Shown here: positions 1 through 64,000 of the stretch, in pieces
How positions within the stretch are numbered: position 1 is the first letter of the stretch
Layout of the letters: every line of letters starts with the position of its first letter
From: Thermotoga neapolitana DSM 4359
GTDB lineage: Bacteria; Thermotogota; Thermotogae; Thermotogales; Thermotogaceae
Assembly (NCBI RefSeq): GCF_000018945.1
Contig: NC_011978.1
Location: forward strand, 714,729 to 778,728
Direction of reading: 5' to 3'
Length of the DNA stretch: 64,000 nt
The notes under the pieces: generated by a model
Seen by the model: the letters and a program-made list of their open reading frames with translations, nothing else
The model's database searches: none
Told to the model about the DNA's origin: nothing
Translations under genes and position numbers: made by a program

Positions 1-10
1 CTGATGAAAA

Positions 11-563
11 GTTTTTATCTTCCTAAGAGGAATATGAACCTTTACCTCGTGATGAAGGCGGGGGTAGGTATATCCGGTTTTTATCTTCCTAAGAGGAATA
101 TGAACTCTATACAATTTTATCTCTTTGAGGGTGTTGGCGCAGTTTTTATCTTCCTAAGAGGAATATGAACTGTCTTCTCTCCTATCCGCCTGCCGTTTTT
201 GGGAATGTTTTTATCTTCCTAAGAGGAATATGAACTGCTATCACTTCCTTACCTCTGTATCTCGTACTCGATCGTTTTTATCTTCCTAAGAGGAATATGA
301 ACCTTGAGAAGGCTGCTGCACAGGCTGACGCATGGATCGGTTTTTATCTTCCTAAGAGGAATATGAACATGGTCGGGTCATTCCCCTCCTTGTCTCTGAA
401 CAACGTTTTTATCTTCCTAAGAGGAATATGAACCAGAACTCCTTCCACCTGTTCACCGCTGCTTTGAACGTTTTTATCTTCCTAAGAGGAATATGAACTG
501 CGGTGTGATAGGTCACACTCCCACCTCACACAACGTTTTTATCTTCCTAAGAGGAATATAGTA
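11..563 (+). CRISPR. CRISPR array, distal end, 29-nt repeats
   Basis: Eight perfect copies of a 29-nt repeat (GTTTTTATCTTCC...ATATGAAC) start at 11, 77, 142, 207, 274, 340, 405 and 470. A ninth at 535 matches for 25 nt and then loses its last bases. The eight full spacers are 36-38 nt and all different; bases 1-10 are the end of another spacer. A degenerate last repeat normally marks the leader-distal end, so the leader and older part of the array should lie to the left, outside the window. The repeat shares the core CTTCCTAAGAGG with, but differs from, the repeat of the small array at 25.0 kb. No cas gene is intact here; only a RAMP remnant follows. Confidence 0.98.
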
Positions 564-616
564 GAATGGTGGAAAAATGCCAACTGTTACTCTATTCCTC
601 ACAAACAGCATACTAA

Positions 617-775
617 AGCAATATTTTCTGGTTCATCGTTTTTGAAGATCCAGAAAGACCGATCGGAAGTTCGGAAAAAAAGAATATAAGGGAAAGATTC
701 ATAGAAATGCTCAAAACCTATGGGCTGGGTGCGAAGACGAATTATGGATATGGCCGATTCGATGATATTTTATGA
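617..775 (+). pseudogene. C-terminal remnant of a Cmr6-like RAMP protein
   Basis: An open frame of 52 codons follows a TAA at 614-616 and stops at 773-775. It has no start codon context or ribosome site. Its end reads GLGAKTNYGYGRF, the glycine-rich loop that closes RAMP proteins of the type III-B Cmr6 family. It lies 54 nt after the last CRISPR repeat. What is visible fits the tail of a cmr6 gene whose body was lost, probably by recombination or deletion at the array. Another RAMP (Cmr1, Cmr4) is possible, but the motif fits Cmr6 best. It is non-functional as it stands. Confidence 0.7.
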
Positions 776-793
776 TAAGATTTAAAGAAATTG

Positions 794-802
794 TGATACA
801 AT
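794..802 (+). promoter_or_regulatory. Extended -10 promoter element upstream of the diguanylate cyclase
   Basis: TG-A-TACAAT is an extended -10 element (hexamer 797-802) without a clear -35. Initiation would fall near 808-810, giving a leader of about 88 nt that contains the hairpin at 840-883. No other promoter fits between that hairpin and the start codon. Inference from sequence only. Confidence 0.4.
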
Positions 803-839
803 CTCAGGTAAGGATTCCGAACTTTTTGAGATCTCGAAG

Positions 840-883
840 AGAACGTGCCACGAGCCTGGAAGGCTCTGGCCGTTCTTTTTTTT
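840..883 (+). terminator. Intrinsic terminator directly in front of the diguanylate cyclase start (possible attenuator)
   Basis: AGAACG (840-845) pairs with CGTTCT (871-876). GCCA (847-850) pairs with TGGC (867-870), and GAGCC (852-856) with GGCTC (862-866), closing on a 5-nt loop. Single-base bulges lie at 846 and 851. Eight T residues (876-883) follow. The ribosome site AGGTGGGGGG (884-893) and ATG 897 come at once, so transcripts for the gene must read through this hairpin. It may also simply end transcripts leaving the CRISPR array. Confidence 0.8.
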
Positions 884-896
884 AGGTGGGGGGAAC

Positions 897-1736
897 ATGA
901 AAAACGGACGCTTCGAGTTCTTGAAGAGGGTCTTGGGTTCCATTCAGAGTATTCGAGGGTTTGTCCTTTTTGAAAGTGTGGGCGGAGAACTTTCTGTGAA
1001 GACGTCGGTTGGGAAGGTGCCCCTCTTTTTCAAAGAAGGTTTTTCTTTCACAACGGATGAAATATTTGAGCTTCTCAAGTTCCAATGTGACACTGCCGTG
1101 GTATCCGTCATGAAGGACAGGGAATGGAGTAAAATGCTGGTACTCTTTCTTGAAAAACCCCTGGAAAAAGAGACGCTCTCTCTGATACAGTCTCTGATGT
1201 CTGTTTCAGAGTGCGAGGATCTTTTCTTCGATATGAAGGAACTGGAGTACATGGCCTATCATGATCCTCTGACGGGACTTCCAAACAGGCGCTATTTCTT
1301 CGAACTTGGGGGTAAGTATCTCGATATTGCAAAACGTGAAGACAAAAAGGTTTTCATCCTCTTTCTGGATCTTTCAGGTTTTAAGAAGATAAACGACACC
1401 TATGGACACCCCTTTGGTGACGAAGTGTTGAAGACCGTATCGAAGAGAATTCTTGATAGAATAAGAAAGAGCGATGTTATATCCCGCTTTGGTGGAGATG
1501 AGTTCACTCTGCTTCTGTACGATATGAAAGAAGACTACCTGGATTCTTTCCTGAAGAGACTCTTTTCCGCTTTCAAGATGCCTGTTAAAATAGGAAACAC
1601 CGAGATCAGTGTGTCTGCCAATGTGGGAGTTGCAAGATTTCCAGAGGATGGAACGAATCTAGAAGAACTTCTGAAGATGGCTGACTCGAGAATGTACGAG
1701 GCAAAGAAGATGAAGATTCCATACGTTTTTGTTTGA
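897..1736 (+). CDS. Diguanylate cyclase (GGDEF domain), 279 aa
   Basis: It makes the second messenger cyclic di-GMP from two GTP. The GGDEF domain fills the C-terminal half (about 115-279): DPLTGLPNRR starts the domain, and an intact GGDEF active-site motif lies near residues 199-203. An RKSD inhibitory (I-site) RxxD motif sits five residues upstream, so product feedback inhibition is likely. The N-terminal 110 residues match no sensor family I know and have no membrane segment. The start follows a strong AGGTGGGGGG site. It is monocistronic, converges with the DUF192 gene 8 nt away, and sits behind the hairpin at 840-883. Confidence 0.93.
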   Translation: MKNGRFEFLKRVLGSIQSIRGFVLFESVGGELSVKTSVGKVPLFFKEGFSFTTDEIFELLKFQCDTAVVSVMKDREWSKMLVLFLEKPLEKETLSLIQSLMSVSECEDLFFDMKELEYMAYHDPLTGLPNRRYFFELGGKYLDIAKREDKKVFILFLDLSGFKKINDTYGHPFGDEVLKTVSKRILDRIRKSDVISRFGGDEFTLLLYDMKEDYLDSFLKRLFSAFKMPVKIGNTEISVSANVGVARFPEDGTNLEELLKMADSRMYEAKKMKIPYVFV

Positions 1737-1744
1737 AAGTACCG

Positions 1745-2233
1745 CTACTTTTCTATCAGGACACGGCTTCCCACTCCAAATCCATGCCTTTCGAAAAAAC
1801 CTCTTTTCACTTCAAGAGCGTATCTGAACGGCTTTGGTGCGTAGTAAACCTTGCAGGGTTCTTTTTCGCATGGCTCCATCTCCTGAATGGAAAATACGAT
1901 GCCGTTTCTGTCTATGAAGGCGATTTCGAGGGGAACGTAGGTGTTCTTCATCCAGAAGCCGCTTCTTGTATCTTCTTCAAAAACAAAGAGCATCCCGAAG
2001 TCATCCGGGATGCTCTTTCTGTACATCAGACCGATCGAACGAAAAAAAGGAGTGTTCGCTATCTCGACACGAAGTTTCAGAGATCTTTCTCCGTCAGTTA
2101 TCACAATCTCTCCTTCTGGAAATTTCACCCTGTTTTCCCGGTTGGATACGACTATGATCACTGAGATTCCAGCCGCAATCAGTGCCAGAAGAAGTAATCT
2201 TCGAAGATTCAAGAACTTCACACTCTGTTTCAC
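1745..2233 (-). CDS. DUF192 family membrane-anchored protein, 162 aa
   Basis: The N terminus has a basic stretch and one hydrophobic segment (about residues 12-30), so the DUF192 domain (about 45-160) should lie outside the cytoplasm. The family signature is visible: [18 protein letters not shown], then [17 protein letters not shown], and finally [21 protein letters not shown]. The biochemical role of DUF192 is not established. Its start overlaps the stop of xylA by 4 nt (ATGA), which suggests translational coupling. The link to xylose metabolism is unexplained. Confidence 0.85.
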
Positions 2234-3564
2234 CTCAGTTCCAGAATGGTCTTCACTATGTAACTGTTGATGAGGCTTTCCAGGTATTCTTGCTTTCCAG
2301 ATGGAAGTTCTATCGTTTCTTTGTCTATTATATACTCTTCAAGTTTTTCAAAATCCACTTTACCTTCGACGATGTCCCTTCCAATGCCCTCCCTGAAACT
2401 TCTGTACTTTTCTTCGATGAATTTGTCCAGAACACCATCCTTCACGAGTTTGTATGCCACCTTGAAACCGAGTGCAAAGGTGTCCATTCCCGCTATGTGC
2501 CCTATGAAGAGGTCCTCCACTTTGTAAGAAGCCCTCCTCACCTTCGCATCGAAGTTGAGCCCACCTTTTGTGAAGCCTCCCGCTTTTATCACTTCGTACA
2601 TTGCAAGGGTTGTATCGTAGACGTTTGTTGGGAACTGATCGGTGTCCCATCCAAGAAGAAGGTCTCCCTGGTTTGCATCGATGCTTCCGAGTTTTCCAAG
2701 GATCCTTGCCATTCTCAGTTCGTGCTGGAAGGTGTGACCGGCGAGTGTGGCGTGGTTTGCCTCGATGTTGAATTTGAAGTATTCATCGAGACCGTGGCTC
2801 TTCAGGAAGGCATAGGCGGTTGCAACGTCGAAGTCGTACTGGTGTTTGGTGGGTTCTTTCGGTTTTGGTTCGATGAGGAACTGTCCGGTGAAACCGATCC
2901 TTTTTGCATAATCCACAGCCATTCTGAGGAAGCGGGCGAGGTTTTCAAGTTCGAATCCAAGGTCCGTGTTGAGGAGTGTTTCGTATCCTTCTCTTCCACC
3001 CCAGAAGACGTACCCTTCTCCTCCAAGTTCTTTGGTGATCTCAAGGGCTTTTTTCACCTGGGCGGCCGCGTACGCAAAAACATCAGCACTGCAGGTTGTC
3101 GCTGCACCATGCATGTACCTTGGGTGGGAAAAGAGGTTTGCAGTACCCCAGAGGAGCTTCACGTTGCTGTCTTTCATTCTCTCTTTGATTCTCTCCACTA
3201 CTTTGTCCAAAATTTTGTTTGTCTCCCTCAGCGTTTTTCCCTCGGGAGCGATGTCTCTGTCGTGGAAGCAGAAGTACTCGATGTTGAGTTTTTCGCAGAA
3301 TTCAAAAAGGGCGTCCACCCTTGCAAAAGCCTTGTCCATGGGATCGGTGTACCTGTTCCAGGGACGATCGGCCGTTGGGTCTCCGAAGGGATCCCTTCCC
3401 TCGTTCACGAAGGTGTGCCAGAAGGCAACGGAGAACTTCAGATGGTCCTTGAGGGGTTTGCCGTCGATGATCTCTTCTGGATCGTAGAACTTGAACGCAA
3501 GTGGATTTGTGCTTTCTTTGCCTTCGAACTGCACTTTCGGGATTTCTGGAAAGAATTCAGCCAT
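2230..3564 (-). CDS. xylA: Xylose isomerase, class II, 444 aa
   Basis: It interconverts D-xylose and D-xylulose (and glucose and fructose) using two divalent metal ions in a TIM barrel. The catalytic pair H101/D104 is seen in YFCFHDRD. The metal-ligand stretches [30 protein letters not shown] and [17 protein letters not shown] are intact. The roughly 50-residue N-terminal extension is typical of class II enzymes. GGGAGGTG stands 6 nt before ATG. From memory, several residues (for example YTDPMDKAF) look like the T. neapolitana enzyme rather than MSB8. It is first in a two-gene operon with the DUF192 gene, and its promoter lies at 3598-3627. Confidence 0.98.
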
Positions 3565-3597
3565 GTGAACACCTCCCTAAATTTTTTCTATCAATCA

Positions 3598-3627
3598 ATT
3601 ATATAAAATTCCCTGGGGTCATTTCAA
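3598..3627 (-). promoter_or_regulatory. xylA promoter
   Basis: On the minus strand, TTGAAA (3622-3627) and TATAAT (3598-3603) are separated by 18 nt, 34 nt before the xylA start. The intergenic region is shared with the divergent peptidase gene, so a regulator bound here could affect both. I saw no clear xylose-repressor operator. Confidence 0.65.
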
Positions 3628-3650
3628 ATATTTTTTTGGAGAGATATACT
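3622..3650 (+). promoter_or_regulatory. Promoter of the M20 peptidase and the long plus-strand run
   Basis: A weak -35 (TTTCAA, 3622-3627) and TATACT (3645-3650) are 17 nt apart, 21 nt before the peptidase ATG. The -35 box is physically the same hexamer as the -35 of xylA, read on the other strand. Confidence 0.45.
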
Positions 3651-3671
3651 TGTACTTGGGAGGTGTTTCAG

Positions 3672-4862
3672 ATGGAGATAACAAGAAAGATAGAAGAATT
3701 GAAAGACGAAATGGTAGATTCGCTGAAAAGGTTCATATCGATCAATTCGGTGAATCCAGTCTTCGGTGGACCTGGAGAGAAAGAGAAGGCCGACTGGCTG
3801 GAGGAACTTCTCAAAAAGATGGGATACACTGTTGAGCGTCATGACACAAAAGACCAGAACGGAATTTGGAGGTCGAATCTGCTTGCAATCATTCCCGGCA
3901 GGGACAGAAGCAAAACATTGTGGATAGTGACACACATAGACACCGTTCCACCAGGGGATCTTTCGCTGTGGGAAACGGATCCCTTCATCCCCGTTGTGAA
4001 GGATGACAGGGTGTACGGAAGGGGTGCTGAGGACAACGGCGGATCGATGATAGCTTCCATATACGCAGGAAAGGCTCTCATGGAACTTGATGTTGTTCCC
4101 GAGTATAACTTTGGTCTTGCACTCGTTGCCGATGAAGAGGCAGGAAGTGAGTATGGAATCCAGTATCTCATAGAAAAGGGTGTTTTCAGGCCAGACGACA
4201 TGTTTTTGGTGCCCGATGCTGGAAACAAGAAGGGAGATTTCATAGAGATCGCAGAAAAAAGCATCCTTTGGTTCAAAGTGACGGTGAACGGAAAGCAGGG
4301 ACATGCCTCAAGACCGAAGACCACGGAGAATGCCCTCAGAAAGGGAGCACAGATCATAACAGAACTGGATGAAACACTCCACAGGAAATTTTCAGAAAAG
4401 GATGAACTCTTCGATGAACCACTCAGCACCTTCGAGCCGACTCGATCGGAAAAGACCGTGGACAACGTGAACACAGTTCCGGGAAGGTTCGTTTTCTATT
4501 TCGACTGCAGAGTCCTTCCGCGCTACGATCTCGAAGACGTTCTGTCTACTGTGAAGTCTGTTCTCGATGGAAGAGGAGCAGAACTTGAAGTGGTGGTGAA
4601 GCAGCCGGCTCCGGATCCCACACCAGCCGATTCTGATCTCGTCGTGAAACTTTCGAGTGTTTTGAAAAGTCTAAGAAACCTGGAAGTCAGGGTTGGTGGT
4701 ATCGGGGGAGGTACCTGTGCGGCTTTCTTCAGAAAAAAAGGCTGGCCCGCTGTGGTCTGGAGCACCATAGAGGAAACTGCGCATCAACCAAACGAGTACA
4801 GAAAGATATCCCACATGGTGGAAGACGCAAAGGTCTTTGCACTTCTTGGTGTTGAGAGGTGA
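3672..4862 (+). CDS. M20-family zinc metallopeptidase / deacylase, 396 aa
   Basis: This belongs to the ArgE/DapE/CPG2 group of two-metal amidohydrolases and is cytoplasmic. Metal and catalytic motifs are present: HIDTVPPGD, GRGAEDNGG, ADEEAGSEYG (catalytic Glu), PDAG, and a late HQPNE histidine. The dimerisation (lid) domain begins near KVTVNGKQGHASRP. The frame stays open upstream, but the start at 3672 follows GGGAGGTG and matches family length. Substrate is uncertain: succinyl-diaminopimelate, acetylornithine or a dipeptide are possible, and the context does not decide. It is first in a run of closely spaced plus-strand genes. Confidence 0.88.
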   Translation: MEITRKIEELKDEMVDSLKRFISINSVNPVFGGPGEKEKADWLEELLKKMGYTVERHDTKDQNGIWRSNLLAIIPGRDRSKTLWIVTHIDTVPPGDLSLWETDPFIPVVKDDRVYGRGAEDNGGSMIASIYAGKALMELDVVPEYNFGLALVADEEAGSEYGIQYLIEKGVFRPDDMFLVPDAGNKKGDFIEIAEKSILWFKVTVNGKQGHASRPKTTENALRKGAQIITELDETLHRKFSEKDELFDEPLSTFEPTRSEKTVDNVNTVPGRFVFYFDCRVLPRYDLEDVLSTVKSVLDGRGAELEVVVKQPAPDPTPADSDLVVKLSSVLKSLRNLEVRVGGIGGGTCAAFFRKKGWPAVVWSTIEETAHQPNEYRKISHMVEDAKVFALLGVER

Positions 4863-4866
4863 AGGA

Positions 4867-5415
4867 ATGCTAAGAACGATAGCGGACCATCTGATGGACA
4901 TCGCTCAGAACTCGGTGAAAGCGGGTGCCAGGAACATAAAGATAACGATAGAAGAAACCGACGAATGGTTCACGTTCACCGTAGAGGACGATGGTCCGGG
5001 AATAGAGAATCCAGAGAAGGTGTTTGATCCGTTCTTCACAACAAGAGATCCCCGTTTGAGAAAGGTGGGGCTTGGACTTCCTTTCCTCAAGCAGGCAGCA
5101 GAACAATCTGGAGGCAAGGTCAGTCTGTGGACTCAGCCTGGGAAAGGAACGGTTGTGAAGGCCTCTTTCAACCTGAAAAGCGTTGACTGTCAGCCCATAG
5201 GGGATCTGGCAGGTACACTGGCGAGTCTGATCCTGTCTGATCCGAATGTGAACTGGTACGTGTTGAGAAAAAAAGACGGAAGAGGCTATGAAATAGACAC
5301 CAGCAAGTTGAAAGAAGCCGGGTTGTGGGACCCGGAAAATCCAAGGTTTGCCTCCTTTCTTTTTGAGACACTGGAAAATCTTGAAGAGGACCTGAAGAGA
5401 GGTGAAGAAAAATGA
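4867..5415 (+). CDS. Stand-alone HATPase_c (histidine-kinase-like ATPase) protein, 182 aa
   Basis: This is a GHKL ATP-binding domain alone. The N box is DIAQNSVKAGA, the G1 box is VEDDGPGI, and the G2 region is FFTTRDPRLRKVGLGLPFLKQ. No histidine phosphoacceptor domain, sensor or membrane segment precedes it. The last 70 residues are not typical of kinases. It could be an anti-sigma-like kinase, a partner of a separate phosphotransfer protein or a non-kinase ATPase; the sequence does not decide. The start at ATG 4867 follows GAGAGGTGAAGG, only 4 nt after the peptidase stop. Its stop overlaps the methyltransferase start by 4 nt. Confidence 0.85.
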   Translation: MLRTIADHLMDIAQNSVKAGARNIKITIEETDEWFTFTVEDDGPGIENPEKVFDPFFTTRDPRLRKVGLGLPFLKQAAEQSGGKVSLWTQPGKGTVVKASFNLKSVDCQPIGDLAGTLASLILSDPNVNWYVLRKKDGRGYEIDTSKLKEAGLWDPENPRFASFLFETLENLEEDLKRGEEK

Positions 5416-6047
5416 GTGAGAAAAAGTTCGAACACTACTACACGGTGGAGCCCACATCGAAACTCAAGGTCAGAGAAGCAAAACTCGTGCTGAAGAATGG
5501 GCACGAGTATGTCTTCAAGACACCCTCAGGGGTGTACTCCTACGGTAAGATAGACAAGGCGACGAAGGTTCTCCTTGAGAACATGAAGGTTCACGGAAAA
5601 AAGGTGCTCGATCTGGGATGTGGGTACGGTGTGATAGGGATCGTTCTGAAGAAAGAATATCCAGATCTGGAAGTCTACATGAGCGATATAAACAAACGGG
5701 CGGTGGAGTTTGCCAAGATAAATGCAAAGGACCACAACGTAGAGGTCGAAGTGCGTTGGGGAAATCTTTACGAGCCATGGGAGGGTATGAAGTTCGACAT
5801 GATCGTGTGCAATCCTCCCATAGTTGCCGGCAAAGAGGTATGGATGGAGATTGTGAGAAGGGCTCCTGAGTTCCTGGAAGATGGGGGAAGTCTTCAACTG
5901 GTGGCTTACCACAACAAGGGTGGAAGACGTATCAGAGAGTACATGAGAGAGATCTTTGGAAACGTAGAGGAACTTTGTAAAAGCGGTGGAATAAGGGTTT
6001 ACAGATCCGTAAAAGGGCTGAAGGAAGATGAAGATATCGTTGAATGA
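5412..6047 (+). CDS. RsmC-like class I SAM methyltransferase, 211 aa
   Basis: The Rossmann motif I is VLDLGCGYGVIGI, motif II ends in the acidic VYMSDINKRAVE, and the catalytic NPP motif is IVCNPPIV. An NPP tetrad of this kind marks N-methylation of a nucleobase amino group. The layout matches the small single-domain relatives of RsmC, the 16S rRNA guanine-N2 methyltransferase, so an RNA substrate is likely but not proved. It overlaps its neighbours on both sides (4 nt and 20 nt), showing tight coupling with the HATPase and ECF ATPase genes. Confidence 0.85.
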   Translation: MSEKKFEHYYTVEPTSKLKVREAKLVLKNGHEYVFKTPSGVYSYGKIDKATKVLLENMKVHGKKVLDLGCGYGVIGIVLKKEYPDLEVYMSDINKRAVEFAKINAKDHNVEVEVRWGNLYEPWEGMKFDMIVCNPPIVAGKEVWMEIVRRAPEFLEDGGSLQLVAYHNKGGRRIREYMREIFGNVEELCKSGGIRVYRSVKGLKEDEDIVE

Positions 6048-6792
6048 TGTTTCCTTCGGATACAACGGAAGACACGTTCTGAAAAACGTGAACATGGAAT
6101 TCGAAACGGGGAAAATCTACATCGTTGTCGGAAAGAACGGTTCCGGGAAGACCACCTTACTGAAGGTGGTATCCGGTCTTTTAGAGGCAGAGGGAACCAT
6201 CCTTATAGACGGAGAACCTGCCGATCCTCTCATGCTCAGAAGGAACGTTGGATACGTCTTTCAGAATCCGTCGTCGCAGATAATTGGTGCTACCGTTGAG
6301 GAAGACGTGGCCTTTTCTCTTGAAATACTCGGGATCGACAGAGATGAGATGCAAAGGAGAATAAAAAGGGTTCTCGAACTTGTGGGACTCTCTGGACTGG
6401 AAAAAGAGGATCCTTTGAACCTCTCTGGGGGTCAAAAACAGAGACTGGCCATCGCTTCCATGCTGGCACGCGATACACACTTTCTAGCAATGGATGAGCC
6501 CCTTTCTATGCTCGATCCACCCTCCCAGAGGGAGATATCAAAAGTGATAGAGGATCTCAAAAGAGAGGGAAAAGGAATCATCATTGCCACTCACGAACTT
6601 GAATACCTGGAAGATTTCGATGTGGTACTGCACATGAGAGATGGTACAATTGATTTTTGCGGAAGCTGGGAAGCGTTCATGGATAAAGGATTCGAAGATG
6701 TAGAAGTGCCGTTCAAGTGGAAACTCTGGAAAAAATTTGGAAAAGAAAGCAAATGGGAGGTAGAGGATGCGGATACTTTTGACGAACGATGA
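6028..6792 (+). CDS. ecfA: ECF-type (CbiO-like) ABC transporter ATPase, 254 aa
   Basis: This ATPase powers energy-coupling-factor vitamin or metal uptake. Walker A is [12 protein letters not shown], the Q-loop is VFQNPSSQI, the signature is NLSGGQKQR, Walker B is [12 protein letters not shown] and the H-loop is IIATHELEY. The QNPxxQ form is typical of ECF ATPases. No EcfT or substrate-binding S component is nearby. From memory, T. maritima assembles its ECF module from unlinked genes, and the equivalent protein there is TM1663. The gene overlaps the methyltransferase by 20 nt and surE by 26 nt. Confidence 0.88.
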
Positions 6793-7522
6793 CGGAATAA
6801 ATTCCAAGGGAATAATACTGCTGGCGGAGTACCTTTCGAAAGAGCACGAGGTCTTCGTTGTGGCACCGGACAAAGAGCGAAGTGCGACAGGGCATAGCAT
6901 CACCATACACGTTCCACTCTGGATGAAGAAGGTCTTCATAAGTGAAGACGTGGTGGCTTACTCCACAACAGGGACACCCGCAGACTGTGTCAAACTCGGC
7001 TACAACGTGATCATGGAAAAGAGAGTGGATCTTGTGGTGAGTGGGATCAATAGAGGTCCAAACATGGGTATGGACATCCTTTACTCCGGTACCGTTTCCG
7101 GAGCCATGGAGGGTGCCATGATGAACATACCATCGATAGCGATCTCCAGCGCAAGTTATGAAAGTCCTGATTTCGAAGGAGCGGCAAGATTTCTGATAAG
7201 CTTTTTGAAGGAGTTCGATCTCTCGCTCCTTGATCCCTTCACCATGCTGAACATAAACGTTCCTGTAGGTGAAATAAAGGGATGGAAGTTAACAAGACAG
7301 AGTCGAAGAAGGTGGAACGATTATTTCGAAGAGAGAATATCACCCTTTGGAGAGAAATACTACTGGATGATGGGAGAAGTGATAGAAGACGACGATCGAG
7401 AGGACGTGGATTACAGGGTGGTTCAGCAGGGATATGTCTCCGTAACACCCATACACCCGTTTCTCACCAACGAAGGTTGTCTCAGGAAACTCAGGGAGGT
7501 GTATGAATCGTGTACAGAGTGA
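6767..7522 (+). CDS. surE: Survival protein SurE, 5'/3'-nucleotidase, 251 aa
   Basis: This is a metal-dependent phosphatase acting on nucleoside monophosphates. The conserved metal ligands are at the expected places: D8 and D9 (ILLTNDDGI), S39 ([10 protein letters not shown]) and N95 ([12 protein letters not shown]). Length matches the T. maritima enzyme whose structure is known. The start lies inside the end of the ECF ATPase gene, and def begins before the surE stop (13-nt overlap), so these genes are translated as a coupled set. Confidence 0.97.
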
Positions 7523-8004
7523 GAGTCTTCGGAGATCCTGTTTTGAGAAAGAGGGCAAAACCCGTGACGAAGTTCGATGAGGCTTTGAAGCGAACGATAG
7601 AGAGGATGATAGAAACGATGTATCACTACGATGGAGTGGGACTTGCAGCACCCCAGGTTGGAATATCCCAGAGGTTTTTTGTGATGGATGTGGGAAACGG
7701 CCCTGTGGCGGTGATAAATCCCGAAATCCTCGAAGCCAGTCCTGAGACGGAAATAGCAGAAGAGGGTTGTCTGAGTTTTCCAGAGATCTTCGTCGAGATA
7801 GAAAGGAGCAAGAGAGTGAAGGTGAGGTATCAGAATGTTCGTGGGGAGTTCGTTGAAGAGGAACTGGAAGGATATCCTGCAAGGGTCTTTCAACACGAGT
7901 TCGATCACCTGAACGGGGTACTTATAATAGACAGGATAAAACCTGCAAAAAGGCTTCTTCTGAGAAAAAGGCTGATGGACATAGCAAAATCTGCCAGAGG
8001 ATGA
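7510..8004 (+). CDS. def: Peptide deformylase, 164 aa
   Basis: It removes the formyl group from nascent protein N termini and needs a metal ion. All three family motifs are present: GVGLAAPQ (42-49), EGCLS (85-89, Cys metal ligand) and QHEFDHLNG (from 128, two His ligands and catalytic Glu). The GTG start lies inside surE. It shares the run with other housekeeping genes and is essential in most bacteria. Confidence 0.98.
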
Positions 8005-8017
8005 GGAGGGAATCACT

Positions 8018-8989
8018 GTGAAAAAATGGCTTCTGATTTTGGCTCTGGTCCTTCTTTTTTCCGTGGTCTTTTCCTTCTCTCCACCTGTTGATTCCCCACG
8101 TGTTTCAGCGAGTTTCGGTGAGTACAGAGGAAGTGGAAACAGAGGACCGCATTTTCACATGGGGATGGACTTCTCCACTGGTTTGAAAGAAGGCGTTCCC
8201 ATCTACGCTTCTGAAAGAGGGTGGCTCGTCAGGCTCGAGATCGACAGAGACGATATATACGGCTACACGGTGGTTCTAGAACACGAAAACGGCTACAGAA
8301 CGCTGTACGCTCATTTGAGTGGTTTTGCAAAGAAACTCGAAGTGATCGTGGAGTCTCTGAAAGAAGAGTTCGGAGACGTGAGGATTGTTGTGGAGTTCCC
8401 AGAAAAAGAGATCTGGTTTGAAAAGGGAGAAGTTGTGGGATACTCCGGTACTACCGGGGAAGCGCCCATACCACACGCACACTTTGAGATAAGAGACAAA
8501 AAAGAAGAAGTTTCTTACGATCCATCGAATTTCCTGAACCTTCAAAAACCCGTGGATGAAGATATCTTCCTGGAAAATCTGAAAATAGGAGACAACGTTT
8601 ATGACTTCGTTGAAAACAGAACCTACCCGTTCACCGGAAACTTTCCAGTTCTTTCCATAAAGGCCTATTCTCGAGGATTCAACAACACTCTGGGGCTCAA
8701 GAAGATCTCTCTCTTGATGGAAGGAGAAGAGATCTATCAGATCTCCTTTGAACAGATTCCATGGTCTGAGTTCACAAATGTCTGGGGAGTGTACGACAGA
8801 AAGTCCGTATCGGCGGCGTACAGATTCGAACTCTGGTACAAACTCTTTCCAGAGACGTTTTCTTCGCTTGTGAAAGTCAACAAATTTCCGGAAATTGGAA
8901 AGTTCCCAGACTTTGCCAAGTACACCATCGTGCTGGAGGATATATGGGGTATGAAGAAGGAGTTTTCCTTCTATCTGCAAAGGAGGTGA
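8018..8989 (+). CDS. Exported M23 (LytM-like) peptidase, 323 aa
   Basis: An N-terminal signal peptide (about 1-20, hydrophobic core LLILALVLLFSVVF) exports it to the periplasm. The M23 domain (about 28-170) has the zinc ligands HFHMGMD and the catalytic HAHFE. Enzymes with both motifs cut peptidoglycan cross-links, so cell-wall remodelling is likely. An insertion of about 35 residues separates the two motifs. The C-terminal half (about 180-323) is of unknown fold and may bind the wall or a partner. A good ribosome site (GAGGAGGG) precedes ATG. Confidence 0.88.
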   Translation: MKKWLLILALVLLFSVVFSFSPPVDSPRVSASFGEYRGSGNRGPHFHMGMDFSTGLKEGVPIYASERGWLVRLEIDRDDIYGYTVVLEHENGYRTLYAHLSGFAKKLEVIVESLKEEFGDVRIVVEFPEKEIWFEKGEVVGYSGTTGEAPIPHAHFEIRDKKEEVSYDPSNFLNLQKPVDEDIFLENLKIGDNVYDFVENRTYPFTGNFPVLSIKAYSRGFNNTLGLKKISLLMEGEEIYQISFEQIPWSEFTNVWGVYDRKSVSAAYRFELWYKLFPETFSSLVKVNKFPEIGKFPDFAKYTIVLEDIWGMKKEFSFYLQRR

Positions 8990-8990
8990 A

Positions 8991-9320
8991 GTGGTGCTCT
9001 TTTTGTTCTTCGGGAAAAAGAAGAAGAATCTGGATAGGGATCCTTTCTACAGAGAAAAGGGGGCTCTGGTTGTTTACATAAAGTGTGATCGATGTGGAGA
9101 GGTGTTCAGAAGTCATCTGAGGCGGGGATACGACTTCATCGTGGACTATGACAATCCAGGCGTTCCTTACAAGATAGATAAACTCTACGTAGGCTCTAAA
9201 TGTCCCAACAGAATCCATCTTGTTGCAACGTTCACATCTTCCTACAAACCGGTGTCGGTTTCCATCGAGGGTGGCAGTTTTATCACAAAAGAAGAGTATG
9301 AAGACGCTCAAAAACAATAA
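8991..9320 (+). CDS. Small protein with a CxxC knuckle, 109 aa, unknown function
   Basis: I do not recognise a named family. The N terminus is hydrophobic then lysine-rich (VLFLFFGKKKK). KCDRCGEVF supplies a CxxC pair and GSKCPNRIHL a third Cys followed by His, which could form one zinc site. The gene starts 2 nt after the M23 peptidase stop behind AGGAGGTGA. GTG at 8991 or at 8994 is possible; the second gives better spacing. Translational coupling to the peptidase is likely. Its role is unknown. Confidence 0.7.
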   Translation: MVLFLFFGKKKKNLDRDPFYREKGALVVYIKCDRCGEVFRSHLRRGYDFIVDYDNPGVPYKIDKLYVGSKCPNRIHLVATFTSSYKPVSVSIEGGSFITKEEYEDAQKQ

Positions 9321-9393
9321 TGTAATCTTCTTTTAAGGGAAGATATGATAAACTATCAAGGCTGTCATACGACCAGCGAAAGGAGGATGGGAA

Positions 9394-10581
9394 ATGAGGA
9401 GACTTTTCACCAGTGAAAGTGTCACAGAAGGTCACCCTGACAAGGTTGCGGATCAGATCTCGGATGCCATACTGGACGCCATGCTCGAGCAGGATCCAAA
9501 GAGCAGAGTCGCCGTTGAAACGCTCGTTACCACGGGGCTCGTCATCGTAGCAGGAGAAGTTACAACGAGGGCGTACGTGGAGATACCAGATATCGTGAGA
9601 AAAACGATCCTTGAGATAGGATACACAAGGGCAAAGTACGGTTTCGATGGAGAGACGTGTGGAGTGCTCACAAGCATACACAGTCAGTCTCCAGATATAG
9701 CGCTCGGTGTGGACAAGGCACTCGAGGTGAAAAGTGGAGAAGAGGTAGCGGACGAACTGGAGGCACTGGGTGCAGGAGACCAGGGAATCATGTTCGGTTA
9801 CGCCACAAACGAAACACCCGAATACATGCCGCTTCCAATCACGCTTGCTCACCGCCTGGCTATGAGACTTGCTGAAGTCAGAAAGAAGGGCATACTTCCA
9901 TTTCTGAGGCCAGATGGGAAAACACAGGTGACGATAGAGTACGAGGACGACAAGCCGGTGCGTGTTGACACCGTCCTCATATCCACTCAGCACGACCCGG
10001 ACATCTCCCAGGCGGATCTGAGAGAGGCGATCATCGAACACGTTATAAATCCTGTCATACCGGAAGAGTACAGAGATGATAAGATGAAAATTCTCGTCAA
10101 TCCTACAGGAAGGTTCGTCCTTGGTGGTCCAATGGCGGACACGGGGCTTACCGGCAGAAAGATAATAGTTGATACCTACGGAGGATGGGTGCCCCACGGA
10201 GGAGGTGCCTTCAGCGGTAAAGACCCAACGAAGGTTGACAGATCGGCTCACTATATGGCAAGATATGTAGCGAAGAACGTGGTCGCCGCAGGTCTTGCTG
10301 ACAAATTCCTCATACAGCTCTCTTATGCTATAGGTGTCGCAAAACCCGTTTCCATACTGATCGACACGTTCGGCACAGCGAAGGTTGACGAGGAAAAACT
10401 CCTCAAGGTGATCACCGAGATCTTCGATTTCAGGCCCGGGGCGATCATAAAGAAACTCAATCTACTGAGGCCCATTTACAGGAAGACAGCAGCTTACGGT
10501 CATTTCGGTAGAAACGAGGAAGAATTCACATGGGAAAAACTCGACATGGTCGATGAGTTGAAAAGAGCCTTCAACATGTGA
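9394..10581 (+). CDS. metK: S-adenosylmethionine synthase, 395 aa
   Basis: It makes S-adenosylmethionine from methionine and ATP. The signatures are present: [19 protein letters not shown] at the N terminus, [12 protein letters not shown] in the middle, and [17 protein letters not shown] (phosphate-binding loop). The length is standard. The 73-nt gap upstream has a possible -10 (TATGAT, 9344-9349) but no convincing -35, and it is too short for a SAM riboswitch, which I looked for and did not find. AAAGGAGGATG provides the ribosome site. It supplies the methyltransferase encoded upstream, among others. Confidence 0.98.
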
Positions 10582-10596
10582 GGGAGGGATTGAGTA

Positions 10597-10896
10597 GTGC
10601 CTAACACGAAATCTGCTAAAAAGAGGGTCAGGGTTTCTGAAAAAAGAAGACTGAGGAACAAAGCTTACAAGACCTTTTTCAAAAACAGAATAAAGGAAGT
10701 CATCAAGGCCATAGAAAACGGCGAGCCAAAAGAAGTGGTCCTGGAACTCGCCAGGAAAGCGCAGGCTGCCATCGATAAAGCGGTATCAAAGGGAGTCATT
10801 CACAAAAACCAGGGAGCGAGAAGAAAAGAAAGACTCTTCAAGAGAGTGAACGAGTACCTGAAGAGCCTGGAAGCAGCTGAAACGACTCAGGAGTGA
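10597..10896 (+). CDS. rpsT: 30S ribosomal protein S20, 99 aa
   Basis: This lysine- and arginine-rich all-helical protein binds 16S rRNA in the small subunit body. It begins with [20 protein letters not shown] and has the usual [23 protein letters not shown] near the end. A GTG start follows GGGAGGG at the metK stop, 15 nt downstream of metK. A hairpin after the stop probably ends or weakens this transcript. Confidence 0.97.
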
Positions 10897-10912
10897 ATTT
10901 TTCCTCGACCTT

Positions 10913-10948
10913 GAAATCCAGCCCCCTCAGCGGGGCATTTCTGGTTTT
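10913..10948 (+). terminator. Terminator-like hairpin after rpsT
   Basis: GCCCC (10921-10925) pairs with GGGGC (10932-10936), extended by GAAAT (10913-10917) with ATTTC (10937-10941) across a 3-nt bulge. TGGTTTT follows. The T-run is short, so it may be a partial terminator; the next gene starts 22 nt later. Confidence 0.6.
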
Positions 10949-10969
10949 AAAATTTGAGGAGGGATACCT

Positions 10970-11632
10970 ATGGAAAGGGTGATAGGGGATTTTTTGAAAC
11001 TGGTTGTCGAGAACTGGTACTTTTCCCTTCCCGCAGCCCTCTTTCTGATGTTCGCATCCAGGTACGTTGAACACGTTGCGTTTGCCGTGCTGGGATTTGT
11101 GATGGGAATCAACTTCGTTTTTCCTCTTCTGTCAAAAGTGGAATCCCTGAGTAGTTATCTTTCCAACGAGAATGTGCGAACGATCGTCATGGTGGCCGTT
11201 GGAGTTCTGACAGCGGTTGTGATATACGTTCTGTACAAGTACCTGGTCTTTCTGGCTGCTTTTGTGACCGTTTCTTTTCTTGCCTACTATGTGATAAACT
11301 TCATGGTGAATTCTTTCAACATACAGGATGTACAGTATATGAACTGGATAACGCTGGGACTGTCCGTTCTGATAGGCTTTCTTGCAGGAATCACAGCGTA
11401 CAGAAAAGAAAAAGACTTTGCGAGAATGCTTTCGGTGATAGTGGGGGCCGCTGTTTTGGCCGCTCTGGTCCTTCATTATCTTTCCGGGATGTTCGGCATG
11501 GAGTTTCGCCCAGAAAGCTTTTTTGAGAACAAATCGATGGTGCTCTTCTATGTTTCGCTCTTTCTTCTGTTTCTGTTCGTTGCCTCCTGGTACACGTTCA
11601 GGAAAAGACCTTCTCCAAAATCCGAATTGTAA
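10970..11632 (+). CDS. Integral membrane protein with about 7 helices, 220 aa, unknown function
   Basis: Hydrophobic segments fill most of the chain, at about residues 13-30, 35-55, 70-90, 93-112, 124-142, 152-170 and 188-208. The short loops are charged, and the C terminus (FRKRPSPKSEL) is basic and so probably cytoplasmic. No catalytic or transport motif was recognised. The pattern recalls the DUF4203-type polytopic proteins, but this is only a resemblance. GAGGAGGG precedes ATG. It sits between rpsT and a two-component system that might regulate or sense with it; nothing in the sequence proves this. Confidence 0.75.
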   Translation: MERVIGDFLKLVVENWYFSLPAALFLMFASRYVEHVAFAVLGFVMGINFVFPLLSKVESLSSYLSNENVRTIVMVAVGVLTAVVIYVLYKYLVFLAAFVTVSFLAYYVINFMVNSFNIQDVQYMNWITLGLSVLIGFLAGITAYRKEKDFARMLSVIVGAAVLAALVLHYLSGMFGMEFRPESFFENKSMVLFYVSLFLLFLFVASWYTFRKRPSPKSEL

Positions 11633-11658
11633 TGTTAAAATAGTATAGAAATCACATG

Positions 11659-11691
11659 AAAGGAGGTGTACCCCTCTCAGGGGGATTGAAA
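11659..11691 (+). promoter_or_regulatory. Hairpin between two ribosome sites ahead of the response regulator
   Basis: AAGGAGGTG (11659-11667) is followed by the hairpin CCCCT-ctc-AGGGG (11671-11683), then GATTGAAA and ATG 11692. The strong site is too far from that ATG unless the hairpin closes the gap. The GGGGGA at 11680-11685 is well spaced but buried in the stem. Translation may also start at ATG 11656, in frame, adding 12 residues. Confidence 0.45.
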
Positions 11692-12411
11692 ATGGCGAAG
11701 AAGAAGATCCTGGTTGTCGACGATGACCCTGCAATTTTGGAACTGGTAGGATACAACCTGGCAAAGGAAGGCTACGACGTTCTGAAGGCGTACGATGGAG
11801 AAGAAGCGCTGAAACTTGCCAACGAAGAAGACGTGGACATGTTCATCGTGGATATTATGCTTCCGGGAATGGACGGGTTCGAACTGGTAAGAAAGATCAG
11901 ATCTATGGAAAAATACAGAAACACTCCGGTTATCTTTCTGAGCGCAAAGGGTGAAGAGTTCGACAAGGTTCTTGGATTGGAACTTGGAGCCGACGACTAC
12001 ATAACGAAACCCTTCAGCGTGAGAGAGCTTCTTGCAAGGGTGAAGGCTATATTCAGAAGACTGTCTGCTGCCGTGCAGAGCAAGGAGGAAAGACCCAAAA
12101 AGATCACTGCAAAGGATCTCGAGATCGATGTGGAGAAATACGAAGTGAAAGTGAGAGGAAAGAAAGTGAACCTCACACCTCTGGAATTCGAACTTCTGAG
12201 GTTTCTGGCAGAAAATGAAGGAAAGGTTTTCAGCAGGGATGTGCTTCTCGACAAGCTGTGGGGGTACGACTACTACGGTGACACGAGAACGGTCGATGTG
12301 CACATCAGAAGGTTGAGAACGAAGATAGAAGAAGACCCATCGAACCCGAAATACATCATCACCGTTCGTGGAAAAGGTTACAAGTTCAGAGATCCTGGAA
12401 AGGAAGAATGA
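11692..12411 (+). CDS. OmpR/PhoB-family response regulator, 239 aa
   Basis: The receiver domain (about 4-118) has the acidic cluster VVDDDP, the phosphoacceptor Asp in MFIVDIMLPGMDG, the Thr/Ser-equivalent in VIFLSAKG and the Lys in YITKPFSVREL. The winged-helix DNA-binding domain (about 135-235) has LTPLEFELLRFLAEN, TRTVDVHIRRLRTKIE and RGKGYKF. It is partnered with the histidine kinase 3 nt downstream. The layout and kinase type resemble PhoB/PhoR, so phosphate control is possible, but targets cannot be read from this window. An in-frame ATG at 11656 is an alternative start. Confidence 0.95.
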   Translation: MAKKKILVVDDDPAILELVGYNLAKEGYDVLKAYDGEEALKLANEEDVDMFIVDIMLPGMDGFELVRKIRSMEKYRNTPVIFLSAKGEEFDKVLGLELGADDYITKPFSVRELLARVKAIFRRLSAAVQSKEERPKKITAKDLEIDVEKYEVKVRGKKVNLTPLEFELLRFLAENEGKVFSRDVLLDKLWGYDYYGDTRTVDVHIRRLRTKIEEDPSNPKYIITVRGKGYKFRDPGKEE

Positions 12412-12414
12412 TCC

Positions 12415-13653
12415 ATGGAACTGTTTTTGATCGTCGCAGGAGTCCTGCTGTTTGCCTTGCTTGTTTTCTTTTTCAGAAGGAAGTTATCTGAGTACAGGAT
12501 ATTCATAAAAAAAGTGGCGGATATGCTGGGGGAAAAGGATGTTCCCCCACTTTATCTTTTCGAGCGTTTGAAAAAGTACATCGACAATCTGAAAGACAGA
12601 ATCGCTCGCGTGGAAGTCAGCCGGGACAATTTTCTCACCATACTCAACAGTCTCAGTGAACCCATATTCATCCTCGACAGAGAGGGGAACATCACATTTT
12701 TGAACGAAGCTGCTCGAAGGCTCGTTCAGGATAGAATCAGTCCTGAGGGAAGACGCTACTATGAGATATTCGAGGATTACTACATAAACGAAATGGTCGA
12801 GGAAACAATAAAAAGCCTGGAACCACAGGAAGGAACACTGGTCACATACATAGAAAACGACAAGAAGTACTTTCACGTGAAGGTGATTCCCGTCGATCTG
12901 AAAAGCGGTGACAAGATCTTTGTCATTCTCTTCCACGATGTGACGAAGGAAAGGAAACTGGATGAGATGAGACGTGAGTTCATCGCAACGGTCTCTCATG
13001 AACTCAGAACACCTCTCACTTCCATCCATGGATACGCGGAAACACTGCTGGAAGACGATCTCGAAAACAAAGAACTCGTCAAAAGATTTCTCAAGATCAT
13101 TGAAGAAGAATCAGCACGCATGACACACCTTATAAACGACCTGCTGGATCTTGAAAAGATGGAAGAAAGTTCTGTTGAGTTTGAGATGAAGGAACTCGAT
13201 CTTTGTGAAGTGGTGGATTACGTTTACAGGATAGTTCAGCCCATCGCGGAAGAAAACGAAGTGGAACTCGAGATCGATTGCGAGAATGTTACAGTCAAAG
13301 GAAACAAAGAAAGGCTCATCCAGATGCTTCTGAACCTCGTGGACAACGCTGTCAAGTACACTTCCCTCAAGGAAAAAGGAGAAAAGAAAGTCTGGGTTAG
13401 GGCTTACGATACACCCGATTGGGCCGTTATAGAGGTGGAAGATACGGGACCCGGTATTCCAAAAGAGGCCCAGAGCAGGATCTTTGAAAAATTCTTCAGA
13501 GTGGACAAGGCAAGATCGAGGAAAATGGGAGGCACTGGCCTTGGCCTCACCATAGTGAAGACGATTGTCGACAGGCACGGTGGAAAGATAGAAGTAGAAA
13601 GCGAGGTCGGACAGGGTACACTCATGAGGGTGTATCTGCCCAAGGGTAGGTGA
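12415..13653 (+). CDS. PhoR-like sensor histidine kinase, 412 aa
   Basis: One N-terminal membrane helix (about 2-20) is followed directly by a cytoplasmic linker, with no extracytoplasmic sensor. A PAS domain lies at about 65-180 (ILNSLSEPIFILDREGNITFLNEAA written in two parts: ILNSLSEPIFIL and DREGNITFLNEAA). The HisKA domain has SHELRTPLTSIHGYAE with the phosphorylated His near 194. The ATPase domain shows LLNLVDNAVKY (N box), VEDTGPGIP (G1) and GGTGLGLTIVK (G2). The domain order is that of PhoR/WalK kinases. It is co-transcribed with the upstream response regulator. Confidence 0.95.
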   Translation: MELFLIVAGVLLFALLVFFFRRKLSEYRIFIKKVADMLGEKDVPPLYLFERLKKYIDNLKDRIARVEVSRDNFLTILNSLSEPIFILDREGNITFLNEAARRLVQDRISPEGRRYYEIFEDYYINEMVEETIKSLEPQEGTLVTYIENDKKYFHVKVIPVDLKSGDKIFVILFHDVTKERKLDEMRREFIATVSHELRTPLTSIHGYAETLLEDDLENKELVKRFLKIIEEESARMTHLINDLLDLEKMEESSVEFEMKELDLCEVVDYVYRIVQPIAEENEVELEIDCENVTVKGNKERLIQMLLNLVDNAVKYTSLKEKGEKKVWVRAYDTPDWAVIEVEDTGPGIPKEAQSRIFEKFFRVDKARSRKMGGTGLGLTIVKTIVDRHGGKIEVESEVGQGTLMRVYLPKGR

Positions 13654-13657
13654 TGAC

Positions 13658-14962
13658 ATGAGGGCTTACGATGTTATTCTGAAGAAAAGAAACGGTGAAA
13701 AATTGTCCAGAGAAGAGATAAAGTTCATGGTGGAAGGATTCGTGAGAGGGGAAATACCTGACTACCAGATGGCGGCGTTTCTGATGGCGATCTTTTTTCG
13801 CCATCTGGACGAGGAGGAGACCTACTATCTCACCGAAGTCATGATGAGATCAGGAGAGGTTCTGGATCTTTCGGAAATACCTGGAAAGAAGGTTGACAAG
13901 CACTCAACTGGAGGTGTTGGGGATAAGACCACCCTCGTCGTTGCTCCACTCGTTGCCTCCTGCGGGGTTCCCATTGCGAAGATGTCTGGGCGAGCCCTTG
14001 GACACACGGGAGGAACAATCGACAAATTGGAGTCTATACCGGGATTCAGGACGGAGCTTTCCATAGATGAATTCGTTGAAAACGTAAAAAAATACGGCAT
14101 AGCGATTGTGGGACAGACGGGAAATCTTGTCCCTGCGGACAAGAAAATATACGCTCTGCGTGATGCCACAGCAACCGTTGATGAACTCTCGCTGATCGCA
14201 TCGAGTATTATGAGCAAAAAACTTGCTGCTGGGAGCGATGCGTTCGTTCTGGACGTGAAGTTTGGAACGGGTGCGTTCATAAAAGACATTGAAGAATCCA
14301 GAAAACTTGCCGGCTTGATGCTGGAAATAGCAAAACGCCATGGTAGAAAAGCGGCCGCTGTTCTTTCGAACATGAACCAGCCGCTGGGACGTTTCATAGG
14401 AAACTCTCTGGAAGTGATAGAGGCTATAGAGACCCTCAAAGGACGCGGCCCAGAGGATCTGGTAGAACTTTCGATCACCCTTGGTGCTTTGATGCTCGAA
14501 CTTGCGGGAGTTTCTGAATTTGAAAATGGAAAGAAGATATTGAAGAAAAAGATCGAAACGGGGGAAGCCCTCGAAAAGTTCCGTGTACTCATAAAAGCAC
14601 AGGGTGGAGATGAGAGAGTGGTTGACGATCCATGGAAGTTTTTGGCCGTTTCGAAGAAGATAGAGGAGTTCAAAGCCGAAAGAGATGGATACGTATCCTT
14701 CATAGACACCGAAAAGGTGGGAACGGCTTCCATGCTTTTGGGTGCTGGAAGAAAGAAAAAAGAGGATAGAATAGATCACAGCGTGGGAATAGTTGTTGAG
14801 AAGAAACTGGGAGACTTCGTGGAAAAAGGAGAAACGATCGCAAGGCTTTATGTTTCAGAAAAGAGCGACCTGGAAAGTGCTATGAAACTTCTGAAGGAAG
14901 CATATGTGGTGTCTGATACTCCACCAGAGCCATTCAGAGTGGTAGAAGAGGTGATCAAATGA
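13658..14962 (+). CDS. pdp: Pyrimidine-nucleoside phosphorylase, 434 aa
   Basis: This enzyme phosphorolyses thymidine, uridine or deoxyuridine to free base and (deoxy)ribose 1-phosphate for salvage. The family signatures are visible: KHSTGGVGDKTTLVVAP (phosphate and sugar site), SGRALGHTGGTIDKLESIPG, and a DVKFGTGAF strand. The C-terminal alpha/beta domain (about 345-434) is present, so the length matches the dimeric bacterial enzyme. It starts 4 nt after the kinase gene and overlaps the NAGPA-domain gene by 4 nt. Confidence 0.95.
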   Translation: MRAYDVILKKRNGEKLSREEIKFMVEGFVRGEIPDYQMAAFLMAIFFRHLDEEETYYLTEVMMRSGEVLDLSEIPGKKVDKHSTGGVGDKTTLVVAPLVASCGVPIAKMSGRALGHTGGTIDKLESIPGFRTELSIDEFVENVKKYGIAIVGQTGNLVPADKKIYALRDATATVDELSLIASSIMSKKLAAGSDAFVLDVKFGTGAFIKDIEESRKLAGLMLEIAKRHGRKAAAVLSNMNQPLGRFIGNSLEVIEAIETLKGRGPEDLVELSITLGALMLELAGVSEFENGKKILKKKIETGEALEKFRVLIKAQGGDERVVDDPWKFLAVSKKIEEFKAERDGYVSFIDTEKVGTASMLLGAGRKKKEDRIDHSVGIVVEKKLGDFVEKGETIARLYVSEKSDLESAMKLLKEAYVVSDTPPEPFRVVEEVIK

Positions 14963-16620
14963 AACAACTGATGTTCATCTTTCTCCTTCTTGCCTGTCTT
15001 TCCTTTGCTTCATACGTGATTAGCGGAAAAGAAGCATTTCCTGTAAGAAGTGTTTTCAGGGACGGTGTCTACTACGTTTACGTGGAAGATCTTTCACCGG
15101 TTGGTGTTGGTTACATACACGCAAACGGTTACCACTACGTTGTCTACGATGATCATGTGCTCTTTGTGAAAGAGAAAGAAACGGTACTGGATTTTGTGAA
15201 GAAACTCTCCCCACCTCTTTTTCTGGAAGGAAAACTCCTTCTTCCAATCGATGCTGTGAAAGAGTTGATGGAAGGCTTTCAGGTTTACACAAAAGGAGAA
15301 AACGTGCTCATCTACAACTCCCTGCCGATACTTCTTTCCGCCACAAAAGAAAAAGACAGGATAGTCATCTCTTACACGGGTGTTCTCGTGCCGGACATGG
15401 TGGAAGTTGAAAAGAGCATGGGCAGGGTCGTCTTGAAGATCTCCCCTGTGGTGGAAAACATTCCCGTGGTCTCAGAAGGAATAGAGGTGAAGCCGGGGAA
15501 AAATGAGATCACCATCATCACTAGCATCGGAAACTTCTACCCAGATGTGAGGTTGACTTTTGAGAAGAATCGCCTCGTCTGCCAGCTGGCGTTGATCGAG
15601 GGGTTTTTCGGGAAACTTGAGATAGCCGATGGTGTTGTGTTCGAACGTAAGATAGAAGAATTCGGAAAGGGAGAAAAAACGGTTGTGAACTACCTGATCA
15701 TGGACCCAGAAAAGGTCGAGGTGAAACCCGTCATAGCCGAAAAGGGCTTTGGTTCACTTGAAAAACTGGACGATATGGTAAAGAGGGTCGGTGGTGTGGC
15801 TGGTATAAACGGAAACTATTTTGATCCTGTGACGAAGTTTCCCATTGGCCTTGTCGTGATAGATGGGAAGCCCTATTCTACGATGTTTTCCGGAAGACCC
15901 ATTTTTGCGATCACCGAAGAAGGAGACGTGTTCATAGGAAGGGTGCTTGTGGATGTCACCTTGACGGTGAACGATGTGCTCTTTCTCGTCAAGGGAATCA
16001 ACACGCTCGGAGAGGGAGAAGTGCTGGTTTACACGAAGGAGTTCTCAGGCACGATTCCGAAAAAGGATGACAAGTTGTATTTCGTCGTGGAAGGAAACAC
16101 GGTGAAATATCTTGGATACAAAGAAAAGGCAGAAGGCTCAGAAAGTGTGATAGCCGTTTCGAGGAAATACGAAACCTACCTTTCCAACTTGAAGATAGGA
16201 GACAGGGCTTATCTTTCGATTCAGCCGAATCTGCCGATTCGAATAAGACAGGCGGTGGAGGGAGGGCCTCTTCTGATTCAAAATGGTGCTCCGATTCCAG
16301 ATGCCCAGGAAGAAAAGGCAAGATACGGTGGTGGAATCGCCTATGCAAAGGCACCGAGAACGGTCGTTGCTACAAAAAATGGAAAGCTTTGGTTTATCGT
16401 CTTCGAAGGTTATAATCATATAACGAGAGGGTTGAACTATGATGAACTTGTTGATTTTCTTCTTTCCAGAGGGTTCGAAGATGCCATGTGTGTCGATGGG
16501 GGAAGTTCTTCGGTAATGGCGGTGGGCGGAAACCTCTTTGGAAAAGCAGAAAACAGCACGGCAGCCATACCTGTGGGGATCGTTGTTTGGGAGAAAAAAA
16601 GCACGGAGGTGGGTGAGTGA
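14959..16620 (+). CDS. Exported phosphodiester-glycosidase (NAGPA-domain) protein, 553 aa
   Basis: A signal peptide (about 1-18, LMFIFLLLACLSFA) leads to a long N-terminal region (about 20-240) that includes a copper-amine-oxidase-N-like segment LFLEGKLLLPIDAVKELM. The C-terminal half carries the NAGPA/DUF2233 catalytic fold: GGVAGINGNYFDP, QAVEGGPLLIQNG, APRTVVA and CVDGGSSSVMA. Family members cleave GlcNAc-1-phosphodiesters or related sugar phosphodiesters. In bacteria this points to teichoic-acid-like polymers or exopolysaccharide at the envelope, but the substrate here is unknown. It overlaps pdp by 4 nt and touches the EF-G paralogue. Confidence 0.85.
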   Translation: MKQLMFIFLLLACLSFASYVISGKEAFPVRSVFRDGVYYVYVEDLSPVGVGYIHANGYHYVVYDDHVLFVKEKETVLDFVKKLSPPLFLEGKLLLPIDAVKELMEGFQVYTKGENVLIYNSLPILLSATKEKDRIVISYTGVLVPDMVEVEKSMGRVVLKISPVVENIPVVSEGIEVKPGKNEITIITSIGNFYPDVRLTFEKNRLVCQLALIEGFFGKLEIADGVVFERKIEEFGKGEKTVVNYLIMDPEKVEVKPVIAEKGFGSLEKLDDMVKRVGGVAGINGNYFDPVTKFPIGLVVIDGKPYSTMFSGRPIFAITEEGDVFIGRVLVDVTLTVNDVLFLVKGINTLGEGEVLVYTKEFSGTIPKKDDKLYFVVEGNTVKYLGYKEKAEGSESVIAVSRKYETYLSNLKIGDRAYLSIQPNLPIRIRQAVEGGPLLIQNGAPIPDAQEEKARYGGGIAYAKAPRTVVATKNGKLWFIVFEGYNHITRGLNYDELVDFLLSRGFEDAMCVDGGSSSVMAVGGNLFGKAENSTAAIPVGIVVWEKKSTEVGE

Positions 16621-18671
16621 TGGGAGACATCCGGAATGTGAGAACAGCAGCTTTGATAGGTCACAACGGGTCTGGGAAATCTTTGCTTCTGGCTCGTATT
16701 CTCTACAAGTTGAATATGATCGACAAACCAGAAACAAAGTATGTGGACTACGATCCTGTTGAGGAAGAGAAAGGTGCGAGTTTTTCCTCCCATGTGGCAT
16801 CTTTTGAATGGAAGGGCAAGAGAATGTTTTTGATAGATACTCCGGGGTTTGCAGATTTCATCTCTGAAGTCATAAATGCGATCTTCGTTGCGGAAAACGT
16901 CGTATCAGTAGTGAACGCTGTGGCGGGTGTGGAGATACAGACGGAGAGGACCTGGAACCTGGCCGAAGAAATGAAAAAACCCATCATGGTGTTTGTGAAC
17001 CAGATGGACAAGGAAAGAGCAAACTTTGACAACGTCGTTGCGGAGTTGAAGGAAAGGTTCTCAAGAAAAATACTGCCCCTTGTTGTTCCAATCGGTGCAG
17101 CAGAGAATTTTGAAGGTGTTGTTGATCTTCTCAAGAAGAAGGCCTACAGATACAACGGAGAAGAGCCGGTGGAAGAAGATATGCCATCTGAGTTCGATGA
17201 ATTGAGATCAGAGATCCTCGAGGACATAGTGGAGCAGGACGAAGAGCTCATGATGAGATACCTCGATGGAGAAGAAATAGGATACGACGAACTCGTGAAA
17301 GTTCTCAAAGAAAGCTACAGAAAAGGTGAACTGGTACCTGTGATAGCAGGTTCTGCTCTGAGCGGAATCGGCGTTGATGTGCTTCTGGACTATCTGGAAA
17401 ACATAGGTGTCTCTCCGGCAGAGGCGAGTCCCTACAGGGCAACGATGGAAGATGGTAAAGAAGTAGAGATACCTTTTTCTGAAGAAGAACCTTTCTGTGC
17501 CTACATCTTCAAATCTGTTGTTGACCAGTTCGTTGGAAGAATAACCTTTGCAAAAGTCATAGCGGGCACTCTGAAGAGTGGAGACACCATCGTCAACGTT
17601 CAGAAAGACACCTCGGAAAAGGTCGGACATGTTTATCTTCCTGTTCTCAAGCAGCAGAAAGAAGTCGAATCTGTTGGACCTGGCGAAATCGTGGTACTTT
17701 TGAAACTCAAAGAGGGTGCTGTTGGAGAAACACTGGCCCACAGGGATAGAAGGGTGAAGATAATCGCTCCTTCTTTCCCGGAGCCCATGTTCTCTCGTTC
17801 TGTTCATCCAAAGTCCAAGTCGGACATCGACAAGATCAGCGGTGGATTGTCCAGACTCTCCGACTCCGATCCTACTTTCGTGTGGGAGTACGATCCGGAG
17901 ACTGGTGAAACGGTGATCTCTGGTCTTGGTGCGATGCACCTTGACGTTATGGTGGAAAGACTGAAGAAAATCTTCGGAGTCGATGTTGAGGTAGGAAGAC
18001 CGAAGATCGCCTACAGAGAAACGATCACAGCAACAGCCATCGCAGAGCACAAACACAAGAAACAAACGGGTGGTCACGGTCAGTATGGACACGTGAAGAT
18101 ACAACTGGAACCTCTGCCAAGAGGTCAGGGGTATGAATTTGTTGACAAGATCGTTGGAGGTGTGATCCCCAGAAACTTCATTCCTTCCGTTGACAAAGGT
18201 GTCAGAGAAGCGATGAAGAGAGGTGTCCTTGCAGGCTATCCTGTTACGGACGTCAGGGTCATCCTCTTCGATGGTTCCTATCACGAAGTGGACTCCTCCG
18301 ACATTTCGTTCCAGATAGCAGCGATACAGGCCTTCAAGAAAGGAATGGAAGCGGCAAAGCCTGTGATACTTGAGCCGATCATGGAGGTAGAGGTCTTCGT
18401 CCCAGAAGAAAACGCAGGAGACGTGATGGGTGAGATCTCCAGCAGAAGAGGAAGACCTCTTGGTATGGAACCCTCCGGCAAGGGCATGGTGAAGGTAAAA
18501 GCGGAAGTTCCCCTTGCAGAGATGCTAGACTTTTCCAACAAACTTTCTTCCATCACCAGCGGAAGAGGTTACTTCACCATGAGATTCCAGAGGTACGAGA
18601 TAGTACCTCCGAACATTCAGGAAAAGATCATCGAAGAGAGAAGAAGAGAGATGCAGGAACAGGAGAAATGA
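16620..18671 (+). CDS. EF-G-like translational GTPase (second paralogue), 683 aa
   Basis: G1 is ALIGHNGSGKS, which has Ser-Gly-Lys-Ser instead of the usual EF-G AHIDAGKTT. G3 is DTPGFADF, G4 is NQMDKE and G5 is in IAGSALSG. Domains II to V follow, with GMGELHL replaced by GLGAMHLDV, and GGHGQYGHVKIQLEP in domain IV. The divergent G1 and short switch region mark the EF-G2-type group of bacterial paralogues, whose role is unsettled; GTPase action on the ribosome without full translocation is one report for relatives. GTG at 16617 is an alternative start. The ribosome site is GGAGGT at 16605-16610. Confidence 0.9.
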   Translation: MGDIRNVRTAALIGHNGSGKSLLLARILYKLNMIDKPETKYVDYDPVEEEKGASFSSHVASFEWKGKRMFLIDTPGFADFISEVINAIFVAENVVSVVNAVAGVEIQTERTWNLAEEMKKPIMVFVNQMDKERANFDNVVAELKERFSRKILPLVVPIGAAENFEGVVDLLKKKAYRYNGEEPVEEDMPSEFDELRSEILEDIVEQDEELMMRYLDGEEIGYDELVKVLKESYRKGELVPVIAGSALSGIGVDVLLDYLENIGVSPAEASPYRATMEDGKEVEIPFSEEEPFCAYIFKSVVDQFVGRITFAKVIAGTLKSGDTIVNVQKDTSEKVGHVYLPVLKQQKEVESVGPGEIVVLLKLKEGAVGETLAHRDRRVKIIAPSFPEPMFSRSVHPKSKSDIDKISGGLSRLSDSDPTFVWEYDPETGETVISGLGAMHLDVMVERLKKIFGVDVEVGRPKIAYRETITATAIAEHKHKKQTGGHGQYGHVKIQLEPLPRGQGYEFVDKIVGGVIPRNFIPSVDKGVREAMKRGVLAGYPVTDVRVILFDGSYHEVDSSDISFQIAAIQAFKKGMEAAKPVILEPIMEVEVFVPEENAGDVMGEISSRRGRPLGMEPSGKGMVKVKAEVPLAEMLDFSNKLSSITSGRGYFTMRFQRYEIVPPNIQEKIIEERRREMQEQEK

Positions 18672-18672
18672 T

Positions 18673-19941
18673 ATGAACCTCAAAAACCTGATAATATACG
18701 AAGCCTTCGCAAGGGCTTATCCGGGTGAAAAAGGGAAAAAGTTTCTCTCTCTCGAAAAAGATCTGGAAAGACTGAAGGGAATGGGCATCAACACGGTGTG
18801 GTTGATGCCCATTCATCCTACTGGTGTGGAAGGAAGGAAAGGGACTCTTGGCTCTCCGTATGCCATCCGTGACTACTACGAGATAGATCTTTTGATCGGG
18901 ACAAAGGGAGATTTCAAAAAATTTGTGAAAAGAGCACACGAACTGAACATGTACGTTCTGATGGACATGGTGTTGAACCATGCTGCTGTCGACAATGTCC
19001 TAGTGAAGAAACACCCTGAGTGGTTTCTCAGGGATGAAAACGGAAACCCCACGAGGAAGGTTCCCGACTGGTCGGATGTCGTCGATTTTGACTATTCGAA
19101 CGGAGAATTGAGAGAGTACATGATCAACATGATGAGGTACTGGGTTGAAGAGTTCGACGTGGATGGCTTTCGATGTGATGTGGCAGGCCTTGTTCCTCTG
19201 GATTTCTGGCTTCAGGCAAGAAAAAATCTCGATCCTGTGAAAAGACTCATATGGATATCCGAGACTCACGATCCGTACATGTACCAGGCGTTTGACATCA
19301 CTTACGACTACGACGGTTATTACAGGTTCAGGGATTTCATAGAAGGGAAAAATAGTTTAAGGGAGTACATCGATTTTTTGAGGATGCAGGATCACATGTA
19401 CCCAAGAGGATACATAAAGATGAGGTTTCTGGAAAACCACGATCAACCCAGAGTGGCGAAGTTTCTCTCTCGAGAATCACTGATGCACTGGATTGCTTTT
19501 CTCTTCACGGTGAAGGGAGTACCCCTGGTTCACAACGGGCAGGAATACGCTCTCAAGGAAGATCTTGACATATTCAACGAGTACACACTTCCCATTCCTG
19601 GAGAAGAAAACGAAATATTCTCTCTGCACAGAAAACTAGCACATTACAGATACAAAACGAACGTGTTTTCGAACGGAGAGATGATCTTCATAAGAAACGA
19701 TCAGCCGGAGAGGGTGATATCCTATCTCTGGAGGCACGGAAACAGATTCATCCTCTGTGTCTTGAACCCTCTTTTGGAGAATACATCCGTTACTCTGGAT
19801 TTTTCCGGCATATGGGAAAATATCTGTATTCACTCCAAAAATGTGTTCAACGACGATATTGTGAGGGTGAGTGTGAAAAATTCCAGAGCAAAAATAAAAG
19901 TCGGAAGAGAACCTCTGATACTTTCTTTCGTGCTCTACTGA
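18673..19941 (+). CDS. amyB: Cytoplasmic GH13 alpha-amylase, AmyB-like, 422 aa
   Basis: It hydrolyses alpha-1,4-glucans and has no signal peptide. The GH13 regions are present: DMVLNHAA (region I), DGFRCDVAG with nucleophile D169, WISETHD with acid E197, and FLENHDQPR with D257. The barrel starts directly at the N terminus (LIIYEAFARAY), and the C-terminal domain is short. From memory it matches T. maritima AmyB (TM1650) in length. It is placed 2 nt after the EF-G paralogue, away from the mal cluster of this window, and probably acts on imported maltodextrins. Confidence 0.93.
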   Translation: MNLKNLIIYEAFARAYPGEKGKKFLSLEKDLERLKGMGINTVWLMPIHPTGVEGRKGTLGSPYAIRDYYEIDLLIGTKGDFKKFVKRAHELNMYVLMDMVLNHAAVDNVLVKKHPEWFLRDENGNPTRKVPDWSDVVDFDYSNGELREYMINMMRYWVEEFDVDGFRCDVAGLVPLDFWLQARKNLDPVKRLIWISETHDPYMYQAFDITYDYDGYYRFRDFIEGKNSLREYIDFLRMQDHMYPRGYIKMRFLENHDQPRVAKFLSRESLMHWIAFLFTVKGVPLVHNGQEYALKEDLDIFNEYTLPIPGEENEIFSLHRKLAHYRYKTNVFSNGEMIFIRNDQPERVISYLWRHGNRFILCVLNPLLENTSVTLDFSGIWENICIHSKNVFNDDIVRVSVKNSRAKIKVGREPLILSFVLY

Positions 19942-19955
19942 GAGCAGGTGGTAGA

Positions 19956-20237
19956 ATGAACATAGGTGTGGTGAATTTGCGCGTCAGACTCTTCGGTGTG
20001 AGATCCTTGAAAGAAAAAAGAGGCATACTGAGAAGACTCATGAATGACCTGAGAAAAAAGTACAACATATCCATTTCTGAAGTTGGGGCACACGATTCGA
20101 AGAACTTCTTCGAGATAGGAATCGCTATGGTGAACACCGACAAGGCTTTCATAGAGAAGGTTTTTGACGCCATCATAGATTATCTGGAACTCTATCCCGG
20201 TATGGAGGTAGAGGAAGCAGAGAGAGAGGTGTGGTAG
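19956..20237 (+). CDS. DUF503 (YlxP-like) protein, 93 aa
   Basis: The start at ATG 19956 gives the normal family length; the frame is open far upstream inside the amylase gene but that part is not family-like. The signature MNIGVVNLRVRLFGVRSLKEKR is followed by LRRLMNDLRKKYNISISEVG and a C-terminal helix. DUF503 proteins are often encoded near rbfA and infB and may be ribosome-associated, but no function is proven. The ribosome site is weak (AGGTGG). Confidence 0.88.
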   Translation: MNIGVVNLRVRLFGVRSLKEKRGILRRLMNDLRKKYNISISEVGAHDSKNFFEIGIAMVNTDKAFIEKVFDAIIDYLELYPGMEVEEAEREVW

Positions 20238-20240
20238 AAA

Positions 20241-20837
20241 ATGACGCTGGTCATAGATGAACTGGAAGCGATCCTGAACAGAGTCCTTTCAAAAAAAAGG
20301 ATCGTTCATGTAAAGTCTGTGGTGGATTTTTCAAAAAGACTGGGAGAGATATACAACGTGGATCTGAACAGACTGGAACTTGCCGCTCTGTCACATGATA
20401 TGTTCAGAGACGTGCCACCCAGAAAACTCTTGAAGATGTCCAGGGCTTACGGTCTGAAGATATCGGATCTAGAAAAGGCTCATCCTGTTTTGCTCCACGG
20501 AAAGGTGGCGGCAGAGTTTTTGAAAAGACGCTTCGGTGTGGATGACGAAGAAGTACTCATAGCCGTTGCTTATCATACTTCAGGACACGTTGGTTTCAGG
20601 GAAATAGGAAAGATCCTCTTCATAGCCGATTCTCTGGAGTTCACACGGGACTTTCCAGGGGTTGACGCTCTGAGGAAGATAGCGTTTCGAAACCTAGAGG
20701 AAGGATTCTTCCAGGTTTTGAAGAATAAAATCTTCTACGCGGTCGGAAGAGATCTTTTGCTCATACCCGAAACGGTGGAACTCTGGAACAGTATTCTCAT
20801 GAGCAGAGGAGGTCATGTGGATGAAGAGGTCGAGTAA
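20241..20837 (+). CDS. HD-domain hydrolase, YqeK-like, 198 aa
   Basis: The HD superfamily metal ligands are visible: an early RIVHVKSV histidine, LAALSHDMFRD (HD motif), HPVLLHG, VAYHTSGH and ILFIADSLE. This set and the length match the YqeK group, which hydrolyses diadenosine tetraphosphate in other bacteria. The usual partner rsfS is not next to it; instead a membrane-anchored protein follows, overlapping it. ATG comes 4 nt after the DUF503 stop. Confidence 0.85.
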   Translation: MTLVIDELEAILNRVLSKKRIVHVKSVVDFSKRLGEIYNVDLNRLELAALSHDMFRDVPPRKLLKMSRAYGLKISDLEKAHPVLLHGKVAAEFLKRRFGVDDEEVLIAVAYHTSGHVGFREIGKILFIADSLEFTRDFPGVDALRKIAFRNLEEGFFQVLKNKIFYAVGRDLLLIPETVELWNSILMSRGGHVDEEVE

Positions 20838-21477
20838 GATACTGCTCATCGTCGTCTTTGTGGTAGTGGCTGTTATCGCCGTTGGATTTCTCTACTACAG
20901 ATCATTCCTTTCTTCTCCAGATTACAGAGCAAAAGAAATACACTATCTTTTCAGGGTGGAGGGCGAAAGTTACTTTGTGAGAATAGATGACACCAAAAGG
21001 ATGGTGTACATCGTTTCCTTCCCAAAGGAGTCCTACGATCCGGAAAGAAAAGAGTCGCTCTTTTCTGAAAGACCCCTGAGCGATCTCGAAAAGATAGAGA
21101 ACCTGCTGAAAGTAAAAGCGGAAAGGGTCTTCTACTCGGTGATGTCGAAAGAGGAGTTTTTGAAACTCTCTCAGAATCTTCTTGGAAAGCAGGTTGAAAG
21201 TTTCACGGATTTTGTCAAGGAACTTTCGAAGAGAAAGGTGAAACTCTTCGACTTTCTGTTTGTGGGAAGCTGGGTGAAGAATTTTGGGTTCAACAACCTG
21301 AACAGGTTCTCCCTGTACAAGTTCCTGGAAAAGGTATCTAGTTATGCGATCGACATCTTCGAAGCACCGACAATAACAAAAGCGCCTGTCATCGTGAAAG
21401 TTCAGGGAAAAGAGTACCGGAGGTTGTACCTTGACCCTGAGAAACTGGAGGTCATCACCGAGGAGATGAAAAGGTGA
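20821..21477 (+). CDS. Single-pass membrane-anchored protein, 218 aa, unknown function
   Basis: One N-terminal hydrophobic helix (ILLIVVFVVVAVIAVGFLYY, about 6-25) after a basic MKRSSK tail places the rest outside the cytoplasm. The external part is charged, about one third Lys/Glu, and resembles a divergent LytR-CpsA-Psr-like or accessory protein only in its gene position after a YqeK-like gene. No catalytic motif was seen. I chose ATG 20821 over ATG 20815 because AGGAGGT ends at 20813. It overlaps the HD gene by 17 nt and the YaaR-like gene by 4 nt. Confidence 0.75.
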   Translation: MKRSSKILLIVVFVVVAVIAVGFLYYRSFLSSPDYRAKEIHYLFRVEGESYFVRIDDTKRMVYIVSFPKESYDPERKESLFSERPLSDLEKIENLLKVKAERVFYSVMSKEEFLKLSQNLLGKQVESFTDFVKELSKRKVKLFDFLFVGSWVKNFGFNNLNRFSLYKFLEKVSSYAIDIFEAPTITKAPVIVKVQGKEYRRLYLDPEKLEVITEEMKR

Positions 21478-21932
21478 GGATAGACCCTCTCGGAGGGGAA
21501 TCTCTGAAAAACCAGGAGGTCAAAGGAAAAAAATCCAAGAGAACTTCCAGAACCGGAGAAGTAGATAAAAAGGAATTCTTCGATATAATGAAGGACATCA
21601 GCGTAGAGCAATTTGAAAAACTCCTCAAAGAGGCCCTCGAGGAAGTGATCGAGTCCGGGAATGAACTTGTGAGGTCCCCCACTCCCTCTAACCTGAAAAG
21701 GTACAAGAATGCCATAAAGGAATTTCTGAAACTCGTTGAGAAAAAACTCTACAAACTGTCCGGTAGTTTCGATATGACAAGCGGGAAGGCAAAACTACAC
21801 GTTGTGGTGGAGGAAGTGAACGAAAAACTGATGGACCTCGCCGAAAAGATCATGAAGAACGAATGGCAGACGATAAACCTGGCTGCCAGGATAGAAGAGA
21901 TCAACGGACTCATACTCAACCTCTACCGCTGA
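21474..21932 (+). CDS. YaaR-like (DUF327) protein, 152 aa
   Basis: The C-terminal helical domain shows the family pattern SPTPSNLKRYKNAIKEFLKLV followed by LYKLSG and a long amphipathic helix ending in INGLILNLYR. The N terminus is polar and lysine-rich. YaaR proteins have no fixed function. The GTG start overlaps the previous stop and is spaced 8 nt from GAGGAG; a small hairpin CCCTC-tcg-GAGGG lies inside the first codons. It ends the plus-strand run and overlaps the end of nadC by 10 nt in a convergent arrangement without a terminator. Confidence 0.8.
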   Translation: MRIDPLGGESLKNQEVKGKKSKRTSRTGEVDKKEFFDIMKDISVEQFEKLLKEALEEVIESGNELVRSPTPSNLKRYKNAIKEFLKLVEKKLYKLSGSFDMTSGKAKLHVVVEEVNEKLMDLAEKIMKNEWQTINLAARIEEINGLILNLYR

Positions 21933-22744
21933 ATCTCAAGTGAAAGGTCCACAAAGACCTCACTCAAAGTCAGGCGGCTTGTTGAGATCACATCCACTGT
22001 TTCTATATCGTAATCCGATACGTTCTCCTCTGTGATGCCTCCAGACACCTCCACCACGACGTTTGGGTTCATCTCTTTGATCTTCTTCGATACCTTCTCT
22101 ACCATTTCTGGCGACATGTTGTCCAGCATGACGATATCTGCTCCCATCTCAACGGCCTTCAGGGCGTCTTCCATGTTTTCGACCTCGATTTCGATCTTTC
22201 TTGTGAAGGAGGAAATTTTTTTAACTTCCTGGATCGCTTTTTCCACACTTCCGTAGAGTTTCAAATGGTTGTCCTTTATCATAACGCAGTCTCCCAGATT
22301 GAACCTGTGGGTGTCTCCGCCTCCGTGCATCACAGCAAGTTTCTGGAAAAGGGAAAAACCCGGAATCGTTTTCCTCGTGGCGGCTATCTTTGCGTGTTTG
22401 AGTTTTCTGGCAAACCTCCTTGTAACGGTGGCTGTTGAAAACATCAGTGATAGTGTGTTGAGGAGAGTTCTTTCGATCAAAAGCAGGCTGTACGTGTTGC
22501 CTTCTATTTCACCTATCGCACCTTTTTTGGGTATGAACTCACCATCCTTCACGTGGAAGATGGACTTCAGATGGTACTTTTCCAGAAATCTCTGGGCGAG
22601 TTCTATTCCGGAAGCGACCACGTTTTCTGTTTTCAGAAAAACAGTCGCTCTGGATGTCGTGTTTCGAAGGGGAAAAGAAGCGATATCCAGATTTCCTTCG
22701 TCTTCCCTCACGTGTGATGAAAGGATCTCAAGGAGTTTTTCCAC
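21923..22744 (-). CDS. nadC: Nicotinate-nucleotide pyrophosphorylase (quinolinate phosphoribosyltransferase), 273 aa
   Basis: It converts quinolinate and PRPP to nicotinate mononucleotide, CO2 and pyrophosphate, the last step of de novo synthesis before NAD assembly. Signatures include KIAATRKTIPG, MHGGGDTHRFNLGDCVMIKDNH and EVEVENMEDA-type barrel strands, then VEVSGGITEENV. The frame runs upstream into nadA, but GTG at 22744 behind GGGGTGAT gives 273 aa, the length I recall for the T. maritima enzyme. It is third in the nadX-nadA-nadC operon. Confidence 0.97.
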   Translation of the reverse strand: MEKLLEILSSHVREDEGNLDIASFPLRNTTSRATVFLKTENVVASGIELAQRFLEKYHLKSIFHVKDGEFIPKKGAIGEIEGNTYSLLLIERTLLNTLSLMFSTATVTRRFARKLKHAKIAATRKTIPGFSLFQKLAVMHGGGDTHRFNLGDCVMIKDNHLKLYGSVEKAIQEVKKISSFTRKIEIEVENMEDALKAVEMGADIVMLDNMSPEMVEKVSKKIKEMNPNVVVEVSGGITEENVSDYDIETVDVISTSRLTLSEVFVDLSLEIQR

Positions 22745-22748
22745 ATTA

Positions 22749-23645
22749 TCACCCCATGATTTCAAACATTTTGAGAATGGGTCTTCTGGCTTTTTCGATG
22801 ATGTCTTCAGGAAGAGTAACTTCGAAACTTTCTGTCTCAAGTGCCAAGAGTGTATTTTCCAGGGTGTTTTTCTTCATGTTCACACAGATGGCGCTTTCCA
22901 GTGGGATGAAGTTTCTATCCGGGAATTTCTTTTTCAATTTGTGGATCATACCCACTTCTGTTCCTATCACAAAGGTCTTTGCCGTGTCTTTCTCCGGTAT
23001 CTTTTCCATCTGACCAGTGCTTCCAACGTAATCGGCTTTGTCCCTGACCGGTTTTGGACACTCTGGATGGACCACTACCCTGGCGTCAGGATGTTTTTTC
23101 TTTGCAATGTCAACGGAGTTTTCACTGAACTGATGAACAGGGCAGTGACCATCTTCGGGCATGGCGAAGATTTTCTTCCCTGTTTTCTCGGCCACGTACT
23201 CTGCCAGGTTTCTATCTGGGCCAAAGAGGATCACATCCGATTCGATTTTTCTTACAACCTCCACCGCGTTTGCTGAGGTGCATATGACGTCCGCAAGGGT
23301 TTTACACTCGGCTGTGCTGTTCACGTAAAGAACAACAGGAGCATTCGGGTATTTTCTTTTGTATTCCTCGATTGTCTCCGGTGTCAGGCGGTTTGCCATA
23401 GGGCATGTTGCGCTTCTGTCAGGAACTATGACCTTTTTTTCTGGATTCAATATCTTGACCAGTTCTGCCATGAAATCCACACCGAGGAAAAGAATCTTTT
23501 TTTCTTCCAGATCCATGGCTTTCCTTGCAAGTTGCAGTGAGTCTCCAACAAAGTCTGCTATATCCTGAAGTTCCGGGATCTGGTAGTTGTGAGCAAGTAT
23601 CACATAACCTTTTTCCTTCTTCAGTTTCAGGATTTTGTCTATCAC
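22749..23645 (-). CDS. nadA: Quinolinate synthase, 298 aa
   Basis: It condenses iminoaspartate with dihydroxyacetone phosphate to quinolinate using an oxygen-sensitive 4Fe-4S cluster. The three cluster cysteines are clear at C81 (RSATCPMA), C168 (EDGHCPVH) and C254 (ESAICVNM). Other family motifs are AHNYQIPE and GDSLQLA. The GTG start follows GAGGAGGG. It receives iminoaspartate from the aspartate dehydrogenase gene encoded 12 nt upstream. Confidence 0.98.
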
Positions 23646-23657
23646 CCTTGTCCCTCC

Positions 23658-24386
23658 TCATCCGAAGACGATTTTGGAGTTCAGACTTTCGATGGTTTTC
23701 AAAATGGAATAAACCGTTACCATACTCGTTTTGGGATTTTCTGGAGATGGCAGGTTTTCTATTCTGAATTCATATTTTCCAACATCGGAGATAACACTTA
23801 TGATGTGTACGTTGTTTGAGAGAGAAGAATCGGCTTTTATGATCACCTTTACCTTTTCAAAGCCGGCGATGAGACCAACGGTAGAAGCGATGTTTATGTT
23901 TCTGGGAAAAAGCTTTGCTGCCTCTTCTACACTTCCCTCGAAGACGGTCGTTTCTCCTTCGATGTTTATTCCAAGACTTTTCGGGTGTTTTCTTGTTTCA
24001 ATGATCACTCGATGTATATTTTTTCTTACCGCTGCCAGCAAATCAAGCCCACCGATCGCACCGGAAGGGAAAAATACCTTTGCTGGTGAAACCTTAAGTT
24101 CTTCGAAAAACGATTCTCTGAAAACTCTGTCGGCAAAAGCGCTGGTGCTGATGATCAGATAGTTCACGGGGCTTTTCAGTATCTGAGAGGAGTACTCTTT
24201 AACCGCTTCTGGGGAGGCACATTCGATTACTGTATCCACATCCTCCGGGACATGAAACTCCTCAAGCCAGTGAATATCTGGAATGTGATCTTTTCGGAAT
24301 TTGTCGAAGGCATAAACTTTCTCAAAGTGAGTCATCTTCAAAATCTGCTTTCCGATGTTGCCAACACCTATGATGAGAACTCTCAT
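23658..24386 (-). CDS. nadX: L-aspartate dehydrogenase, 242 aa
   Basis: It oxidises L-aspartate to iminoaspartate with NAD(P)+, replacing the oxygen-using L-aspartate oxidase NadB in anaerobes. The Rossmann motif is VLIIGVGNIGKQIL. The conserved middle part has FFPSGAIGGLDLLAAVR and LFPRNINIASTVGLIAG. Length and operon position match T. maritima TM1643, the founding member. I chose ATG 24386 (ribosome site AGGGGTGA) over a TTG 18 nt earlier. The promoter and operator lie just upstream. Confidence 0.96.
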   Translation of the reverse strand: MRVLIIGVGNIGKQILKMTHFEKVYAFDKFRKDHIPDIHWLEEFHVPEDVDTVIECASPEAVKEYSSQILKSPVNYLIISTSAFADRVFRESFFEELKVSPAKVFFPSGAIGGLDLLAAVRKNIHRVIIETRKHPKSLGINIEGETTVFEGSVEEAAKLFPRNINIASTVGLIAGFEKVKVIIKADSSLSNNVHIISVISDVGKYEFRIENLPSPENPKTSMVTVYSILKTIESLNSKIVFG

Positions 24387-24404
24387 TGTCTTCACCCCTA
24401 ACAA

Positions 24405-24433
24405 ATTTTACACCTGCTGTAAACAACTGACAA
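24405..24433 (-). promoter_or_regulatory. nad operon promoter with overlapping palindrome
   Basis: On the minus strand TTGTCA (24428-24433) and TAAAAT (24405-24410) are 17 nt apart. The perfect palindrome TTTACA-N5-TGTAAA (24407-24423) covers the -10 and most of the spacer, the place for a repressor operator. A niacin-responsive repressor (NiaR/YrxA type) would fit nad genes, but the assignment is inference. Confidence 0.65.
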
Positions 24434-25017
24434 GAGAGGTCGTATTTATGTTAGTTACAAATTGATTGATTTACTAAAATTATATTTTATTCACTAAAGT
24501 ACGGTAAGTTCCATTTATTCACAAGGTGGGTGGTGATTGTAACTGGCATTGGATGTGTGATACAGAGTATGCAATTACCGGTAACGAAAAAATTCATGCG
24601 GGTTTGAGAGAGGTGATGTATGCAGGGAAAATGGAATTGTGAGTGAGAAAGCGAAAAAAAGATCTGTGAATATGTCTTCATCTGTGTTCATGTATCTATC
24701 ATGAATAAAGAAACCGCACACTTAGCCTCTAACCTTTTAAGGAGAACCTTTTTGAACAAATTTGTGAAAATGAGAACTAGTTGATTTTCCCATAAAACAA
24801 CTCAAAATGCCCCGACCTAGGTTAGAATAATTTATCTTTTGATTTTGTCTTTCTTTAGGCTTTTCATTGACTATGCAATTATTCCATTTTTCCAAACAGT
24901 ACTTGACTGGATCTTTCTGTGTGTTAGAATCACCTGTGATGAAACACCCTTTGTATGTTCTCATATACTCTTGCTTTCTGACATGCTCTGTGGTATGATT
25001 CCCTTGAAATCCAACGG
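24434..25017. other. AT-rich intergenic region with an orphan reading frame
   Basis: No convincing gene is present. A frame on the plus strand (24508-24642, 44 codons) reads like protein (HAGLREVMYAGKMEL at its end) but has no proper start, and could be a scrap of a lost gene. The right part (24700-25017) is AT-rich and probably serves as the CRISPR leader. The region lies at a likely rearrangement point between two genome blocks. Confidence 0.5.
24903..24930 (+). promoter_or_regulatory. Candidate promoter in the CRISPR leader
   Basis: TTGACT (24903-24908) and TAGAAT (24925-24930) are 16 nt apart. Transcription would start near 24937, about 80 nt before the first repeat, and run in the direction predicted from the degenerate last repeat. 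Confidence 0.5.
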
Positions 25018-25180
25018 GTTTCAATACTTCCTTAGAGGTATGGAAACAGGTCTGTGTCTTTGACCGTCGCCAGGAACTGCTCGGGTTTCAATACTTCCTT
25101 AGAGGTATGGAAACGAGTGTTCTGGCAGGCGAAAGAACTTTTTGATGAGAAAGTTTCAATATTTCCTTATAGGTACAAAC
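25018..25180 (+). CRISPR. Small CRISPR array, three 30-nt repeats, two spacers
   Basis: Two perfect 30-nt repeats (GTTTCAATACTTCC...ATGGAAAC) lie at 25018-25047 and 25085-25114. A third (25153-25180) is shortened by 2 nt and carries several changes, so this is the leader-distal end. Spacers are 37 nt (25048-25084) and 38 nt (25115-25152). From memory this is the repeat type common in T. maritima arrays. It differs from the 29-nt repeat at the left edge. No cas genes are near. Confidence 0.95.
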
Positions 25181-25226
25181 CCGCAGCGATTTTTCAGGCT
25201 GGAAAGCTTCTATTTTTTATTTTTAT

Positions 25227-25255
25227 TTGACAAATATATGTAAAAAGTATATAAT
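25227..25255 (+). promoter_or_regulatory. Consensus promoter for the leader peptide and ferredoxin genes
   Basis: TTGACA (25227-25232) and TATAAT (25250-25255) match the sigma-70 consensus exactly with a 17-nt spacer. Initiation near 25262 leaves only about 12 nt before the leader ORF, whose ribosome site GAGGTG is at the very 5' end of the RNA. Confidence 0.85.
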
Positions 25256-25273
25256 TTCCTCGAGGTGAAAGCT

Positions 25274-25312
25274 ATGAGAAAAGTGTGCTGGTGCTGGTGG
25301 TGTGGTTATTAA
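25274..25312 (+). CDS. Cys/Trp-rich leader peptide MRKVCWCWWCGY
   Basis: A 12-residue ORF starts at ATG 25274 behind GAGGTGAAAGCT and ends with TAA at 25310-25312. It holds three Cys and three Trp in a row of six (CWCWWC), far from random composition. It follows a perfect promoter and directly precedes a hairpin that masks the ribosome site of the ferredoxin gene. The most likely role is a regulatory leader that senses Cys or Trp supply, or a metal or redox state through the nascent Cys residues. It could instead be a small metal-binding peptide in its own right. Too short for homology; protein expression is unproved. Confidence 0.6.
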   Translation: MRKVCWCWWCGY

Positions 25313-25314
25313 CA

Positions 25315-25359
25315 CTCCCTCCCTATTGCAAAAAGATAAAAAACAGGATTGGGAGGGAG
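25315..25359 (+). promoter_or_regulatory. Hairpin masking the ferredoxin ribosome-binding site
   Basis: CTCCCTCCC (25315-25323) pairs perfectly with GGGAGGGAG (25351-25359) across a 27-nt A-rich loop. The 3' arm is the ribosome site for ATG 25366. The 5' arm begins 2 nt after the leader stop codon, so a ribosome at the end of the leader would melt the stem. No T-run follows, so it should act on translation rather than termination. Confidence 0.75.
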
Positions 25360-25365
25360 ATTGGA

Positions 25366-25782
25366 ATGGAATCTAAGAACACTCCGGTGATTGGAAAGGA
25401 TGCCCTTGGGCGGGAGATTCGTGATCTTTCTAAAATTCCCTGGTGGGGTGTAGATAGAAAAGCAATAGAGTGGTATCCAGTCATCAACTACGATAAATGT
25501 GCAACGTGTGGTATTTGCTTTGTAACTTGTGGAAGGCGAGTATTTGACTTTGACAGAAAAGAAGGGAAAGTGATAGTAGCACGTCCTTACAATTGCATGG
25601 TCGCATGTCAGACGTGTATGAATCTTTGTCCAACAGGAGCAATAAGTTTTCCTGATGTTTCTTACATAAAGAAATTGGTCGCACAGAATAAAATTGTAAA
25701 AAAAACTTTTGAAATAATAAAACCTCTGCTACCTGATGAACACCTATCAATAAAGGAAACAGAAACTGATCCTGAACCATAA
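25366..25782 (+). CDS. Two-cluster 4Fe-4S ferredoxin-like protein, 138 aa
   Basis: It has two cluster motifs: [11 protein letters not shown] (CxxCxxCxxxC) and [13 protein letters not shown] (CxxxCxxCxxxCP). This indicates a soluble electron carrier or cluster-binding partner. A 40-residue N-terminal extension (with [14 protein letters not shown]) and an acidic C-terminal tail flank the core. The frame is open 27 codons upstream, but ATG 25366 follows the GGGAGGG site and the upstream part is the regulatory leader. The NifX-like gene 13 nt downstream suggests a role in assembling or delivering Fe-S clusters. Its translation is probably controlled by the leader and hairpin. Confidence 0.88.
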
Positions 25783-25795
25783 AGGAGGTGAAACC

Positions 25796-26164
25796 ATGAT
25801 CATAGCCATTCCCGTTTCTGAAAACAAAGGAAAAGACTCTCCTATATCGGAACACTTTGGTAGAGCACCCTACTTCGCATTTGTAAAAGTGGAAAACGAC
25901 AAAGTGCTGGATATCTCCGTTGAAGAAAACCCTCTTGCACAGGATCATATCGCCGGTGCTGTTCCAAATTTCGTGAAAGAAAAAGGTGCAGAATTGGTTA
26001 TAGTGAGAGGCATTGGGAAGAGAGCATTTTCCATCTTCGAGACTCTAGGCATAAAAGTGATAAGAGGAGCTTCAGGAACGGTGGAAGAGGTGGTGAACCG
26101 GTACTTGGCAGGACAATTAAGAGATTTGGACTATGAAGTTCGGGAGAAATTCCATCACCATTGA
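25796..26164 (+). CDS. NifX/NafY-like dinitrogenase iron-molybdenum cofactor domain protein, 122 aa
   Basis: This is a ribonuclease-H-like small domain that binds metal clusters in the nitrogenase accessory proteins NifX, NifY and NifB. Signature parts are [50 protein letters not shown] and a late [15 protein letters not shown]. No nitrogenase genes are present, so the job is likely in other Fe-S cluster handling with the adjacent ferredoxin. It ends in KFHHH, a possible metal site. AAAGGAGGTGA gives a strong ribosome site. Confidence 0.9.
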
Positions 26165-26170
26165 AACAAA

Positions 26171-26194
26171 AGAGGGGCCAAAGCCCCTCTTTTT
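26171..26194. terminator. Bidirectional terminator between the NifX-like gene and valS
   Basis: AGAGGGGC (26171-26178) pairs with GCCCCTCT (26183-26190) around the loop CAAA. T-runs follow on the plus side and, in the other direction, TTTTGTTTC on the minus strand. It serves both converging genes. Confidence 0.9.
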
Positions 26195-28791
26195 CACTCC
26201 AGATCTTTCAGTATCGACTCTAATCTTTCGAGACGCTCTCTGTTGCTTTCCAGTCTTTCTTTTGTCTCTTCGACCACTTCTTCGGGGGCTTTTTCTAAGA
26301 AGTCTTTGTTGGAAAGTTTCTTTTCGAGGCGATCGATCTCCTTTTTGATTTTCTCCATGTTCTGTTTCAGTCTCTCTTTTTCCTTTTCGAAATCGATCAG
26401 ACCACCAAGATCAACGTACACTTCCACGCTCTCTTCAACATAGGCAGTTGCTGTTTTTTGAGGCTTTTCATTCACGATGGCTATCTCTTCTATGTTTCCA
26501 AGAGTTTTGAGCAGTAGTTTCATTTCATCCGTGATTTCAAGCCCTTTTACGAAAATCCTCACTCTCTGAGACTGAGGAAGGTTCATCTCTGCTCTCACGT
26601 TTCTGACACCACGGATCATGTTCATAAGTCTTGTGAACTCTTTCTCTGCTGCTTCGTCGATGTTTTCTTCTTCCACCTCGGGCCACTTTGCTATCGTTAT
26701 CGATTCACCATCGACAGGGAGCTTCTGCCAGAGCTCTTCTGTGAGAAACGGCATGAACGGGTGAAGGAGTCTCAGAGAGGTATCGAGTGTTTTCACCAGA
26801 AGCGTCTGAACGAGGTGCCTCTCTTCTGTTTTGAGTCTTGGCTTTGATGCTTCTATGTACCAGTCACAGAATTCATCCCAGAAGAAGTTGTATATGGTCC
26901 TTGCCGCTATGTTGAAGTCGTAGTTCTCCAGGGCACTGGTCACCTCTTTGACCGTTTTGTTGAGTCTTGTGAGTATCCACTTGTCCACCGTCTTGAGGTT
27001 TTCAAGTGGGACTTCTTTGTAATCTTCAAGGTTCATCAGGACAAACCTTGTGGCATTCCATATCTTGTTTGCGAACTTCTTGTAGGCGTCGAAGTACCTC
27101 GGATCGAGTTTTATGTCCCTTCCCTGAGCGGCAAGAATGGCAAGGGTGAATCTCATGGGATCTGCCCCGTATTCGTCTATCACCTCAAGAGGATCGATAC
27201 CGTTTCCCAGAGATTTGCTCATCTTTCTTCCGTACTTGTCCCTGACCAGTTGATGGATGTACACGTGACTGAACGGTTTTTCGTTCATGAACTCATATCC
27301 CATCATGATCATTCTTGCAACCCAGAAGAAGATGATGTCGAATCCCGTGACGAGAAGATCAGTCGGATAGTACCTCTTGAGATCTTCCGTCTCCTCGGGC
27401 CAGCCAAGTGTTGAGAAGGGCCAGAGAGCGGAAGAAAACCACGTGTCGAGCACGTCTTCGTCCTGCTTCAGGTTGGTGGAACCGCATTTTTCACACTTTT
27501 CTACATCCTCTTCGGAAACGTTGATGTGTCCACAGTCCTGGCAGTACCACACGGGAATCCTGTGACCCCACCAGAGTTGTCTGGAGATACACCAGTCTCT
27601 GATCTCGTACATCCAGTTGAGATAGATCTTTGTCCACCTTTCCGGGAAGAATTTGATCTCTCCCTTTTCAACGGCTTCGATCCCTCTCTTTGCCAGAGGC
27701 TTTGTGGCGACGAACCACTGGTCTGACAACTTCGGCTCTATCACGGTATCACACCTGTAACAGTGACCGACAGAGTGTGTGTAGTCTTCTATTTTCACAA
27801 GAAAGCCCTGCTCTTCAAGATCTTTCACAATTTTCTCTCTTGCTTCGTATCTGTCGAGTCCCCTGTATTTTCCGCCGTTTTCGTTTATTCGTGCGTTGTC
27901 ATCGAAGATCTCTACCATCGGGAGATTGTGTCTTTGTGCGATGAGATAATCGTTCGGGTCGTGAGCCGGTGTTACCTTCACCGCTCCTGTTCCAAACTTC
28001 GGGTCAACGTATTTGTCCGCAACAACCGGGATCTCCCTTCCAACAAGTGGAAGAATGAGAGTTTTGCCGACGAAGTCTTTGTACCTTTCGTCCTCCGGAT
28101 GGACGGCCACCGCCGTGTCTCCAAGCATCGTTTCAGGCCTTGTGGTTGCAACGACTATGTATTCATCGGAGTCTTTGACGGGGTATTTCACATAGTAGAG
28201 TTTGGACTGATGCTCTTTGTGCTCTACCTCTTCGTCCGAGAGCACGGTTTTGCACCTTGGGCACCAGTTCACGATGTACTTTCCTCTGTATATCAAACCT
28301 TTTTTGTAGAGTTCGACGAAGACCTTCCTGACTGCTCTGCTGAGGCCCTCGTCGAGGGTGAAGCGCTCCCTTGTCCAGTCCACCGATGCTCCAAGGGCCT
28401 TTATCTGCTCTCTGATCTCTCTTCTGTACTTGTTCGCCCATTCCCAGGTGATCTCAAGGAACTTCTCTCTTCCTATCTCCTCTCTGGTTTTACCCTGCGT
28501 TTGAAGAAGGAATTTCTCCACAGCGTTCTGTGTGGCAATTCCGGCATGGTCTTCACCTGGAACCCACAGAACGTCGTACCCTTTCATTCTCTTGTACCTT
28601 ACCACTATATCCTGAAGCGTTATGTTGAGGGCATGGCCCATGTGGATTCTTCCTGTGATGTTCGGTGGTGGTATCACGATGGAGAACTTTTCGCCAACAC
28701 CCTTGGGAGTGAAGTAACCCTTTTCTTCCCAGTACCTGTACCATTTGGTTTCTATCTCGGCTGGATTGTATCTGGTCGAAAGTTCAGCCAC
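26194..28791 (-). CDS. valS: Valine--tRNA ligase, 865 aa
   Basis: This class I aminoacyl-tRNA synthetase charges tRNA-Val. The HIGH motif appears as PPPNITGRIHMGHA and the KMSKS motif as GRKMSKSLGNG. The inserted editing domain has ATTRPETMLGDTAVAVHPED. The C-terminal coiled-coil arm typical of ValRS is seen in FEKEKERLKQNMEKIKKEID. GTG at 28791, 6 nt after GGAGGTG, yields 865 aa, the length I recall for T. maritima. The upstream 63 nt are open but not family sequence. It lies 31 nt after the chromate-transporter genes. No T-box was seen upstream. Confidence 0.98.
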   Translation of the reverse strand: MAELSTRYNPAEIETKWYRYWEEKGYFTPKGVGEKFSIVIPPPNITGRIHMGHALNITLQDIVVRYKRMKGYDVLWVPGEDHAGIATQNAVEKFLLQTQGKTREEIGREKFLEITWEWANKYRREIREQIKALGASVDWTRERFTLDEGLSRAVRKVFVELYKKGLIYRGKYIVNWCPRCKTVLSDEEVEHKEHQSKLYYVKYPVKDSDEYIVVATTRPETMLGDTAVAVHPEDERYKDFVGKTLILPLVGREIPVVADKYVDPKFGTGAVKVTPAHDPNDYLIAQRHNLPMVEIFDDNARINENGGKYRGLDRYEAREKIVKDLEEQGFLVKIEDYTHSVGHCYRCDTVIEPKLSDQWFVATKPLAKRGIEAVEKGEIKFFPERWTKIYLNWMYEIRDWCISRQLWWGHRIPVWYCQDCGHINVSEEDVEKCEKCGSTNLKQDEDVLDTWFSSALWPFSTLGWPEETEDLKRYYPTDLLVTGFDIIFFWVARMIMMGYEFMNEKPFSHVYIHQLVRDKYGRKMSKSLGNGIDPLEVIDEYGADPMRFTLAILAAQGRDIKLDPRYFDAYKKFANKIWNATRFVLMNLEDYKEVPLENLKTVDKWILTRLNKTVKEVTSALENYDFNIAARTIYNFFWDEFCDWYIEASKPRLKTEERHLVQTLLVKTLDTSLRLLHPFMPFLTEELWQKLPVDGESITIAKWPEVEEENIDEAAEKEFTRLMNMIRGVRNVRAEMNLPQSQRVRIFVKGLEITDEMKLLLKTLGNIEEIAIVNEKPQKTATAYVEESVEVYVDLGGLIDFEKEKERLKQNMEKIKKEIDRLEKKLSNKDFLEKAPEEVVEETKERLESNRERLERLESILKDLE

Positions 28792-28822
28792 TCTCAGCAC
28801 CTCCTTCTCTTGAAATATTTTA

Positions 28823-29323
28823 TCAGAACCTGAGAAGAGCCCCCACAAGACCACAACCGAATATGATTACAAGGGGATGAACCTTCGTGAAGGAGCACAG
28901 AAAGGCAACCACACTGAAGATGATCATGATGGGACTTCTGATACTCCCCATCAGGGAAAAGAGCGTGACGATCATAAGGGTGGTGGTGACACCCTCAAGT
29001 GCTTTCATCAACCTTTTCCTTTGAAGTTTCAAAAATCTTCCAAGGAAAATGGCAAAAGAGAGCACCAGAATCGGCGCTCCAAGGAAAGCGAGCGTGTTCA
29101 ACACGGCTCCGGTCAATCCGAAGAATTTGTATCCCGTGTAGGTGGCAAGGTTTATCGCCACAGGCCCTGGTGTCATTTGAGCGATTGAGATGGCCTGAGA
29201 AAATTCTTCAAGGGTGAGAAATCCTCGAGAGACAAGCTCTTCCTTCAAAACACCAACAATTGCCCATCCGCCACCAAAGGAAAGAAATCCCACCTTAAGA
29301 AAGACAAACGCAAGATTCCACAA
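28823..29323 (-). CDS. Chromate-transporter family half protein, 166 aa
   Basis: This is one of two tandem single-domain ChrA-type membrane proteins. The family signature is visible in FLSFGGGWAIVGVLKEELV and ISIAQMTPGPVAINLATYTGYK. About five hydrophobic helices are predicted. Such pairs work together as a heterodimer in other bacteria. Chromate efflux is the named activity, but the natural substrate in a Thermotoga is unknown. The start is probably TTG at 29323 behind AAGGAGGA, 3 nt after the partner gene. Confidence 0.88.
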   Translation of the reverse strand: MWNLAFVFLKVGFLSFGGGWAIVGVLKEELVSRGFLTLEEFSQAISIAQMTPGPVAINLATYTGYKFFGLTGAVLNTLAFLGAPILVLSFAIFLGRFLKLQRKRLMKALEGVTTTLMIVTLFSLMGSIRSPIMIIFSVVAFLCSFTKVHPLVIIFGCGLVGALLRF

Positions 29324-29326
29324 GAT

Positions 29327-29842
29327 TCATTCCTCCTTCAGGTAGAGTAAAAAGGCAAGCAAGACGATCATCGGTATAACGAGAAAACTCTGGAAAATCA
29401 GAAGAAGAGCAGAAATACCCACAAGGGAAAATCTGTACAGATCCCAGCGCTGATTCTTCACAAGTCTGAAAAGAACACTTCCCACAAGCCCAACGATGGC
29501 AACGTATGCCCCTCTCAGAAAACTTCGAACGTAACTTACTCCTGAAAAAGACCGTATTATTTCTGTTACAGCAACGATGGCAAAAAACGGTGGTAGAACA
29601 ACAGCCACTCCGGATGCAACCGCACCGGGCAGTCCCGAAAGTTTTCTTCCAACCAGAATGGCCGTGTTGAAGGCTATAGGACCTGGTATCACCTGTGCCG
29701 TACTGACTATCCGGAAAAACTCCTTCTCCGTCAGAAGGCCGGATTTTTCCAGTTCCCATTTCATCACGGGAATCATCGCGTATCCTCCACCTATCGTCAG
29801 GGTGGATATTCTGAGGAACAGAAAGAAAAGCCTTACAACCAA
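29327..29842 (-). CDS. Chromate-transporter family half protein, partner, about 171 aa
   Basis: It is the upstream partner of the previous entry, with the matching signature ISTLTIGGGYAMIPVMKWEL and VSTAQVIPGPIAFNTAILVGRK. The repeated PGP motif marks the inverted-repeat half. It is very hydrophobic with about six helices. A GTG at 29851 gives three more residues but overlaps the ribosome site, so TTG at 29842 (8 nt after GGAGG) is preferred. No clear promoter hexamers were found in the 100-nt gap to the divergent guaA gene. Confidence 0.87.
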   Translation of the reverse strand: MVVRLFFLFLRISTLTIGGGYAMIPVMKWELEKSGLLTEKEFFRIVSTAQVIPGPIAFNTAILVGRKLSGLPGAVASGVAVVLPPFFAIVAVTEIIRSFSGVSYVRSFLRGAYVAIVGLVGSVLFRLVKNQRWDLYRFSLVGISALLLIFQSFLVIPMIVLLAFLLYLKEE

Positions 29843-29942
29843 ATTTCCCACCTCCAGATTCGATTTTAGTTCAACGCAAATTTCCTTCGGGTTAAATTTG
29901 TATATGATTTAATAGAATCAAAAGAGTCGGGAGGGGATGGAT

Positions 29943-31448
29943 TTGGTACTTGTGGTGGACTATGGGTCACAGTACTCTCGATTGATAACAAGAAGAATCA
30001 GAGAAAACGAGGTTTACTCCGAGGTGGTCTTTCCAGATGATCCTGTGGATCTCTCCAAGGTGGACGCGGTGGTCCTCTCGGGCGGTCCAAAGAGTGTCTA
30101 TGAGGAAGGCGCTCCAGGACTTCCAGAGTGGTTTCGCGAGTACAGAGGGCCTGTTCTTGCCATCTGCTATGGAATGCAGTTGATCGTGAAAGAGTTCGGT
30201 GGAGAAGTGAAGAGAGGAAGAGGAGAGTACGGAAGAACCCTAGTGGAACTCTCAGAGGATCCTCTCTTTGAAGGGATCCCGGACAGAATCCATGTGTGGA
30301 TGAGTCACGGTGACGAGGTGGTGAAACTCCCGGAGGGATTCCACCCGATCGCTGTGTCCGAAACGGGTGTGATCGCCGCTGCCACAGATGGAAAAAGGTT
30401 CTGGCTGCTCCAGTTCCACCCGGAAGTGCACCACACCGAGTACGGTGATCGTATGATTTCCAACTTCCTCTTCAATGTGTGTAAGCTTGAGAAAAACTGG
30501 AAGATAGGAGACCTCGTGGAAGAGAAAATAAGACACATCAAAGAGACCATAGGGAACAAAAAAGCGATCCTCGCGCTTTCTGGAGGGGTAGATTCTTCCG
30601 TTGCAGCGGTCCTCGTGCACAGAGCGATAGGAAAGAACCTCGTGTGTGTCTTCGTGGACCACGGCCTTCTCAGAAAGAACGAGCGAGAAGAAGTGGAGAG
30701 AGTCTTCAAGGAACACTTCGACATGAATCTGGTTGTTGTGGATGCCAGGAAGAGATTTCTCGAAAAACTCAGAGGAGTCACGGATCCGGAGAAGAAGAGG
30801 AAGATCATAGGAGAAGAATTCATACGAGTGTTCGAAGAGGAAGCGAAAAAACACGATGTGGAATTTCTTGTTCAGGGAACGATCTATTCAGACGTCATAG
30901 AAAGCGCCGCATCCGGAAAGACGACTGCGAAGATAAAGAGCCACCACAACGTGGGCGGTCTTCCAGAGAAGATGAACCTGAAACTGGTAGAACCCCTCAG
31001 AGACCTCTTCAAAGACGAGGTGAGAAAAGTAGGAAAGTATCTCGGCATACCGGACAGGATCATAAACAGGCATCCGTTCCCTGGCCCTGGACTCGCCGTG
31101 AGGGTGCTGGGAGAGGTCACGGAAGAAAAGCTCGAAATCCTGAGAGAAGCGGACTACATATTCATAGAAACTCTCAGAAAGCATGACTACTACGATAAAG
31201 TGTGGCAGGCGTTTGCGGTTCTTCTTCCTATAAAAAGCGTAGGCGTGAAGGGTGACGCGAGGGCGTATGAGTACGTGGTGGCGCTTCGAGCCGTGAACAG
31301 CGTGGAGGGGATGACCGCAGACTGGTCCAGAATTCCGCATGATATACTGGACGAGGCATCAAGAAGGATCACAAGAGAAGTGAAAGGTGTCGGCAGAGTG
31401 GTCTACGATATAACTTCAAAACCGCCTGCAACCATAGAGTGGGAGTGA
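29943..31448 (+). CDS. guaA: GMP synthase (glutamine-hydrolysing), 501 aa
   Basis: It aminates XMP to GMP. The glutaminase domain (about 1-190) has the nucleophile Cys in AICYGMQ, and the His-Glu partners in [11 protein letters not shown]. The ATP-pyrophosphatase domain has the P-loop [13 protein letters not shown], and the C-terminal dimerisation domain has [16 protein letters not shown]-like [19 protein letters not shown] 29937 touches the GGGAGGGG site, so TTG 29943, 6 nt away, is the likelier start. It is first in a four-gene set with ogg, hflK and hflC. No purine riboswitch was seen. Confidence 0.97.
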
Positions 31449-31452
31449 GAAC

Positions 31453-32076
31453 TTGGAAGAACTGCTGAAAGAACTCGAAAGGATACGAGAAGAAGCAAAA
31501 CCGCTCGTTGAACAGCGGTTCGAAGAGTTCAAAAGATTGGGCGAAGAAGGAACAGAAGAGGATCTCTTCTGTGAACTCTCTTTCTGTGTTCTCACAGCCA
31601 ACTGGAGTGCGGAAGGTGGAATTAGAGCGCAGAAAGAAATCGGAAAGGGTTTTGTGCATCTTCCCCTTGAGGAACTCGCGGAAAAACTGAGAGAGGTTGG
31701 ACACAGGTATCCTCAAAAGAGAGCCGAGTTCATAGTAGAAAACAGAAAACTGCTGGGAAAGTTGAAGAACCTTGTGAAGGGTGATCCTTTTCAATCCAGA
31801 GAGTTCCTAGTAAGAAACGCAAAGGGGATCGGCTGGAAAGAGGCGAGCCACTTTCTCAGAAACACCGGTGTGGAAGACCTCGCCATTTTGGATAAACACG
31901 TTCTGAGACTCATGAAAAGACACGGCCTGATTCAGGAGATACCAAAAGGATGGAGTAAGAAAAGATATCTCTACGTGGAAGAGATCCTCAGAAAAGTCGC
32001 CGAAGCGTTTGGAGAATCTCCCGGGAAGTTCGATCTCTACCTGTGGTACCTTGTGAAGGGGAAGGTGGATAAATAG
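31453..32076 (+). CDS. ogg: 8-oxoguanine DNA glycosylase/AP lyase, Ogg2 type, 207 aa
   Basis: It removes 8-oxoguanine and nicks the abasic site. The helix-hairpin-helix region AKGIGWKEASHFLRNTG carries the catalytic Lys (K129), and LAILDKHVLR holds the Asp (D147); both numbers match the archaeal Ogg2 enzymes. The chain ends in Lys 207, the terminal residue used for base recognition in that family. It starts with TTG, 4 nt after guaA. The link with guanine nucleotide synthesis may be only operonic. Confidence 0.93.
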   Translation: MEELLKELERIREEAKPLVEQRFEEFKRLGEEGTEEDLFCELSFCVLTANWSAEGGIRAQKEIGKGFVHLPLEELAEKLREVGHRYPQKRAEFIVENRKLLGKLKNLVKGDPFQSREFLVRNAKGIGWKEASHFLRNTGVEDLAILDKHVLRLMKRHGLIQEIPKGWSKKRYLYVEEILRKVAEAFGESPGKFDLYLWYLVKGKVDK

Positions 32077-32087
32077 GAGGTGATGGA

Positions 32088-33014
32088 GTGCGAAAATACG
32101 TGTGGATAGTCGTTTTCATCGTGCTGGGAATCTACTTTCTCACCGGTGTGTATCAGGTAGGACCCTCCGAAGTCGCCCTCCTCAAGACTTTTGGAAGATT
32201 CACCTCGGTCGTTCCTTCAGGAATCCACTACCACCTGCCGTATCCGATTCAGTCTCATGTGACCGTCGACGTCACAACTGTGAGAAAGATCGAAATAGGA
32301 TTCAGAAGCATTCAACGAGGGGAGAGGATCTCTTACCAGTCGGTTCCTCAAGAAGCCATAATGATCACCGGTGACAACAACCTCGTGAGTGTCGAAGCGG
32401 TGGTGCAGTACAGGGTCAAAGACCCGGTAGCATTCGCTTTCAACATCACGGAAGCGGATTCGATCGTGAGGTTCACAACAGAATCTGTTCTTCGAGAAAA
32501 GGTAGCCATGCGAAGCATCGATGATGTCCTCACCACCGGAAGAGACGAGATAGGTTTTGAAACAGCCCGTATGCTCCAGCAGATTCTCGACTCTTACAAC
32601 TGCGGTGTGAAGGTGGAGAACGTTTATCTTCAGGAAGTAGTTCCTCCGGATCCAGTGGTGGATGCCTTCGACGATGTGAACAACGCTCGTCAGGACAAAG
32701 AACGTCTCATAAACGAGGCAAGAAAATACGCCAACGACGTTGTTCCAAAAGCCCAGGGACAGGCACAAGAGATACTGAGACAGGCAGAGGCCTACGCTCA
32801 GGAAGTTTATCTGAAAGCACTCGGCGAAGCGAAAAGATTCGAAGAGGTGCTGGAAGAATACTCAAAGGCTCCTGATATCACGAGAAAACGAATGCTCCTC
32901 GACGCTCTCCAATCTTTGCTTGAAAAATCCGAAAACAAGGTTTTCTTCGTGGGAAACGGTGATTCTCTGAACATTCTCAACATTTCCGACCTTCTGAAGG
33001 GGATGGGAAAATGA
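32088..33014 (+). CDS. hflK: HflK, SPFH-domain regulator of FtsH protease, 308 aa
   Basis: One N-terminal membrane helix (about 4-22) is followed by an SPFH/band-7 domain with VGPSEVALLKTFGRF and VPSGIHYHLPYPI. A coiled coil follows (about 200-265, AQGQAQEILRQAEAYAQE). HflK and HflC form a large cage around FtsH and modulate membrane-protein turnover. GTG 32088 follows AGGAGGTGA. It overlaps hflC by 4 nt. ftsH itself is not in this window. Confidence 0.94.
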   Translation: MRKYVWIVVFIVLGIYFLTGVYQVGPSEVALLKTFGRFTSVVPSGIHYHLPYPIQSHVTVDVTTVRKIEIGFRSIQRGERISYQSVPQEAIMITGDNNLVSVEAVVQYRVKDPVAFAFNITEADSIVRFTTESVLREKVAMRSIDDVLTTGRDEIGFETARMLQQILDSYNCGVKVENVYLQEVVPPDPVVDAFDDVNNARQDKERLINEARKYANDVVPKAQGQAQEILRQAEAYAQEVYLKALGEAKRFEEVLEEYSKAPDITRKRMLLDALQSLLEKSENKVFFVGNGDSLNILNISDLLKGMGK

Positions 33015-33862
33015 AAATCTGGATGATTTCTCTTCTGATCATTCTGATCGTGGTGGGTGCGATCCTTCTTTTCTCTTCTTTCTACGTCCTGGATCAGACA
33101 CAGCAAGCGGTGGTTCTGAGGTTCGGAAAGATCGTCGCGGTGGAAACAGAACCTGGGCTTCACTTCAAGCAGCCGTTCGTTGATAATGTGGTGAGATTCG
33201 ATAAAAGAATCCTCCTCTACGATATAGAACCAGAAAAGATCATAGCCGCCGACAAGAAAACGCTCGTGATAGACACGTACGTTCTCTGGAGGATAAAAGA
33301 TGCGGAAGCGTTCATAAAATCACTGAAGAGCGTGAAGCTCGCTCTTCCAAGAATCGACGATGTGGTTTACTCACACGTGAGGAACATCTTCGCAAAAGCG
33401 AACTTCGACGAGATCATCTCCGAGAAGAGAGAAGACCTTTTGAGGGAAGTCACGGCTCTTTCAAGAGAAGATCTGAAGGACTTCGGCATAGAAGTGGTCG
33501 ATGTGAGGGTGAAGCACGCCGACCTCCCCGCTGAGAACGAAAAGGCCGTGTACGAAAGAATGAAAGCGGAAAGATACAGCATCGCTGCACAGATCAGGGC
33601 TGAAGGTGAGAAAGAGGCAAGAAAGATACGTGCGGAAGCCGACAAAACAGCGAAGGTTCTGATCGCGGAAGCTCAAAGCAAAGCAGAGCAAATCAAGGGA
33701 ACCGGAGAAGCAAGCGCGGTGAAGATCTACGCGGAGGTGTTTTCAAAAGACAAGGACTTCTACGAATTCTGGAGAACGATGGAGGTTTACAGATCCATCG
33801 AGAAAGGAATTCTCATAATTGGAGACGAACTCGATGCACTGAAATACCTCAAAACGAAGTAA
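33011..33862 (+). CDS. hflC: HflC, SPFH-domain partner of HflK, 283 aa
   Basis: An N-terminal helix (about 6-25) precedes the SPFH domain with DQTQQAVVLRFGKIVAVE and PGLHFKQPFVDNV. The long alpha-helical stretch (about 180-240, ERYSIAAQIRAEGEKEARK, then IRAEADKTAKVLIAEAQSKA) forms the cage wall with HflK. The C-terminal domain is typical: YEFWRTMEVYRSIEKG. It ends the plus-strand set and shares a terminator with the converging glycosyltransferase gene. Confidence 0.95.
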   Translation: MKIWMISLLIILIVVGAILLFSSFYVLDQTQQAVVLRFGKIVAVETEPGLHFKQPFVDNVVRFDKRILLYDIEPEKIIAADKKTLVIDTYVLWRIKDAEAFIKSLKSVKLALPRIDDVVYSHVRNIFAKANFDEIISEKREDLLREVTALSREDLKDFGIEVVDVRVKHADLPAENEKAVYERMKAERYSIAAQIRAEGEKEARKIRAEADKTAKVLIAEAQSKAEQIKGTGEASAVKIYAEVFSKDKDFYEFWRTMEVYRSIEKGILIIGDELDALKYLKTK

Positions 33863-33886
33863 GGGAGAGTTCCCTCACTTCATTTT
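33856..33886. terminator. Bidirectional terminator between hflC and the rib operon
   Basis: AGGGA (33862-33866) pairs with TCCCT (33871-33875) and, after a mismatch, GAAGT (33856-33860) with ACTTC (33877-33881). ATTTTC follows on the plus side. The stem overlaps the hflC stop codon and the end of the converging gene. Confidence 0.65.
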
Positions 33887-34684
33887 CAGAAAGTTACTCA
33901 CGCTGAAGAGCATTCTGAACATCCATATGTTGAACTTGTTTACCCTGTTCTTTCCGGGGCCGTAACCGAAATCTTTCACCGGTCTGAGAAATCTGTACCT
34001 CCCAGCGTTGTGAACGATGGGAATGAGCTCACCATTTTCGAGATAGAACTTCGAATCTTTCACGTAGAATTTTTCTCGGGCCGTTGAAGGAATGAAGTTG
34101 TACTTCGAAGGAAGTTCCACATGAGGGTTCTTGTAGATCACGTAGTTTCCAATGACAGTATCTCCACCCCAGACGTTTATGTTTTTCAGACGTCTCTCCA
34201 TTGTTCTTGCGAGCTCGAGGAAACCTTCCCTTGGTGCTATTATCACACCCACGTTGAAGAGCTTTTTGTTTGAAAGAAAAGACTTTATCTCCTTTCCATT
34301 CACAAGGTCTTCTTCCTTCACCACGAGATCAATGGGTGGACTCAACTGCTCCACAACCGCTCGAAAAGCATCTCTGTGTTCCTCGAATAGGTGCGAGATG
34401 TCACTCTGGAAGATGATGTCTCCGCCATCACAAAACAGGATCTGATCGTACTCAGGATGATTCTCAAGAAAAATGGCAAGATTGATGAAACGCGTGTTGT
34501 TTATGAGTCCAGAACGCTCCACAGCCGGAAAGTTGATAACCTCTTTAGGAAGTCCTGTGAGACCGTAGTTTATGACGAGAACGTCCGTTTTGCTCAGATC
34601 CACATTTTCCTTCAGAGATCTGTACCAGTCGTTCACAAGGAAATCCTGTATCTTTTCATTGCCTGCTGTTGCTATGAGGTTCAA
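33875..34684 (-). CDS. Glycosyltransferase-like (GT8-type) protein, 269 aa
   Basis: No signal or membrane helix was seen. LFCDGGDIIFQSD supplies a D-x-D-like metal motif (DGGD) after an aromatic strand. WGGDTVIGNYVIYK and IVHNAGRYR complete the pattern of a nucleotide-sugar transferase of GT-A fold, similar to GT8 or the DUF glycosyltransferases of polysaccharide loci. The donor and acceptor are unknown. It starts inside ribH (29-nt overlap), making it the last gene of the riboflavin operon, an unexpected partner. Confidence 0.65.
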   Translation of the reverse strand: MNLIATAGNEKIQDFLVNDWYRSLKENVDLSKTDVLVINYGLTGLPKEVINFPAVERSGLINNTRFINLAIFLENHPEYDQILFCDGGDIIFQSDISHLFEEHRDAFRAVVEQLSPPIDLVVKEEDLVNGKEIKSFLSNKKLFNVGVIIAPREGFLELARTMERRLKNINVWGGDTVIGNYVIYKNPHVELPSKYNFIPSTAREKFYVKDSKFYLENGELIPIVHNAGRYRFLRPVKDFGYGPGKNRVNKFNIWMFRMLFSVSNFLKMK

Positions 34685-35156
34685 GAAAATCCCTCCTGAG
34701 TTTCTTTCTGAGATTTGCCATCTCTATCGCCACCATGGCTGCTTCAAAGCCCTTGTTTCCACTTTTTGCTCCTGCCCTGTTGAGTGCCTGCTCCAGGGTA
34801 TCGGTGGTGAGAACACCGAACACGATTGGAACATCCGAATTCATATTGAACTGAGCCACCGCTTTGCCTATCTCGTTCGCCACCACGTTGAAGTGGTACG
34901 TCTCTCCCCTTATCACAGCACCGAGAACGATTATAGCATCATGCACACCGAGATCGAGGAGTCTCTTGAGCGTGTATATCGCTTCCATACTTCCCGGAAT
35001 TCTCACAACCGTTATGTTCTCGTCTGAGACACCGTGTCTTTTCAGCCCGTCGAGCGCTCCCTCGAGGAGTTTCGAAGTGACAAGGTCGTTGAACCTAGGA
35101 ACGACTACGGCTATCTTCAAACCTTCTCCTCTGTAGTCTCCCTGAACAACCTTCAT
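34656..35156 (-). CDS. ribH: 6,7-dimethyl-8-ribityllumazine synthase, 166 aa
   Basis: It condenses the pyrimidine made downstream of ribD with dihydroxybutanone phosphate to lumazine. Motifs VVPRFNDLVTSKLLEGA, RIPGSMEAIYTLKRL, VLGAVIRGETYHFNVVANE and VPIVFGVLTTDTLEQALNRAG are intact; the active-site His is in ETYHF. Family members form hollow icosahedral or pentameric shells. The length is standard. It overlaps ribBA by 4 nt. Confidence 0.97.
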   Translation of the reverse strand: MKVVQGDYRGEGLKIAVVVPRFNDLVTSKLLEGALDGLKRHGVSDENITVVRIPGSMEAIYTLKRLLDLGVHDAIIVLGAVIRGETYHFNVVANEIGKAVAQFNMNSDVPIVFGVLTTDTLEQALNRAGAKSGNKGFEAAMVAIEMANLRKKLRRDFLEPHSNSRQ

Positions 35157-36319
35157 GAATTCACCTCCCTGAAGATTTCTTCGAGTTCGTGTCCGAGCTT
35201 TTTCATTTTTGTCGAAAGATAGAACCTGTTGTGAGGTGTTACTCTTCCGTACAGTCTCTTCGTTTCGACAACTTCGATCCCGTATTTTTCAAGACCAACC
35301 GTCTTTCTTTGGTTGTTGGTGAAGAGAAGAACCCTTTCGATGCCAAGGGCTTTCAAGATCTGCGCTGCCGGTGCGTAATCTCTTTCGTCTTCAGAAAAAC
35401 CAAGAACTCTGTTTGCCTCCACCGTGTCCAAACCTTTGTCCTGAAGAGAATAGGCTGCAATTTTGTTCGAAAGGCCGATTCCTCTCCCTTCCTGTCTCAA
35501 ATAGATCAGGATACCTCCGTGAGCTGACATGTATCTGAGAAAATTCGCAAGTTGTGAACCACAGTCACACTTCAAAGATGAAAGAACGTCTCCTGTTACA
35601 CACTCTGAGTGAATTCGCACCGGAACTACTTCTCCAAAGGGTTCTTTGACGACGGCAAAATGTTCTTTGTTGTCAAGATGATTCTCAAAGGAGACGATTT
35701 TAAAGACACCAAAATCCGTTGGAAGGTTGGCTTCTGCCTTCTTCGTTATGAGCTGTTTTTTCCTTATGAATTCCTGCCAGACCTCTTCCATTTCCAGAAC
35801 AGGAAGTGAGAATTTTTCTGCGAGGCGAAAGACAAAATCCAGATCATGGGAATCTCCTCGATCGCTCAGGATCTCAATTATCACCGCATACCGGTTGTAT
35901 CCTGCCAGTTGTACAATTTCTAAAGATGCCTCCGTGTGTCCCTGGCGCCGCTGAAACCCCACGCCTCCGAGTACTGCAACATGCCCCGGGTATCTGAACT
36001 CGTGGAAGAACTTTCCTTCTGCTACCTTCCTGCACGTTTCTGCCCTTTCGGATGCGGAAATTCCCGTTCCACTTCCCCAGTCCACTGGCAAGAAGTAGTT
36101 GGCTTGGTAGTTGGAGGAAAGCTTTACAAAGCCCCTTCTTAGAAGGTCTTCTTCGTCGGCTGCTACACAGAAAAGCCCTTTTCCGTGGGTGACGAAGAAA
36201 TTTGCAACCTCTTCTGTGATCAGTTGGGCCGGAAAGACAAAATCCGCTTCGTTTTCTCTCTTTCTGTCAACAAGAACGGCGGGTTTACCACTCTCGAAGA
36301 ATTCTCTCAGACTTTCCAC
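35153..36319 (-). CDS. ribBA: Bifunctional DHBP synthase/GTP cyclohydrolase II, 388 aa
   Basis: The N-terminal part (about 1-190) makes 3,4-dihydroxybutanone 4-phosphate: RKRENEADFV, GTGISASERAET and RRQGHTEASLE are its active-site segments. The C-terminal part (about 200-388) is GTP cyclohydrolase II, with the zinc Cys residues in HSECVTGDVLSSLKCDCG, followed by LRQEGRGIGL and TNNQRKTVGL. Both activities feed riboflavin synthesis. The N domain starts shorter than in E. coli RibB. It overlaps ribE by 35 nt. Confidence 0.97.
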   Translation of the reverse strand: MESLREFFESGKPAVLVDRKRENEADFVFPAQLITEEVANFFVTHGKGLFCVAADEEDLLRRGFVKLSSNYQANYFLPVDWGSGTGISASERAETCRKVAEGKFFHEFRYPGHVAVLGGVGFQRRQGHTEASLEIVQLAGYNRYAVIIEILSDRGDSHDLDFVFRLAEKFSLPVLEMEEVWQEFIRKKQLITKKAEANLPTDFGVFKIVSFENHLDNKEHFAVVKEPFGEVVPVRIHSECVTGDVLSSLKCDCGSQLANFLRYMSAHGGILIYLRQEGRGIGLSNKIAAYSLQDKGLDTVEANRVLGFSEDERDYAPAAQILKALGIERVLLFTNNQRKTVGLEKYGIEVVETKRLYGRVTPHNRFYLSTKMKKLGHELEEIFREVNS

Positions 36320-36866
36320 TCTCTATCACTCCCTTCAGATAACGTGCGATGATGTCTATTTCGTAGTTGACAGGATCTCCCGGAATCAGAAACCGAAGAT
36401 TCGTGTTATGAAAGGTGTGTGGAATCACCTGGACGCTGAAGGTATCCAGAGACGTTTCAACAACGGTGAGACTCACTCCGTTCAGTGCAATGGAACCTCT
36501 GGGAACCACAGCCCACCTTTCTTCTGGCATGGAAAAGAACATGAAAACACTGCCGCCCCGCCTTTCTGAGCCAACAAACCGTACTACACCGTCTACGTGC
36601 CCTGTAACCAGATGACCACTCACACTGCTTCCAAAAGTTAATGCCTTCTCGAGGTTGTAGAATCGAGACACAGAAAGATTCGTCCTTCTTTTTGTTTCTT
36701 CTCCCACATCGAACCAGTACTCGTTCTCTGAGACTCCAGAAACAGTCAAACACACTCCGTTCACGGCCACGCTTTCTCCCACCTCAACTTCCCACGTTCT
36801 TTTGAAAAATAATCTCCCTTCCCTGAACACACCCTCTTCTACCCTCTGGATTATCCCCGTGAACAC
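36285..36866 (-). CDS. ribE: Riboflavin synthase alpha subunit, 193 aa
   Basis: It dismutates two lumazines to riboflavin. Two tandem barrel repeats are visible: MFTGIIQRVEEG with AVNGVCLTV in the first and VSGHLVTGHVDGV with ALNGVSLTV in the second, the diagnostic pattern of RibE. The length is normal. The GTG start is weakly spaced from GGAGATGAG and lies inside ribD (16-nt overlap), so translation depends on coupling. Confidence 0.96.
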   Translation of the reverse strand: MFTGIIQRVEEGVFREGRLFFKRTWEVEVGESVAVNGVCLTVSGVSENEYWFDVGEETKRRTNLSVSRFYNLEKALTFGSSVSGHLVTGHVDGVVRFVGSERRGGSVFMFFSMPEERWAVVPRGSIALNGVSLTVVETSLDTFSVQVIPHTFHNTNLRFLIPGDPVNYEIDIIARYLKGVIESGKSERILREW

Positions 36867-37897
36867 GGTCTCATCTCCAGGAAAAGTTCTGTGTCGGTGT
36901 GCTCTGATCGCACTATTCTGAACCTTGGTGGATCACTCACGGAGGATCTGTAGCCAGAAAAAACATCCAAACCTTCTCCGAATACCTTCGTAGAGTAAAA
37001 TGCAAAAACTACATCTGCGTATTCGAGAAACTCTCCGAGCACCTCAGAACCTCCCTCCACAAGAACAGAGTCCACACCTTTCTCGTAGAGGACTTTCAGG
37101 ATACCACCCACAGAGCAATCATTCAGCACTTTTTCCACATGGACCGGATATTTTGCTTCTTTGTTTTCTGTGAAAACGATCACTCGAGCGTTGTCTTCAA
37201 ATACTCTGTAACTTCCTCCGCTCAAAATCCCCCTGCGATCGAGGATTACCCTTGTGGGATTTCTTCCACCTTTCAGTCTGCAGGTCAGTCTGGGATCATC
37301 TTTCAGAACGGTTCTGGCACCGACAAGAACGGCAGAATACACGTTTCTCATCTCATGGGCTTTGTGTCTCAGGTCCTGTGTGATCCATTTGGAGTTGCCT
37401 TCAGCGTCGGCTATCTTTCCGTCAAGAGTTGAAGCGTATTTCAAAGCGATGAAAGGCCTGTTTTCTGTTACGTACGTGATGAAAAACTCGCAGAGTTTTT
37501 TCACCTCTTCTTCCAGCACTCCTTCGACCACTTCTATTCCGTGTTTTTTGAGTTTTTCCACACCACTTCCTGAAACAGGGTTGGGATCTCTCATTCCGAT
37601 TACTACTTTTTTTATCCCGCTTTCGATGATCAAGTCTGTGCACGGAGGGGTTTTCCCATGATGATCACAGGGCTCAAGGGTGACCACAAGGGTGGTTCCA
37701 GTTAGATCTTCCCCTTTCCTTTTCGCGCTTTCTATCGCCACCCGTTCGGCGTGTGGCCCACCAAAATAGGGATGAAACCCTTCCGATATGATCCTTCCTT
37801 CCTTCACTACAACGGCACCGACGGGAGGATTGGGATTCACTCTTCCAAGCCCTTTCTTTGCAAGTTCTATTGCTCTTTTCATGAACCTTTCGTACAC
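36851..37897 (-). CDS. ribD: Riboflavin biosynthesis protein RibD (deaminase/reductase), 348 aa
   Basis: The N-terminal deaminase domain (about 1-145) has the zinc motif HAERVAI and PCDHHGKTPPC. The C-terminal reductase domain (about 146-348) has the NADPH region ALKYASTLDGKIAD and a late LVEGGSEVLGEF. It performs the second and third steps after GTP cyclohydrolase II. It is the first gene of the operon and is controlled by the FMN riboswitch that ends 19 nt upstream of its start region. Confidence 0.97.
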   Translation of the reverse strand: MYERFMKRAIELAKKGLGRVNPNPPVGAVVVKEGRIISEGFHPYFGGPHAERVAIESAKRKGEDLTGTTLVVTLEPCDHHGKTPPCTDLIIESGIKKVVIGMRDPNPVSGSGVEKLKKHGIEVVEGVLEEEVKKLCEFFITYVTENRPFIALKYASTLDGKIADAEGNSKWITQDLRHKAHEMRNVYSAVLVGARTVLKDDPRLTCRLKGGRNPTRVILDRRGILSGGSYRVFEDNARVIVFTENKEAKYPVHVEKVLNDCSVGGILKVLYEKGVDSVLVEGGSEVLGEFLEYADVVFAFYSTKVFGEGLDVFSGYRSSVSDPPRFRIVRSEHTDTELFLEMRPCSRG

Positions 37898-37916
37898 ATT
37901 TTCACCCCTTTTTAAA

Positions 37917-37942
37917 GAGAAAAGGGACCCTCTCGGGTCCCT
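37917..37942 (-). terminator. Expression-platform terminator of the FMN riboswitch
   Basis: On the minus strand AGGGACCC (37935-37942) and GGGTCCCT (37923-37930) form an 8-bp stem with loop GAGA, followed by TTTCTC (37917-37922). It stands between the aptamer and ribD and should form when FMN is bound. Confidence 0.88.
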
Positions 37943-37959
37943 GATGGTCTACACTCTTC

Positions 37960-38073
37960 GCTCTCTCCCATCCGGACTTTCACCGTCGGCCCCGGAATTC
38001 CACCGGGTCAACCCCCAGAAGGGGGCTCGCGGGCTTTCACCGCCGGTCGGGAATTCCACCCTGCCCCGAGAGC
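37960..38073 (-). promoter_or_regulatory. FMN riboswitch (RFN element)
   Basis: The minus strand shows the RFN consensus: GGGGCAGGGTGGAATTCCC, then ACCGGCGGT, AGCCC and further on the second copy GACGGTGAAAGTCCGGATGG. The outer stem pairs GCTCTC (38068-38073) with GAGAGC (37960-37965). Together with the terminator at 37917-37942 it switches off the rib operon when flavin mononucleotide is plentiful. Confidence 0.95.
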
Positions 38074-38100
38074 GATCTTCGAAACTATTCAGTTTCTTCC

Positions 38101-38106
38101 ATTGTA
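38101..38106 (-). promoter_or_regulatory. Candidate -10 of the rib operon
   Basis: TACAAT on the minus strand lies 28 nt before the riboswitch aptamer, giving a start near 38094. No good -35 was found, so the call is tentative. Confidence 0.4.
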
Positions 38107-38133
38107 TCGGTTTCTCTTTTCTGGAAGATGAAC

Positions 38134-39612
<1,479 letters not shown>

Positions 39613-39660
39613 CTATACAACCTGTGCGAAATCTTTTCGAAAATTTATGTACTTCGTCAA

Positions 39661-39689
39661 GAAAAAACAAAAGCCGGCTTTCGCCGGCT
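39661..39689 (-). terminator. Terminator after the mal/cyclomaltodextrinase operon
   Basis: On the minus strand AGCCGGC (683-689 of this kilobase) and GCCGGCT (672-678) form a GC-rich 7-bp stem with loop GAAA, followed by TTTTGTTTTTT. It separates the mal operon from aglA. Confidence 0.9.
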
Positions 39690-39708
39690 GTTAAAGACCA
39701 GAATTTTT

Positions 39709-41130
39709 TCACACTCTCTTGTACAATCTGTACCTTCCAACTCTGAGGTCGATCGGCTTTAAGATCCTGAACGATCTTCTTCCAACGGGCACCTTCACGA
39801 CTCCTCCATCCACATGGAACTTCTCACCGGTGAAGATGTCGAAAAGAGGAGTTGCGTTCATGATCTTTCCATCCGGAAGGGAGAGAACAACGTTTTTTTC
39901 CTCTTCAGGATTCACCACAACGATCGTGTCTTGAAGAGGATGCGGGGCTTTCCTCATGAAGGCAAGTGGCTTTTCTTTCAAAAGTATGAACTCGCCAAAC
40001 CTCAAACCAGGATCGGTTCTCCTGAACCTGATCATCTTCTTGTAAAACTCAAACAACTCCATGTCCCACTTTTCCCTGTTCCATTCCATGGTGGCTCGAC
40101 ACTCCGGATCTTCTCCACCTGTGAGGCCTATCTCTGTTCCGTAATAGACGAGCGGAACGCCCGGATATGTGAACTGAAGCACTATAGCGAGTTTTCTGAG
40201 ATCTTTGACTGGGACCGTCGTTGCAAGCCTTGGAGTATCGTGGCTGTCTAGCATGTTCCAGCACCCGAAGATGTTCTTTGTTTCTCTGTAAGCCCTTTCG
40301 AGTTCTGTCCCTATAGAATCCGTTTCTCCGTTCACATAGCTCAAAACAAGGCTCCTGAAATTGTAGTTCATCAATCCATCGACCATTTCCCATCCTGCCG
40401 GGTAGGTCCATATCTCGCTCACAAGATACTTTTCAGAAGAGAATTCCTTTACTTTCATGTTGATCCACAGGTTGACCAGAGGTCCAAGGTCGTGACCACA
40501 GTCGAGCCTCCAGCCGTCCACACCCACTTCCAGGTAGTGTTGAACGACTTTCAATATGTATTCTCTCACCTCTTCAACTTCCACGTTCAGTTCGGGCAAA
40601 CTTCCCACGTCGAACCAAGATCTGTGCCTGTCTCTGTAAAGAAAGAAACGGTTCACGTATTCAGGATCTTTCTTCCTTGCCTTTTTGAACCAGGGATGCT
40701 GACTTCCAACGTGGTTGAACACACCGTCCAGAATGAGTTTGATGTTCCTGCTGTGAAGAACTTTCAGAAGGTGTACAAAGGCTCGTTTTCCTCCGAACTG
40801 TGGATCGATCTTGAAATAATCTATCGTATCGTATTTGTGATTTGTATCGGAAAGAAAGATAGGAGTGAGGTAAACTGCGTTAACTCCGAGTTCTTCTAAG
40901 TAATCGATCTTCTCTGCTATTCCCCATAGATCTCCTCCGTAGAAGACCTTCACGTGCTGAGCACCGGGAAGTTTTCGAGGAGGAACCCCCCATTTTTCGA
41001 TGGTTCCCCCTCGTTTCAGATAAAGATCTTTTTTGTCCTCGACGGTCTTTCCTTTGCCGATGAAAAACCTGTCCGGGAATATCTGGTACACAACACTGTC
41101 GTATACCCAACTTGGTATGGGATACATCAT
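39709..41130 (-). CDS. Cyclomaltodextrinase/neopullulanase-like GH13 enzyme, 473 aa
   Basis: It probably hydrolyses cyclodextrins and linear maltodextrins in the cytoplasm, as no signal peptide is present. The catalytic residues are D210 ([10 protein letters not shown]), E239 (LVSEIWTY) and D298 (LDSHDTPR). The chain starts at once with the barrel ([15 protein letters not shown]), lacking the roughly 120-residue N domain used for dimerisation in most GH13_20 enzymes. The start at 41130 overlaps the malG stop and gives the length I recall for TM1835. It is the last gene of malE-malF-malG operon. Confidence 0.9.
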
Positions 41131-43628
41131 CCTTTCACCGATCCTTTCGTGAGTCCACCGACTATGTATTTCTGAAGTGACAGGAACAGAATCACCATCG
41201 GTGTCATACCGAGAAGAGCAGCTGCCGTGAAGAGCCCCCATTCTGTTTCATATGCTCCCGTTGAGAACGTCCAGAGGCCAAGGGCATAAGTGTAATTCTT
41301 AACATCCTGCAGGATGATTCTTGCAAGGACGAATTCGTTGAACGTCCCTATGAAGGTCAATATCACGATAACGGATAGAATGGGGAGTGCAAGTGGGACG
41401 ACTATCTTGTAAAACGTCTGAAAGCGTGTGGCACCGTCTATCATGGCGGCTTCTTCCAGAGACGAGGGTATCGTGTCGTAGAAACCTTTTATGAGATACA
41501 TGTTGTACGCTATGTTACCAAGGTAAGCGAATATCAAACCACCCAGGGAATCGAGTCCCAAAAAGGGTAAGAACTGCCCGATGAGTTTCAGAAGTCCGTA
41601 TATAGCGACCATGTACATGATGGCCGGGAACATCTGTATCAAAAGGAGTGCCATGATTCCGTACTGTCTTCCCCAGAACCTCATCCTGCTGAACGGATAC
41701 GCTGCGAGCGCACAGACAGCCGTTGTGATTATAGAAACAAGTCCTGCGACGACGACGGAGTTTGCAACCCATCTGAGGAAGTAGTGTCTTGTCTTCTGTT
41801 CCCAGATTTGCGCTACTCTGTAAAGGTCTCCGTCAATCTTTTTGAAGTCACTTCTGAGTTCCTTCAAGGGGACACTGTCCATGAGGGATCCTGCCTTTCT
41901 TGAAGCAACGGCGGTGTTGGTGAGAACTTCCTGAACGAAGTTCATCTTCACCAGATCGTAGAGCATCTGAAGGTGTTCAGACGAGACAAAAACCCCTCTG
42001 TACGAAAGATCAAGAAGGTTTGGATAACTTCCTTTGAAATCGTAAAGCACCTTTCTGGAGTTTTCAAGGATGTCCAGAGCGTTTTTGTAACCCGTTTCCA
42101 TTCTTCTGCTGAACTCTCTGTAATCCTCTATCCAGGAAAGTTCCGATACCATTTTTCTTATCGTCTGAATAAAACTGTCGTTTCCGTATTGGGAAATGTA
42201 TAGACTTACAAAATTTTTTGAAGTTCTGTATATAGACAGCAGCTTTATCTGGGTTGCACTGTTGAAAGATTTTATATCTTCAACGACCCTCTTTCTGTTT
42301 TCTATTTCGTAGGAGAACACCCTCAGGTCCACATACCTTTTTGCCAGGGATATTCTGCTTTCTTTCTGAGAAGCGGTGTTTGTGAGTGTTGTCAGACTCT
42401 TCTTTAGGCCTTCCAGCCTGGAATTCAGGAAAGCCAGTTCGTTCTGCAGATCTTTCAATTCTTTCGCCTTCTGAATGAACGAATCGATGTTTTCACTCAT
42501 CTGCTTCAGAACTCCATCAACAGTTGGTATAACTTCCTCGAACGACTGTAGAAAGTTCCTGTAGAGAGACTTCTTCGTTATGTTACCATCCTGAAGAAGG
42601 AGTTCCTTCATCTCCAGAAGTGACTCTTTCATTTTTGCTACACTGCCGGCAAGGTCTTTCAGGTCAGAGAAGGAGGATATCTTTTCGTGCAAAATGGACA
42701 GTTCAGAGATCGCTTTCTCGATGGAATCTTTCACAGCGCTATCGTCGGGGGTGAACATTGTTTCGATCTGGCTTTTGCTGATGCTTCTAAGCATTTCTGA
42801 AAGGTCGGCCAGTATCTCGGTCGCAAAATCAATGTCTGGTTTCAAGATCTCAAGAACTTTCTGTTTGTCCAGGATCTCTTCTTCGATGACTGCTTTTTGC
42901 TTTTCAAGTTGAGAGATCTTTTCCTGAACAGAAGAGATTTCGCTCTGGAGCTTTTCGATATTTTCCCTTACAGATCCAATTTCTTTTTGATAGATCAACT
43001 CCATATCAGAAAGGGCATTTTTGAGGTCGTCCTGTGTGTTCACGGAATAGCCGACCAGTCTTTCGAGTTCATCTTTCAGAGCAGAAAATTCTGAACTTTT
43101 TAAATTTTTTCCTTTCAGTTTCTCGTACAGAGCAATCGCAAGTTCCTGAGGTTGGGGAACAGGTGTCTTCTCCAGTTCTTTCTTTACAGCGTTTTCTATC
43201 TTTTCCAGAACACTCTCTGTATGAGCCTTCACTTCTTCTACTCTCTCTGAAAAGGTCTCTTCTGTCTTTGTGTACCTTCTATAGGAATCCTCCAGAAGTT
43301 TCCTGGTTTCATTCAGGTATCCATCGAACCTGCTGATGCGATCTTCGATGAGTTTTTCGGCTTTTTCTCTTGTCACATCTTTGAAAGGTTCAACACGTGA
43401 GACAAGACTCTGCATCTCCTGGATCAGAACAGGAAGGTTCTTCTCCGGTGCCACAAGGTCCTTGTAGTGTTGCAGTGTGAGGCGGGAGGAGAAGAGTTTT
43501 GGTGAAAAGGCCGCTTCGTCCCTTCTGAAAGAAGTGGACACCACCCAGACTATCGGAAAGAGAACAACTATCACCAGAATGATCAAAAGGATGTGTGTCA
43601 ATAGTCTGTTTCTTTTTCTCACCATCAC
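41127..43628 (-). CDS. malG: Maltose/maltodextrin ABC permease MalG with a giant insertion, 833 aa
   Basis: The first helix (about 8-31) and the last 220 residues (from [11 protein letters not shown], about 618, to the end) are an ordinary MalG, including the coupling EAA loop [22 protein letters not shown]. Between residues about 65 and 610 lies an insertion of some 545 residues. It is rich in Glu, Lys, Ser and Leu, with long heptad-like stretches such as [20 protein letters not shown], so it should form extended coiled coils. By MalG topology it sits outside the cytoplasmic membrane. A normal MalG has about 280-300 aa. T. maritima is known to have an equally long protein; the function of the insertion is unknown. 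The gene overlaps malF by 4 nt. Confidence 0.93.
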
Positions 43629-45361
43629 TCGCTCACCTCTTCAAAGGCTCCGGAGAGTTTGAAGTTCACAAAGCTGATACCACCGACCAGGAAGAAGATA
43701 ATGATGGATATGGCACTTGCGAATCCAAAGTCCTGACCCCTTCCACCTTCAAACGCCAGTTTATAAACGTAAGAGATGAGAATATCCGTGTGTCCAACAG
43801 GTGTTGTGGCACCTGCCATCGCAGGACCACCGCCGGTGAGAAGGTATATGTTCACAAAGTTGTTAAAGTTGAAGGCAAAACTTCCAACAAGCAGGGGTGC
43901 CACCGTTGTCATCAAAAGAGGGAAGGTGATGGTCCAGAACCTTCTCCATCTTCCAGCACCATCTATCGACGCTGCTTCGTACAACTCTTCCGGTATGCTC
44001 TGAAGTGCTCCAAGAGAGACGGCCATCATGTATGGGAAACCAAGCCATGTGTTTACAGTGAGAACGGCAACCTTTGCCCAGAAGGGATCGTTGAACCACT
44101 TTACAGGTTCCAGACCAAGAAGTGGAAGAACAAATCTGTTCAATATTCCGTAAGTCTCGTTGAACATACCATTCCTCCAGACCAGAACGGAGATGAACGC
44201 TGGAACGGCCCAGGGAATGATGAGCAATGTTCTGTAGATGTTCCTTCCACGAAGGCTTCTGTCGTTCAAAACCAGAGCCAGGGAAAGTCCAATGGCAAAT
44301 GTGAAAAGAACGCTCAAAGCGGCCCAGGTGAAGGTCCAGGTGAACACTTTGAAGAAAGGACCTGAAATCTTCGGATCAGTGAATATTCTGGAGAAGTTTT
44401 TGAAGCCAATGTAATCCATGTATCCGACAACAAATATTTCTTTTCCGTTTCTGTCGTAATCGTAGAAAGCACCGTCTTTCTCAGCAAGTTTTCTTCCTGT
44501 GAGGTTGTTTTTCACCACCAGTTTTGTAACGATCTTTCCGTTTTCAAAGGATTCTTCCAGAGAGAGCGAATAGAGTCTTTTCACCGGGTAAAAATACCAT
44601 TTCCCGCTTTCGCTTATCCTCAACATCAGCATCTGATCGTCGTACCAGAATTCTGCTCTGTTCAGATGTTTTTGAGCGATGTTCACCTTGAAAAACGGTT
44701 CGTTTTTCTTCAAAGAAGGATCATCTGGAGAGTAGAGGGGTTTGTAAACTTTCCCGTTCGAGGTGATCGCGTCCACATCTTCCAGTGAGGAAACGGGCCA
44801 GGGAACAAATTCGTAAGTGGTACCGTCCAGTTGAACTGTTCCTTCCTTGACTGAAAAGAGTGAAGATTCCCTCAGAAGAACTTCATTTCCACTCTTTTTG
44901 GTTACAACGGGCTTTTCAGCGAGGAATATCCTTCCACCGTCTTCGAACAAGATCAGGAAATCCTCTGTTGGTTTCAACCCTTCGTAGACACTGAAAACCA
45001 TGTAATTAACAGGGGTTGAATCTTCTGGTACGTAGGTGAAGTTTGGATCGAAGAGGATCCTTTCTATCGCTTCTTGTCTTGTCATCAGGTGACCCGTTCC
45101 GTAATTTGTAAACGCAATCTTCACGGTGAAGTATATCGGATACAGTACAAGAACGAAAAGCAGAATGAGAGCAGGGATGGTGTATCTGTAAGGATAGGCT
45201 TTGGGGTTGAACACAAAAAAGTCTATGAGAACAAGAAGAGTCAGAAGGACGATCCCCAGTTCATAATAAGCATTCTGAAAAAGAAAAACACCGGCCCATA
45301 CGATTCCGGCATTGAAGAGTGCAAGAAGCATTATCAGAAAAACTCTTAGAATGCTTTTCAC
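43625..45361 (-). CDS. malF: Maltose/maltodextrin ABC permease MalF, 578 aa
   Basis: It pairs with MalG to form the membrane channel for maltodextrins. Several N-terminal helices lead to a large periplasmic loop (about 100-325), comparable to the P2 loop that contacts maltose-binding protein in E. coli. Then come the core permease helices and the coupling loop ELYEAASIDGAGRWRRFWTI. The GTG start at 45361 follows GGGAGGT with a 9-nt spacer; upstream in-frame sequence overlaps the intercistronic hairpin. It lies behind a terminator-like stem that should reduce its level relative to malE. Confidence 0.93.
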   Translation of the reverse strand: MKSILRVFLIMLLALFNAGIVWAGVFLFQNAYYELGIVLLTLLVLIDFFVFNPKAYPYRYTIPALILLFVLVLYPIYFTVKIAFTNYGTGHLMTRQEAIERILFDPNFTYVPEDSTPVNYMVFSVYEGLKPTEDFLILFEDGGRIFLAEKPVVTKKSGNEVLLRESSLFSVKEGTVQLDGTTYEFVPWPVSSLEDVDAITSNGKVYKPLYSPDDPSLKKNEPFFKVNIAQKHLNRAEFWYDDQMLMLRISESGKWYFYPVKRLYSLSLEESFENGKIVTKLVVKNNLTGRKLAEKDGAFYDYDRNGKEIFVVGYMDYIGFKNFSRIFTDPKISGPFFKVFTWTFTWAALSVLFTFAIGLSLALVLNDRSLRGRNIYRTLLIIPWAVPAFISVLVWRNGMFNETYGILNRFVLPLLGLEPVKWFNDPFWAKVAVLTVNTWLGFPYMMAVSLGALQSIPEELYEAASIDGAGRWRRFWTITFPLLMTTVAPLLVGSFAFNFNNFVNIYLLTGGGPAMAGATTPVGHTDILISYVYKLAFEGGRGQDFGFASAISIIIFFLVGGISFVNFKLSGAFEEVSE

Positions 45362-45385
45362 AGCACTCAGACCTCCCTGGATTTT

Positions 45386-45412
45386 TAAAAGAGGGGGAGC
45401 ATCCCCCTCTTT
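45386..45412 (-). terminator. Intercistronic terminator between malE and malF
   Basis: On the minus strand AAAGAGGGGGA and TCCCCCTCTTT (stem 45388-45412) enclose a 3-nt loop and run into TTTT. A gene of the same operon follows, so it should work as a partial terminator and as 3' protection for malE mRNA. Confidence 0.8.
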
Positions 45413-45434
45413 ATACTGCTTGTGAGTTGACATC

Positions 45435-46613
45435 TTATTTTTCGATCTGTGCTCTGATCTTCTCGACTGCTTCCTTTAGGGCATCTTCAACGGAAGCCTG
45501 GTCGTTTATTATGATGCTGAGGGCATCTCCCATAGCAGACCAAACAGGTGCCATCTCCGGAACATTTGGCATTGGCACTCCCATGGATGCGCTCTCTGTG
45601 AACGCAACTACGTCGGGATTGTCTTTTACAAGTTCAAGAACGTCTTTTCTTGCAGGAAGTCTAGGATCTGCAAGGTAGAGTTTGTACATGGTGTCTTTCT
45701 TTGCAATGAAGCTCGTGAGAAATTCGATTGCGATCAGTTTGTTCGGGGATTTTGCGTTGATCATGAATCCCTGAACACCGACGAACGGTTTTGCAGGAAC
45801 ACCCGGCTCAAGTTCTGGTATGGGGGCAACTGCGTAGTTGATTCCGGCATCTTTGTAAGCTTTTGTTGCCCATGGACCGTTGATGATCATGGCAGCGAGA
45901 CCTTCTTTGAACATGGAATCCATCGTTCCGTAGTTATCACCCGGTGTGAGAATTCCTTCGTCTATCATCCTCTTTATGAGTCTGGCACCCTTTATAGCTC
46001 CCTCGTTCGCAAGACCGATGTCTGTTACATCCAGACCTTCACCTGTCTGTTTAAACACGTACCCACCGTAACCCAAAATGAACGGAGCGGAGAAGTAGAA
46101 ATTAGCAACATCGTAGATGAAGCCTCTGACCTCTCCTCCGTATTCCTCATCGATCTGCTTTGCAAGTGAGATGAGTTCCTCCATGGTTTTAGGAGGTTCG
46201 GGAACGTAGTCTTTGTTGTAAATGAGTGCAACTGCTTCCATGGCATAGGGAACACCGTAGAGTTTTCCACCGTAGGAGAAGGCATTGAGGGCTGTTTCGT
46301 AGAAGTTTTTCAGATCGGCAAAATTCGGTATGGGTTCTATCAAACCGTTGACGGCGAGTTCTCCAACCCAGTCGTGTGCACCGACGATGATGTCTGCACC
46401 CTGTCCCTGTGGAGCGGCGGTCAGGAACTTGGACTTGATGCTACCGAAATCAACGTACTGAACTTCGACAGGAACCCCGTATTTTGCCTTGAACTCTTCT
46501 CCGAGTTTCTGAAGGATGTCAACTTGCTTTTCGGAGCACCAGATGGTGAGTTTAACCTGCGCTAACATCAAAACGGACACCAGAACCAGCATCAGAACAA
46601 AGAGCCTCTTCAC
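45435..46613 (-). CDS. malE: Maltose/maltodextrin-binding protein, 392 aa
   Basis: A cleavable signal peptide (KRLFVLMLVLVSVLMLAQ) sends it to the periplasm, where it captures maltodextrins for MalFG. The mature part starts KLTIWCSEKQVDILQKLGEEFK, a classical solute-binding (SBP family 1) start, with GVPYAMEAVALIYNKDYVP and MIINGPWATKAYKDAGINYAVAP further on. GTG 46613 is 7 nt from GGAGGT; the upstream GTG at 46622 overlaps that site. No ATPase gene is in the operon; a shared MalK elsewhere is expected. Confidence 0.94.
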   Translation of the reverse strand: MKRLFVLMLVLVSVLMLAQVKLTIWCSEKQVDILQKLGEEFKAKYGVPVEVQYVDFGSIKSKFLTAAPQGQGADIIVGAHDWVGELAVNGLIEPIPNFADLKNFYETALNAFSYGGKLYGVPYAMEAVALIYNKDYVPEPPKTMEELISLAKQIDEEYGGEVRGFIYDVANFYFSAPFILGYGGYVFKQTGEGLDVTDIGLANEGAIKGARLIKRMIDEGILTPGDNYGTMDSMFKEGLAAMIINGPWATKAYKDAGINYAVAPIPELEPGVPAKPFVGVQGFMINAKSPNKLIAIEFLTSFIAKKDTMYKLYLADPRLPARKDVLELVKDNPDVVAFTESASMGVPMPNVPEMAPVWSAMGDALSIIINDQASVEDALKEAVEKIRAQIEK

Positions 46614-46679
46614 CGTACGCACCTCCTTTTGTTAATAAAAGTTTCACCATCACGAAATTCATACAACGTTCCACCCAGG

Positions 46680-46708
46680 ATTTTAACACCAATTTTTTAT
46701 TGTGTCAA
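46680..46708 (-). promoter_or_regulatory. malE operon promoter
   Basis: On the minus strand TTGACA (46703-46708) and TAAAAT (46680-46685) are 17 nt apart. A second TTGACA lies 10 nt further upstream. Start would be near 46673, 60 nt before malE. Confidence 0.8.
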
Positions 46709-46862
46709 TTTGTGTCAATCCGTACTTAATAAGGATGAGTCTCTCCGAATACGCAATGTATCATGGTTTTCGATAGAACGGCCAAATTTTTGTTAACCCT
46801 CTTGACACGATGTGAATTCAGAGTTAATATAAACGATCGGAAGTGTGTTAATTTATTGACAC
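46702..46862. promoter_or_regulatory. Four TTGACAC boxes in the malE-amyA divergent region
   Basis: TTGACAC occurs twice on the minus strand (46702-46708 and 46712-46718) and twice on the plus strand (46802-46808 and 46856-46862). Two copies are -35 boxes; the other two are not placed as such. The last is part of AGTGT-N12-ACACT (46842-46863), just after the amyA start site. They could be binding sites for a shared regulator; this is inference. Confidence 0.4.
46802..46830 (+). promoter_or_regulatory. amyA promoter
   Basis: TTGACA (46802-46807) and TAATAT (46825-46830) are 17 nt apart, with an expected start near 46837, about 57 nt before the amyA start codon. Confidence 0.8.
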
Positions 46863-46893
46863 TGTAATGTTTTGCCAAGAAGGAGGAGCTGTT

Positions 46894-48546
46894 GTGAGAA
46901 AATCTCTTCTTATAGTGTGTTTGACGATCTTCGTCTTTATTTCCTCCTGTGTTCAAACGAGTGGCCAGCAATTTCAGTCAACTAGTCTTTTCCCTATTTC
47001 TTCCAACGGTTCTTCTGTTAAATACCCGGTAATTTATGAAATATTCATAAGATCTTTCTACGACAGTGACGGTGACGGCGTAGGAGATTTCAATGGGGTA
47101 ATACAAGAGATTGATTACCTTAAAGAGCTAGGAATAGACGCTGTTTGGTTCATGCCTTTCAACGAATCTGTTTCGTACCATGGTTACGACGTGGTCGATT
47201 ATTACGATGTTGAAGATGATTATGGAACGATGGAAGATTTTGAAAACATGGTTCAAGAACTCCACAAAAACGGTATCAAAGTCATCATGGATCTTGTGAT
47301 CAATCACACCTCCGACCAGCATCCCTGGTTCAGAGACGCTGTAGAGAATACAAGGAATTCACCATACTGGAACTACTACATCATGAGCCTTGAAGACCAC
47401 TCCGGTCAGGATCACTGGCACTGGAAGGTGAATTCCAGGGGTCAGAAAGTCTGGTACTTTGGACTTTTTGGTTACACAATGCCCGACTTGAACCACGACA
47501 ATACTTCTGTGAAAGATGAAGTGAAAAAAATAGTGGATTTTTGGCTATCCAAAGGTGTGGACGGTTTCAGAATAGACGCTGCAAAGCACATATACGGATG
47601 GTCGTGGGATGACGGTGTTGTAGCATCTGCTGAGTATTTTGAGTGGTTCAAAGATTACGTTCTTTCAAAAAAACCCGATGCAATAATCGTGGGTGAGGTA
47701 TTCAGTGGAAACGTATCTGATCTTTCGATTTACCCCATTTCCGTTTTCAACTTCGCCCTCATGTATGGAATACGAAACAACCTCGAGGGAATAGATGGTC
47801 TTCTGGAGAACAACTGGGTTGAAAATTCTTTTCCTTTTCTGGAAAATCACGATCTGAACCGCTTTTTCTCACACGTTCAGGATGTATACAACTTGTTCGA
47901 CGCTTCTGGCTACGAACTCATAAAAAAGCGCGTGGCTTTGTGGTATTTTCTGCTTTTCACGTTGAAGGGATCTCCTGTGATCTACTATGGAGGGGAAATA
48001 GGAACAAGGGGTTTCAAGTGGTACGGTCCCATCTACGATGAACCCCTGAGAGAACCCATGCAGTGGTACGCAGAAGGTAGTGGTGAGGGACAGACTTTCT
48101 GGACCAGGGAAATATACGATGCTCGTGGTGTGACATATGGAAACGCAAATGTCGATGGATGTGTGTACGATGACCCGTTCGATGGATTCTCAGTTGAGGA
48201 ACAGGAGAACGATCCTAAGAGTCTTTTGAACTTCTTCAAGTTCATGCTGGGTTTTCGAAAAGAACATGAATCCATTTTGAATGGAGATCAGAGAATCTTC
48301 AGAGACTGGAAAAATCTGATAGCGTTTTACAGATACTCTTCCAACGAAGAATTACTCGTCGTCGTGAATCCAGATCCGGTCTGGCCAAACAGTTTCAGTT
48401 TCGAAAAAGATATGACCATGATCCTCGAGGTGGACTTCGAGAATTTCACCTGGAGCGAAAAAAACAATTTCTTTTCTTCAGGAGAAAACTTCGAGGTTTC
48501 CCCCATGAAGGGATACATTTTCAAAAGTGAGGAGGTGCGAAAATGA
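46894..48546 (+). CDS. amyA: Secreted alpha-amylase lipoprotein AmyA, 550 aa
   Basis: The N terminus RKSLLIVCLTIFVFISSC is a lipoprotein signal with the lipidated Cys at 19, so the enzyme is anchored to the outer envelope (toga) facing starch. GH13 residues are D228 (DGFRIDAAKH), E268 (VGEVFSG) and D320 (ENHDLNR). Loops with calcium-type DSDGDGVGD are present. The GTG start follows GGAGGAG; upstream in-frame codons are not needed. It is first in the glucan-surface cluster and divergent from malE. Its stop overlaps the next lipoprotein gene by 4 nt. Confidence 0.96.
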   Translation: MRKSLLIVCLTIFVFISSCVQTSGQQFQSTSLFPISSNGSSVKYPVIYEIFIRSFYDSDGDGVGDFNGVIQEIDYLKELGIDAVWFMPFNESVSYHGYDVVDYYDVEDDYGTMEDFENMVQELHKNGIKVIMDLVINHTSDQHPWFRDAVENTRNSPYWNYYIMSLEDHSGQDHWHWKVNSRGQKVWYFGLFGYTMPDLNHDNTSVKDEVKKIVDFWLSKGVDGFRIDAAKHIYGWSWDDGVVASAEYFEWFKDYVLSKKPDAIIVGEVFSGNVSDLSIYPISVFNFALMYGIRNNLEGIDGLLENNWVENSFPFLENHDLNRFFSHVQDVYNLFDASGYELIKKRVALWYFLLFTLKGSPVIYYGGEIGTRGFKWYGPIYDEPLREPMQWYAEGSGEGQTFWTREIYDARGVTYGNANVDGCVYDDPFDGFSVEEQENDPKSLLNFFKFMLGFRKEHESILNGDQRIFRDWKNLIAFYRYSSNEELLVVVNPDPVWPNSFSFEKDMTMILEVDFENFTWSEKNNFFSSGENFEVSPMKGYIFKSEEVRK

Positions 48547-49919
48547 AGAAACTTCTTCTGGTTCTTCTGGTCGTTTCGTTTCTGCTCTACGGATGTCTGA
48601 GAACACCGCCCGTTGTTAAGGAAATGGTTTCTGTGGATGGGAATCTGAGTGACTGGGGAGAAAAAGTAAAGTCCGATCCCACTGACGATTCAAAGTGGGG
48701 AGCAGACAACGAACTCTTGAAGGCAGGGCTTTTGTTCGATGGAGAAAATGTGTACATTTCTGGTGAATATGTTCTTGGTGGTGACGGCAATCAAAACGTA
48801 TTTCTGGCTTTGATCGACCTTGTTGGTGTGAGTGGAGCACAGGAAGTTTCTTACACAGGACTGAACGGGGCAACGAGAGAGTTCAAAAATTCTCAGGGTG
48901 ACATAGACATCATAGTCGAAGTAGCCCAAAATAACAGTTACAAAGTCTGGAGAGTAGCGCAAGACGGCACGCTGACAGAGATAACAGATCAGGTGAGTGC
49001 GCAGTTTGGAACAGGTTCTACAATAGTTGAGCTTTCAATACCTATCACTGAACAGGTCGATCAGGTAAAGGCTGTCTTTGCCATCAGCGGTGGAACAGGC
49101 GGAGGAAAACAGTGGATTGGAGACTTCTATCCCAACCAGCCTGATCACGACGCAACATCGGATGGGGGGCTTACACAGCCAGCATCCGTTGTGAACTTTG
49201 TTGTGTGTGACAGCCAAGGTAATGTGACAGAAGAGATAAATCAGACAGAACCTACTCCAAGTGAAGAACAGCCCGCTCCACAACCCACAGCTACGATAAC
49301 CGTAGATGGAGATTTGAGTGATCTTGGAACTCCCGTTGCAACAAGCACAAATCCTGGTGGAGGAAATGGAGCAGATCTGTACTAGCTCTATGTGACATAC
49401 GATGCAACGTATCTTTACATAGGGTTCGATACTAAAAACACAGCAATCGATTCTGAGAACACTGGATCCTGGGATGTTGCATACGGAATAGGAATCGATA
49501 CAAAACCTGGTGGTTATTACACTGGAGACAGCGATGCGTGGGGAAGAAAGATAAACTTCGACGCTGGATACGCTGTGGACTACGAGATCTATTTCTGGTG
49601 GATTGGAGGATCTGGCCTGGATAGCGACAATTTCTGCATATGGACTGGATCGGGCTGGGATTACAAATCAATAAGTGATGTTTCCGGAACGTTTGCCCAC
49701 ACAGGGGACACAACAGACGGTCTTCAGACGATGGAGATAGCGATTCCATGGAGTGCCATAGGTGGAAAACAGGATGTGGCTTTGATCGTCTGGGTAACAG
49801 GCGGATATGGTTCTTCAGCTGTAGACAGCATTCCTGATGATAGTACTATTGGTGATAACAGCAATGAATGGGGTGATTCTGATACATTCACAAACTTGTA
49901 CTTTCTCAATGTAAACTGA
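48543..49919 (+). pseudogene. Two-domain carbohydrate-binding-like lipoprotein, interrupted by an in-frame TAG
   Basis: The frame encodes a lipoprotein signal (LVVSFLLYGC) and two similar beta-rich domains, each starting with VDGNLSDWG (about 31) or VDGDLSDLG (about 258). They resemble the C-terminal CBM9/DOMON-like domain of glucodextranase-type amylases. Codon 281 is TAG (49383-49385), and reading continues in the same frame for 178 codons (LYVTYDATYLYIGFDT...) to TGA at 49919. Restoring that codon would give a 458-residue protein; GAG to TAG is the simplest change. As it stands the first domain would be made alone. A linker rich in Pro, Glu and Thr (about 235-255) joins the domains. It may be a recent nonsense mutation, readthrough or a sequence error. 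Lies between amyA and another lipoprotein gene. Confidence 0.8.
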
Positions 49920-49932
49920 GGGGGTGAAGATC

Positions 49933-50586
49933 TTGAAGAAGTTGATTCCTGCTTTTTTGCTGATTGTGTTTCTTTCTGGATGTATGACTTTGCTCAACAT
50001 AAAGCTTCTAGATGGGGTTTATGTCGTTGGTGACTTTTCAAACGGAGTACCGAGTCCAGAGTACAAAATGACGCTTCAGGGTGGTTTTTACACCCTGGAG
50101 CTTCCCTCCTCCGTTTTGAACTTTGAAAATGACATCGCGTGGTATCAGGTCGTGGTCGTCGAAAATGGAGAGGTGGTGAAGACCTCTTCTGGGATTCCGC
50201 TGTGGAAACAACTCGTAGGAGAGAGCGTTACAGTGTACGCAACACCGAACCTGATGGAAAACAACACGGCAAAAGGAGTGGGAGACTCAGAAAAAGAAAC
50301 ACCTCCCTGGTACTGTGCTGGAGATTTCAACAACTGGGCACCTGAAGAGATGACCCTTCAAGATGGAAAGTTCATACTGAACACGGGATACACCATTTCT
50401 TCCGGTGAAACGGTGAAATACAAAATCGCAAGAAGCGAGGGCTGGAAACCATACGAAGAACAGTTCGACGGGACAAGTTACAACGCTGGATACGGTATGG
50501 ACGCAACCTTCACCGCCGACAAAGATGGAACGCTCGTCATAGAGTACGATCCACGAACAAGCACGCTTCAAGCACGTGTGGAGTGA
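49933..50586 (+). CDS. CBM48/CBM20-like lipoprotein, 217 aa
   Basis: The signal ends in FLSGC (lipidation Cys near 17). The first half (about 20-110) has VYVVGDFSNGVPS, and the second half (about 118-217) has WYCAGDFNNWAPEEMTL. Both patterns recall starch-binding E-set domains of SusE/SusF and AMPK-type glycogen-binding modules. No catalytic residues are visible, so the role is glucan capture at the surface. TTG 49933 is 9 nt from GAGGGGG; a GTG at 49924 overlaps that site. It is in the operon between the split lipoprotein and an outer-membrane protein gene. Confidence 0.78.
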   Translation: MKKLIPAFLLIVFLSGCMTLLNIKLLDGVYVVGDFSNGVPSPEYKMTLQGGFYTLELPSSVLNFENDIAWYQVVVVENGEVVKTSSGIPLWKQLVGESVTVYATPNLMENNTAKGVGDSEKETPPWYCAGDFNNWAPEEMTLQDGKFILNTGYTISSGETVKYKIARSEGWKPYEEQFDGTSYNAGYGMDATFTADKDGTLVIEYDPRTSTLQARVE

Positions 50587-50596
50587 GGTGAGAAAG

Positions 50597-51742
50597 ATGA
50601 AAAAATTCTGGATACTCATCTTCAGCGTGTTGATTTTGAGTTATGCGTTCTCCTTCTCCCCGTCAGGATCCATGAAGGTTGGCTATTCCTACGATCTGGA
50701 AAATCAGACCGGGTCGAACTACACAGAACTCTATCTTTCGGGGAACAACCTCTCCGGCGAGTTCACAACGAAAGATCTGAAACTCGACTCCGGATACATA
50801 AACCTCGATACAGACTTGATAGACTTCAAGGCGTATTACAACAGGTTGTTTGGTTCTACAGGAGACTGGATGGGAATATACACCTTTGACGACGATGGAG
50901 AGCAGAGAAACGGTGTTGAGGTCACATCCTTTGGATTCAGGGGCGTGATCGCAGGCGATGTTCAGTACCTTCAGTACCGTGGCAATCTTTCTGATATTTC
51001 TTTCAGCATGATGGCAGGAAAACATTCCTCGGTCAACGACATTTACTTTGATTTCAACTGGGAGCCCAACCTGAGATACTTTGGAGAAGTCGGCGTGAGT
51101 TACGAGGAAAAAGTGGGCGCAGAGAATTTCTTCTACATGATGGGAATCTCCTCCGTTGACTGGAAACACGGTGTGAAGATAACTGGTGTTGGATCCGAAA
51201 CGCGTCTGGATTACTGTGACTTCGTGAACGACAACAGCCTGAAAGGGGAGATACTCGCAAACCTCTGGACAACGCTGGGAGATTTCAAACTCTGGATGGA
51301 TTACAGGTTCAAGTCAAAAACCCCAAAGTACGGTTTTGAATACTCAATAAACGACTTCTGGTTCAAGGCCTGGAAAGAAGGAACGAAGTTTGACTCCGAT
51401 ATCCTCAACTGGGACGATTTTGGAATGGAAGTAGGAAAGAACTTCACTTTCATAGGCTTCAATGGAAAGGTCTCTTACAAGTTTGGAAAGCCTGCTCACG
51501 ATTCCACAACGGCCCTGGGAGAAGTTTTCTATGCAGAACTTTCCAGATCCTTTGGGAACATCAACTTCTTCGCCAAATGGCAGTACTTGAACACACTCTA
51601 CACAAAGGATTACACAGCCTATTACGAGTTGAAGGTATCCCAGGGAAGTTCTGAGTTCAAAATCGCCCTCGGTGATGGAGATTTCTCAAGCAAAACGACG
51701 TTTCAGAAAAAGGTTACCCTTGAATTTTCAACATGGTGGTAA
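50597..51742 (+). CDS. Outer-membrane (toga) beta-barrel protein, 381 aa
   Basis: A signal peptide (about 1-20, FWILIFSVLILSYAFS) precedes a chain of alternating polar and aromatic residues with many Tyr/Trp/Phe-rich strands, such as LKLDSGYINLDTDLIDFKAYYN. It ends in VTLEFSTWW, an aromatic C-terminal strand typical of barrel proteins. It is probably a porin or surface protein. No named family was recognised. Position between glucan-binding and CBM48-barrel genes suggests passage or anchoring of maltodextrins. ATG at 50597 follows GAGGTGAGAAAG. Confidence 0.75.
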   Translation: MKKFWILIFSVLILSYAFSFSPSGSMKVGYSYDLENQTGSNYTELYLSGNNLSGEFTTKDLKLDSGYINLDTDLIDFKAYYNRLFGSTGDWMGIYTFDDDGEQRNGVEVTSFGFRGVIAGDVQYLQYRGNLSDISFSMMAGKHSSVNDIYFDFNWEPNLRYFGEVGVSYEEKVGAENFFYMMGISSVDWKHGVKITGVGSETRLDYCDFVNDNSLKGEILANLWTTLGDFKLWMDYRFKSKTPKYGFEYSINDFWFKAWKEGTKFDSDILNWDDFGMEVGKNFTFIGFNGKVSYKFGKPAHDSTTALGEVFYAELSRSFGNINFFAKWQYLNTLYTKDYTAYYELKVSQGSSEFKIALGDGDFSSKTTFQKKVTLEFSTWW

Positions 51743-51757
51743 GGAGGTGCTTGGGGC

Positions 51758-53740
51758 ATGAAAAAGATCCTGCTTTTTGCTGCTTTGATAATGAGTATCT
51801 TTGCGTTCTCTGATGTCTTCGTCGAAAACGGCAAGGTGGTTTTCACCTTCCAGTGGGAAGGTGCAAAAGTGGTTTATCTTGCCGGAAATTTCAACAACTG
51901 GAGTCCAACGGCTCTTCCGATGAAAGAAGTTGAACCTGGACTCTGGAGAGCAGAACTCGAACTTGAACCTGGAACGTACCAGTACAAGTACGTGATAGAT
52001 GGAACCACTTGGAAAGAGGATCCGAACGCTCCCGGATACGTGGACGACGGATTCGGGGGCTACAATGGAATATTCACACTTGTGGAAAAGGACGGAGAGC
52101 TCTTCATAGTTGCTTCTCAGAAGAAGGGAGAGGAAAAGAAATACGAACCCAATCCGGAAAGGGAAGACACTATCTTCGTTGAAGATGGCGTTGTGGTAAT
52201 CAGGTACTACAACCCCGATGCGGAGTTTGTAACCATAGCCGGAAACTTCAACAACTGGAACGCAGAGGAGATAGAAATGTATCCAGTAGAGGACAGCTGG
52301 TGGGAAGGAGTACTGGAACTCGAACCTGGTATCTACGAATACAAGTTTGTCGTCAACGGAGAAGAGTGGGTCACAGATCCGAACGCGTTTGCGTTCGTTG
52401 ACGATGGATTCGGTGGAAAGAACGGAGTTTTCGAAGTCTACGAAGAGAACGGAGAGTTGAAGGTGAAATCTCCTGTTGAAGAGGAAGAAAGCGTCGCTGA
52501 AGAAAAAGAACCTGTCGTTCAGGAAAAAACGCTCGAAGAAGGCCTCAGTGTGGAAGATGGATACGTTGTCTTTGTCGTGAAGAAACCGGAAGCCTCCGAA
52601 GCCTACGTTGCCGGAAACTTCAACAACTGGAGCACAACTGCAAATCCAATGGAAAGAAAAGGAGACCTGTGGGTGGCAAAAATTCAACTGAGCCCGGGAA
52701 CCTACCAGTACAAGTACGTGTTCACAATAGCAGGAAGCCAGGTCTGGCAGGAGGATCCTTATGCTCCTTCCTATGTGCCCGATGGTTTTGGAGGGAAAAA
52801 TGGTGCCTTCAGGCTCGTGGAGAAAGATGGAGAACTGGTGATAGAACCCCTTGAGGAGAAAGCAGGCGGTGAAACACCGTTCTTTGGAAAGTACTCCATC
52901 GATCTTACCTACCAGTATGCAACAGATACCTTTTTGAAGCCCCTTGAAAGTTCCCACGAACTCGTACTCGGTGTGGAAACCGATTTTCTGAAAGCAACTC
53001 TTGGTTTTAACCCTGGCGGATCTTTGCTTGAAAGCGCAAAAGTAGATGTAACAAGCGACAGTTTCAGGGTTTTTGGTCATTACAACACACCCATTCTGGG
53101 AGAGGAAACACCTTACGAAGACTGGCTCCAGAAAACTGGTTTTGGTCTTGGTTTTTCCGTTCTCTCGTACGAGATCATGGCAGATGTTGGGTTCGACATC
53201 GATGCCACAAAGGAAAGATTTCTCCTTGGTGTCTCGGGAGAAAACTTCGGTGCGTATTTTGGTATCAACTACCTTCTTGGAATGGAAAAGGTGAATCTTT
53301 TGGGCTTCTTCTCCTTTGATCTTCTCGGTGCCACGACAACCATCTGGGCAGGAACGATTTTCGACAATCCGGTTCTCTACTTCGTGAATCTCTCAATCGA
53401 TGCCGATGTCTACGATCTGAAATACCTCTATTACGAGAAAACTTCTGCTGATGACAAAGGCCTTTTGAAGGCCAGTCTGGATGTCTTCAATCTGGAACTC
53501 TACGGAGACTACAACATGAACAACAACACCTACACCTTGAGTGCTGGGTACGTGTTCGATGATACGTACGTTCTTGGGCTTTCCTACAGATACGGCGATT
53601 ACAACAACTTCGAAATCGACCCTGACAGAATTTCCGTCTTTGGAGAACTCAGAAACGACACGGCAAAGGCAAGGCTCAGCGTTACATACGATGCTTACAA
53701 GAACATCTTCGTGGAATTTTACGGTGAGGTCAACTTCTGA
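51758..53740 (+). CDS. Triple CBM48-like modules fused to an outer-membrane barrel, 660 aa
   Basis: After a signal peptide (about 1-18) come three CBM48/AMPK-like glycogen-binding modules: about 18-117 (YLAGNFNNWSP), 137-235 (TIAGNFNNWNAE) and 262-372 (YVAGNFNNWSTT). Each has the family's GNFNNW and PGTYQYKYV or PGIYEYKFV parts and ends with DDGFGG or PDGFGG. A Glu-rich linker (about 236-260) joins modules 2 and 3. The last 280 residues (about 380-660) are Tyr/Phe-rich beta strands ending in VEFYGEVNF, an OMP-type C terminus. The fusion suggests a surface barrel that displays glucan-binding domains. No homologue with this architecture comes to mind. It lies 17 nt before pulA. Confidence 0.82.
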   Translation: MKKILLFAALIMSIFAFSDVFVENGKVVFTFQWEGAKVVYLAGNFNNWSPTALPMKEVEPGLWRAELELEPGTYQYKYVIDGTTWKEDPNAPGYVDDGFGGYNGIFTLVEKDGELFIVASQKKGEEKKYEPNPEREDTIFVEDGVVVIRYYNPDAEFVTIAGNFNNWNAEEIEMYPVEDSWWEGVLELEPGIYEYKFVVNGEEWVTDPNAFAFVDDGFGGKNGVFEVYEENGELKVKSPVEEEESVAEEKEPVVQEKTLEEGLSVEDGYVVFVVKKPEASEAYVAGNFNNWSTTANPMERKGDLWVAKIQLSPGTYQYKYVFTIAGSQVWQEDPYAPSYVPDGFGGKNGAFRLVEKDGELVIEPLEEKAGGETPFFGKYSIDLTYQYATDTFLKPLESSHELVLGVETDFLKATLGFNPGGSLLESAKVDVTSDSFRVFGHYNTPILGEETPYEDWLQKTGFGLGFSVLSYEIMADVGFDIDATKERFLLGVSGENFGAYFGINYLLGMEKVNLLGFFSFDLLGATTTIWAGTIFDNPVLYFVNLSIDADVYDLKYLYYEKTSADDKGLLKASLDVFNLELYGDYNMNNNTYTLSAGYVFDDTYVLGLSYRYGDYNNFEIDPDRISVFGELRNDTAKARLSVTYDAYKNIFVEFYGEVNF

Positions 53741-53757
53741 AGGTGAGGTGATCTTTC

Positions 53758-56289
53758 ATGAAGACCAGATTCTGGATCCTGCTTGTTCTTCTTTTCGCTG
53801 TACTGATCTTTTCCGAAACTACCATAATAGTTCACTACCATCGGTACGATGGAAAGTACGACGGATGGAACCTCTGGATATGGCCTGTAGAACCCGTTTC
53901 CCAGGAAGGGAAAGCCTACCAGTTTACAGATGAAGACGACTTTGGTAAAGTTGCTGTAGTGAAACTGCCTCTTGATCTTACAACGGTGGGGATCATCGTG
54001 AGACTCAACGAATGGCAGGCAAAAGACGTCGCGAAGGACAGATTCATAGAGATAAAAGACGGAAAAGCAGAAGTGTGGATCCTTCAGGGAGTGGAAGAGA
54101 TATTCTACGAAAAGCCAGATACTTCTCCACGAATTTTCTTCGCACAGGCAAGATCGAACAAGGTGATAGAAGCATACCTGACAAATCCCGTTGATACCAA
54201 GAAGAAAGGACTCTTCAAAGTCACAGTGGATGGAAAAGAGATACCCATCTCAAGAGTGGAGAAGGCAGATCCCACGGATGTGGACGTGACAAACTACGTG
54301 AGGGTCGTTCTCTCTGAGCCTCTGAAGGAAGAAGATCTCAGAAAAGATGTGGAACTGATCGTAGAAGGATACAAACCTGCCAGGGTCATCATGATGGAGA
54401 TCCTGGACGATTACTACTACGACGGTGAACTTGGTGCCATTTACTCTCCTGAGAGAACGATCTTTAGAGTATGGTCTCCCGTTGCAAAATGGGCGAAGGT
54501 GCTTCTTTTCAGAAGCGGAGATGACACAGAGCCGTTCAAAGAAGTGGATATGGACTATAAAGGAAACGGTGTGTGGGAAGCGGTGGTGGAAGGAAATCTG
54601 GATGGTGTTTTCTATCTTTATCAACTGGAAAGTTATGGAAAGGTGAGAACAACGGTCGATCCTTACTCCAAAGCAGTTTACGCAAACAGCAAAAAGAGCG
54701 CTGTAGTGGATCTTTCCAAAACGAATCCAGAAGGCTGGGAAAGCGACAAAAGGCCACAGATCGGAGGATATGAAGATGCCATAATCTACGAAATTCACAT
54801 AGCGGACATAACTGGCTTTGAAAACTCCGGAGTGAAGAACAGAGGCCTTTACCTTGGACTCACAGAAGAAGGCACAAAAGGACCTGGAGGAGTGACAACA
54901 GGCCTTTCACACCTTGTGGAACTTGGAGTTACACACGTTCACATACTGCCTTTCTTCGACTTCTACACGGGAGATGAACTGGACAAAGACTTTGAAAAGT
55001 ACTACAACTGGGGCTACGATCCTTACCTTTTCATGGTACCTGAGGGAAGGTACTCAACAGATCCAAGGAATCCATACGCGAGAATCAGAGAAGTCAAAGA
55101 AATGGTGAAAGCCCTGCACAGACACGACATAGGTGTGATCATGGACATGGTGTTTCCTCACACTTACGGTATTGGAGAACTCTCTGCCTTCGATCAGACG
55201 GTACCCTACTACTTCTACAGGATCGACAAGACAGGGGCATATCTGAACGAAAGTGGATGTGGAAACGTAATCGCAAGTGAAAGGCCCATGATGAGAAAAT
55301 TCATCGTGGACACAGTTACATACTGGGTGAAAGAATACCACATAGACGGCTTCAGATTCGATCAGATGGGTCTCATAGACAAAAAGACCATGCTTGAGGT
55401 GGAAAAGGCTCTCCACAAGATCGATCCAACGATCATTCTGTACGGTGAACCCTGGGGAGGCTGGGGTGCTCCCATCAGGTTTGGAAAGAACGATGTTGCC
55501 GGCACACACGTGGCCGCCTTCAACGATGAGTTCAGAGATGCAATAAGGGGCTCTGTGTTCAACCCAAGTGTCAAGGGATTCGCCATGGGTGGATACGGAA
55601 AGGAAACCAAAATCAAAAGAGGTGTTGTGGGAAGCATCAACTACGATGGAAAACTCATAAAGAGTTTTGCTTCAGATCCGGAAGAGACCATCAACTACGT
55701 TGCCTGTCATGACAACCACACCCTCTGGGACAAAAACTACCTTGCCGCAAAGGCAGACAAAAGGAAAAAATGGACCGAAGAAGAGTTGAAGAACGCTCAA
55801 AAGCTTTCCGGAGCCATAATACTCACCTCACAGGGAGTTGCTTTCCTCCATGGAGGGCAGGATTTCTGCAGGACGAAGAACTTCAACGACAACTCCTACA
55901 ACGCTCCCATCTCGATAAACGGATTCGACTACGAAAGAAAGCGTCAGTTCATAGATGTGTTCAACTATTACAAGGGACTCATAAAACTCAGAAAGGAACA
56001 TCCTGCTTTCAGGTTGAAAACGGCGGAGGAGATCAAAAAGCACCTGGAATTTCTGCCTGGTGGAAGAAGGATCGTTGCGTTCATCCTCAAAGATCACGCA
56101 GGTGGAGATCCGTGGAAAGACATAGTGGTGATTTACAACGGAAATCCAGAGAAGAGTACGTATAAACTTCCAGAAGGAAAGTGGAACCTCGTTGTGAACG
56201 GGCAGAAGGCGGGTACAGAGGTGATTGAAGTCGTTGAGGGAACGATCGAACTAGAACCACTTTCTGCCTACGTTCTGTACAGGGAATGA
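53758..56289 (+). CDS. pulA: Type I pullulanase, 843 aa
   Basis: It cuts alpha-1,6 branches of pullulan and starch. A signal peptide (about 1-19) is followed by a CBM41-like domain (about 20-105, [20 protein letters not shown] in pieces), CBM48 (about 215-310) and the GH13 barrel. The type I signature YNWGYDP is present. Catalytic residues lie near 535 (DGFRFDQMG), 564 (YGEPWGG) and 651 (CHDNHTLWD). A C-terminal beta domain closes the chain. The length equals T. maritima PulA. It follows the CBM48-barrel gene in the surface-glucan cluster, and a terminator follows it. Confidence 0.97.
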
Positions 56290-56312
56290 AAGAAGTGATA
56301 AAATGTCACAGG

Positions 56313-56337
56313 AAGCCCCAGCACCCGCTGGGGCTTT
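56313..56337 (+). terminator. Terminator after pulA
   Basis: AAGCCCCAGC (56313-56322) pairs with GCTGGGGCTT (56327-56336) around loop ACCC. Only TTT follows, so termination may be incomplete and the WD40-like gene 26 nt on may share the transcript. Confidence 0.75.
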
Positions 56338-56362
56338 GAGATTCAATTCAGGAGGTTGATTC

Positions 56363-58108
56363 ATGATGAAAAAACTGGTATTCGGTATCCTGGTTCTTGC
56401 AACGGTGCTTCTCTTTTCCCAGACTTTCCGCCTGGAGAAGATCCTTGGGTTCAGTGAAGTCTCCGCCATGACTTTTGAAAATGGCTACCTTGTTCTTGGA
56501 ACAGGAAACGGTGAGATCGTTGTCTACAGGGATGGATCCTATTACAGGGCATTCAAAGTCCATGAAAACAGGGTAAACAGCGTCGTATACAGCGATGGTT
56601 TCGTTGTGAGCGCCTCAGACGATAAAACAGTCGGCATCACGAACATTGAAACGGGAGAATCTCACTTGCTCGAAGGTCATATGAAGGGAGTTTCCTCTGT
56701 TTCGGTTTCAAACGGAAAAATCTTCAGCGCCTCTTTCGATGGAACGGTGAGGATATGGTCCTTCCCTGACGGAAAAGAAATATCTTCTCAGAGATTCGGT
56801 CCTTCAGTTGTTCAAATTGCCGCAAGTGGAAACAGGTATGTCGTTGGTCTGGCCAACGGGCTTGCTGTGATCAGAGATCTTTCGAACCCATCTCTTTCTA
56901 TCCCTCTCAAGGCCCATCCGGAGGGAATAAAGAAGATAGTCTTCTCTGAAAACGGCAAACTCATAGCCACATGCGGGGGAAATTCAGTGAAGGTCTGGGG
57001 CGCCTCAAGCGGAAGACTCGTTCTTCAAAAAGACCATGTCATAACGGTGAACGATGTTGATTTCCTCGGCAACGATATGGTTGTTTTCGTAACAGACGAC
57101 TACAAGGCCGTGATCCTGAACGTTGAAAAGGGAGAGACGGTAAAATCTGTGAACGCCCACAACAACTTTGTCCTTCTGGTCTCATCGGACGATGACACCA
57201 TAGTCACCTATGGTATGGACGGCATTGTGAACGTCTGGAATGCACAACTGGAACTCAAGTACTCTCTCTTTGGACACAAACTCTCGGTGAATGCGCTGGC
57301 AATCTCAGACGATGGAAAAACACTGGTCAGTGGTGGCGACGATAGAGAGATACTCGTCTGGGATGTGGAGAAGGGAAGGGTAACACACAGAATCAAAGCG
57401 CTTGCAAGTGTGAGAAAACTTCTGATAGTTGAAAACACCATCATTTCCTGTCTGGACAGTAACACAATCAAGATGTACAGTCTGGAAAACGGAAAACTAA
57501 TCAAGAGAGTGAAGGTTGGAACAACCAGCACCATGGATGTGTCCCTCTTCGATGGAAAAGTTGCTGTTGGCTTTTATGATGGAAGTGTTGCGCTGTTTGA
57601 TTATCCTTCCTTCAACGAGATATGGAGAAAAGATACAGAACACGAGATCGTTCAAACCATCGATATGAACGAAAAGTTCGTTGCCTTTGGAGTGTCTTAT
57701 TCTGATCCAAAGGGAAAAACAGGATATGTGGAGGTCCTTTCAAAGGAAACGGGTGAAAAGGTGTTTTCCTTTGATGCCCACAGCGGAAACGTGAACGCTG
57801 TGAAGTTTGCGGAAGATTACCTTGTATCCGGTGGTGAAGACGGAAAGATCGTGCTCTGGAGTTTAAGCACTGGTTCAAAGGTGAGAGAGATCTCTCTTGG
57901 TGAGGCCGTATCTTCTTTGCTTTTCAGCGAAGAAAATCTTTTTGTTGGGACATGGAACGGAAACCTTTATGTTTTCGATTTTCCGGAACTGACTTTGAAA
58001 ACCAAACTGAAGGTATCGGATCAAAAGGTGGGACATTTTGTGAAGGTAGGCAGTCAACTCCTGATTCCCTGTGGAGACGGAAAGATAAGGATCTTCGAAG
58101 AGAAATGA
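56363..58108 (+). CDS. Exported WD40/YVTN-like beta-propeller protein, 581 aa
   Basis: A signal peptide (about 1-20, LVFGILVLATVLLFSQ) is followed by about 13 or 14 short repeats such as GHMKGVSSVSVSNGKIFSAS and SFDGTVRIWSF, then GHKLSVNALAISDDGKTLVSG and GGDDREILVWDV. Each repeat ends in a W-like dipeptide. The length fits two propellers of seven blades. No catalytic site was seen, so it probably binds a partner or substrate outside the cytoplasm. Its job with pulA and the mal genes is unknown. AGGAGGTTG provides the ribosome site. Confidence 0.85.
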   Translation: MMKKLVFGILVLATVLLFSQTFRLEKILGFSEVSAMTFENGYLVLGTGNGEIVVYRDGSYYRAFKVHENRVNSVVYSDGFVVSASDDKTVGITNIETGESHLLEGHMKGVSSVSVSNGKIFSASFDGTVRIWSFPDGKEISSQRFGPSVVQIAASGNRYVVGLANGLAVIRDLSNPSLSIPLKAHPEGIKKIVFSENGKLIATCGGNSVKVWGASSGRLVLQKDHVITVNDVDFLGNDMVVFVTDDYKAVILNVEKGETVKSVNAHNNFVLLVSSDDDTIVTYGMDGIVNVWNAQLELKYSLFGHKLSVNALAISDDGKTLVSGGDDREILVWDVEKGRVTHRIKALASVRKLLIVENTIISCLDSNTIKMYSLENGKLIKRVKVGTTSTMDVSLFDGKVAVGFYDGSVALFDYPSFNEIWRKDTEHEIVQTIDMNEKFVAFGVSYSDPKGKTGYVEVLSKETGEKVFSFDAHSGNVNAVKFAEDYLVSGGEDGKIVLWSLSTGSKVREISLGEAVSSLLFSEENLFVGTWNGNLYVFDFPELTLKTKLKVSDQKVGHFVKVGSQLLIPCGDGKIRIFEEK

Positions 58109-58128
58109 GGGGGAGTTCCCCCTCTTTC
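58107..58128. terminator. Bidirectional terminator between the propeller gene and the ROK gene
   Basis: GAGGGGG (58107-58113) pairs with CCCCCTC (58118-58124) around AGTT. TTTCTTTC follows on the plus side; on the minus side ATTTCTC follows. It overlaps the stop codon of the propeller gene. Confidence 0.85.
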
Positions 58129-58130
58129 TT

Positions 58131-59279
58131 TCACACCAGTCTTTCACTTATCATCATGGATGAAAGAATCGAAGTTCCAACCAGGACCACTTCTTTGTTC
58201 GAAAGACTTCCTTTCTCAACGGACACCTCTTTGTTCATAGGATGAACCTGTCTTTTTGTCTCCGAGACAATTTTCTCGAAAACACTATCAGGGAGAAACA
58301 CTCCTTCTCCTCCAACGATCACGATTTCTGGACTTAAAATGTTAACAAGATTCACAATTCCATCTATCAGGATGGTTGTGAACTCGTCCAGGATCTTCTT
58401 TGCGAGGTCATCCTTTTCGTACAGGCTGCACAAAGCCTCGAATTTCTCGTACATGGTCTTTCCAGGAAGGGCTTTTTCCTTTTCGTACTGATGCACACAG
58501 TGGGATATGGAGGTGTTTGCCTCCCAGCACCCCACTCTTCCACAGAAACAGGGCCCTCTGTCGTACATCTTCATGTGACCGATCTCTCCGGCTGCGTTGA
58601 ACGATCCTTTGTACAACCTTCCTTCAATGATGATTCCTCCACCTATTCCTTCCCTCACAAGGATGTACACTATGTTCTTTCGATCTCCGAAGTGTTTGTT
58701 TTTCATCGTTTCTGCGAGGGCTGCAAGGTTTGCATCGTTTTCCAGATAGACTTCGAACACCTTGAAGTACTTCTCTACATCGACGTCTCGCCATCTGTTC
58801 AGGTTCGGAGCGAACGCCAGCTTTTTGTGGGTCTTATCGACAGAACCAGGAACGCCTATCACGATGAGAGGAAACACACCGGGAAACCTGGAAACCCTCT
58901 CCGTCAGGACTCTGAAGCATTCCTCTGGTGTGTCCGGTGTATCGAATTCATCGATGACCTCTACAGAACCATCGAAGAAGGAAAGCCCAACCAGAGAGTG
59001 TGTCACACCAAGATCGACCACTATCGCTTTAGAAAACTCTTTGTTCACATAAAGTCTTTTGGAGTGTCTTCCAAGTTTAGAGGGGAGAATTCCCTTCTCG
59101 TAGATCATCTTCTTTCTCTTCATCTCGTTCACGAGTTTTGTGACGGTGCTGGGATCGAGCCCTGTTTTTTCTGAGATCATGTTTCGAGTGATCCCGGGCT
59201 CAAACCTGATCGTGTTGAGAACCCTCAATTTGTTGATGGTCCTCGTCTGCTTCAGAGAGTATATTTCCATGTTCTGCAA
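58131..59279 (-). CDS. ROK-family transcriptional repressor, 382 aa
   Basis: The N-terminal helix-turn-helix is visible in MISEKTGLDPSTVTKLVNEM (about 34-53). The ROK sugar-kinase-like domain follows, with the zinc motif GPCFCGRVGCWE and the phosphate-like GGGIIIEGRLYKG. A kinase ATP site is degenerate, so it is a sugar sensor, not a kinase. It is the last gene of the ribose-type ABC operon and probably represses it. TTG 59279 lies 8 nt from GGAGG; a GTG at 59297 overlaps the rbsA stop but has that ribosome site inside it. Confidence 0.9.
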   Translation of the reverse strand: MQNMEIYSLKQTRTINKLRVLNTIRFEPGITRNMISEKTGLDPSTVTKLVNEMKRKKMIYEKGILPSKLGRHSKRLYVNKEFSKAIVVDLGVTHSLVGLSFFDGSVEVIDEFDTPDTPEECFRVLTERVSRFPGVFPLIVIGVPGSVDKTHKKLAFAPNLNRWRDVDVEKYFKVFEVYLENDANLAALAETMKNKHFGDRKNIVYILVREGIGGGIIIEGRLYKGSFNAAGEIGHMKMYDRGPCFCGRVGCWEANTSISHCVHQYEKEKALPGKTMYEKFEALCSLYEKDDLAKKILDEFTTILIDGIVNLVNILSPEIVIVGGEGVFLPDSVFEKIVSETKRQVHPMNKEVSVEKGSLSNKEVVLVGTSILSSMMISERLV

Positions 59280-59293
59280 TTTCTGAACCTCCT

Positions 59294-60781
59294 TCACCCA
59301 CTCAAACCAGCTGCGAGTTTCATAACCTTTTCCTGGGAAGCCTCTTTGGCATCGATGATACCAGCGAGTTTTCCAAAGCTCATAACGGCTATTCTGTCAC
59401 TCATTTGAAGAACCTCTGGAAGTTCTGAGGAGATCATGATGACTCCAACTCCCTCTTTTGCAAGATGCGACATGATCCTGTATATTTCTGCCTTTGCTCC
59501 AACGTCTATTCCCCGTGTTGGTTCATCCAGTATGAGAACCTTTGGTTTCAAAGCAAGCCATTTTGCCAGAACAACTTTCTGCTGGTTTCCTCCAGAAAGG
59601 TACAGAACTTTCCTGTCTGGATAGGGTGGCCTTATGTCGAACGTTTCTATCGCCCACTTTGCCAGTTCTTTTTCTTTTCTGAACGATATGAACGGTCCTT
59701 TCTTTATTCTGTCAAGGCTTGGAAGCGATACGTTGTGCATGATGCTCATGATGAGTATGAGCCCAAGTCTTTTTCTGTCCTCCGGTACAAGTCCCATACC
59801 ATGTTCTATCGCATCCAGTGGATGGTTTATCTCAACTTTCTTTCCTTCTATGTATATCTCCCCACTTTTCTTCGGCCTGAAGCCAAATATCGTTTCCATC
59901 AACTCTGTCCTTCCTGCACCAACAAGTCCTGCAAATCCAAGGATTTCTCCTTTTCTCAAACTGAACGACACGTTCTCAAAGCCATCTCCAGAAAGGTTCT
60001 TCACTTCCAGTACCACTTCCCCGGGCTCGTGTTCTTCTTTTATGTAGAATTTCTCCAGTTTTCTTCCCACCATCATCTCCACGATCTTTTCTTTCGTCAG
60101 GTTCTCTATCCTGTCTGTTCCTATGTACTCTCCATCCCTCAGAACGCTCACCCTGTCACATATCTCGAAGATCTCCTCCAGTCTGTGAGATATGAAGAGT
60201 ATCGCAACTCCCTTCTCCTTGAGTTTCTTCACCACCTCGAAGAGTTTCTCTGTCTCTTTCTGTGTGAGGGATGATGTGGGCTCGTCCAGTATGAGTACTT
60301 TCGCCTTCTTGTAAACTGCCCTCGCTATCTCCACCATCTGCTGGATCGCTATGGAGTATCTCCCCAGTTTCTCCTCAGGATCTATCTCTATGCCAAATTC
60401 TTCTCTCATGAATCTTTCCGTCTCCCTGTACATTTTCTTGTAGTCTACAAATATCCCTCTCTTCTCTTCATCTCCCATGAACATGTTCTCCGCCACGGAC
60501 AGATTGTCCATTACCGACAACTCCTGAAACACCGTCACTATCCCCGCTTTTATCGCTTCACTCGGATGACTCCACCTCACACTTCTGCCGTCGTATATGA
60601 TCTCCCCTTCATCGGGTTCATACACCCCTGCTATGATCTTCATCAACGTACTCTTTCCCGCTCCGTTCTCTCCTACTATCGCATGTACCTCCCCCGGATA
60701 AAATTCTATACTCACTCCCTTGAGTGCATGTACCCCGGGGAATCTTTTGTGTATCCCCCTTACCTCGAGTATGGGCTTCAT
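59294..60781 (-). CDS. Ribose/galactose-type sugar ABC ATPase, 495 aa
   Basis: It has two fused ABC domains typical of CUT2 sugar importers (RbsA, XylG, MglA). The first (about 1-240) has VGENGAGKSTLMK and LILDEPTSSL. The second (about 255-495) has a degenerate Walker A FAGLVGAGRTELME, the signature LSGGNQQKVVLAKWL and LILDEPTRGIDVG. Sugar specificity is set by the binding protein. It overlaps the permease gene by 4 nt. Confidence 0.94.
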   Translation of the reverse strand: MKPILEVRGIHKRFPGVHALKGVSIEFYPGEVHAIVGENGAGKSTLMKIIAGVYEPDEGEIIYDGRSVRWSHPSEAIKAGIVTVFQELSVMDNLSVAENMFMGDEEKRGIFVDYKKMYRETERFMREEFGIEIDPEEKLGRYSIAIQQMVEIARAVYKKAKVLILDEPTSSLTQKETEKLFEVVKKLKEKGVAILFISHRLEEIFEICDRVSVLRDGEYIGTDRIENLTKEKIVEMMVGRKLEKFYIKEEHEPGEVVLEVKNLSGDGFENVSFSLRKGEILGFAGLVGAGRTELMETIFGFRPKKSGEIYIEGKKVEINHPLDAIEHGMGLVPEDRKRLGLILIMSIMHNVSLPSLDRIKKGPFISFRKEKELAKWAIETFDIRPPYPDRKVLYLSGGNQQKVVLAKWLALKPKVLILDEPTRGIDVGAKAEIYRIMSHLAKEGVGVIMISSELPEVLQMSDRIAVMSFGKLAGIIDAKEASQEKVMKLAAGLSG

Positions 60782-61728
60782 CTCTCTTTCGCCCTCCTGA
60801 TCTGGTCTATCGCTATCGCTATGATGATCACTATCCCTATCACTACTTGCTGCCAGAACGACGATACACCAAGCAGTATCATCCCGTTCCTCAAAACACC
60901 CATTATCACCGCTCCCAAAAACGCCCCAAGTATCGTCCCTTCTCCACCTGACAAACTCGTTCCTCCTATCACCGTCGCCGCTATCACGTCAAGTTCGTAT
61001 CCCTGACCCGCATTGGGCTGTGCCACACCAAGCCATGCCGTCAATAGAAAACCTGCAAATGCCGCCAAAAAGCCGTTTATCGTGTACACCATGATTAGTA
61101 TCCTGTCCGTCTTGATCCCAACCAGCCTGGACGCCTCTTCATTCCCACCTATCGCATAGATCCTCCGCCCCGTCACGGTGTACTTCAAAAATATGTGGCT
61201 GATCACACCTATCACTGCCATGTAGATCACCGGAACCGGTACGGGCCCTACCATTCCCTGACCGTGTATCGTGAAACTCTCAGGAAACGGTGATATGGGC
61301 CAGCCACCACTCAACACGTATGCAAGACCCCTTCCTACACTGAGCATACCAAGTGTGCTGATGAACGGTGCAAGTTTTGCCTTTGTGATCAAAAAACCGT
61401 TTGCAAGCCCAAATCCAACACCAACTAAAAGCCCCAAAACTACACTCCAGAAGGGTGATAACCCTCTTTCATTCATCAAAAGCCCCATCACCACGCTTGC
61501 TACACCCAGTACCGACCCAACCGAAAGATCTATCCCGGCTGTGATGATCACCATCGTCATCCCAAACGACATGATCGCTATGAACGATACGTTCAGTATT
61601 ACCGTGAATATGTTCTCTACCGTCAAAAACTCTTCCGTCGTTATCCCCAAAAATATCACGATCGCTACCAGTATCAAAAATATTCCCGCTTCTTTAGCCT
61701 TGAACAACCTCTTCCACAACTCGACCAC
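60778..61728 (-). CDS. CUT2 sugar ABC permease, RbsC-like, 316 aa
   Basis: About nine hydrophobic helices and the CUT2 landmarks are visible: TAGIDLSVGSVLGVASV, STLGMLSVGRGLAYVLSGG and VIGGTSLSGGEGTILGAFLG. It forms the membrane channel (as a homodimer) for the ATPase downstream. It is separated from the binding-protein gene by a hairpin at 61754-61776, the usual way to keep the binding protein in excess. Confidence 0.95.
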   Translation of the reverse strand: MVELWKRLFKAKEAGIFLILVAIVIFLGITTEEFLTVENIFTVILNVSFIAIMSFGMTMVIITAGIDLSVGSVLGVASVVMGLLMNERGLSPFWSVVLGLLVGVGFGLANGFLITKAKLAPFISTLGMLSVGRGLAYVLSGGWPISPFPESFTIHGQGMVGPVPVPVIYMAVIGVISHIFLKYTVTGRRIYAIGGNEEASRLVGIKTDRILIMVYTINGFLAAFAGFLLTAWLGVAQPNAGQGYELDVIAATVIGGTSLSGGEGTILGAFLGAVIMGVLRNGMILLGVSSFWQQVVIGIVIIIAIAIDQIRRAKER

Positions 61729-61753
61729 GCCTCCCTTGTCTTTATTCTTTAAT

Positions 61754-61776
61754 GAAGGGGGGTTTAACCCCCCTTC
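61754..61776 (-). terminator. Hairpin between the binding-protein and permease genes
   Basis: GAAGGGGGG (61754-61762) pairs with CCCCCCTTC (61768-61776) around TTTAA. On the minus strand no T-run follows (ATTAAAG), so it probably blocks exonucleases rather than stopping transcription. Confidence 0.6.
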
Positions 61777-61794
61777 TTCGTTGATTCTACATTA

Positions 61795-62826
61795 TCAGCG
61801 CTTAGAATAGATCTTCTTTGCGTATTCGTAAAATTGATCAACGTTTTCTTCTGTTACAACGTCCACTCCTGTGTCGATGATATAGTCAACTGTTCCATCT
61901 TCTCTGACAACTTTCGGGAGTATCTTCAATGTGTTTTCTACACCAACTTTTACCATGTTGTAGAGAACAAGAACGGAGAGGTAACCCATGTCATAAGGTC
62001 TCTGACCAACAAGACCTTTGACAGCACCAGCTTTGACGAGTTCAAGTTCTGGAAGCAGAGTATCAAAGCCAACCACCAGCAGATCTTTCATTCTTTCGGG
62101 ACCGCCAAGAGCGGAGATCACGGTTTCTTTTGGAGCAAAGAGAGGCCATCCACCGGACATGAACCAACCATCGAGGTCTGTGTATTTCCTGGTCACGTCC
62201 CTGATGATCTGAATAGCCTTTGCTGAATCGTCGTCACACGGGAACGGGTCAGCCACATAGACGATCTCTCTTCCACTCTGTTTGGAGTATTCTTCGAGGG
62301 CGTCTCTGAATCCTCTGATTCTCTCGTTCAGGTTGAGGGCCGCAAGACCACCGGTGAGTATGGCAAGTTTGATGGTCTTTTTCTCGGGCTTGTACTTTTC
62401 GATAAGCTGTGCCATCAACTTTCCAGCCTCGTATCCTGCATTGTAGTTGTTGGTTCCTATGTACACGTACCTTCCACTGTCTGGTGAATCAGAATCGAAC
62501 ATGATCACCGGTATTCCCTTGTCGAGTGCCCTTTTAACCACCACTTTTATCGCTTCTGGGTCGTTTGGAGAGATACCTATTCCGTCGACACCTTTCACAA
62601 TGTAACTCAGGATCTTTTCTGCCTGCTTCGCAGCGTCTGCTTCAACGGGTGCGTCGAAGATTGCTTTGATCCCCAGTTTCTCTGCCGCGTCTCTCATCCC
62701 GTTTTCAACTGCAAACCAGTATGGATTGTTGAGAGATTTAGGAGCAAGAAGAATGGTGATGTCTTCTGCAAAGACGAACACGGAGAGCGCAAGAAACAGT
62801 CCCAGAAAAACCAGTCCCTTCTTCAT
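61795..62826 (-). CDS. Ribose-type periplasmic sugar-binding protein, 343 aa
   Basis: A signal peptide (KKGLVFLGLFLALSVFVFAE) precedes a type I (RbsB-like) periplasmic fold, with ITILLAPKSLNNPYWFAVENG at the start of the mature part, then IGISPNDPEAIK, VIMFDSDSPDSGRYVYIGTNNYNAG in parts, and FPCDDDSAK. The family binds pentoses, inositol or hexoses; the exact sugar is not evident. It is the first gene of the operon ending in the ROK repressor. Confidence 0.93.
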   Translation of the reverse strand: MKKGLVFLGLFLALSVFVFAEDITILLAPKSLNNPYWFAVENGMRDAAEKLGIKAIFDAPVEADAAKQAEKILSYIVKGVDGIGISPNDPEAIKVVVKRALDKGIPVIMFDSDSPDSGRYVYIGTNNYNAGYEAGKLMAQLIEKYKPEKKTIKLAILTGGLAALNLNERIRGFRDALEEYSKQSGREIVYVADPFPCDDDSAKAIQIIRDVTRKYTDLDGWFMSGGWPLFAPKETVISALGGPERMKDLLVVGFDTLLPELELVKAGAVKGLVGQRPYDMGYLSVLVLYNMVKVGVENTLKILPKVVREDGTVDYIIDTGVDVVTEENVDQFYEYAKKIYSKR

Positions 62827-63090
62827 GAAAACACCTCCTCAACAGAGAGTGTAATTTAAATTTAACGTAGAATTATGCTGTTTTAGGAAATTGTCTTTTT
62901 TTCAGTAAAAGAACAACACAGGTTATTAATTTCCAACGGAATCAAATTAACTCCTGCTATATTATCGCACATGGGGTCCTTTTTCTTCAAATTACTTTTT
63001 GACAAGAAAAAAGAAGATAGAAGGAGATTCCGTACCATAATCGGAAATAATTTGCTGTAAAAGTAAATAATCACCAAAAATGATTGGTTA
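62827..63090 (-). promoter_or_regulatory. Intergenic region with candidate promoter of the ribose-type operon
   Basis: AT-rich, with no gene seen. On the minus strand TTGAAG (62985-62990) and GATAAT (62961-62966) are 18 nt apart, giving a leader of about 128 nt. TTAAATTTAA near 62855 is a short palindrome that could be the ROK operator. Both calls are tentative. Confidence 0.4.
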
Positions 63091-63927
63091 TTAGCCCTTC
63101 ACCGCTCCGGCACTCAATCCCGCTATGATCCTGTTCTGGAATATCAGAACGAGGATGACAAGGGGAAGTGTGACTATGACAGCAGCTGCCATGAGTTGCC
63201 CCCAGGGTATTTCGTACTGAGATGCTCCTTTGAAGAGGGCAACTGCAACAGGGACGGTGTACAGACTCGGCTTTTGCATGAAGGTGAGTGCAAAGAGGAA
63301 CTCGTTCCAAGCTGCAATGAAGGTCAAAAGACCCGTTGCCACAAGTCCCGGTGCCGACATGGGAAGAACGATGGACCAAAGTGTTCTCAGTTTTGAAGCA
63401 CCATCGATGAAGGCAGATTCCTCAACTTCTTTAGGAAGTTCTCTGAAGAAACTCTGAAGTACCCAGACCGTCAGAGGAAGGTTCATGGCGGTGTAGGGTA
63501 TGATGAGACCTGTGTAGGTGTTTATCAGTTTCATGCTCCTCAAGATCAGAAAGAGAGAACCGAGGATCGAAACCTGCGGGAACATGCTCACCGCAAGAAT
63601 CAACGACATCACGATGACCTTTCCTCTGAACTTGAGTCTTGCGATTGCGTATCCGGCAAGCGACCCTACAACCAATGCCAAAACCGTGGTTATACCTGCC
63701 ACTATGATACTGTTTTTGATGTTTATGTGGAACGGTCTTTCCTTGAAGACCTTCACATAATTTTCAAAGGTGACTCTCTTTGGGAAAAGAGAGGGGTTCT
63801 TTTCGAAAAGATCCTGATCCGGTTTTATCGAAGAAACAAAAGCCCAGTAGAGAGGAAAAACACACCACACGAGAATGAAGGCAACGGCAACGTAAAGAAG
63901 TATCTTCTGTGTTAAGGAACGGCTCAT
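63091..63927 (-). CDS. CUT1 sugar ABC permease, MalG-like, 278 aa
   Basis: It has six helices and the coupling loop EESAFIDGASKLRTLWSIVLP, with FNILP-type ends typical of MalG/UgpE. It lacks the long insertion seen in MalG at 41-43 kb and has ordinary length. GGAGGGAAAG precedes ATG. The upstream partner runs off the right edge; binding protein and ATPase are presumably beyond. Substrate unknown. Confidence 0.93.
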   Translation of the reverse strand: MSRSLTQKILLYVAVAFILVWCVFPLYWAFVSSIKPDQDLFEKNPSLFPKRVTFENYVKVFKERPFHINIKNSIIVAGITTVLALVVGSLAGYAIARLKFRGKVIVMSLILAVSMFPQVSILGSLFLILRSMKLINTYTGLIIPYTAMNLPLTVWVLQSFFRELPKEVEESAFIDGASKLRTLWSIVLPMSAPGLVATGLLTFIAAWNEFLFALTFMQKPSLYTVPVAVALFKGASQYEIPWGQLMAAAVIVTLPLVILVLIFQNRIIAGLSAGAVKG

Positions 63928-63939
63928 TTCTTTCCCTCC

Positions 63940-64000
63940 TCAATCGAGTCTCAATCTCAGAGACTTTATGTAGAGGATTGCAAAGATCGAAATGAGAACG
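63940..64000 (-). CDS. C-terminal end of a MalF-like sugar ABC permease (partial)
   Basis: Nineteen codons (VLISIFAILYIKSLRLRLD) end at a TGA at 63940-63942, 12 nt before the MalG-like start. The hydrophobic stretch followed by a short basic tail is the usual end of the first permease in such operons. Most of the gene lies outside the window. Confidence 0.65.
   Translation of the reverse strand, partial: VLISIFAILYIKSLRLRLD

Follow-up and report, generated by a model that had tools for sequence, protein, structure and literature searches.

Among described leader peptides, ErmCL-ermC and the catA86 leader are translational attenuators, TnaC and SpeFL are arrest leaders, and trp-type supply attenuators carry the codons of a scarce amino acid within a short leader. 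In mycobacteria, operons are preceded by leaderless polycysteine leaders, as far as the title under which this work is cited describes them (Canestrari et al. 2020, cited in PMC9094748), and in Bordetella the copper-sensing upstream ORF CruR (DUF2946) carries a CXXC motif and a RAPP arrest motif and acts via Rho termination (PMC9426467). Here we report a 12-codon leader ORF and a predicted masking stem ahead of a ferredoxin gene in Thermotoga neapolitana DSM 4359, identified in a stretch of 64,000 nucleotides (the window). We interpret the arrangement as probably being a translational attenuator of the leader-peptide type whose readout is the position of the ribosome and which is linked to sulfur status.

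The features of the locus are collected in Table 1. A first-pass annotation of this DNA had claimed a perfect TTGACA-17-TATAAT promoter, a tiny ORF with three Cys and three Trp in six codons, and a 9-bp perfect stem that begins two nucleotides past the stop and masks the ferredoxin ribosome site. The promoter was confirmed to the base, all three Cys and all three Trp of MRKVCWCWWCGY fall inside codons 5-10, and the stem is present as described.

Table 1. Features of the leader locus and the genes that follow it (positions are those of the window)
Feature	Position	Strand	Basis or remark
Promoter TTGACA-17-TATAAT	25227..25255	+	read from sequence; TTGACA 25227-25232, TATAAT 25250-25255
Expected transcription start	near 25261-25263	+	follows from promoter position
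Leader ORF ribosome site GAGGTG	25262..25267	+	6 nt 5' of leader ATG
12-codon leader ORF MRKVCWCWWCGY	25274..25312	+	ATG 25274, stop TAA 25310-25312; peptide conserved in 15 loci
Stem 5' arm CTCCCTCCC	25315..25323	+	two bases past leader stop; offset 29 nt from the start of the Cys5 codon
A-rich loop, 27 nt	25324..25350	+	sequence
Stem 3' arm GGGAGGGAG, the ribosome site of the ferredoxin gene	25351..25359	+	pairs with CTCCCTCCC
Ferredoxin-type 4Fe-4S protein, 138 aa	25366..25782	+	Pfam Fer4/Fer4_7; orthologs collected
NifX/NifB-like protein, Nitro_FeMo-Co domain, 122 aa	25796..26164	+	PF02579, E 1e-24

The exact promoter arrangement occurs three times in the 1,884,562-base genome, compared with no control matches, and the five leader-carrying relatives of the genus have the same -35/-10 region. 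With a transcript start near 25262 the predicted 5' UTR of the leader is about 12 nt, which fits the 'Short' 5' UTR class of T. maritima (11-17 nt; PMC3636130). Directly 5' of the promoter lies the end of a CRISPR array (window 25018-25178), consisting of two intact GTTTCAATACTTCCTTAGAGGTATGGAAAC repeats and a degenerate third, and in a relative (G008) the equivalent place is occupied by a long array of this repeat. An Rfam search of the region returned no match above threshold, the sub-threshold matches being confined to CRISPR repeats and a chance match of snRNA type, and the leader region corresponds to no known Rfam cis-regulatory RNA.

We take the ferredoxin to be the ortholog of TM1815 and the NifX/NifB-like protein to be of the TM1816 type; the latter matches the solved structures 1t3v and 1o13 over nearly its full length. 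Taken at its longest, the ferredoxin ORF would begin at GTG 25285, inside the leader and in another frame. However, the extension upstream of ATG 25366 is not conserved, so that 25285-25365 was rejected as part of the protein and ATG 25366 is almost certainly the true start. Automatic annotation may wrongly lengthen the ferredoxin by these 27 residues. The T. maritima ferredoxin Tm1815 is listed with reduction potentials of -320 and -725 mV (PMC12929197), the value for the second cluster being unusually low. Between the NifX-like gene and a convergent valyl-tRNA synthetase gene there is a hairpin, GAGGGGC-caaa-GCCCCTC, followed by a T-run (window 26172-26194), which is likely to be a terminator shared by the two genes.

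Compared with the described systems, the leader works like the ermC type, with which it shares a short leader ORF, a stem-held ribosome site, a predicted release by ribosome position and a conserved nascent peptide. The ermC type is characterised by a translated short ORF that has its own ribosome site and lies directly upstream on the same transcript; here such an ORF and its ribosome site are present and conserved, and the ORF is predicted to be translated. We nevertheless do not file it as a member of that type because no competing anti-mask hairpin was found consistently in the leaders of the nine stem loci that were folded in full; in place of a two-hairpin rearrangement, the arm here directly follows the leader stop. 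The peptide is unrelated to those of ErmCL-ermC, TnaC and SpeFL, and its targets concern sulfur rather than antibiotics, tryptophanase or polyamines. Scarce-amino-acid codons in a short leader are shared with the trp-type attenuators, but here the readout is a ribosome-site mask and not a terminator, the order of the residues is fixed, and a stall at the key codons would keep the gene off instead of turning it on. The mycobacterial polycysteine leaders, going by the description in their title, have in common with this one a Cys-rich short ORF ahead of an operon and a proposed link to cysteine; on the same description they are set apart by a consecutive run of Cys and a leaderless start, whereas we find C-x-C with Trp-Trp, a ribosome site for the leader, a fixed C-x-C-W-W-x-G and a stem that masks the Shine-Dalgarno (SD) sequence. 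CruR likewise involves a nascent upstream peptide, paired Cys, and control by proposed ligand sensing and ribosome arrest, but it is a much longer, full-size and probably exported protein that works through Rho, in contrast to a translational readout from about 12 residues in which neither CXXC nor RAPP occurs. The open-licence literature on Cys leaders, on upstream ORFs that respond to sulfur and on TM1815/TM1816 contained no report of the leader. We regard it as a leader-peptide family that is new, as is the set of genes it precedes; the signal may be new as well.

The default RNA fold predicted at this locus sequesters the ferredoxin ribosome site. Folded in isolation, the stem-loop has a z-score of -3.6, with none of 200 shuffles folding as well, and at -18.3 kcal/mol the masking helix is the strongest ribosome-site mask among the 55 genes of the window that have a ribosome site (median -5.3). 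Pairing of the ferredoxin ribosome site is predicted to be 0.99 even at 80 C. The arrangement of leader and stem is far from chance. A locked default fold, with an arm that sits where a terminating ribosome would cover it, would also suit plain translational coupling, in which translation of the leader just opens the stem, nothing is sensed, and the ferredoxin is made in proportion. For such coupling any peptide would suffice, and it leaves unexplained both the occurrence of R-K-V-C-x-C-W-W-x-G in two phyla and the association with sulfur genes; we consider it improbable.

Conservation of the peptide was assessed on ferredoxin orthologs gathered by ferredoxin sequence, with the leader not used as a criterion. 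Nine Thermotogota genomes from three families, this one included, carry the leader directly 5' of the ferredoxin ortholog with the consensus R-K/R-V-C-x-C-W-W-x-G. The variants are MRKVCWCWWCGY in two species, MRKVCRCWWCGH, and a GTG-started VRKVCQCWWCGY in three species; another genus has MRRVCQCWWRGH, a second family MRKICHCWWCGH and a third family a TTG-started LIRKVCFCWWHGD. More distant ferredoxin orthologs (e.g. G003, G052, G054, G066 and G093) have no leader upstream. In one further genome of the same genus (G009; L012/L206) the ferredoxin gene contains in-frame stops and the region upstream has ATGAAGAAGGTCTAA (MKKV-stop), which is possibly a decayed leader. A similar strict peptide pattern was present in 8 of 103 Thermotogota genomes, on every occasion directly 5' of the same ferredoxin, and the strict 12-codon pattern had no match in 682 genomes of Bacillota and a Deltaproteobacteria phylum.

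Additional members, in which the residues of the CxCWWxG pattern are consequently fixed by the search, were found with that pattern beyond the ferredoxin set. A scan of the whole collection with a V/I form of the peptide gave 18 matches. Three of them (L042, L043 and L059) are short ORFs followed by an evident partner gene; the remaining 15, which seem to be fortuitous and to lie within other frames, were discarded. In Armatimonadota a core-plus-stop pattern gave 25 matches, against 8 with a reversed-pattern control, and all were rejected except those in G103 and G371, the only two with a proper start and a downstream gene. Viral contigs were also scanned and yielded no leader. The leader loci total 15, made up of the nine Thermotogota ferredoxin loci and six others, and the leader is known in two phyla, Thermotogota and Armatimonadota.

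The first-pass annotation had proposed looking in relatives for the short ORF with its Cys and Trp codons and for compensatory changes in the stem. The ORF is present in relatives and its key codons are changed only synonymously: in a comparison that includes the two Armatimonadota loci, where Cys5, Cys7, Trp8, Trp9 and Gly11 are fixed by the search, every difference at codons 2, 5, 7 and 11 is synonymous, both kinds of difference occur at codons 3 and 4, and codons 6, 10 and 12 are where amino-acid changes cluster. The conserved residues of the leader are Cys5, Cys7, Trp8, Trp9 and Gly11. Codon 10 is variable, specifying C, R, H, V, D or K, and of the three cysteines to which attention had been drawn, Cys5 and Cys7 are conserved but the third is not.

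As for the stem, 7-11 contiguous base pairs join the region just past the core to the downstream gene's ribosome site in 11 of the 15 leader loci (this locus and 10 of the 14 others), six of the eleven belonging to one genus. The paired arms are CUCCCUCCC/GGGAGGGAG, UCCCUCCCC/GGGGAGGGA, CCCUCCUCU/AGAGGAGGG, AGCUCCUCC/GGAGGAGCU, GGCUUCUCC/GGAGGAGUC, UGUAUCCCUCC/GGAGGGAUACA and GGCCUCC/GGAGGUC. Other families, and one further phylum, form the stem anew from compensating sequences. Across families the arms were compared by geometry, and a formal pair count was not used because MAFFT failed to align them. Individual SD-masking helices had shuffle frequencies of 0 to 0.041. Since GGAGG or a close variant occurs in any ribosome site, pairing that extends further, as it does in G096 and G034, carries the most weight. 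The 5' arm starts 28-31 nt past the first base of the Cys5 codon in all stem loci. In G034, which has no stop after the core, the ORF continues to 32 codons with 16 extra residues, and both stem and spacing are kept. For the nine stem loci that were folded whole, the masked state is the one predicted for free RNA.

An SD-masking stem is absent from the remaining four leader loci (G013, G015, G021 and G103), so the joint design of leader and stem that had been proposed applies to eleven loci and does not extend to these; either another readout exists there, or the stem is decaying or being lost. Retention of the peptide without the stem, together with its paired-Cys motif, would suit a functional 12-residue product, such as a metal- or sulfur-binding micropeptide or a partner of the encoded proteins, for which the stem only sets the translation ratio. 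Such a product is difficult to reconcile with the occurrence of the same peptide before unrelated proteins (ferredoxin, two transporter families and rhodanese), always directly upstream in cis, with the additional residues past the core in G034, and with a core-to-stem distance that is near-fixed, as a ribosome readout predicts. We regard this explanation as very improbable.

A ribosome-gated switch is, in our view, highly likely, and its design is well supported. In free mRNA, the sequence, folding and comparison indicate that the arm just past the leader stop would lock the ferredoxin ribosome site. Counted from the first base of the codon in the P site, a ribosome protects about 15-17 nt of RNA on its downstream side. 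When the P site holds codon 12 and the A site the stop, protection would extend to approximately Cys5 + 37 and take in the entire 9-nt arm; with Trp9 in the P site, coverage would stop at the edge of the arm, and with Cys5 or Cys7 the arm would be free. On the basis of this coverage relative to the arm, the stem would be expected to melt, and the ferredoxin ribosome site to open, once a ribosome stands at codon 12 or the stop, and a ribosome held at Cys5, Cys7, Trp8 or Trp9, or the absence of a ribosome, would leave it locked. The polarity originally claimed, in which a finished leader opens the site and a stall or failure to start masks it, agrees with this spacing.

The signal that gates the switch would be either a sulfur or thiol-reactive compound sensed by the nascent chain or the supply of Cys/Trp-tRNA. 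In the latter case the leader would gauge charged Cys-tRNA (and Trp-tRNA), such that scarce Cys causes a stall at codon 5 or 7, the stem stays shut and the sulfur-export and Fe-S genes are off, and ample Cys turns them on. Supply leaders usually bear runs of the sensed residue, and neither a strict order, nor the invariant Trp8-Trp9 and Gly11, nor a near-fixed length is needed for counting charged tRNA; G013 and G015, moreover, retain the peptide with no stem to read it. In favour of supply sensing, Cys5 and Cys7 are invariant and Cys10, where a stall would reach the stem edge, is free to vary, the measured spacing is such that the arm stays free when a ribosome stalls anywhere in codons 5-9, and cysteine-responsive polycysteine leaders are known in mycobacteria, to the extent that the title of the work describes them (Canestrari et al. 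2020, cited in PMC9094748). On balance we consider control by supply unlikely.

For sensing by the nascent chain, R-K-V-C-x-C-W-W-x-G would set the dwell time of the ribosome, probably via the exit tunnel, and the C-x-C pair would probably contact a sulfur or thiol-reactive ligand. The fixed order of residues, the invariant Trp-Trp and Gly, the spacing kept without a stop in G034 and the retention of the peptide without a stem all suggest that the peptide sequence matters beyond its codons. Direct sensing of this kind is a serious possibility, which we place somewhat below an even chance.

The genes found downstream of the other leaders bear on the nature of the signal. Within Thermotogota, the core pattern located the leader ahead of a TauE/SafE sulfite exporter gene (G034), a SLAC1 family transporter gene (G096), and a 56-residue ORF followed by SLAC1 (G035), and in Armatimonadota it precedes a rhodanese gene and then TauE (G103, L043) or TauE directly (G371, L104). 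In G021, from a fourth Thermotogota family, a TTG-started shorter leader, LKFVCHCWWVG, was found by the leader pattern before a different small ferredoxin. The first-pass annotation had assigned the switch to the ferredoxin/NifX-like pair; the leader is indeed there, but it is found ahead of TauE/SafE, SLAC1 and rhodanese genes as well, a set that speaks for sulfur handling rather than for iron or for Cys/Trp supply in general. Ferredoxin, SLAC1 and TauE genes are clustered elsewhere in Thermotogota without the leader (L189, L190, L193 and L198), in company with TusA, YeeE-like, DsrE/F/H, dihydrolipoamide dehydrogenase, GcvH-like lipoyl protein and OsmC-like genes (YeeE, DsrF/H and lipoamide dehydrogenase being named by eye) and several ArsR-type genes. 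Because of this clustering with sulfur genes, the genes downstream of the leader seem to belong to a single inorganic-sulfur system. From their context, the ferredoxin of the sulfur-trafficking cluster, the sulfite/anion exporters and rhodanese may all be tied to sulfur status. The same context favours a sulfur or thiol-reactive compound, or cysteine supply as a proxy for sulfur, as the signal, and we judge a sulfur-linked signal to be rather likely.

Operons of arsenic type, with ArsR, ArsC and an SBF/ACR3-type transporter, contain some of the leader loci, and the signal could thus be arsenite or a metal, not sulfur. The operon of G021 (L143) comprises ArsR, ArsC, an SBF/ACR3-type transporter, the leader, the small ferredoxin, an MvhD-like protein (named by eye) and a lipoamide dehydrogenase-like protein. 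ArsR-type genes lie near 13 of 15 ferredoxin/SLAC1 loci without the leader, versus 4 of 15 loci with it, and in G096 the ferredoxin locus has ArsR but no leader whereas the SLAC1 locus has the leader but no ArsR. As the lengths of the stretches differ and six leader loci are from one genus, this contrast is no more than a hint that the leader can take the place of ArsR control. Taken at its broadest, and put forward tentatively, the leader may represent a new class of arrest peptide, mostly of 11-16 residues with the core C-x-C-W-W-x-G, that directly senses a sulfur or thiol-reactive compound (sulfite, sulfane sulfur or arsenite) in the exit tunnel, regulates genes for ferredoxin, sulfurtransferase and sulfite/anion export in both Thermotogota and Armatimonadota, and replaces ArsR-type repressors.

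A device common to two phyla and placed before sulfur genes suggests a new sulfur-tied translational switch. If this is true, the leader would be among the shortest conserved regulatory peptides, would form a translational switch that is predicted to hold at 80 C, and would provide a new bacterial route that ties sulfur handling to the ribosome. As the motif is short and the readout simple, more members should be findable before TauE, SLAC1 and rhodanese genes. The role of the poorly understood ferredoxin/NifX-like pair would also become open to testing, since the leader that it shares with sulfite exporters and a rhodanese would identify these as its regulatory partners.

Follow-up and report, generated by a model that had tools for sequence, protein, structure and literature searches.

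On balance, the protein encoded at positions 51758..53740 (+) of the stretch of Thermotoga neapolitana DSM 4359 DNA analysed here (64,000 nucleotides, referred to as the window) is probably a wide outer-membrane β-barrel channel with a built-in periplasmic catcher for α-glucans, and would act within a gene cassette that is Sus-like but unrelated to Sus. It combines three CBM48 modules with a predicted C-terminal barrel. According to PMC3387000, only a few proteins of the toga, the unusual outer sheath of Thermotogota, have been identified so far. For the passage of starch fragments through this sheath, the conserved CBM48-barrel gene block described below offers concrete candidates.

Three CBM48 modules with intact glucan-contact residues

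The ORF starts with ATG and encodes 660 amino acids: a non-lipoprotein signal peptide (residues 1-18, upstream of position 51812 at 51758..51811, +; cleavage site placed by eye), three modules of ~100 residues with short linkers, and a C-terminal domain of ~286 residues. Based on Pfam and an alignment to AMPK, module 1 covers residues 19-118 (51812..52111, +), module 2 residues 138-238 (52169..52471, +), and module 3 residues 261-363 (52538..52846, +). An earlier note on this gene had drawn attention to two repeated patterns, and both indeed occur three times, GNFNNW at residues 43-48, 162-167, and 286-291, as well as PG(T/I)YxYK(Y/F)V. Its assignment of the modules to the CBM48 type was confirmed by the Pfam profiles AMPK1_CBM (E 5e-34, 116.8 bits versus a cut-off of 26.8) and CBM_48 (E 4.7e-31, 107.4 bits versus 22.4), each matching in three stretches. 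In a profile scan of the whole genome (1,884,562 bases), AMPK1_CBM matches at E<=1 were confined to this ORF. The modules align to AMPK β and to the CBM48 of 5ot1, a GH13 pullulanase. Full-length AlphaFold2 modelled them as E-set β-sandwiches with a pLDDT of about 80-90 over most blocks, and a modelled module superimposed on the AMPK domain 1z0m with a TM score of 0.77 of the target.

In AMPK β, W100 and W133 stack on glucose while K126 and N150 form hydrogen bonds (PMC9788615), and the two equivalent tryptophans are required for starch binding by plant PTST (PMC4339375). Alignment to solved AMPK chains places the equivalents at W48/K77/W85/N103, W167/K196/W204/N222, and W291/K319/W330/N348. 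All 12 of these 12 contact positions, the starch-contact residues on which the earlier note's proposal hinged, are present and invariant among 17 aligned homologues, an alignment from which the window protein itself and four near-duplicates were left out. In the same set, invariance extends to 97 of 304 positions in the modules versus 8 of 286 in the barrel. At the position corresponding to AMPK L146, a residue that inserts into the cyclodextrin ring, the modules have F or Y. Judged by these contact residues, the modules appear able to bind glucan.

Alternatively, the modules could be E-set domains with a structural role and no glucan binding. This may be true of other CBM48-like folds, among them the type IX secretion plug, and the NCBIfam profile T9SS_plug does match the protein (E 3.6e-12), albeit at 46 bits and thus below its cut-off of 100. 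We consider this reading highly improbable: the four AMPK contact residues are invariant in all three modules, the gene lies within an amylolytic gene run, and close copies of modules 1-2 are found on GH57 enzymes in relatives (see below).

The C-terminal domain is very likely an outer-membrane β-barrel

The C-terminal domain (residues 375-660; 52880..53737, +) was assigned as a barrel with 20 predicted strands from alternation statistics, a structural model, and fold matches. In the Pfam scan of the protein, the C-terminal ~286 residues gave no match. No PDB sequence match was obtained at E<=10, and Pfam searches with 21 barrel members returned single chance-level matches only, none of them to a porin. 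The same holds for the neighbouring barrel described below: sequence and profile searches of both barrels against PDB and Pfam gave no convincing match. By sequence, the domain does not belong to a described porin family.

The domain contains 17 alternating strand-like stretches versus 9.6 in shuffles (z 3.3). All 22 homologous C-terminal domains, including this one, lie above their shuffles (z 1.6-5.4); for ten further proteins or segments of the window, used as controls, z ranged from -2.3 to 1.45. The protein ends with GEVNF, and the final F was found in 31 of 31 homologues read. Barrel-only AlphaFold2 with four sequences yielded one folded model with 20 strands (pLDDT 69.9, pTM 0.58); the remaining four of the five models were unfolded (mean pLDDT 35-47), as was the barrel part in the full-length prediction with four sequences. 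A Foldseek search with the folded model returned β-barrel or outer-membrane-complex entries in all of the best 50 PDB rows, with porin 1bh3 as top match (E 1.4e-7) and OmpM1 among the matches. With VIA, Z scores ranged from 12.2 to 14.0 among the 50 matches listed, including OprB (12.8), AlgE (12.9), and maltoporin 1mpr (13.2 over 242 residues at 3.9 Å). The barrel signal is unlikely to have arisen by chance, since the model has 20 strands and matches porins. As far as a model of this confidence can tell, the C-terminal part is therefore very likely an outer-membrane barrel, which agrees with the earlier proposal of a fusion to a barrel-like C terminus with an aromatic end.

In the model, the side chains pointing inward are for the most part small, polar, or charged (S, G, K, D, T, E) and those pointing outward hydrophobic or aromatic, a split that was made by hydrophobicity, so that this outcome is partly built in. 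The hydrophilic inner face and the short loops of the model make a channel plausible, in which the barrel would enclose a closed pore.

The modules probably face the periplasm

The barrel model also bears on the orientation of the modules. Its connections after odd-numbered strands measure 7, 6, 15, 6, 8, 4, 4, 4, 11, and 4 amino acids, those after even-numbered strands 3, 2, 2, 3, 2, 3, 2, 3, and 3. All nine short turns (2-3 amino acids) hence lie on the side that carries the N-terminus and all ten longer loops (4-15 amino acids) on the opposite side, an unevenness matched by none of 200,000 shuffles. While these lengths derive from the model itself, the indels derive from sequences: in 20 homologues compared to the window protein, deletions per residue amounted to 0.24 in long connections, about 0.05 in short ones, and 0.04 in strands. 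Because the number of strands is even, the N- and C-terminus come to lie on one side of the barrel. In barrels of the outer membrane, the turns on the periplasmic side are short and the loops on the outer side variable. By this usual rule, the short turns and few indels on the N-terminal side place the CBM48s in the periplasm, the compartment that also contains the N-terminal SLH domain of OmpM (PMC10628300). The modules would therefore probably sit under the pore and not on the cell surface, contrary to the surface display that the earlier note had envisaged.

In surface display, the CBM48s would cross the membrane, for instance by an autotransporter-like route, and face outward, attaching the cell to starch. 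An N-terminal domain followed by a C-terminal barrel of ~285 residues does recall the outline of a type Va autotransporter, which has a 12-strand barrel with a pore-spanning helix. In addition, the α-amylase TM1840 and a xylanase are toga-associated enzymes (PMC3387000). But the protein has no autotransporter match in Pfam at E<=1, and its barrel, in a model of modest confidence, has 20 strands and no helix ahead of strand 1. Only 11 residues link module 3 to strand 1; such a short linker without a modelled helix argues against this route, as does the side on which the N-terminus lies, with short turns there and the indels opposite. We therefore regard surface display as unlikely.

The neighbouring genes encode a barrel paralogue and a lipoprotein with a CBM48-like domain

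Gene order around the ORF equals that of T. maritima TM1839-TM1845 as tabulated in PMC2246101; therefore, the ORF is the orthologue of TM1844. A table entry in this paper is the only occurrence of TM1844 that we found in the open literature searched. As described in the earlier note, the gene lies between another barrel gene (50576..51742, +), which ends 15 bp before it, and a pullulanase gene (53758..56289, +), which starts 17 bp after it. The latter encodes a type I pullulanase (TM1845 orthologue) with a non-lipoprotein signal peptide, as judged by eye.

The preceding gene, the TM1843 orthologue, encodes a barrel without CBM48 that ends with STWW and shows a similar alternation (z 3.4). By hhalign, the two barrels are remote homologues in an alignment of ~117 N-terminal columns (probability 94.9, E 4.4e-8; reversed-profile controls E 0.03-0.11). 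Neither has a further copy at E<=0.001 in its own genome; a weak stretch (E 0.06) with an internal stop was set aside. Further upstream, the TM1842 orthologue (49924..50586, +) encodes a lipoprotein whose C-terminal domain is a remote CBM48, according to profile comparison (hhalign probability 95.3, E 2.4e-8) and alignment. The lipobox Cys and the W/K/W positions are invariant in 21 aligned sequences. This lipoprotein resembles two E-set domains, the second being CBM48-like; the first gave a weak, non-significant match to SusF (E 0.52).

The TM1841 orthologue (48543..49919, +) is a lipoprotein gene split by an in-frame TAG at 49383-49385, where a sense codon stands in all five Thermotoga relatives checked. 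Recent nonsense mutation, sequencing error, and readthrough are all possible explanations. The run begins with the TM1840 orthologue (46867..48546, +), an AmyA-type GH13 α-amylase with a lipobox-like N-terminus, and its last gene (56363-58108) encodes a WD40-repeat protein whose N-terminus resembles a signal peptide. From amyA to the WD40 gene, all genes point in a single direction with overlaps or gaps of less than 80 bp, and malE1 and malF are transcribed away from them. Consensus matches place a promoter-like site ahead of amyA (46802..46830, +), back to back with one for malE1 (46708-46680), and a terminator-like stem-loop after the WD40 gene (58107..58124), the end of the presumed operon. 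This hairpin is strong; promoter-like sites overall are no commoner in the window than in shuffles. Judged by spacing and consensus sites, the run looks like one operon for capture, debranching, and import of α-glucans, whose genes would be co-transcribed.

The fusion is conserved in Thermotogota

Matches at E<=0.001 were obtained in 64 of 103 Thermotogota genomes, in many of them solely because enzymes carry CBM48. The long form, which combines the barrel with three modules, occurs in 6 of 7 genomes of the same genus and in 15 of 20 genomes of family f3 among the matches listed. Of the 19 family f10 genomes with a match, 12 appear to encode a one-module form of ~410-430 amino acids; this base does not include 19 more match-free genomes of unlisted family. 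Eight of these 12 ORFs were read, all with one CBM48 and the final F. Other forms were seen in one genome of family f6 and one of a sister genus. GH57 fusions and two-module proteins of ~250 amino acids were not counted as barrel proteins, and a genome with a CBM48-GH57 protein only was kept outside the counts. Since the CBM48-barrel fusion is conserved in the phylum, it is no peculiarity of the T. neapolitana genome. No relative of the protein was found among the viral contigs scanned.

The barrel paralogue and the CBM48-like lipoprotein adjoin the gene in all 25 neighbourhoods examined. A TM1841 homologue was present in 17 of the 25, an AmyA homologue in 13 (two at only 24% identity), and pullulanase in 5, the Thermotoga ones only; many contigs are short, so that absences of these three count for little.

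The constant presence of a second, CBM-free barrel would suit a reading in which the CBM48-bearing barrel has no channel role and merely ties a glucan-binding scaffold in the periplasm to the outer membrane, leaving transport to its neighbour or to OmpB. The fast evolution of the barrel compared to the modules fits such an anchor as well. However, the lumen-facing residues of the model and its short loops suit an open pore, and its top structural matches include sugar and general porins. We rank the alternatives to a channel in the order surface display, pure anchor, and non-binding modules, so that an anchor is a still less likely explanation than display.

In relatives, two modules 60-67% identical to modules 1-2 are joined to GH57 enzymes or form free secreted proteins. 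At five loci, one or two such CBM48s are found on GH57 enzymes or, in one case, alone as a secreted protein of ~250 amino acids. We read the GH57 fusions as shuffling of CBM48 modules between outer-membrane protein and amylases. In a wider search, in which 58 of 76 loci were read, a two-CBM48 protein with 57% identity to the window protein was seen on a contig labelled Planctomycetota, possibly a misplaced Thermotogota contig.

A second family of ~700-790 amino acids, again CBM48 followed by a C-terminal domain that ends in an aromatic F, was observed in Eisenbacteria, Zixibacteria, and bacterium AUK196. Of 20 genomes around the Eisenbacteria hit, 17 contain a match to the C-terminal domain of this family, and at three loci of the family a CBM48-like lipoprotein gene follows. 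A common origin of these domains with our barrel is conceivable: alignments of the Eisenbacteria profile lie just past CBM48 in our protein, but scores are weak, with hhalign probabilities of 1-3 for our barrel (best 3.2 with E 0.014) and 2-13 for its paralogue; reversed controls gave 0.1-0.4. The profile used lacks 5 of 15 loci of the Eisenbacteria set, which were not recovered by the search pattern.

Proposed mechanism

Once the protein has been exported and its signal peptide removed, its last ~286 residues would fold into a barrel of ~20 strands with short loops and a hydrophilic lumen; from the N-terminus of this barrel, the three CBM48s would extend into the periplasm. Either this pore or the paralogous barrel could admit glucan chains that the lipoprotein amylase has trimmed, and the CBM48s, aided by the CBM48-like lipoprotein, would catch each chain as it emerges. 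Such capture may bias diffusion inward and hold dextrins close to the pullulanase in the periplasm and to the MalE1-MalFG importer. Both the periplasmic orientation and glucan transport through the barrel are presumed here.

It is conceivable, if rather less than probable, that Thermotogota own a conserved outer-membrane machine for α-glucan uptake that is unrelated to Sus and LamB. It would consist of a paralogous barrel pair, one member of which bears one to three periplasmic CBM48s as a ratchet pulling chains through a wide TonB-independent pore, together with the CBM48-like lipoprotein and often a lipoprotein amylase. If the modules do sit under the pore, this would be a compact means of drawing a polymer through the outer membrane without TonB, distinct from Sus and LamB. 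The hyperthermophile origin of the parts favours biochemistry and engineering.

Comparison with known systems

The Thermotoga modules share sequence, fold, and glucan-contact residues with the CBM48s of AMPK β and pullulanase. But there, the domain serves kinase regulation or aids an enzyme, whereas here three modules are placed on a predicted membrane barrel. The Eisenbacteria/Zixibacteria/AUK196 family has the same arrangement of CBM48 module(s) and a C-terminal domain ending in an aromatic F, but this domain measures ~520-580 amino acids versus ~286 and its homology score is weak.

Maltoporin LamB is an outer-membrane maltodextrin channel with 18 strands and long inward loops. It resembles the Thermotoga barrel in that 1mpr is a structural match to the model; unlike the latter, LamB has no attached CBM, and sequence similarity between the two was not detected. 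In the Sus systems of Bacteroidota, one locus combines an amylase, glucan-binding lipoproteins, and outer-membrane barrel(s) for capture and import of starch fragments. Judging from its genes, the Thermotoga locus likewise appears to combine an amylase, a lipoprotein of glucan-binding type, and outer-membrane barrels. However, its glucan modules are fused to the barrel itself, the importer is presumably a MalEFG-type ABC transporter, and no SusC, SusD, or TonB-receptor match was found in the eight window proteins scanned.

A CBM48 fused to an outer-membrane barrel was not found described in the open literature searched, which leaves most subscription-journal papers outside; this also applies to α-glucan modules in such a position within a phylum-wide cassette. 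A periplasmic binding domain joined to a porin, on the other hand, is a known kind, represented by OmpM. Its solved structure comprises an N-terminal periplasmic SLH domain and a C-terminal 16-strand porin (PMC10628300). In the Thermotoga protein, SLH was not detected at E<=1. It resembles OmpM, which occurs in Veillonella and other diderm Terrabacteria, in carrying on one chain an N-terminal binding domain, here probably periplasmic as well, and a porin-like barrel. But OmpM binds peptidoglycan via SLH and has 16 strands, where the Thermotoga protein has three α-glucan modules and ~20 predicted strands.
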